Virus record (IMG/VR): IMGVR_UViG_3300042448_002804
Span: 1 to 20,954 of that record
DNA: 20,954 nucleotides
Source: a virus
Reading direction: 5' to 3' (one strand)
Positions within the stretch are counted from its first letter, which is position 1. Each line of letters begins with the position of its first letter. Below the pieces are notes generated by a model, which was not told the DNA's origin, did no database searches, and saw only the letters and a list, made by a program, of their open reading frames with translations. Of this stretch, positions 1 to 20,954 are shown piece after piece. The position numbers were made by a program, and so were the translations under genes.

Positions 1-124
1 CGCCACAGTATTGAATACCCTTTTGTTGAAAGGTTTTCTTAATCATACCACGATTTGCAGTAACCTTTCTATCTAGTGATAGGTTAATACAGCAATATCC
101 AAGACGAGTTGTTTCATTTATCAT
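1..124 (-). CDS. uvdE: UV damage endonuclease UvdE, N-terminal part (runs off window)
   Basis: Reading the minus strand from the ATG at 124-122 gives 41 residues, open to the window edge. The start RLGYCCINLSL followed by a TANRGMIKKTF segment and QKGIQY matches the N-terminus of UvdE-type endonucleases (RLGY.CIN.TL, then TNR...ATF..KG), TIM-barrel enzymes that nick DNA 5' of UV photoproducts. A phage copy would repair UV lesions in phage or host DNA. It is the last visible gene of the DNA-metabolism operon and sits 12 bases after the 72-aa gene, with a TATATT box exactly 6 nt before the ATG. Only the N-terminus is visible, so the metal-binding residues cannot be checked. The family call rests on recalled sequence similarity. 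Confidence 0.72.
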   Translation of the reverse strand, partial: MINETTRLGYCCINLSLDRKVTANRGMIKKTFQQKGIQYCG

Positions 125-129
125 AGATC

Positions 130-137
130 TAATATAC
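130..137 (-). promoter_or_regulatory. Class A promoter -10 box (variant GTATATTA) before uvdE
   Basis: The minus strand reads TTAG-TATATT-A, one base off the TTnG-TATAAT-A box seen at five other places. It overlaps the stop codon of the 72-aa gene. Six nt separate the hexamer from the uvdE ATG, which would give a leaderless transcript. No clear -35 element is seen. Confidence 0.4.
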
Positions 138-355
138 TAAATAATTTTCATTTTTGTGAGCTCTTCACACTTTTCAAATTCTTCTTGCCCTTCAAAATAA
201 ACTATCATTTCTTTTAAGAGGTCTTCTTTTTCCTTTTCATCAAATGGAATATCATCTGGCCATGTAAAATCGTTGGATGCAAGGTGTTTATACATTTCTT
301 CCATCATATCAATGTACATGCTTTCTAGAGCAGCTTTATAATCAATAACTCGCAT
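137..355 (-). CDS. Hypothetical acidic 72-aa protein
   Basis: A small, highly charged, mostly helical protein (MRVIDYKAALESMYIDMMEE at the start, ending in KMKII), rich in Glu, Asp and Lys. It has no signal peptide, membrane segment or recognisable motif. The ATG at 355 lies inside the 3' end of the exonuclease gene, with a 14-nt overlap in another frame. Translational coupling to the exonuclease is therefore likely, and the close packing supports a real gene. Its place between an exonuclease and uvdE suggests a role in DNA metabolism, but that is inference from position only. Confidence 0.65.
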   Translation of the reverse strand: MRVIDYKAALESMYIDMMEEMYKHLASNDFTWPDDIPFDEKEKEDLLKEMIVYFEGQEEFEKCEELTKMKII

Positions 356-965
356 TCTGATAATTATTTGTAGCTTTACGAATTACTTCAATTACATCGA
401 TTGCATCGTCTAATCCATCATGAGTAACATGATTTTCTAATCCAATTCTCTCTTTACACTTTCCTAAACCTGGCAAAGACTGATCAGTTTTCCAATCGGT
501 AACAAGTACAGCTGGATCAATAATTCGGTTTCTAATTTTAACTTTAGTGTTCCAAGTTGGAATTAGGGTCTCTAGCCAAACTTTATCAAACGATGCAAAG
601 TTTTTTCCGGCCGCATTAATAATAACCCTGTCTCCATCAACTTCACAACCATGAAAAGCGGCCCAACTTGCAAATGCAGTAGCTACCATTTGTGGAGTTA
701 AGATATTGTGTTTTTTACGATATTCACCTCGTTCTTCTCTTGGAATTTTTTCCATGCCAGCAATAATCTCAATAAGATTCATGTTCATGTTAATTGCAAA
801 GGCTGACCCTGAATAGTGTGGATGCTCAATTACACAATTAAATTTAGGTAATTCTGAAATTGGCTTAACTTCATTTGTGTCTTCAATTACTGCACCAATT
901 TGTAGTATTTGACAGTTTTGTGGGTCTAACCCAGTAGTTTCCAAATCAATTGATATGTACTTCAT
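342..965 (-). CDS. DnaQ-like (DEDDh) 3'-5' exonuclease
   Basis: 207 aa. The N-terminus MKYISIDLETTG carries the ExoI motif DxExT (D7, E9). ExoII is the segment with N117 and D127 (NAAGKNFASFD). ExoIII is HDGLDDA, with H182 and D187, the HxxxxD spacing of the DEDDh class. These four acidic residues plus His bind two metal ions and remove nucleotides from 3' ends. The protein is close to a single exonuclease domain in length, so it is a stand-alone nuclease rather than a polymerase fragment. It may play the role of T4 DexA, but I do not see close similarity to DexA, so no symbol is given. It lies in the ligase-GMP kinase-SSB operon. The TAATG-style packing relaxes here: a promoter box at 982-989 precedes its ATG. 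Confidence 0.82.
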   Translation of the reverse strand: MKYISIDLETTGLDPQNCQILQIGAVIEDTNEVKPISELPKFNCVIEHPHYSGSAFAINMNMNLIEIIAGMEKIPREERGEYRKKHNILTPQMVATAFASWAAFHGCEVDGDRVIINAAGKNFASFDKVWLETLIPTWNTKVKIRNRIIDPAVLVTDWKTDQSLPGLGKCKERIGLENHVTHDGLDDAIDVIEVIRKATNNYQNASY

Positions 966-981
966 TTCTTACGTTTTATTA

Positions 982-989
982 TATTATAC
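982..989 (-). promoter_or_regulatory. Class A promoter -10 box (GTATAATA) before the exonuclease
   Basis: The minus strand reads TTAG-TATAAT-A, overlapping the stop codon of the DUF3127 gene. The hexamer ends 17 nt before the exonuclease ATG, allowing a leader of roughly 10 nt. A TTTG lies about 21 nt upstream, but its relevance is uncertain. Confidence 0.5.
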
Positions 990-1399
990 TAATCTAAGAT
1001 ATCCCATGGCAAATCATCATCCTGAATAGGAGTAGACTTTTTAGGCGTACTCGGAGCATCTCCAAATAAGTCATTCATAATTTCATCATCAGTCATATCT
1101 TGCTCGTCTAAAATATTATTAGATTTTGCAATATGAATTTGAGTTGCTTCAATTGTATTGAAATATTTGATTTGGCCGCTAGGACTTTCCCATTTACGAC
1201 CGGCTAATTTATAGCCAACTTGAATTTGATCTCCAGGTTTTGCAAAATCTAGCATTTCGCATTTTTCTTGGATTGCAACAAATGTTACATACTGTGGGTA
1301 CTTATCATTAGTCCCGACTACAAATTCTCTTTTTTTGAATTTGGCTGATACAAATTGAGTATCATCTACATTAATTAGGGTTCCGTTAAAGGTTGACAT
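989..1399 (-). CDS. DUF3127-type single-stranded-DNA-binding-like (OB-fold) protein
   Basis: 136 aa. The core FKKREFVVGT...YPQYVTF (residues 21-40), then GDQIQVGYKLAGRKW (56-70) and IKYFNTIEA (77-85), fits the DUF3127 family, small OB-fold proteins that I associate with Bacteroidetes and their phages. Residues about 95-136 form a disordered acidic tail containing DDDLPW (127-132). This resembles the acidic tip by which bacterial SSBs recruit partner proteins, although here it is followed by DILD rather than ending in Phe. A role in binding ssDNA during phage replication or repair is likely from the fold, the tail and the neighbouring ligase and exonuclease, but it is not proven. The gene starts 1 nt after the guanylate-kinase stop. 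No Shine-Dalgarno sequence precedes the ATG. Confidence 0.75.
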   Translation of the reverse strand: MSTFNGTLINVDDTQFVSAKFKKREFVVGTNDKYPQYVTFVAIQEKCEMLDFAKPGDQIQVGYKLAGRKWESPSGQIKYFNTIEATQIHIAKSNNILDEQDMTDDEIMNDLFGDAPSTPKKSTPIQDDDLPWDILD

Positions 1400-1400
1400 A

Positions 1401-1877
1401 TTAAAAGTTTGGGTTTGTTATTTTTAAATCGTAATCTGAAAATCCAGCAAATAACTCTCTATCTGCTTGAAGTCTTGCATCAACTGTGTGGCCTGGCATA
1501 ACTCTTTCTTCAAGTCGAGTTTTTCTAATTTCTTCTTCAATATCAAAGAATATTACAAATGATTTTGCACGATCTTCTTCAGAAAGATGAGACAGTCCGC
1601 TTGGGGTCATAATAAAAACATCATCTCTATAAAACTGTTTAAGAGTAGTGCCGTATGACCAACCATTAAAATCAATTACTTCATAAAATTCATCTTCATC
1701 TTTCATTGATTGACACTGGTCTTGACTAAGAAAGAAATAATCCTTGCCGTCCTTTTCGCCTGGTCTTGGTGGACGTGTTGTATAACTTACGGCGTAAGTC
1801 ATGCCTCTTTCTTCGAGGCGTTTTCTCATGAAATCTTTACCTGATGCACCAGGTCCTACTAAAATAATTCTTGGCAT
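1401..1877 (-). CDS. gmk: Guanylate kinase-like nucleotide kinase
   Basis: 158 aa. The P-loop GPGASGKD (residues 8-15) binds ATP. The segment SYTTRPPRPGEKDGKDYFF (31-49) is the GMP-binding signature of guanylate kinases (Ser31, Arg35, Arg38, Tyr47). A GWSYGT segment matches the family's later base-binding YGT, and R-rich lid residues plus a C-terminal ITN follow. The enzyme would phosphorylate (d)GMP to (d)GDP to feed phage DNA synthesis. It is shorter than the roughly 200 aa of cellular enzymes, mainly at the C-terminus. Its ATG overlaps the ligase stop (TAATG), so the two are translationally coupled. T4 uses an unrelated-looking gene 1 kinase for this step, so this would be a functional replacement rather than a gene 1 homologue. 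Confidence 0.82.
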   Translation of the reverse strand: MPRIILVGPGASGKDFMRKRLEERGMTYAVSYTTRPPRPGEKDGKDYFFLSQDQCQSMKDEDEFYEVIDFNGWSYGTTLKQFYRDDVFIMTPSGLSHLSEEDRAKSFVIFFDIEEEIRKTRLEERVMPGHTVDARLQADRELFAGFSDYDLKITNPNF

Positions 1878-3172
1878 TATATTGTTCTTGTTTTTTCGTA
1901 AATTGCTTTAATAACTGGAAATCTTAAAGAGTGCTGACCGTGCTGGTCAGTTGTTTCTTCAAAATATTGAACAGTGATTGTTTTACCTAAAATTTGATCT
2001 GGGTTTTTATAAAATTGACGGCGCTGTTCAATTGAAAAACCTGAACCAACTCTAACTTGATTTCCTTTATGTGTAATAAAAATATTTCCAAGCATTTCTT
2101 CTTCAATCTCTCGGCCATCTTCGATAACTCTGTGAGTTGAGTTTTCAACACCTTCTACAATATATTCTGCATCCCAAAATTTCTTGACTTTAAGGATTTC
2201 ATCGCTACGTTTTCCAATATATTGTGTGTCTTTTCTTAGCATTAGACCCTCCCAACCTTGAGCAGTCGAATTAGTAATTTCAGTTTGTAGCTGCTCTTCT
2301 GATTCAATCAAAGTTTGTTTTAAGATTGTAGTATTTTTTAAGTCAATTCCACTAAATATTAAAGCAGCAATTGTAATTCGATCCTTAAAGGTTCTATCAG
2401 TTGAAGAAGTTTGAGTATTAAATTCCTCCAAGGTTAAGCAGTCAAATACCAAATACTTAGGATTTTTAATTGTATGGTTTTTGCGACCAATTTCTTTAAT
2501 AATTCCTTGAAAATCTTCTTGACCCTCAGCATTCATCATACAAACCTCACCATCAAGAACAGTATCAATTAGGTTTAGTTTTTTAATGTCAGCCTTCAGC
2601 GTATCTAGAGTTAAAAACTCATTGCCGCCTCTAGAAAAGAATTTAATTTCGCCTGTCTCATCAATTATCGTAATGCAGCGGACTCCATCTAGTTTACGAC
2701 TCATATACCAATGATCTTCAAGCCTTACTTTCTTTTTGGTTTTATCGTCATATGGTAGAGCTAGCGCAACGTCAAATGTTGGAATAGTTCCTGGAAGAAC
2801 TGAATTAATTAGAGTAGTTGTAGCACGAGTTTTTAGGTTGCGATCTAAGATACTATAGATCACTTCTGAGAACTCCAAATTCTTAGCTATAAATCCATTA
2901 ACACAAGCAATTGCAGAGTTGCCAGTGACACGACGTTCATTCAGGTCGTCTAATAATTGGAACAAGTCATCGTAATTATCGAAGATAAGGTCCTGATGTT
3001 TCTTTAAGTTTGCTGGAGTAACATAGTATTGCTTAAATGGAGAATACGTATATTCCAGGATCTTTCTAAGAAATGGACTATCAAATTGACTAAGTACTGC
3101 TTTTTTATCATTAGTCGATGATGTTACATTCATCGATTCAATAAATTCCTGAATTTGCTTGAGATTTGTCAT
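1877..3172 (-). CDS. ATP-dependent DNA ligase
   Basis: 431 aa from the ATG at 3172. An upstream in-frame TTG at 3187 is rejected because it overlaps the T-tract of the terminator and the -10 box. Nucleotidyltransferase motifs in order: motif I KLDG (adenylated Lys160), FFSRGGNEF (motif III region), LDGEV (206-210), EGLMLR (308-313) and LKVKKFWDAE (motif V, Lys328 and Lys330). A C-terminal OB domain with NQVRVGSGFS and GKTITVQYFE follows. This fits T4 gp30-type ligases, which seal nicks during replication, recombination and repair. It is the first gene of the operon ligase-kinase-SSB-like-exonuclease. A TATAAT box ends 6 nt before the ATG, predicting a leaderless mRNA. Confidence 0.93.
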   Translation of the reverse strand: MTNLKQIQEFIESMNVTSSTNDKKAVLSQFDSPFLRKILEYTYSPFKQYYVTPANLKKHQDLIFDNYDDLFQLLDDLNERRVTGNSAIACVNGFIAKNLEFSEVIYSILDRNLKTRATTTLINSVLPGTIPTFDVALALPYDDKTKKKVRLEDHWYMSRKLDGVRCITIIDETGEIKFFSRGGNEFLTLDTLKADIKKLNLIDTVLDGEVCMMNAEGQEDFQGIIKEIGRKNHTIKNPKYLVFDCLTLEEFNTQTSSTDRTFKDRITIAALIFSGIDLKNTTILKQTLIESEEQLQTEITNSTAQGWEGLMLRKDTQYIGKRSDEILKVKKFWDAEYIVEGVENSTHRVIEDGREIEEEMLGNIFITHKGNQVRVGSGFSIEQRRQFYKNPDQILGKTITVQYFEETTDQHGQHSLRFPVIKAIYEKTRTI

Positions 3173-3177
3173 ATACT

Positions 3178-3185
3178 TATTATAC
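3178..3185 (-). promoter_or_regulatory. Class A promoter -10 box (GTATAATA) before the DNA ligase
   Basis: The minus strand reads TTTG-TATAAT-A, fused directly to the T-tract of the upstream terminator. The hexamer ends exactly 6 nt before the ligase ATG at 3172. The place of a -35 element is occupied by the terminator hairpin, so recognition would depend on the -10 region. Confidence 0.55.
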
Positions 3186-3213
3186 AAAAAAGGAGACCAA
3201 TTTGGTCTCCTTT
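3186..3213 (-). terminator. Intrinsic terminator after the 171-aa gene
   Basis: A perfect 12-bp inverted repeat (arms 3189-3200 and 3202-3213, core GGAGACC/GGTCTCC, one-base centre) is followed on the minus strand by six T (3191-3186). It ends transcription of the gene at 3238-3753 and insulates the ligase operon. Confidence 0.85.
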
Positions 3214-3237
3214 CGGCATATAAAAGACGCCAATAAA

Positions 3238-3753
3238 TTAGGCGGGAGTTTCCTCTGTTTTAGGAGCCTCGACTGGAGTTTCAAGAGCTTTAATTGCTTT
3301 ATCCAACTCATGAACTTTTGAATAGGCACTGTTTAATTGGAAAGAAACTTTAAATAATGCTTGTGCATTATGCAAACCTGTGAATTTTGCTCTATTTAAA
3401 AAGTAAAGACACGATTCGATACAAGCGGCAGGTAATCTAACTGGGCTAACCTCAGAATTTTTACCTTCTCCTTTATGGTTTTCAATTTCTCCCAATAGCA
3501 TGTTATGATTTTGTAGAATAACGAAAGCTTCGTTTGGTCCAGTAAATTCAACACTATTTTTTAAGAAATTTCTCAACCACTTAAGATCATCTTGCGTCAT
3601 AGATGGAACATCAAAATGACCACGACGTTGTGCTTTAAGACTTTCGATTTCTGATAATTCTTGTTGAGGTTCAGTTACCTCGGTAGATTGATCCATAATC
3701 TGATCAACTTGTTCTAAAATTTGCTCTTCTTGAGTTACAGTTTCGTTTGACAT
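3238..3753 (-). CDS. Hypothetical protein, 171 aa
   Basis: The ATG at 3753 (MSNETVTQEEQ) is preferred over an in-frame upstream start at 3807, because the longer form would read through the promoter box at 3777-3784 and the end of the Nudix gene. Residues 1-45 are Glu/Gln-rich and probably disordered. About 50-155 are helical, with QDDLKWLRNFLKNS and a late AALFKVSF-like segment, and the tail is Pro/Glu/Thr-rich. There is no signal peptide or membrane helix. I do not recognise the family. It is a single-gene unit with its own promoter and a strong terminator, which suggests substantial, independently timed expression. Confidence 0.75.
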   Translation of the reverse strand: MSNETVTQEEQILEQVDQIMDQSTEVTEPQQELSEIESLKAQRRGHFDVPSMTQDDLKWLRNFLKNSVEFTGPNEAFVILQNHNMLLGEIENHKGEGKNSEVSPVRLPAACIESCLYFLNRAKFTGLHNAQALFKVSFQLNSAYSKVHELDKAIKALETPVEAPKTEETPA

Positions 3754-3776
3754 AAATATCTTTGTTTTTGTTAAGA

Positions 3777-3784
3777 TATTATAC
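3777..3784 (-). promoter_or_regulatory. Class A promoter -10 box (GTATAATA) before the 171-aa gene
   Basis: The minus strand reads TTGG-TATAAT-A, just after the Nudix stop codon. The hexamer ends 24 nt before the ATG at 3753, allowing a short leader of about 17 nt. A TTG lies about 21 nt upstream of the hexamer. Confidence 0.5.
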
Positions 3785-3790
3785 CAAACT

Positions 3791-4273
3791 CTATTCGATA
3801 GTTTCAATTAAACGTTGAGCAATTATCTGTTGAGATCTTGATAATTTTTCAACTGCTTCTTGGAATGGAATAAATCCAGCCCAATCTACCTCCTCGGCTT
3901 GTAGTTGTTCTTTAGGTAATTTAGGCGAATCGAGGCCAATTTGTTCAAGACTCTCAATGTGTACCTCAAAATAAGCGCAGCGACTGTGAGGAATACCGCG
4001 ACGGTAAAATACAAAATATTTCTCATTTTTATCAATTAGTTCTGGATCTACCGTAACCCCGGTCTCTTCTCTAGTTTCACGAATTGCGCAAGTTAAAAGA
4101 TCTTCACCTAGTTCAATTCCTCCTTTAGGAATTCCAAAAGGTTGATTTTTCCAACTTGCATTTGATGGATGAATTAATAAAAGCTTTCCTTCCCAGATAA
4201 TAGCGAGGCCGGCTGCTCTAATTTCAAGCTGCTTTTCGCTTTCTGCTAAATAGTCTGTGAAGGTAAAAATCAT
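3791..4273 (-). CDS. Nudix hydrolase
   Basis: 160 aa. The Nudix box is complete and canonical at residues 51-73: G-x5-E-x7-RETREETGV, with Glu66, Glu69 and Glu70 available for metal binding. It is preceded by the usual strand AAGLAIIWEGKLLLI (20-34) and WKNQPFGIPKGG. Such enzymes hydrolyse nucleoside diphosphates linked to a moiety X; the substrate here (oxidised dNTP, NAD-like compound, RNA 5' cap or other) cannot be told from sequence. The ATG overlaps the bS21 stop (ATGA). The N-terminal extension MIFTFTDYLAES before the domain looks like a T4 capsid-targeting peptide with an L-x-E cleavage site, so the enzyme might be packaged in the head; this is a hypothesis. Confidence 0.9.
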   Translation of the reverse strand: MIFTFTDYLAESEKQLEIRAAGLAIIWEGKLLLIHPSNASWKNQPFGIPKGGIELGEDLLTCAIRETREETGVTVDPELIDKNEKYFVFYRRGIPHSRCAYFEVHIESLEQIGLDSPKLPKEQLQAEEVDWAGFIPFQEAVEKLSRSQQIIAQRLIETIE

Positions 4274-4464
4274 TTATTATTTACATCTCGCTTTTTTTGA
4301 ATGTACTTTGCTTTATTAATTTCAGAACGACGCTTTACACTAGGCTTTTCGAATTCTTTACGGTCACGTAAGTTTTGTAATTGCTTAGTGTCAATAACCT
4401 TTCGCTTAAGTATTTTTAGAGCTCGCTCTAATGAGTCTGAATTTTTTATATCAATAATTAGCAT
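4270..4464 (-). CDS. rpsU: Ribosomal protein bS21, phage-encoded, Bacteroidetes type
   Basis: 64 aa from the ATG at 4464, 4 nt after the stop of the S74-domain gene; an in-frame upstream ATG at 4494 lies inside that gene and is not favoured. The protein begins MLIIDIKNSDSLERALKILK and continues with QLRDR-like LQNLRDRKEFEKPSVKRR and KAKYIQKK, matching Bacteroidetes bS21 closely in length and layout. bS21 binds the small subunit next to the 3' end of 16S rRNA. In Flavobacteria, bS21 with bS18 and bS6 is reported to hide the anti-Shine-Dalgarno sequence, a contact involving Tyr54; this protein has Tyr at position 54. It probably exchanges with host bS21 on ribosomes. No Shine-Dalgarno precedes it. 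It is cotranscribed with the Nudix gene (4-nt overlap). Confidence 0.88.
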   Translation of the reverse strand: MLIIDIKNSDSLERALKILKRKVIDTKQLQNLRDRKEFEKPSVKRRSEINKAKYIQKKRDVNNK

Positions 4465-4468
4465 TAAC

Positions 4469-6079
4469 TTAAATTTGTTTAAAGTCAACATCAATTAAAT
4501 CATAATTAACTGAATAAAAATCATCTTCTAGGATTACCGCAGATTCAAATTTTGTTCCAATTAATTCTTGGGCCATTACCCCTTGATAATATCCCTCTTT
4601 ATCTTTATATTTAAATGAATAAATGTTTAGACCGCTTTCTGACGTACCTATTAAATTAATATCGTCCTTTAGTCTAGAGTCCGACATAATTCCACCAACG
4701 GCTGGGTCATTGGGGTTAGATTGAGTAACTTTTGCTGGTGCAGCTGGTATGCTACTTAGAGCCTTTTCTAAAACATCTCCACCTAATGCATTCAAATCTG
4801 ATACAGCCTTAAACCAAGCCTCATCGCCAGAACCCTTTCCACCATCTGCTTCAAGCGCACTAATCGGAAAAGACTTTCCATTTGTCGATTGGAGTGGAGA
4901 AATATATTTTTCATAAGTCGACTTCCACTCTGAACTAACTTCTCCTAATATGTAATCGCTTAGACTTAAACTATTTGGAATATTAATACCAGCAGTTTTA
5001 GCATAACCGTTAAGAGTATTTAGAGCAGATTGTCTTAGTCCTATTAATATTGCATAAAATGCTTGGGCTTCAGATGTATCAAAATTTGTACTGGACATGG
5101 CCTTTTCTACTTTATATGAGATGTAGTCATAACCAGAGGTAAATGTTGCATCCTTTGCAGGATCTCCTTTCTTACCTACTACAGAATTACCTAAGTCTGC
5201 GATTGAGGCAAATGGCACAGAATCTATTCCGGGCGCAAACTGTGAATATATTTTATTTGTAACTGGCCAATACCCAGCTGTGTATTTACGAAGTGAGCTA
5301 GCATCAATTGTCATATCTTTTTTATTAATAAAGCCAGCCGGCTTAGTAAACACTTCGTAACCTTTACTTTCTAATTTGGTTTTAATTAAAGAGTATAGAG
5401 CCGGGCTCTCTGTTTTTAAATTAAACATTCTCATATAAAAATACCAAGATAGGTTGATACTTCTTCTTGAAAAGGAAGATACTACTGCATTTAATTCAAG
5501 CTCACTACTTGGAACAACGCTTACATTAGTCTTTTCAATTTTACCGGTTGCTAAATCTATAATCTCAGACTGTCCGCCCAGTCCAGTTATTGTAAGCTTG
5601 CCGCTACCAATTGTATAAGTTCCACTATACAAATACGGAATATCCGTTGCAGACTTTTTCCAGTGAACTATTACTTCCTGTCCGCCTTCTGTTTTAAAAA
5701 TATATTCTTTATCAGTTTTAACTGGAGTTTTACTTGTAGGAGAATATACTTCTCCACCAGTCGAAGTCCATGCTACAGCCCAAGGCCAAGGTTCTTTAAT
5801 AGTTTTATCTGTTCCAACTTTAACTCCATCTTGATCATGTAGAATACTGCCTGGTAATTTCAATAGAGATACCCACGGCTCCTTATCTTTAAGTTCAGAG
5901 CGAGTGTCAGTAGGAGCGGGATCAGTATCAGTATCTGTGTTAGTATCATCCTTTCTAGTTCTCCTCCCTTTACCGTCAGCTGGTTGTGTAGTTGGAGTAG
6001 TAATAGTTCCACTTTGAAGAGCGCTAAGATCAGGTGGACCTTGCTCTAATAAAATAGATATCGATTTAATTTTCTTCAT
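4469..6079 (-). CDS. Fibre-like virion protein with C-terminal peptidase S74 chaperone domain
   Basis: 536 aa. The C-terminal 71 residues form a short intramolecular chaperone (peptidase S74) domain. It starts at SDSRLKDDI, with Ser466 as the likely self-cleavage site and Lys471 as its partner, then GLNIYSFKYK, YYQGVMAQEL and YSVNYDLIDV. Such domains trimerise the protein and are then cleaved off; they are known from tail spikes and fibres. Residues 20-65 are low complexity, with repeated Thr-Asp (TDTDTDP). The middle has no motif I recognise. The first residues, MKKIKSISILLEQ, end in L-x-E like the Nudix and 556-aa neighbours. A late-type promoter box precedes the gene. A tail fibre or adhesin is most likely; an internal head protein is the alternative if the N-terminus is a capsid-targeting signal. 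Confidence 0.8.
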   Translation of the reverse strand: MKKIKSISILLEQGPPDLSALQSGTITTPTTQPADGKGRRTRKDDTNTDTDTDPAPTDTRSELKDKEPWVSLLKLPGSILHDQDGVKVGTDKTIKEPWPWAVAWTSTGGEVYSPTSKTPVKTDKEYIFKTEGGQEVIVHWKKSATDIPYLYSGTYTIGSGKLTITGLGGQSEIIDLATGKIEKTNVSVVPSSELELNAVVSSFSRRSINLSWYFYMRMFNLKTESPALYSLIKTKLESKGYEVFTKPAGFINKKDMTIDASSLRKYTAGYWPVTNKIYSQFAPGIDSVPFASIADLGNSVVGKKGDPAKDATFTSGYDYISYKVEKAMSSTNFDTSEAQAFYAILIGLRQSALNTLNGYAKTAGINIPNSLSLSDYILGEVSSEWKSTYEKYISPLQSTNGKSFPISALEADGGKGSGDEAWFKAVSDLNALGGDVLEKALSSIPAAPAKVTQSNPNDPAVGGIMSDSRLKDDINLIGTSESGLNIYSFKYKDKEGYYQGVMAQELIGTKFESAVILEDDFYSVNYDLIDVDFKQI

Positions 6080-6091
6080 TTTAATAAAATT

Positions 6092-6102
6092 TTATTATTT
6101 AT
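6092..6102 (-). promoter_or_regulatory. Class B (T4-late-like) promoter box before the S74 gene
   Basis: The minus strand reads ATAAATAATAA, overlapping the stop codon of the 556-aa gene, with further A-rich sequence to the ATG at 6079. It is close to the T4 late box TATAAATA. Confidence 0.5.
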
Positions 6103-7769
6103 GCCTTTTTATAATATTCAGTTCGGTAAAATGTAATAGCTTGTGCTAAATCATTATCCCATCCAAAGCCCTTTTTAACTAAATCTATGTCAGCTTGGAT
6201 TGGTCCAGTTATCGATCCGGTCTTTCTCTTAGACATGGCTAGTAAATCAGCGGCAGTTGGGACTCTATTTAAAGTCGGTTGGCCAGAAATAGGAGATTTA
6301 GTTTGTTTATCTAGTAAAATTAAACGTAAAATTCCAAGGGCCGAATGTATTCCAGTAAAGTTTGGCGTAAAAATCTTAGCTGTTCCATCTGCATTAAATG
6401 CACCAATGTTAGATGTATCAAATTCAAGAATAATATTTCCGGTGCTATCAGTTGCCTTCCATGCAGAGGCGTTCTTAAAAGAATCTCCAGCCGCAGTAAC
6501 TAAGCCTGATGAAAAGGTTGGGTGTAATTTATTATTTACAAATATATCTGCATCAGTATAACCAGTACCTTTTAAAATTTCAATAAGTTCCTGTTCATTT
6601 TCGATGCTAGTTGGTCCAGCTAAGCGTGCTGTTTGCTTTTTCTTCTTTGCAGCCAGTGTAGCTTGATCCATAGCCGAACCTTGTCCAGCAGCAGGTTGAC
6701 CCGAAGCAGGCTGTCCGCCTGCCGGTGCGGCAGAAGCAGCGGCTGTTACCGAATCAATAAAAGTTTTTAGTGTTGGATATGTATCAGTTTCAACCTCTGA
6801 TCTTGGAATTAGCCCGTTATTTACTGCATAAATTAACCAAACTGACATAATTGAAACCAATTGAGTTTTTGTTAGTTTATCTAAATCGTATGATGGACCA
6901 ACTTTATAATCAGGATCTCCGGATTTATTTAAGATCTCAGTAAATGCAGACTTAATGTCAGGGGTATACGAATCAACTTGGCCTTTAACTAATGAATTTA
7001 GTGGACTTTGTGAACTAAAAAATTTACTAAGCACAAGCATAACTGGAGACATGTCTCCTATCTTAATTATTTCATTATCTTTTAGTAGTACATCTGGTGA
7101 AGCTGGATTTCTAAATGTACCATTGACGACTTTTGTAAAATACACCATACCGCCATTAGGTTTTCCACCAGGTCCGGCCTTTGGCATAATTGTATTTAAT
7201 TCCATCATTGTAAGCTTGGAAGTAGATTGAGCCGAAGTTGTAGTTGAAGAAGTTGTAGAATTAGTTGAAGCTTTGCCAGAAGAATTTATAATATTTGCCA
7301 AATTTTGCTGGATTGACTCTCCGCTTTTTCTTGGCGTAGAAAGAACATGAAGGGCTGTAATATTATTTGAGCCAGTTTTTCCTAGTAATTGCTCTGGATT
7401 TACAGATTTTACCGAATCATCTGTTACATTTTTAAATATGTAAACGTGGCCCTCTATACGGTTTTTTCCTCCAAGAAGACCTGCCTTATTTGAAGGATCT
7501 GCTGAAATTCCAACGGCAGCTGGGCTAGACAAACTATTGATAGTTGTCTTGATTTGATTAGCATCGCCTTCAGTTGAATTTATAATGTAATCTAAAATTG
7601 ATTTAGGCGTAATAATTGAAGTAGACTTCTTAGGATAAGTATAAGAATATGCAAATCGCTTAGGCACAAGTCCATTTAATAAGTTATCTTCTGGACGACC
7701 TTCTAATTTAAATTTAACGTCTTCTTCTGCTTCAAGTATTAATTGGTTTAGACTAGTATAGTTTTTCAT
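6099..7769 (-). CDS. Hypothetical virion-type protein, 556 aa
   Basis: The ATG at 7769 lies 2 nt after the stop of the 843-aa gene. The N-terminus MKNYTSLNQLILEAEED resembles T4 capsid-targeting peptides, with a possible cleavage after Glu13. Residues about 165-185 are Ser/Thr-rich, and about 345-375 form a Pro/Ala/Gly/Gln linker (repeats of GQPA) followed by a KKKK patch, separating two globular parts. There is no signal peptide, membrane helix or enzymatic motif I can identify. Its position between an 843-aa membrane-active-looking protein and the S74 fibre-like protein, under late-type control, argues for a virion component. I do not recognise the family. Confidence 0.75.
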   Translation of the reverse strand: MKNYTSLNQLILEAEEDVKFKLEGRPEDNLLNGLVPKRFAYSYTYPKKSTSIITPKSILDYIINSTEGDANQIKTTINSLSSPAAVGISADPSNKAGLLGGKNRIEGHVYIFKNVTDDSVKSVNPEQLLGKTGSNNITALHVLSTPRKSGESIQQNLANIINSSGKASTNSTTSSTTTSAQSTSKLTMMELNTIMPKAGPGGKPNGGMVYFTKVVNGTFRNPASPDVLLKDNEIIKIGDMSPVMLVLSKFFSSQSPLNSLVKGQVDSYTPDIKSAFTEILNKSGDPDYKVGPSYDLDKLTKTQLVSIMSVWLIYAVNNGLIPRSEVETDTYPTLKTFIDSVTAAASAAPAGGQPASGQPAAGQGSAMDQATLAAKKKKQTARLAGPTSIENEQELIEILKGTGYTDADIFVNNKLHPTFSSGLVTAAGDSFKNASAWKATDSTGNIILEFDTSNIGAFNADGTAKIFTPNFTGIHSALGILRLILLDKQTKSPISGQPTLNRVPTAADLLAMSKRKTGSITGPIQADIDLVKKGFGWDNDLAQAITFYRTEYYKKA

Positions 7770-7771
7770 AA

Positions 7772-10303
7772 TTATTTAAATAATACATTTGGATTTACGT
7801 CCGCGCCAAAAAAGTTTGGCATATAAGACGGGTCTGCTTTTACTTTAGCTAATTCAGATTTAATCCAAGCAATTTCAGTTGGATTTGGATATAAAGAAGG
7901 TTTTGAGAGTCTATCGGCATTTGCTGAAACCTTATTATAATAGCTTCCATATAAATCCATTAATGAATTAATTTTATTTACAATAGAGCCTTCGTATGAT
8001 ATTTCTCCATTTTGAATTTGTGCTAAGTGATACCATAATCCTCTAACTCCAAGATCGGCATCGAGTCTAGCTTCTGCAATTAAATTAGGATCAGTTCCAG
8101 CATTAAATTCTACAAAAATTCCTTCCGTTGAATTATTTACTCTCGGTACACCAGTTTGATCTAGAACTTGATTAACTGCATCATCATTAGCAGTTGCGCT
8201 CAATGGAGTAGCTCCAGTTATCTCTTGAATTTTAGAAGTATTATCACCATGTCCGCCGGTATCAGTCAAAGTTTGGGTCGCAGCTGCAGTGTCGATAACT
8301 TGAGCTGGAACACTTAAACAAATATCATTAAAGCTCTTAGGACCAATAATTGCAATAAGCTGTGTATCTGCAATCTTTTTGGTTTCAACTGCTACTTCCT
8401 TTTTTAATTCTTCAGTTTGGATAGTAACGTTTGTATTTTGTTCAACACTTCCCCAATTACTGAACTCTGAGCTAGCTTTAAATTCATCTTCAGTTTTAGT
8501 AGCCTCTGCTAAAAATTCGTATTTGTATTTAATATACTTTAATCCTTCATTAAATTCTCCAAATCCTTTCTTATCAGCAGTCTTTTCTGGTCCAAACATT
8601 TTACCAAGATTACCAGTAAGAACGTTTGCGCCCTTTGCCATAAAACTAACTGGGCAACGCAATGCTGCGCCGATTAAATATTTTGCAGTAATAAGGCGGT
8701 TTCTATTAAATCTTCTTCTTACTAAAGCTATACCAAGATCTCCCAATTCATCTTGAAGTTTTGCAAATTTTGCAGCAGCTTGGGTTCCAGCCTCTGACAA
8801 TTTAATTGCAATTTCAGGGTTTTTTGCAAATACTCTAAATAGTTGAGTTACGCCTGGGCCAGCATCATTTAATACTTTGACTGTTTCTGGGTGGCTTACT
8901 AACCAACCAAAAAATTTCTTAATATTTTCGGGATCGTCCTTTAAAGTTTTAAAAATATCTGCTGATAGACTTGTACCCTTTCCACCAACTGCTGCGGCTG
9001 ACCAATATTTTGCAAGAACCTCTCCGCCAGCCTCATCTAATTTAAGAAGACCTTTTACAAACAATTTATTTGATTCCATTTCATAATAAACAGCTCTCAT
9101 TTCATTGTCTAGCATATCAAGCTCAGCTTTTTCAATGGGCTTTTTCAACTTTGATCTAAAATCGATAAGTTCATTTTTAAATTTATCAAAGTTTGCATCA
9201 ACTGCCTTTCTAAATAGGTCTGGATTGGAAGCCATTTCCTTAGTAAATGCAAGTTCTGAACTTGCAAGCATTTTTCTGAAAGGAACATGTTGAGCAATAT
9301 CTCCAAATTTTCCAGCTGCAATTAACTCATCAATATTATCTGTAATTTTCGAAATATCTCCAGTCTTTATTAGAGATGCAATATCCTCGCCGCCTTTAAG
9401 TACGGTCTCGCCACCAAATTTTTCTAGATTTCTAGCAACTGGTGTGATTACTTCATCAACCCAAGAAATAAGTTTCTTTCCTAATGCAGTACTTCCACCA
9501 AATGTAAGCCAACTAATAGGAGGCATACTTAATATATGGCCAATTCCTAAAGCAATACCATGAAAAACTTTAAGCATAATTGTACCAACTGATGACATTC
9601 CATCTAATACAACCTTTGCACCAGAGTCTGTAGCAAGCTCAGCAATAAGTTTTTCTTCAGCTTTACCTGTTTTAATAATAGATTCAAATGCTTTTTCTAA
9701 TTTGGCTGCATTTTTACCGTATTTTACCGCTTTTGCTGCATCACCAATTCCAGGTAAAAACGCTGCAATTGCACTAATTCCTGCATCCAACCAGCGTCCT
9801 CTAAACATGTAAATTATAGCATTTAATCCATCTGCAACAACATCAATTGGAAATCCAAAGTATGATGCTGGAATAAATCCAATTAAATCTAATAAGAATT
9901 GAAGAATGCCAATTGGCGAACTGTCTTCAGTTAACGCATTCCATAAACCAGCTAAAAAATCAACTACTCCTTCATTAATTGAAGTATATTCATCGATAAT
10001 TCTAGTTATTTGGTAATTTGATTCAACGAAAAGATTTTCTCCAATAAGACCCTTAGCAAATAGAGTATGCTCGATTTGGGTAATTTCAGACTGGTTAAAT
10101 CCAACGCTTTCTAATGAAAGCTGATACTTTCTAAAATCTGCAGTATCGGTTGCAGTTTGTACGTCCTGAATTCGGATTGCACAGTTTTCAATAATGTTAA
10201 TAAGAGACTCTCCAAACTCATTAATAAATGATGATAATCTCTCCGCGTCCCCAGGGTTTAGTGATAATACAGATTCCCTAGATTGAATATATTTTGATGC
10301 CAT
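7772..10303 (-). CDS. Large virion-type protein with a membrane-active-looking hydrophobic domain, 843 aa
   Basis: Residues 112-200 contain two hydrophobic helices: LQFLLDLIGFIPASYFGF, then GLNAIIYMFRGRWLDAGISA and IAAFLPGIGDAAKA. This Gly/Pro pattern is typical of the hydrophobic pre-toxin or delivery region of polymorphic toxins and of some phage ejected proteins. A second hydrophobic, Gly-rich stretch follows at 233-275. Residues 280-600 are largely helical, and 610-843 are mixed with Ser/Thr/Gly-rich parts. No C-terminal toxin or lysin motif is visible. A plausible role is a tail or head protein inserted into the host membrane during DNA entry. It is preceded by a late-type promoter box and by the stop of the glycosyltransferase-like gene, and followed closely by the 556-aa gene. 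The function is inferred from composition and context only. Confidence 0.7.
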   Translation of the reverse strand: MASKYIQSRESVLSLNPGDAERLSSFINEFGESLINIIENCAIRIQDVQTATDTADFRKYQLSLESVGFNQSEITQIEHTLFAKGLIGENLFVESNYQITRIIDEYTSINEGVVDFLAGLWNALTEDSSPIGILQFLLDLIGFIPASYFGFPIDVVADGLNAIIYMFRGRWLDAGISAIAAFLPGIGDAAKAVKYGKNAAKLEKAFESIIKTGKAEEKLIAELATDSGAKVVLDGMSSVGTIMLKVFHGIALGIGHILSMPPISWLTFGGSTALGKKLISWVDEVITPVARNLEKFGGETVLKGGEDIASLIKTGDISKITDNIDELIAAGKFGDIAQHVPFRKMLASSELAFTKEMASNPDLFRKAVDANFDKFKNELIDFRSKLKKPIEKAELDMLDNEMRAVYYEMESNKLFVKGLLKLDEAGGEVLAKYWSAAAVGGKGTSLSADIFKTLKDDPENIKKFFGWLVSHPETVKVLNDAGPGVTQLFRVFAKNPEIAIKLSEAGTQAAAKFAKLQDELGDLGIALVRRRFNRNRLITAKYLIGAALRCPVSFMAKGANVLTGNLGKMFGPEKTADKKGFGEFNEGLKYIKYKYEFLAEATKTEDEFKASSEFSNWGSVEQNTNVTIQTEELKKEVAVETKKIADTQLIAIIGPKSFNDICLSVPAQVIDTAAATQTLTDTGGHGDNTSKIQEITGATPLSATANDDAVNQVLDQTGVPRVNNSTEGIFVEFNAGTDPNLIAEARLDADLGVRGLWYHLAQIQNGEISYEGSIVNKINSLMDLYGSYYNKVSANADRLSKPSLYPNPTEIAWIKSELAKVKADPSYMPNFFGADVNPNVLFK

Positions 10304-10323
10304 TTAATAGTAAGGCCATTTTT

Positions 10324-10334
10324 CTTTATTTATC
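10324..10334 (-). promoter_or_regulatory. Class B (T4-late-like) promoter box before the 843-aa gene
   Basis: The minus strand reads GATAAATAAAG, followed by AAAAA, and overlaps the stop codon of the glycosyltransferase-like gene. It lies about 20 nt before the ATG at 10303. Confidence 0.5.
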
Positions 10335-11409
10335 TAAATGGAAACAGATTTGAAATACACTTAGAATAGATGGAAGCTCGGTCAGAAGGGCTAGAGTCTT
10401 TAAAAAATGCCAGAATTTCTTCTAATTTAACCAAATCTGTAAATCCAAGAGCTTCATGAATACGATAATCTTTATATGAGACTGGAATCGCGCCAAATAT
10501 AAGGCTTTCGTATACCCTGGCTGGATAAAATCCGCGTTCTACATAAAGATCCTTTGAAATATTTAAACTAATAGTTGAACTTGCATATTCATTCCAAATA
10601 TCAAAACGATCGTATCGTTTAATTAATTTAATATGTCTTTCTGTAAACTCTTCTGCTAAAGTTGGGTCAAGCTTTCCAGCTACTGATACCTCATATTTTT
10701 TTCCAGTAAATGATTTAAACTCTGCAGAATTTTTAATTGCATCAACTACAATTGGATTTTTTGCATGACCTGCTTTATAATTTCCAAATGAAATATTTCC
10801 ATAATAAAAAATCTTATTGTTTCTATCAAAACGATCTGTTTCTTCTAACCAAACCTTTTCGCAGTCTTTAATAAAGGCCTTTGATATGTTTGGATAGTCT
10901 ATTGATGGAATTTCAAATGAGATTCCTTGAGATTTGCAAAATTCCACAAACTCTGGTTCTAGTGAAAGATCTGTATCTAGTATTACAACCTTATTTGCCT
11001 GGCCACTTTGAATCGCTGCTGTAATAATTAGTTCAAACTGCTTAGCATCAGTTAATTGTTTAGTTAAAGTTGAAAGATTTCTAAATCTAGCCTTTAGAAA
11101 TATTTTTTCATATCGACCCTTTTCAATATTTTCCATAATTTTCGGAAAACTTAAATTGTAGGAACGAATTCTTTCTTTGGTAAATTTTTCAAAAACTGGC
11201 GTAACTGGGCTCTTTGGCCAAACTGGAGATTTTTGATCTGCTCCAATCGAATCATGTGATAAGTAGGAATAAAAATCGACTTTATCTACATGATGAGAAA
11301 GACATAATTGATCAATTAGACCAAGTTGATAAAATGTGTGACCTGGAATATCTGTTGAAAAATCACCTAGATATCCAAAATATGCATATAATGCAGCTGG
11401 GGTATTCAT
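10330..11409 (-). CDS. Glycosyltransferase-like protein (GT-B C-terminal signature)
   Basis: 359 aa from the ATG at 11409. An in-frame upstream ATG at 11436 is rejected because the -10 box lies downstream of it. Residues 280-311 (SLNISKDLYVERGFYPARVYESLIFGAIPV) have the layout of the nucleotide-sugar-binding C-terminal motif of GT-B glycosyltransferases: R-x-[YF]-E followed by a small-residue GAIPV turn. The segment KVVILDTDLSLE (140-151) looks like a Rossmann strand end. The donor, acceptor and target (DNA, virion protein or host surface glycan) cannot be told. It has its own TATAAT box, with a terminator upstream, and sits inside the late region, so it looks like an independently expressed insert next to the FkbM methyltransferase. 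Confidence 0.62.
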   Translation of the reverse strand: MNTPAALYAYFGYLGDFSTDIPGHTFYQLGLIDQLCLSHHVDKVDFYSYLSHDSIGADQKSPVWPKSPVTPVFEKFTKERIRSYNLSFPKIMENIEKGRYEKIFLKARFRNLSTLTKQLTDAKQFELIITAAIQSGQANKVVILDTDLSLEPEFVEFCKSQGISFEIPSIDYPNISKAFIKDCEKVWLEETDRFDRNNKIFYYGNISFGNYKAGHAKNPIVVDAIKNSAEFKSFTGKKYEVSVAGKLDPTLAEEFTERHIKLIKRYDRFDIWNEYASSTISLNISKDLYVERGFYPARVYESLIFGAIPVSYKDYRIHEALGFTDLVKLEEILAFFKDSSPSDRASIYSKCISNLFPFR

Positions 11410-11414
11410 ATTTT

Positions 11415-11422
11415 TATTATAC
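11415..11422 (-). promoter_or_regulatory. Class A promoter -10 box (GTATAATA) before the glycosyltransferase-like gene
   Basis: The minus strand reads ATTG-TATAAT-A, with exactly 6 nt (AAAAAT) between the hexamer and the ATG at 11409. It predicts a leaderless transcript and fixes the start codon. Confidence 0.55.
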
Positions 11423-11444
11423 AATAGTTTCATCATAAGATTAC

Positions 11445-11469
11445 AAAAAAGGCCGAGTTTCCTCGGCCT
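11445..11469 (-). terminator. Intrinsic terminator after the methyltransferase gene
   Basis: GC-rich hairpin AGGCCGAG/CTCGGCCT (arms 11450-11457 and 11462-11469, four-base loop), followed on the minus strand by six T (11450-11445). It lies downstream of the FkbM gene stop. Confidence 0.88.
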
Positions 11470-11490
11470 GTAGGTCTAGATCAACTTAAA

Positions 11491-12309
11491 TTAACCTCTC
11501 TTTACTGCTGCAAAGTGAGTAATCCAAGTTTTAGTATTTTCAACATTAGGGCAAACATAAATGTCATCAAAATTTGCTCTAAAAATATCTAAGATTTCAT
11601 TGAATTTTTCAACACGCCCTTTAGAAAGATTACGATAGTGGAAATGGTATTCAATAATAGCAATTCTGATATTTGACCAATCTTCTACAGATTTAATCAA
11701 ATCGTATTCAGCGCCCTCTACATCCATTTTTAAGCAGGTTGCTTCTTTAAGGGCTTCGCTAAAGTTTTTAGCAGGAACTGTTACTTGAGTACGACCTCTA
11801 ACTGGAAGTAGTGAGTGTTTACCTGAATCCCAAGCTAAAAAGAAGTCTACATTTTTTGTATCATCGTTTGGTACAAGTGCAGCCTCAATCATTTCACAAC
11901 GGTCAGCTACGCCATTTTCTCCAAGATTAAGTTCAGCAAACTCAATATTATTACGAAAAGGTTCATACGACAAAACTTTCTTAATTCTTGGAAACTGAGT
12001 TAGCAAACGAGTAGCAAACACTCCAATATGTCCACCTGCATCTAACCACACGTCTTCCTGATCTAAGTCTTCTAACTGAAATTGATGACCATTAGTATTC
12101 CAATCGGTTCTAAATAATGGACTAAAGTATTCCCCGCCTGTAGCAGTTTTACTGATGTTTTGATTAATATTGTATTTAACTTCATCTTCTGAACGTACAA
12201 ATAAACTGTAATTAAAATACGGTGTGTCTTTTTTGGTATGGATTAGGAGTCCGCGTTCTCTAGCTTCTTCTAGACTAATCAATACGTCTGCTGTTTTCTG
12301 TTTTGCCAT
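11491..12309 (-). CDS. FkbM-family SAM-dependent methyltransferase
   Basis: 272 aa. The SAM-binding motif I is VWLDAGGHIGVFA (88-99; Asp90, Gly92, Gly96). It is followed by the acidic ribose-contact segment SYEPFRNN (114-121) and the hallmark FkbM segment CLKMDVEGAEYDLI (192-205). IAIIEYHFHY (216-225) is a further conserved strand. FkbM enzymes O-methylate sugars or small molecules. In phages they usually occur with glycan-modifying genes, here the glycosyltransferase-like gene immediately downstream. A joint role in altering virion or host surface glycans is plausible but inferred. The gene is a single-gene unit: a terminator and TATAAT box precede it and another terminator follows. Confidence 0.88.
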   Translation of the reverse strand: MAKQKTADVLISLEEARERGLLIHTKKDTPYFNYSLFVRSEDEVKYNINQNISKTATGGEYFSPLFRTDWNTNGHQFQLEDLDQEDVWLDAGGHIGVFATRLLTQFPRIKKVLSYEPFRNNIEFAELNLGENGVADRCEMIEAALVPNDDTKNVDFFLAWDSGKHSLLPVRGRTQVTVPAKNFSEALKEATCLKMDVEGAEYDLIKSVEDWSNIRIAIIEYHFHYRNLSKGRVEKFNEILDIFRANFDDIYVCPNVENTKTWITHFAAVKRG

Positions 12310-12334
12310 GTTACTACTTTAAGTATGTTTAGAT

Positions 12335-12342
12335 TATTATAC
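12335..12342 (-). promoter_or_regulatory. Class A promoter -10 box (GTATAATA) before the FkbM gene
   Basis: The minus strand reads TTAG-TATAAT-A, just downstream of the terminator T-tract. The hexamer ends 26 nt before the ATG at 12309. No -35 element is evident because the terminator hairpin occupies that place. Confidence 0.55.
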
Positions 12343-12346
12343 TAAT

Positions 12347-12371
12347 AAAAAAGCCCGAGTTACCTCGGGCT
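12347..12371 (-). terminator. Intrinsic terminator after the 554-aa gene
   Basis: Hairpin AGCCCGAG/CTCGGGCT (arms 12352-12359 and 12364-12371, four-base loop) with six T after it on the minus strand (12352-12347). It is a strong GC-rich stem in an AT-rich genome. Confidence 0.88.
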
Positions 12372-12397
12372 CTAAAAATATTTAAAATATTAAAAAA

Positions 12398-14062
12398 TTA
12401 CATAGTTTCAACTTCTGGCATAATCTCGTCCTCTTTAACGGTTTCGCCATTGCTTAATTGATATAAACCATCTGCAGTAACTCCGCTAATTTCAACAGGT
12501 TCACCATTATGCATTACTTTATCGCCGATTCCGTATTTAGAACCGTTTGAACCTAACATAGGATCAGTTTCTAAACTATCGTCTAACGAAAGATATTCAT
12601 CCTTAAGACCTACAATACTTGAATTAATTGTATGTTTAAGAGTTTCCAATTGATCTTGAGTTTCTTCATCTGCTTCTGCAATTACTGAATCTAGTTGAGA
12701 GATAGATTCTTCTAATTTTGCAATATCAGCTTGGATTGCAGATTTTCTTTCGTTAACGCTTTTAATAAATTCTTGTCTTTCTGAAAGTTGAATTGCAAAC
12801 ATATCGCTTACGTCATACTTAAATGTTTCAGCAACATATTTATGGAAGCCTAACGTATCATATTTCTTAAGACCTTGTCTGTCTAAAACAAAAATACCAG
12901 ATTTTTCAGTATTAATAGCATAACTTTGAGCACCTTCAGTAACAAAGCGTTGAACGAATTCAAATTGAGCAATCATATTTGCATTTTCTAAAATCTTTGC
13001 AACATTTTGTTTAAATGAAATAGTTTCAACAACTAAAGTTTTGTAAATTTCAGAGCTATTTAAGTCTTCTGCAACTTTACCATTGATTTCAAATGAAACT
13101 TCTCCTTCTGGAGAAACTTTAAATGCAATAGTATTTGCTTTACCTTTAGCTTCTACACCATGTTCAGTAGGTTTAAAACCTAAATCAGTGTAAGCTTTTG
13201 CAGTTTGAGTAAACTCGTCTTCTTGTGGAAGAGATGAGAAGGGAACCATTTCGGCTTCTTCTTCACCATTCATATCAATAATATGATTCTCGATTAAAAC
13301 TCTAACTCCGTTTGCAGTTCTAGTATAAACTCCAACTACTGGATTAATTTTAGTTGAGCTATTACCTGAACCTAAATTAAATCCTCCGTTTTGAGAAGAT
13401 TCAAATTGTGAAAGTCTATTAAGAAGATTTTTGATAACTGGTTGAGCAGTAGCTTCTGCTAAAATCATAGTTAAAGCATCAACTGAAGTTCTACCTTCAA
13501 GAATTGCTCCTTCTAGTTTTTCGCAAACTTTTGCATAATATGCGTTTGGTGCTTTCTTTAAATCTGCTATTGTATTGAAGATTGCAATAGTTGCACGATT
13601 TTCTGATACATATTTAGTTAATTCAGCAACCACTGACTTAACAGTAGAGTCAAACGAAAATGGTGCAAGTTTAGTAATAACTGATTCTACCACGATTGGC
13701 TCAGAATTTACAGTTACTGCTTTTTCAAGACCTAAAACAACTGTTCTAAAAATAGGGTCTGCATATGCTGCAGATTCTTTAATTTGAGCAATCTTTGGAA
13801 GAACTGCTGCGCCGTTTTCGATCATTTTTAATTTTTTAGCTGGAGTATTTGACATTTCGTTAAATTTCTTAACGATTGCATCAAGTTCAGTATTTTGTAG
13901 TTTTTCACTAACTTCAGCTAGATCGGCTAGAGCTTGCTCGATGTTGCCAGAAGCATTAACGTTGGCCTCAACGCCAGCGACGAACATCTGTAGCATTCTG
14001 CTTTCAGATACAGCTTGTGCTGCTTTTAATTCTTTGATTAAGTTTTTTGTTAAGTCGTTCAT
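12398..14062 (-). CDS. Unknown late protein, 554 aa, single-gene unit
   Basis: Residues 1-230 are helical and Ala-rich (MNDLTKNLIKELKAAQAVSE at the start). Residues 245-330 are beta-rich, with VVGVYTRTANGVRVLIENHI. About 435-480 form a coiled coil (KLEESISQLDSVIAEADEE). Residues 510-545 (YGIGDKVMHNGEPVEISGV) resemble a small SH3/KOW-like barrel. There is no signal peptide, membrane helix or catalytic motif. It is framed by a class B late promoter box and a strong terminator, the arrangement expected for an abundant virion or assembly protein. I considered a major capsid protein, but nothing in the sequence identifies it as one. The N-terminus has I-K-E at positions 9-11, compatible with T4-type processing but weak. 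Confidence 0.75.
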   Translation of the reverse strand: MNDLTKNLIKELKAAQAVSESRMLQMFVAGVEANVNASGNIEQALADLAEVSEKLQNTELDAIVKKFNEMSNTPAKKLKMIENGAAVLPKIAQIKESAAYADPIFRTVVLGLEKAVTVNSEPIVVESVITKLAPFSFDSTVKSVVAELTKYVSENRATIAIFNTIADLKKAPNAYYAKVCEKLEGAILEGRTSVDALTMILAEATAQPVIKNLLNRLSQFESSQNGGFNLGSGNSSTKINPVVGVYTRTANGVRVLIENHIIDMNGEEEAEMVPFSSLPQEDEFTQTAKAYTDLGFKPTEHGVEAKGKANTIAFKVSPEGEVSFEINGKVAEDLNSSEIYKTLVVETISFKQNVAKILENANMIAQFEFVQRFVTEGAQSYAINTEKSGIFVLDRQGLKKYDTLGFHKYVAETFKYDVSDMFAIQLSERQEFIKSVNERKSAIQADIAKLEESISQLDSVIAEADEETQDQLETLKHTINSSIVGLKDEYLSLDDSLETDPMLGSNGSKYGIGDKVMHNGEPVEISGVTADGLYQLSNGETVKEDEIMPEVETM

Positions 14063-14075
14063 TATAGACGATCTA

Positions 14076-14091
14076 TTTTTTATTATTTATC
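14076..14091 (-). promoter_or_regulatory. Class B (T4-late-like) promoter box before the 554-aa gene
   Basis: The minus strand reads GATAAATAATAAAAAA, about 14 nt before the ATG at 14062. It lies in a true intergenic gap, which makes it the cleanest instance of the class. Confidence 0.6.
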
Positions 14092-14130
14092 TGTGCCTTA
14101 TATAGCGATTCACTGGATTATTGTAATTGA

Positions 14131-16227
14131 TTAGAATTGAGTCGTTATATCATCTCCGGTAAATCTCCCGCCTGATCCAGGTCTACCTAAGGACCTTCCA
14201 TATCCAGTCGAGAGTGGTTTAACTTGTCTGATTGGGTTAGAATCTGGCGCAGTATCTGACGTTGAGTTTGATGCCTGAGAAGTTTGGTACTTAATACTAT
14301 TTTTTCTAAGGTTTGCATTTTCATCCCTAAGCTGATCAACTAAAGTAGAAAGCTCGTCAAGTCTCTTTCTTAAAGTTTCTTCAGCTTTAATTCTAGTTTC
14401 CTCTGCTGTGTTTTGAGTAGTTGCCTCAGTTGCTCCGTCTGGCTTATACCATTTTCCTGTGTATAGGGCAGTTCGGGTGCCGTCACTTCCTACCGATACA
14501 ATATAGAATTTTGTATCTTCTAACATAAGAATCTTAGACGTTGTTGCTACATCAAACTTAAATAGAATTTCTCCAAGATCAGAATTAACTTCAGACTGTT
14601 TAGTAGTATTTTTAACAGTAACTCTTGAATTATCTGTTCCAAAAACTAATTCAAATGATGAAAATTGTGTAAGATCAACTGTTCTAATTACAGGATTACC
14701 TGAAGTATTTAATTTTTCTTGTTTTACTTTAAATTTAAAAACATTATCAAATGGACTTACTATAATAGAAAGTAAACCTTGACCATATGCAACTTCAGTG
14801 TTTTGACCACTTCCAGTCATTTTACTGCTTTCCGCTAATAAAATGCTATTATTTGAAAATAATACTGGAACGTATTCGGTAACAGTTCGGATTTCAATTT
14901 GAGGCACTGTTTCAACTGATTGAACTGCTAAAGCCGCCTGATTAGTCGAAGTAGCTGAGCGGTTTGCTTCAGTTTCATTGTATACTTTAAGTGAATCTGT
15001 AACTTTAGTAATAATTAAGTTATTAATTCTATTAGAATTTGGTTTATCTGCCAATTCAAGTTTACTTAAAGATTTTCCATACTTATTTGGATTAACTACT
15101 ACTAGAGATCCAGTTCTAATAATTTGTTCGTTTGTTGTTCTATTAACTAATCTAACTGAATAGTCAATTGCCATGCTAACTGCCTCATTTGCATTTTTTA
15201 AAATTGGTCTATAAATTAGAGGTTCATCAAAATTACTTTCTTGAAAGAATGTTGCGTCACCACTTTTAATAAATGATGAGCCAATTTGTTCAAATATTGT
15301 AAGCTGGTGAAAGATTATCCAAGATTGTCCAGTACGTTTTTCAAGTATACCAATAAATTCTTCTGGGAAACCTTCATTCCAGGTTGCATTAAATTCAATA
15401 TAATCTCCATCTAATGCTTCTCTAATTTTAGCACCAATTAAATCAAATTCATTTGCTTGACTTACTTGAGCGACATATGCTTGATTTACATCATATGTTG
15501 AATAAACCTCGTCTGCTGTATTAAAGGCTGGGCCCTCTTTACATTCAAATAGATTAACTGTAATTGGATTGTTTTTAACTAAACCTACACCAGTTGCCGT
15601 GCCATTTACCGTAACGGTTGTTGCTTTATATTCAAAAGTAATCGCTGGATTTGGTGAAGTATAGAATTGCTCATCCATATTTTTAATAGATGGTACAATT
15701 ATATCAATATATCGGTCGTACATTGCATTACCAATAATCATTGGTCTGGTTGCAAATAATAAAACATCACCAAGTGTAGTTGAATTAATTAGTATGTTTG
15801 CTAGTATTAAAGCATTACCATTATTCATATCTTGTCTAATTGATAGTACAAGGCTAGAAAAGTCATCAAATTGAAAACCAGATGCAAAATGGAATCTTAC
15901 TCGATCTGCAATAATTGATCCAGCTGGAATTAATGTTTCAGACGCTCCAGGAACTTTACTAATTGCATATTCTGTATAGTTTGGAGAATCTTCTGAGTCT
16001 AAATAAACAAATCGCCCGCTATTAGTTGACAGCGGAACTGCAGTCAAATCTTTAATGTTTCCAGTTTCATATAGTGCTGAATCTGGGTTGTATAGGTAAA
16101 TCTCTCCCTCGCCTAATGTTAATGCATAGAACGGAGAATTAATTAAAATCGGACTTGCCGGCGATAATGATTCATACTGATATTCCAGTAAACAATAATC
16201 GGTTAATTTTATAAATCTAGACTGCAT
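14131..16227 (-). CDS. Hypothetical structural protein, 698 aa, with C-terminal coiled coil
   Basis: Residues 1-590 are beta-rich with few charges, in the style of phage baseplate or fibre proteins (for example ATTVTVNGTATGVGLV). About 605-643 form a strong coiled coil (ETLRKRLDELSTLVDQLRDE), followed by a Ser/Thr/Asp-rich linker and a Gly/Arg tail (GYGRSLGRPGSGGRF). The coiled coil suggests oligomerisation. No enzymatic motif or membrane segment is seen. It follows the 74-aa coiled-coil gene by 25 nt and precedes the 554-aa gene. A virion component is likely from composition and neighbourhood; I cannot name the family. Confidence 0.75.
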   Translation of the reverse strand: MQSRFIKLTDYCLLEYQYESLSPASPILINSPFYALTLGEGEIYLYNPDSALYETGNIKDLTAVPLSTNSGRFVYLDSEDSPNYTEYAISKVPGASETLIPAGSIIADRVRFHFASGFQFDDFSSLVLSIRQDMNNGNALILANILINSTTLGDVLLFATRPMIIGNAMYDRYIDIIVPSIKNMDEQFYTSPNPAITFEYKATTVTVNGTATGVGLVKNNPITVNLFECKEGPAFNTADEVYSTYDVNQAYVAQVSQANEFDLIGAKIREALDGDYIEFNATWNEGFPEEFIGILEKRTGQSWIIFHQLTIFEQIGSSFIKSGDATFFQESNFDEPLIYRPILKNANEAVSMAIDYSVRLVNRTTNEQIIRTGSLVVVNPNKYGKSLSKLELADKPNSNRINNLIITKVTDSLKVYNETEANRSATSTNQAALAVQSVETVPQIEIRTVTEYVPVLFSNNSILLAESSKMTGSGQNTEVAYGQGLLSIIVSPFDNVFKFKVKQEKLNTSGNPVIRTVDLTQFSSFELVFGTDNSRVTVKNTTKQSEVNSDLGEILFKFDVATTSKILMLEDTKFYIVSVGSDGTRTALYTGKWYKPDGATEATTQNTAEETRIKAEETLRKRLDELSTLVDQLRDENANLRKNSIKYQTSQASNSTSDTAPDSNPIRQVKPLSTGYGRSLGRPGSGGRFTGDDITTQF

Positions 16228-16252
16228 CCGTGATTCAATTTAATTTTTATAA

Positions 16253-16477
16253 TTACGATAGAAGAGATTCTAATGTAATTTTTGCATCGACCTCTCCTAT
16301 ATTATCTATTAACACATGCTCACGCTCTCTTAGTGTTTCCAATCTGCTTAGCAAAAGGTCTTTTTGTAATTCTAGACTAGAAGCCAGCATTTCAAGTTTT
16401 TCAAGCTCTTCAAATATTTGAGAATATTCTGAAACTATAAGTTTGGCTTCGGTTTTAATATTAATAGGTACTTCCAT
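16253..16477 (-). CDS. Small coiled-coil protein, 74 aa
   Basis: Nearly the whole protein is one amphipathic helix (YSQIFEELEKLEMLASSLEL, then LLSRLETLREREHVL), with heptad-spaced Leu from about residue 18 to 60. The ATG at 16477 lies 2 nt after the stop of the 377-aa gene, so translation is probably coupled. An assembly chaperone or a small trimerising or dimerising virion part is possible. The length and packing support a real gene. The function is unknown. Confidence 0.7.
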   Translation of the reverse strand: MEVPINIKTEAKLIVSEYSQIFEELEKLEMLASSLELQKDLLLSRLETLREREHVLIDNIGEVDAKITLESLLS

Positions 16478-16479
16478 TA

Positions 16480-17613
16480 TTATGAGATTTTAACTTTTAA
16501 TTGACCTGACTTTAGAATATTTAGCATCTGTAACATATATCCGGCTAAGGCTGGATCTCCAGAATTTACGGAAACTGTATTAGGTTGCATTCCATCGGCA
16601 GTTGCAGCTTGGTTTGGTTGTGGCTGATTTGGTGTAACCTCTTCTATTGGTTTAGGCTGAGGTTGAACTGGAGAAGTAGAGGCTGCTTGATTAACAATAT
16701 TGGTTTGAGATACGATCTTTGAATTAGACTCGGCTACATCTGTGAGACCCTGTGCAATTGCTTTATTAAATGTCGGCGGCTCGACTTCTTTAGCAGGAGC
16801 TAACGGATTACTAATTAAGGATAAAATTGCGGCTGGGTCGTTTGAGCTAAGAGTCGCTGTTGTTTGTGCTTCTCGTTTAGTTTTTTCAATTTCGGCAGTT
16901 CTTTCAAATTCTTCAACTGCTGACGTAATACCTTTACTAAATGTATTTGACAATTCTCCTCCAGCAGCAGAGCCGGTTGCGCTAACTACATCGGTTTTAA
17001 ATATAGTCGATAAATCTCCACCTGATGCTATAATAGAATTAACGTCAGCTTCGAGCTGATTTTCTTGTTGACTTAATGCAGTTCTAAATAAATCTAAGCT
17101 TACTTTGGGTTTATTTGAAACTGTCTCTTCTGGAACAGTAGTTAGAGCCTTAGTTGAAACAACGTCTGGGGTAGTTTTAGTAGATTCCTCCTTTGCGCTA
17201 GAAATATTTTTGATAAGATCTTCTAGAGCGGCAACATCCTTTATTGATAATTCAACTTTCTTTGGTTCAATCTTTACAAGATCACTTGTAATTGACAGTG
17301 AATTATTTACTGTATTTAGCGTTGAATTATTTACAGTTGAGTTAGGTTTAGGTAGTCTTTCAGAAAGAGTTGATAGGGTATCAGAAAGACCTGATAAAAT
17401 TTCATCGGAATTAACTATAGCAGATTGACCGGCAGGTAAAGTTTTTTCAGTAGCAGGACTCAATGGAGAACTTGCTGTAGAAACAGACTCTGCCAAATTT
17501 AAATCTGGTACAAACCCTTCGGGCTGCATTAAATCCATTAAATTTGGAACGCTTTGCCCAGTGGTTTTCAGGGTTGGATTAAGTGCTCCTAGTTCTAAAT
17601 ATAGACCGCTCAT
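16480..17613 (-). CDS. Disordered Ser/Thr-rich protein, 377 aa
   Basis: Low-complexity sequence rich in Ser, Thr, Val, Asn and Pro. It contains a repeated SSPLSP/STVNNSTLNTVNNS style at 45-110, several similar segments of the form LFRTALSQQENQ, IFKTDVVSA and TFSKGITSA that look like degenerate repeats of a short amphipathic unit (about 175-240), a Pro/Gln linker at 315-345, and a compact end (GYMLQMLNILKSGQLKVKIS). The pattern of short hydrophobic motifs in a disordered chain could fit a scaffold or a flexible virion linker, but this is speculative. A class B promoter box precedes it. I do not recognise the family. Confidence 0.7.
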   Translation of the reverse strand: MSGLYLELGALNPTLKTTGQSVPNLMDLMQPEGFVPDLNLAESVSTASSPLSPATEKTLPAGQSAIVNSDEILSGLSDTLSTLSERLPKPNSTVNNSTLNTVNNSLSITSDLVKIEPKKVELSIKDVAALEDLIKNISSAKEESTKTTPDVVSTKALTTVPEETVSNKPKVSLDLFRTALSQQENQLEADVNSIIASGGDLSTIFKTDVVSATGSAAGGELSNTFSKGITSAVEEFERTAEIEKTKREAQTTATLSSNDPAAILSLISNPLAPAKEVEPPTFNKAIAQGLTDVAESNSKIVSQTNIVNQAASTSPVQPQPKPIEEVTPNQPQPNQAATADGMQPNTVSVNSGDPALAGYMLQMLNILKSGQLKVKIS

Positions 17614-17620
17614 TAAACTG

Positions 17621-17637
17621 CTTTTTGTTATTTATCG
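17621..17637 (-). promoter_or_regulatory. Class B (T4-late-like) promoter box before the 377-aa gene
   Basis: The minus strand reads CGATAAATAACAAAAAG in the gap between the 62-aa and 377-aa genes, ending 8 nt before the ATG at 17613. Confidence 0.58.
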
Positions 17638-17657
17638 AAATATCCAGTAAAACCAAA

Positions 17658-17846
17658 TTATGCAAGTCTTCCCGGTAGATTCAATAATTCATCCTGTTCA
17701 GCTAGAATTCTAGCGTTAGATTCTTCTATTTGTTTATTAATAATAGTTAAGTAGATTGAATATTCATAAAATGGAAGCGAATACAATTGGTCCAATGGTT
17801 GATTCAGCTTCACCGCCAAGAACTTGTTAGTCTCAAACAAGTTCAC
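17658..17846 (-). CDS. Small protein overlapping the gp26-like gene; possible tail-assembly chaperone C-part
   Basis: 62 aa. The only start visible in this frame near the overlap is a GTG at 17846, inside the last codons of the gp26-like gene, with no Shine-Dalgarno. The protein contains LDQLYSLPFYEYSIYLTIIN, followed by a charged helix and LPGRLA. The LPFYEY-helix pattern is like the C-terminal part of frameshifted tail-assembly chaperone pairs. Its frame is +1 (equivalently -2) relative to the gp26-like gene. The shared open stretch upstream contains a run of seven T, so expression as a frameshift fusion is an alternative to independent GTG initiation. Confidence 0.6.
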   Translation of the reverse strand: MNLFETNKFLAVKLNQPLDQLYSLPFYEYSIYLTIINKQIEESNARILAEQDELLNLPGRLA

Positions 17847-18753
17847 TAAATCCAGCTGAAATAAGGAAAAGATCTTTGACAGTGAAGCTGGAGTCCAAAA
17901 AAATTCTTGATTCTATTTTGGCTCCACATTTAGGGCAGTCATCCTTTAAAATCTGTTTTTTAGATTTTTGGATAGCATCTGCAAATTTAGTAATAAATGT
18001 AAATTTGTTAATATGCCAAGTCAAAGACTCTTCATTTAGTGCAGAAAACGTCTGTGGGGTAAGACTGTCCCAATCTCCAATCAAGTATGGAACTACTTTT
18101 AAGAAAGCCTTATCTATTTTTTTACCGGCTCGATTAATATCTAAGACAATATCTCTAAGTTTTTGCATTGTACCTAGGGTAGGTAAAAATAGATTAAATG
18201 AAGTATTAAGTTTTTCTGATTCTACTCGATATGCTTTAAGCTCTTCAGAATAAAAAACTTCAAGCTCTTCTGGAAAATCAAATGCACTCAGCATTGAACT
18301 TGAAATAGGTTTCTTTTCACTGTATGGCTCGTTTTCATCGCATGCACATTCAAACTTATGAGGAATATAGTTTTCTCCATTTGGGAAAGTTAACTCTTGT
18401 ATTCTAAATATAATATAGAATCTATCAATTTCCAAGATTTCTTTCCAACTCGCTGGAACTCCATCAATTGTTACAGTTGCACAACGTTCTAAAATATAGT
18501 TTAATTGGTCGTCTACTGACAATAAGTCATTTTCATCAATGGTTGACCAATGACGAATTTCTGCAACAGTGGCAGACCTAATTGAAAGTTCAAATCCAGG
18601 AAGATAATATTTTCCCTGACTTGGTAGAAATGATAATGGAATACTCTTTAGTCCTAATTGATTTGGTACAGAGACCTCTGGTTTAACCGAAGCCGCTTTT
18701 TTGGCCTTTGGACTAGGTGCAGAATTTTCTTGTTGAATGTCTATCTCTTGCAT
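17833..18753 (-). CDS. T4 gp26-like baseplate hub / tail assembly protein
   Basis: 306 aa. Residues 1-35 are a disordered Lys/Pro/Ala-rich head. The core GKYYLPGFELSIRSATVAEI (47-66), LLSVDDQLNYILERC (77-91), EILEIDRFYIIFRIQELTF (105-123) and an ECAC...CPKC arrangement fits the T4_baseplate (gp26) family: a regulator of gene-copy number, a DR.yllf.R helix, then paired cysteines. Cys136, Cys138, Cys273 and Cys276 could form one zinc site. In T4 this protein acts in hub assembly. The gene overlaps the 62-aa gene by 14 nt. The family call is from remembered pattern and has moderate confidence. Confidence 0.72.
   Translation of the reverse strand: MQEIDIQQENSAPSPKAKKAASVKPEVSVPNQLGLKSIPLSFLPSQGKYYLPGFELSIRSATVAEIRHWSTIDENDLLSVDDQLNYILERCATVTIDGVPASWKEILEIDRFYIIFRIQELTFPNGENYIPHKFECACDENEPYSEKKPISSSMLSAFDFPEELEVFYSEELKAYRVESEKLNTSFNLFLPTLGTMQKLRDIVLDINRAGKKIDKAFLKVVPYLIGDWDSLTPQTFSALNEESLTWHINKFTFITKFADAIQKSKKQILKDDCPKCGAKIESRIFLDSSFTVKDLFLISAGFSELV
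17897..17903 (-). other. Seven-T slippery run near the end of the gp26-like gene
   Basis: On the minus strand the codons ATT-TTT-TTG contain seven consecutive T. From here the +1/-2 frame is open through the GTG at 17846 and the whole 62-aa gene; the previous stop in that frame is a TAG a few codons upstream. This is compatible with programmed frameshifting but is also just a short homopolymer. Confidence 0.3.
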
Positions 18754-18774
18754 TGTATTAATACTTGACCTTTT

Positions 18775-19227
18775 CTAGTCTTGTATTAAAAATTGCATAA
18801 AAGTTTTTGTATGGTGAGAGCTGGCTTCGTTAACAGTCATTAGCGAAGCAGGATAAACTTCAACTTTTTTATTAGACGCAGAGTCTCTAATAAAAGCTCT
18901 AATTACTTGGTTCTTTCTATCTAATTGAAATCCAATAAATCTTCCAAATACTTTATGAGATCCTCCCTTTTGGTGTTGAGTATTTACTTCAACGCCGCTA
19001 AGTCTTTTACCAGGTCTAAATTGATCGTTTAAGTCATTTATTAATTGATCAAATTCTGATGTTTCAACCTCTTGCGGAAGAGAAAGATCCGCTAGCGGCA
19101 AAAGTTTAATTGTAATACCTGGAGTAAAGTTTGATTGGGATGCAACAAAACCAAAATCTCCTCTTCCTTGAAATGGAATACTACTTATAAAGTTATTCTT
19201 TTGTCCATATGACATTACTGGTCTCAT
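18775..19227 (-). CDS. Hypothetical protein, 150 aa
   Basis: The ATG at 19227 overlaps the upstream stop (TAATG), so it is preferred to an in-frame TTG at 19233; another ATG at 19215 (MSYGQKNNF) is possible. The middle part KVFGRFIGFQLDRKNQVIRA, then AFIRDSASNKKVEVYP, reads as a small beta-rich domain with alternating hydrophobic strands. There is no signal peptide, membrane helix or enzymatic motif. It lies between the Ig-insertion structural gene and the gp26-like gene, so a baseplate or neck role is possible from position only. I do not recognise the family. Confidence 0.7.
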   Translation of the reverse strand: MRPVMSYGQKNNFISSIPFQGRGDFGFVASQSNFTPGITIKLLPLADLSLPQEVETSEFDQLINDLNDQFRPGKRLSGVEVNTQHQKGGSHKVFGRFIGFQLDRKNQVIRAFIRDSASNKKVEVYPASLMTVNEASSHHTKTFMQFLIQD

Positions 19228-20015
19228 TAGCAATCACAATTATTTGGATCAACATCAGTTTTTGTCTTAATTAATAAGACACTAACTTTAACGCTGAATT
19301 TTGAACTTGGGTTTAATAAAGTTAAGGTGTTTATAATCTTAGTTGGATCAGTAGTTGCCTCTGGTGCAAAGTACATATAAGCTTGTCCTATTGTAAAGTT
19401 AGATGGGCTGCTTCCACCATTTGTAAGAATCATAGAAATAGATCCAGTTAGTAGATATTCAGAAGGATTAATTTCTGCACCGTCTTCATCTAGCGTAGGG
19501 TAATTTACATAGATAATAACTCCCTTTACGTAAGCTTTGTTTGGATTTAAAACTTCAACAAATGTTAAACTAACGCTTCCGCTAGTTGCAGTAGCAGGCT
19601 TAGATAAAGTTACAGCCGTTCCGTTAACTGCAGTGACAGTAGTTCCATCGGCAATTCCACTTCCAGAAACTGTACTACCGACTCTAATTGCTGAATTAGC
19701 TGAAGCCGTAACTACAGCAGTGCTATTAAGAGTCGTTGAAGAAACCGCAGTAGTTCCACCAACTAAACTGTTAGTAAATACCGTGGCAGTTTCGCCTTGA
19801 CATATTTCTAATTCCTGTTTAACATAAGAATCCGCAGGATATGCCAATTTACCAAAGTCACAAAGATCAGCTTGGCTAACATTTTTGTCTACTATTGAAA
19901 AACAGTTGTCAATAAGCCTAAGTGACTTTTTAACAGGGACTGGATCGCATAATTTAGCCATAGCCGAATTGACTCTTTTATAGCTTGGATCACCTTTAAA
20001 TTTAATGTAAGACAT
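19227..20015 (-). CDS. Structural-type protein with an inserted Ig-like beta domain, 262 aa
   Basis: Residues 1-75 and 153-262 look like one domain interrupted by a Thr/Ser/Val/Ala-rich insert at about 85-152. The insert contains RVGSTVSGSGIADGTTVTAV (111-130) followed by NGTAVTLSKPATATSGSVSLTF. This is a beta-sandwich module often found in phage structural proteins (pattern V.GsGIp.GTtVt.v.GT.vtLS). The flanks carry Cys23, Cys38, Cys52, Cys72 and a CDC C-terminus. The first ATG after a class B promoter box is used. A virion role is likely, with the insert probably exposed on the surface. The family of the host domain is not recognised. Confidence 0.75.
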   Translation of the reverse strand: MSYIKFKGDPSYKRVNSAMAKLCDPVPVKKSLRLIDNCFSIVDKNVSQADLCDFGKLAYPADSYVKQELEICQGETATVFTNSLVGGTTAVSSTTLNSTAVVTASANSAIRVGSTVSGSGIADGTTVTAVNGTAVTLSKPATATSGSVSLTFVEVLNPNKAYVKGVIIYVNYPTLDEDGAEINPSEYLLTGSISMILTNGGSSPSNFTIGQAYMYFAPEATTDPTKIINTLTLLNPSSKFSVKVSVLLIKTKTDVDPNNCDC

Positions 20016-20026
20016 TAGCCGAAGTT

Positions 20027-20042
20027 CTTTTTATTATTTACC
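20027..20042 (-). promoter_or_regulatory. Class B (T4-late-like) promoter box before the 262-aa gene
   Basis: The minus strand reads GGTAAATAATAAAAAG in the short gap between the membrane protein gene and the ATG at 20015, 11 nt before that ATG. Confidence 0.58.
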
Positions 20043-20048
20043 TTCGAT

Positions 20049-20759
20049 TTAGGAAACAATTCCTCTAGAGATTCTTTCATCTGCTGAAAGTCTTCTGGTA
20101 TCTCTATCTGGAACTTCAAGTAAATCGATATGCTTTGGCTTGGTTAAATCAACTTCAATTGGTCCAGTAGATTTTTCCTGGCTCACTGGAGTCTTTTTTT
20201 TAACTTTTGGCGCTTTATTAGGAGTCTCGACTTGGACACTTTCTTGGACAGGCTGTCCAACTGGTTCCATACTCGGTTCTTCTATAATAGAATCTTCTAC
20301 AATGGGTTCAGTTTGAACGGTTTCTGGGGTAGGTTTAATATAATCAACAAGAGACTTAATAAATCCTAATGCAACAATTGGCAAAACTGCGCCTGATATA
20401 ATTGCAAGAATCCTTTTTTGATAGATTAGATCTTCTTCTTGAAGTCCAAACAATTCAATCCAGCTTGTAAAATTTTCAAGATGAGAAAACGCATAATACG
20501 TATTTCCCATTGCTTGCATTGCAGTTAAAAGAATAAAGAGACCCCAAACAATACCTTTATTCATTTTTTCTAAAATAATAAGAGATGCTAGGGATGCAGC
20601 TGCACCAACTTCAAAGCCAATTGCAAGAGAAACTGCTAGCCAAGTAGGATTTGATAATTTAAAAAAGTCGATTACGTGAATCGTAGAAATAATTGATACT
20701 AAGAGGTATAAAGTAACAAAAGAACCAATTATAAAGTAATGGGTTGCTTTATTTTTCAT
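20049..20759 (-). CDS. Four-helix membrane protein with a long charged tail, 236 aa
   Basis: Four hydrophobic segments at about 6-30 (FIIGSFVTLYLLVSIIST), 37-64 (LAVSLAIGFEVGAAASLASL), 67-93 (IVWGLFILLTAMQAMGNTYY) and 113-140 (RILAIISGAVLPIVALGFI). A tail of roughly 95 residues follows, first Glu/Pro/Val-rich, then basic (APKVKKK), then with TRRLSADERISRG. No enzymatic, holin-specific or transporter motif is recognised. The ATG overlaps the stop of the upstream coiled-coil gene (TAATG), so the two are coupled and may work together at the membrane. A holin or spanin is possible, but the long soluble tail is not typical. Confidence 0.75.
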   Translation of the reverse strand: MKNKATHYFIIGSFVTLYLLVSIISTIHVIDFFKLSNPTWLAVSLAIGFEVGAAASLASLIILEKMNKGIVWGLFILLTAMQAMGNTYYAFSHLENFTSWIELFGLQEEDLIYQKRILAIISGAVLPIVALGFIKSLVDYIKPTPETVQTEPIVEDSIIEEPSMEPVGQPVQESVQVETPNKAPKVKKKTPVSQEKSTGPIEVDLTKPKHIDLLEVPDRDTRRLSADERISRGIVS

Positions 20760-20954
20760 TATTGTGCTCCAAGTTTTTTCAATTCAGCATCAATCTCAGA
20801 TTGACGTTGAACGTCTAGCATTTTTCGGTCAGTCGCCTGAATCATGCGTTTTTCTGCTTTAAGACCCTCAATTTCAAGGTCCTTTTTTGTTGCTAGCGAG
20901 TCTAGAGTAGTTAATTGCTTTTTAATTTTAGTAACTTCACGGTCTACTCCGCAA
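20759..20954 (-). CDS. C-terminal end of a coiled-coil protein (start outside window)
   Basis: The minus strand from 20953 gives 64 residues ending at TAA (20761-20759). It starts CGVDREVTKIKKQLTTLDSL and continues through a long charged helix (EIEGLKAEKRMIQATDRKML) to KKLGAQ. Lys, Glu, Leu and Gln in heptad spacing indicate a coiled coil, and the end is typical of an extended helical protein. The N-terminus is cut by the window, so the family cannot be told. The stop overlaps the start of the membrane protein, indicating a shared operon. Confidence 0.72.
   Translation of the reverse strand, partial: CGVDREVTKIKKQLTTLDSLATKKDLEIEGLKAEKRMIQATDRKMLDVQRQSEIDAELKKLGAQ

Follow-up and report, generated by a model that had tools for sequence, protein, structure and literature searches.

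We give a probability of roughly 0.6 to the reading that the bS21 encoded by a 20,954-base virus sequence (34.7% G+C; the whole stretch is called the window below) is a functional ribosomal protein that joins the host 30S subunit, keeps ribosomes blind to Shine-Dalgarno (SD) sequences, is translated from an SD-less, coupled start outside the host regulatory loop, and has changed relative to host bS21 in helix 1. The core idea, a phage bS21 substituting in ribosomes, is largely published (PMC9723584, PMC6375957 and PMC9976891), and the protein described here adds to known phage bS21s. To this the present analysis adds the viral versus host SD counts, the helix-1 signature and a bS21-Nudix-ligase gene block with an ATGA overlap.

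The open reading frame at 4464..4270 (minus strand, as are all genes named here) begins with ATG, ends with TGA and encodes 64 residues. The identification of this rpsU homologue as a real bS21 was confirmed by a PF01165 profile score of 46.5 bits (cut-off 27), a match to the PHROG 'ribosomal protein S21' (E 1.7e-5) and a best solved relative, Flavobacterium johnsoniae bS21 (7jil_z; E 3.7e-11), with which residues 1-60 align without gaps. An alternative in-frame start, TTG at 4494, would lengthen the protein; in 56 of 58 relatives the codon at the MLII start itself is ATG or GTG, the other two being without a start there. Five pairwise comparisons gave dN values of 0.07-0.13 against dS values of 0.95-1.38, and the gene is under purifying selection. 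Comparison with host proteins showed the core residues to be host-like, and the predicted model has a two-helix layout (residues 12-34 and 41-63; mean pLDDT 85.8, pTM 0.46). A Foldseek comparison of the isolated model was dropped as evidence because its best E value was a non-significant 0.37; eight of its nine rows were ribosome entries, whose chains have 55-92 residues.

Immediately upstream, a gene for a virion protein with a C-terminal Peptidase_S74-type chaperone (4469..6079, minus; PF13884 22.6 bits, cut-off 22; PHROG virion structural protein, E 2.5e-12) ends four bases before the bS21 ATG. Downstream, the bS21 stop overlaps the start of a Nudix hydrolase gene (3791..4273, minus; PF00293, 53.3 bits) as ATGA at 4273-4270, an overlap kept in 17/17 window-type loci other than L284. 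In sequence the coupled hydrolases (L002-L017, L019, L284) weakly resemble Nudix hydrolase 1, the mRNA-decapping protein g5R and Ap4A hydrolases. The next gene of the block (3238..3807, minus; first ATG of the frame at 3753) encodes a conserved protein that matched nothing in Pfam or PHROG at 1e-3, and it follows the Nudix gene in window-type loci that reach far enough. A strong hairpin preceding a T run (3187..3213, minus; -20.3 kcal/mol, z -7.2), which a pattern scan did not list, is the probable terminator of the bS21-Nudix-3238 unit. Beyond it lie genes for an ATP-dependent DNA ligase (1877..3187, minus; PHROG 114, E 2.8e-84) and a DUF3127/SSB-like protein (989..1399, minus; PF11325, 70.8 bits), the latter a marker of host lineage. 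Window-type loci keep the order bS21, Nudix hydrolase, 3238 gene, ligase, guanylate kinase and SSB as far as they reach, and the gene upstream of bS21 varies among them. The same bS21-Nudix-3238 order was found in a distant phage (L284), with 36% identity in the Nudix protein, 33% in the 3238 protein and a more host-like bS21. Among 106 unique viral bS21 proteins, 77 have the layout of the phages of Chen et al. (opposite strand, prohead-protease-/portal-type neighbours), 10 are encoded on the same strand ahead of scaffold/capsid-type genes, 5 beside DnaJ-/PhoH-type genes, 8 are of the window type and 6 lie elsewhere, the neighbours in these counts being named by eye from their sequences and not by profile search. 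The window also holds an FkbM-type methyltransferase gene (PF05050) at 11491-12309 and, beside it, a 368-aa gene at 10330-11436 that is glycosyltransferase-like by eye.

A host in the Bacteroidota, with no finer placement, is made likely by three features: the DUF3127 protein, the SD-less genes and the cellular bS21 proteins nearest to that of the phage. The single genome with DUF3127 among 14 controls was Bacteroides ihuae. When 395 Flavobacteriales-type genomes (host order names of this kind were deduced by us) were compared with 19,990 of the 20,954 bases, at least 152 had a DNA match at E 0.01 or better, and none of the matches listed made a convincing host link. Genome G549 was rejected as host: its strongest matches were ligase homologues on two contigs, and no bS21 was present in the 14,184 of 14,184 and 8,000 of 22,404 bases read. 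A candidate CRISPR spacer in G476, the only exact match listed, was likewise discarded as 25 A+T-rich bases with no repeat array around them. A 16S gene in G106 (L209) has the tail CATCTCC, a changed anti-SD, at a locus that also holds N.

To score SDs, the 22 bases 5' of each start were paired with a 16S tail, and a window further upstream served as a mock; the tail was read from one Bacteroidia 16S gene (L208). The original observation that the phage bS21 gene and the phage genes around it are SD-less was upheld. Best pairing before the bS21 start at 4464 was 0 kcal/mol, far from the extended SD (below -13 kcal/mol) that marks autoregulated host-type rpsU, and folding of the start region (4465..4488, minus) was not unusual (z -0.35). 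None of the 22 called window genes had an SD below -7 kcal/mol, and the lone value below -4 (-5.2, before 3187) came from one arm of the terminator-like hairpin. No excess of SDs was seen across 518 genes of viral loci, with 29 below -4 (mock 28) and 3 below -7 (mock 8). Strong SDs (below -13) preceded 0 of 202 viral bS21 genes, or 0 of 110 non-redundant ones; a single gene fell below -10 in either set, and five and three, respectively, fell below -7. Among the viral bS21 genes only the one below -10, in L236, has a fair SD before it (AAAGGAGG, upstream of 3001; -10.35 kcal/mol). Four of 206 viral loci (L019, L042, L334, L337) were left out as having no start codon in view, a further 21 loci from an F. 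johnsoniae query were read separately from the 206, and one search behind the viral set contributed the best 80 of at least 549 relatives, so that the set is not a full census. The scoring recovered SDs where expected: of 123 genes from SD-using genomes, 27 lay below -7 (mock 7), and 15 of 25 bS21 genes there lay below -13, so that a strong SD before rpsU is no speciality of the Bacteroidota.

We give an even chance to the proposal that the missing SD has no regulatory meaning, phage genes being SD-less as a rule and many host rpsU genes likewise, with bS21 an ordinary operon gene. The window genes and the mock-level counts for viral loci fit this proposal, and the host leaders bear on it in both directions. 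The original proposal was that host rpsU genes often keep an SD for feedback control and that the phage gene could escape this feedback. The first part stands for Flavobacterium, where the SD of control rpsU genes reached -19.3 kcal/mol (L364, L365) and rpsU autoregulation is driven by the SD (McNutt 2023, PMC9976891); it fails as a general statement: with one copy counted per genome, only 17 of the 109 sampled from the Flavobacteriales-type order (16%) had an rpsU SD below -13. In the order of G001, another Bacteroidia order with 144 positive genomes, the count was 1 of 92 loci, L061 among them being from another MAG; it was 5/28 in a class-wide set restricted to top-scoring loci and 10/30 in a set picked for likeness to F. 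johnsoniae. Both top-ranked cellular loci of the genome scan lacked an rpsU SD (L060, -0.37 kcal/mol; L061, -1.07 kcal/mol). Host sampling began with the order to which MAG L060 belongs; since the rpsU genes there were unlike that of Flavobacterium, a second sample was drawn around G244, whose bS21 is 97% identical to that of F. johnsoniae. About 80% of Flavobacteriales are reported to have an SD before rpsU (PMC9976891), and our lower share of 16% may be due to a sample spread over GTDB species, with many genomes under 2 Mb.

Such scarcity favours an SD-less start without regulatory meaning, as does the non-significant difference between viral genes and the order of G001 (p 0.46), whereas the Flavobacteriales-type order differs clearly from the viral genes (0/110 against 17/109; p 4e-6, relatedness ignored). 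Escape from feedback therefore depends on host identity: the phage gene is SD-less, but escape is meaningful only if the host rpsU has an SD. Most of the possible hosts sampled have no strong rpsU SD, and for these there may perhaps be no feedback to escape.

A further argument for regulatory meaning comes from genomes with several bS21 genes. More than one bS21 match was present in 4 of 119 Flavobacteriales-type genomes; in one (G520) the two copies (L413, L467) encode identical proteins. In the remaining three (G415, G499, G514) the host-type copy has a strong SD (-16.5, -16.5 and -17.5 kcal/mol), whereas three of the four extra copies are no stronger than -1.3 kcal/mol and the fourth (L463) is moderate at -8.5. 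The extra copies (L471, ~7101-7253; L472, ~9001-9153; L473, ~9001-9159; L474, ~9001-9159) adjoin a sigma-70-like gene, named by eye and one gene away in L473. Extra bS21 copies also occur in other orders (L468-L470). These sigma-linked copies resemble phage bS21 in Tyr54, in the missing SD of three of the four and, in one (L464), in V23/K27/Q28, but unlike it they are chromosomal, in 3 of 119 genomes. Descent of phage bS21 from them was rejected, as only 7 of 106 viral proteins were closer to them than to canonical host bS21.

The original observation also placed a tyrosine of the phage protein at the anti-SD contact position, and alignment with host bS21 proteins bore this out. In both pairwise and multiple alignments residue 54 (codon 4305-4303, minus), a tyrosine, falls without gaps in the column of F. 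johnsoniae Tyr54, whose stacking on A1534 is described in PMC9723584. By alignment, the aromatic residue of Bacteroidota anti-SD-sequestering bS21 is thus kept. The column is lineage-specific: of 203 unique canonical Bacteroidia host proteins, 201 have an aromatic residue there (192 Tyr, 6 Phe, 3 His; the other two Arg), against none of 22 unique bS21 proteins from Deltaproteobacteria-, Nitrospira- and similar genomes in one genome scan; 32 further Flavobacteriales-type host proteins had 27 Tyr, 3 His and 1 Phe, with one cut short. The 106 unique viral proteins comprise 89 with Tyr, 3 with His, 3 with Phe, 8 with Arg, 1 with Thr and 2 cut short. All eight Arg54 proteins are encoded beside scaffold- and capsid-type genes, and the 19 loci of that group have 17 Arg (L035-L039, L041, L043-L053), one His and one Tyr. 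An SD below -4 kcal/mol precedes 0 of the 49 genes of this mostly-Arg54 group, which thus matches the other groups in lacking SDs; Tyr54 is therefore common in SD-less phages without being required. The group counts against our preferred reading, as do the 2 of 203 host proteins with Arg54, and it differs from the phages of Chen et al. (2022, PMC9723584), where Tyr54 was present in 54 of 61 bS21 proteins and an aromatic residue in all 61.

Less survives of the proposal that phage bS21 locks ribosomes in the SD-blind state, since little would change if the host ribosomes were SD-blind already through their own bS21. In vitro, Y54A ribosomes equalled wild type on an SD-less tuf reporter (McNutt 2023, PMC9976891), which counts against a benefit of Tyr54 itself for SD-less messages; output of an rpsU reporter was 3-fold higher with Y54A ribosomes (PMC9976891). 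With Tyr54 kept, phage bS21 should preserve the SD-blind state and not create it, and a lock would be no gain by itself. Two gains are left as possible: more bS21-filled ribosomes, initiating better on SD-less messages, and a changed choice of messages via helix 1.

Phage bS21 might instead be a dosage supplement, an exchangeable protein that becomes limiting during heavy virion protein synthesis, with no need for takeover or a change of selectivity. Ribosomes without bS21 or its C-terminus initiate worse on SD-less mRNAs (PMC9976891), bS21 is expressed late together with structural genes in Chen's phages (PMC9723584), and Tyr54 and the core residues are kept here, all of which suits a supplement. 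We nevertheless hold this reading to be doubtful, because the change in helix 1 is unexpected for a mere extra copy. V23, K or R at 27 and Q28 are combined in 98 of the 106 unique viral proteins and in 0 of 203 unique host proteins; singly, V23 was found in 0/203 and Q28 in 1/203 host proteins, and 32 proteins from further Flavobacteriales-type genomes, outside the 203, also lacked the signature. In the phage protein the residues are V23, K27 and Q28 (codons 23-28 at 4381..4398, minus), all within the predicted helix 12-34. On these comparisons the clearest change from host bS21 lies in helix 1 and not at the C-terminus.

This signature raises the alternative of a selectivity switch, in which the V23/K27/Q28 face alters mRNA uptake by the 30S subunit in favour of phage messages, a role that Chen et al. 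proposed for the divergent positions in their phages. It recurs in four unlike genome positions, with 6/8 unique proteins of the window type, 77/77 of the Chen type, 10/10 of the scaffold/capsid type and 5/5 of the DnaJ/PhoH type, and its residues share one predicted helix. As many viral loci had come from the phage query, host queries were added: the L060 query gave 30 unique proteins, 27 of them with the signature, and the F. johnsoniae query gave 21 viral loci, of which 20 carry it as read by eye. The exception, L476, is a 72-kb virus-collection record with a host-type bS21 and upstream bases as in L374-type host loci; it was not accepted as a viral bS21 and was treated as host DNA, being possibly host DNA or a prophage. 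A switch of this kind nonetheless strikes us as unlikely. Common descent could explain the signature, which is missing from 6/6 proteins in other positions and from the window-type proteins L012 and L284, a pattern that argues against a strict need. A poorly resolved tree (140 bS21 proteins aligned over 64 columns; 82 of its 137 inner branches are open, and its 58 viral rows need 4 label changes) was used only to place most viral rows outside the canonical host clade. Chen et al. (PMC9723584) reported positions 21, 23, 25 and 28 as divergent and placed the helix over the mRNA path. At these positions the phage protein differs from host in V23 and Q28, has Asp25 where hosts mostly have K or R, and is host-like in R21; the 'Asp25' of Chen et al. 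mismatches the 7jil_z numbering (D24, K25). The helix-1 result extends their finding to other phage groups and to the present phage.

In our preferred reading, a functional bS21 that preserves SD-blindness, the phage protein would most likely enter the host 30S subunit, replacing or adding to host bS21. Retention of the C-terminal helix with Tyr54 would, judging from the alignment and the published F. johnsoniae mutants, keep the 16S tail hidden and the ribosomes SD-blind, a state suited to SD-less phage genes. The layout suggests that translation of phage bS21 may start by coupled re-initiation after the virion gene four bases upstream and would need no SD. Because the start is SD-less, synthesis would lie outside the loop: as ribosomes fill with bS21, phage bS21 synthesis would continue undiminished, and that of a host rpsU with an extended SD, where present, would fall. 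Any phage-specific selectivity would arise from helix 1 (V23, K27, Q28) rather than from Tyr54. A stronger version, in which the 30S-filling phage protein hides the anti-SD, silences a host rpsU translated well only by bS21-free ribosomes and so, its own SD-less coupled gene still being translated, displaces host bS21 without a protease, with the helix-1 face shifting message choice and the coupled Nudix hydrolase acting on RNA ends or nucleotides, seems improbable to us. McNutt et al. (PMC9976891) suggested that a phage protease might help exchange and saw the host loop as a counter-defence, and the portions of the open-licence literature consulted contain no statement that phage bS21 itself shuts the host loop. 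If the stronger version holds, phage takeover of a ribosomal protein would run through the host's own autoregulatory loop, and the result would be virus-made specialised ribosomes; even otherwise, the kept Tyr54 set against the changed helix-1 face indicates the part of bS21 whose exchange in F. johnsoniae would reveal what the phage protein does. That phage bS21 is a virion-packaged protein, decoy or inhibitor rather than a ribosomal protein is very unlikely given the strong protein constraint and host-like core residues, although its position beside a virion gene and the inhibition of E. coli ribosomes by a pelagiphage bS21 (PMC6375957), the only points in its favour, would fit such a role.

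Among known systems, the bS21 of the Bacteroidetes myoviruses for which Chen et al. (2022, PMC9723584) propose substitution into ribosomes is likewise of Bacteroidota type, with an aromatic residue 54 and differences from host at 23 and 28. In those phages the gene is reversed inside a terminase/portal/protease/capsid block, whereas here it lies on the same strand, between a virion S74-type gene and the Nudix-ligase block, and their divergence at position 21 is not shared, the phage protein having Arg as in F. johnsoniae. Pelagiphage HTVC008M, with an alphaproteobacterial host, also encodes a bS21 (Mizuno et al. 2019, PMC6375957); this protein enters E. coli ribosomes, a point in favour of our preferred reading, and, once incorporated, lowers their translation to about 5% in vitro, which by analogy would count against our preferred reading. 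F. johnsoniae bS21 (PMC9976891; 7JIL) shares with the phage protein its length class, an ungapped alignment and Tyr54, and differs in having F, G and T where the phage has V23, K27 and Q28. Flavobacterium-type rpsU has an extended, autoregulating SD (PMC9976891), whereas the phage gene has none.
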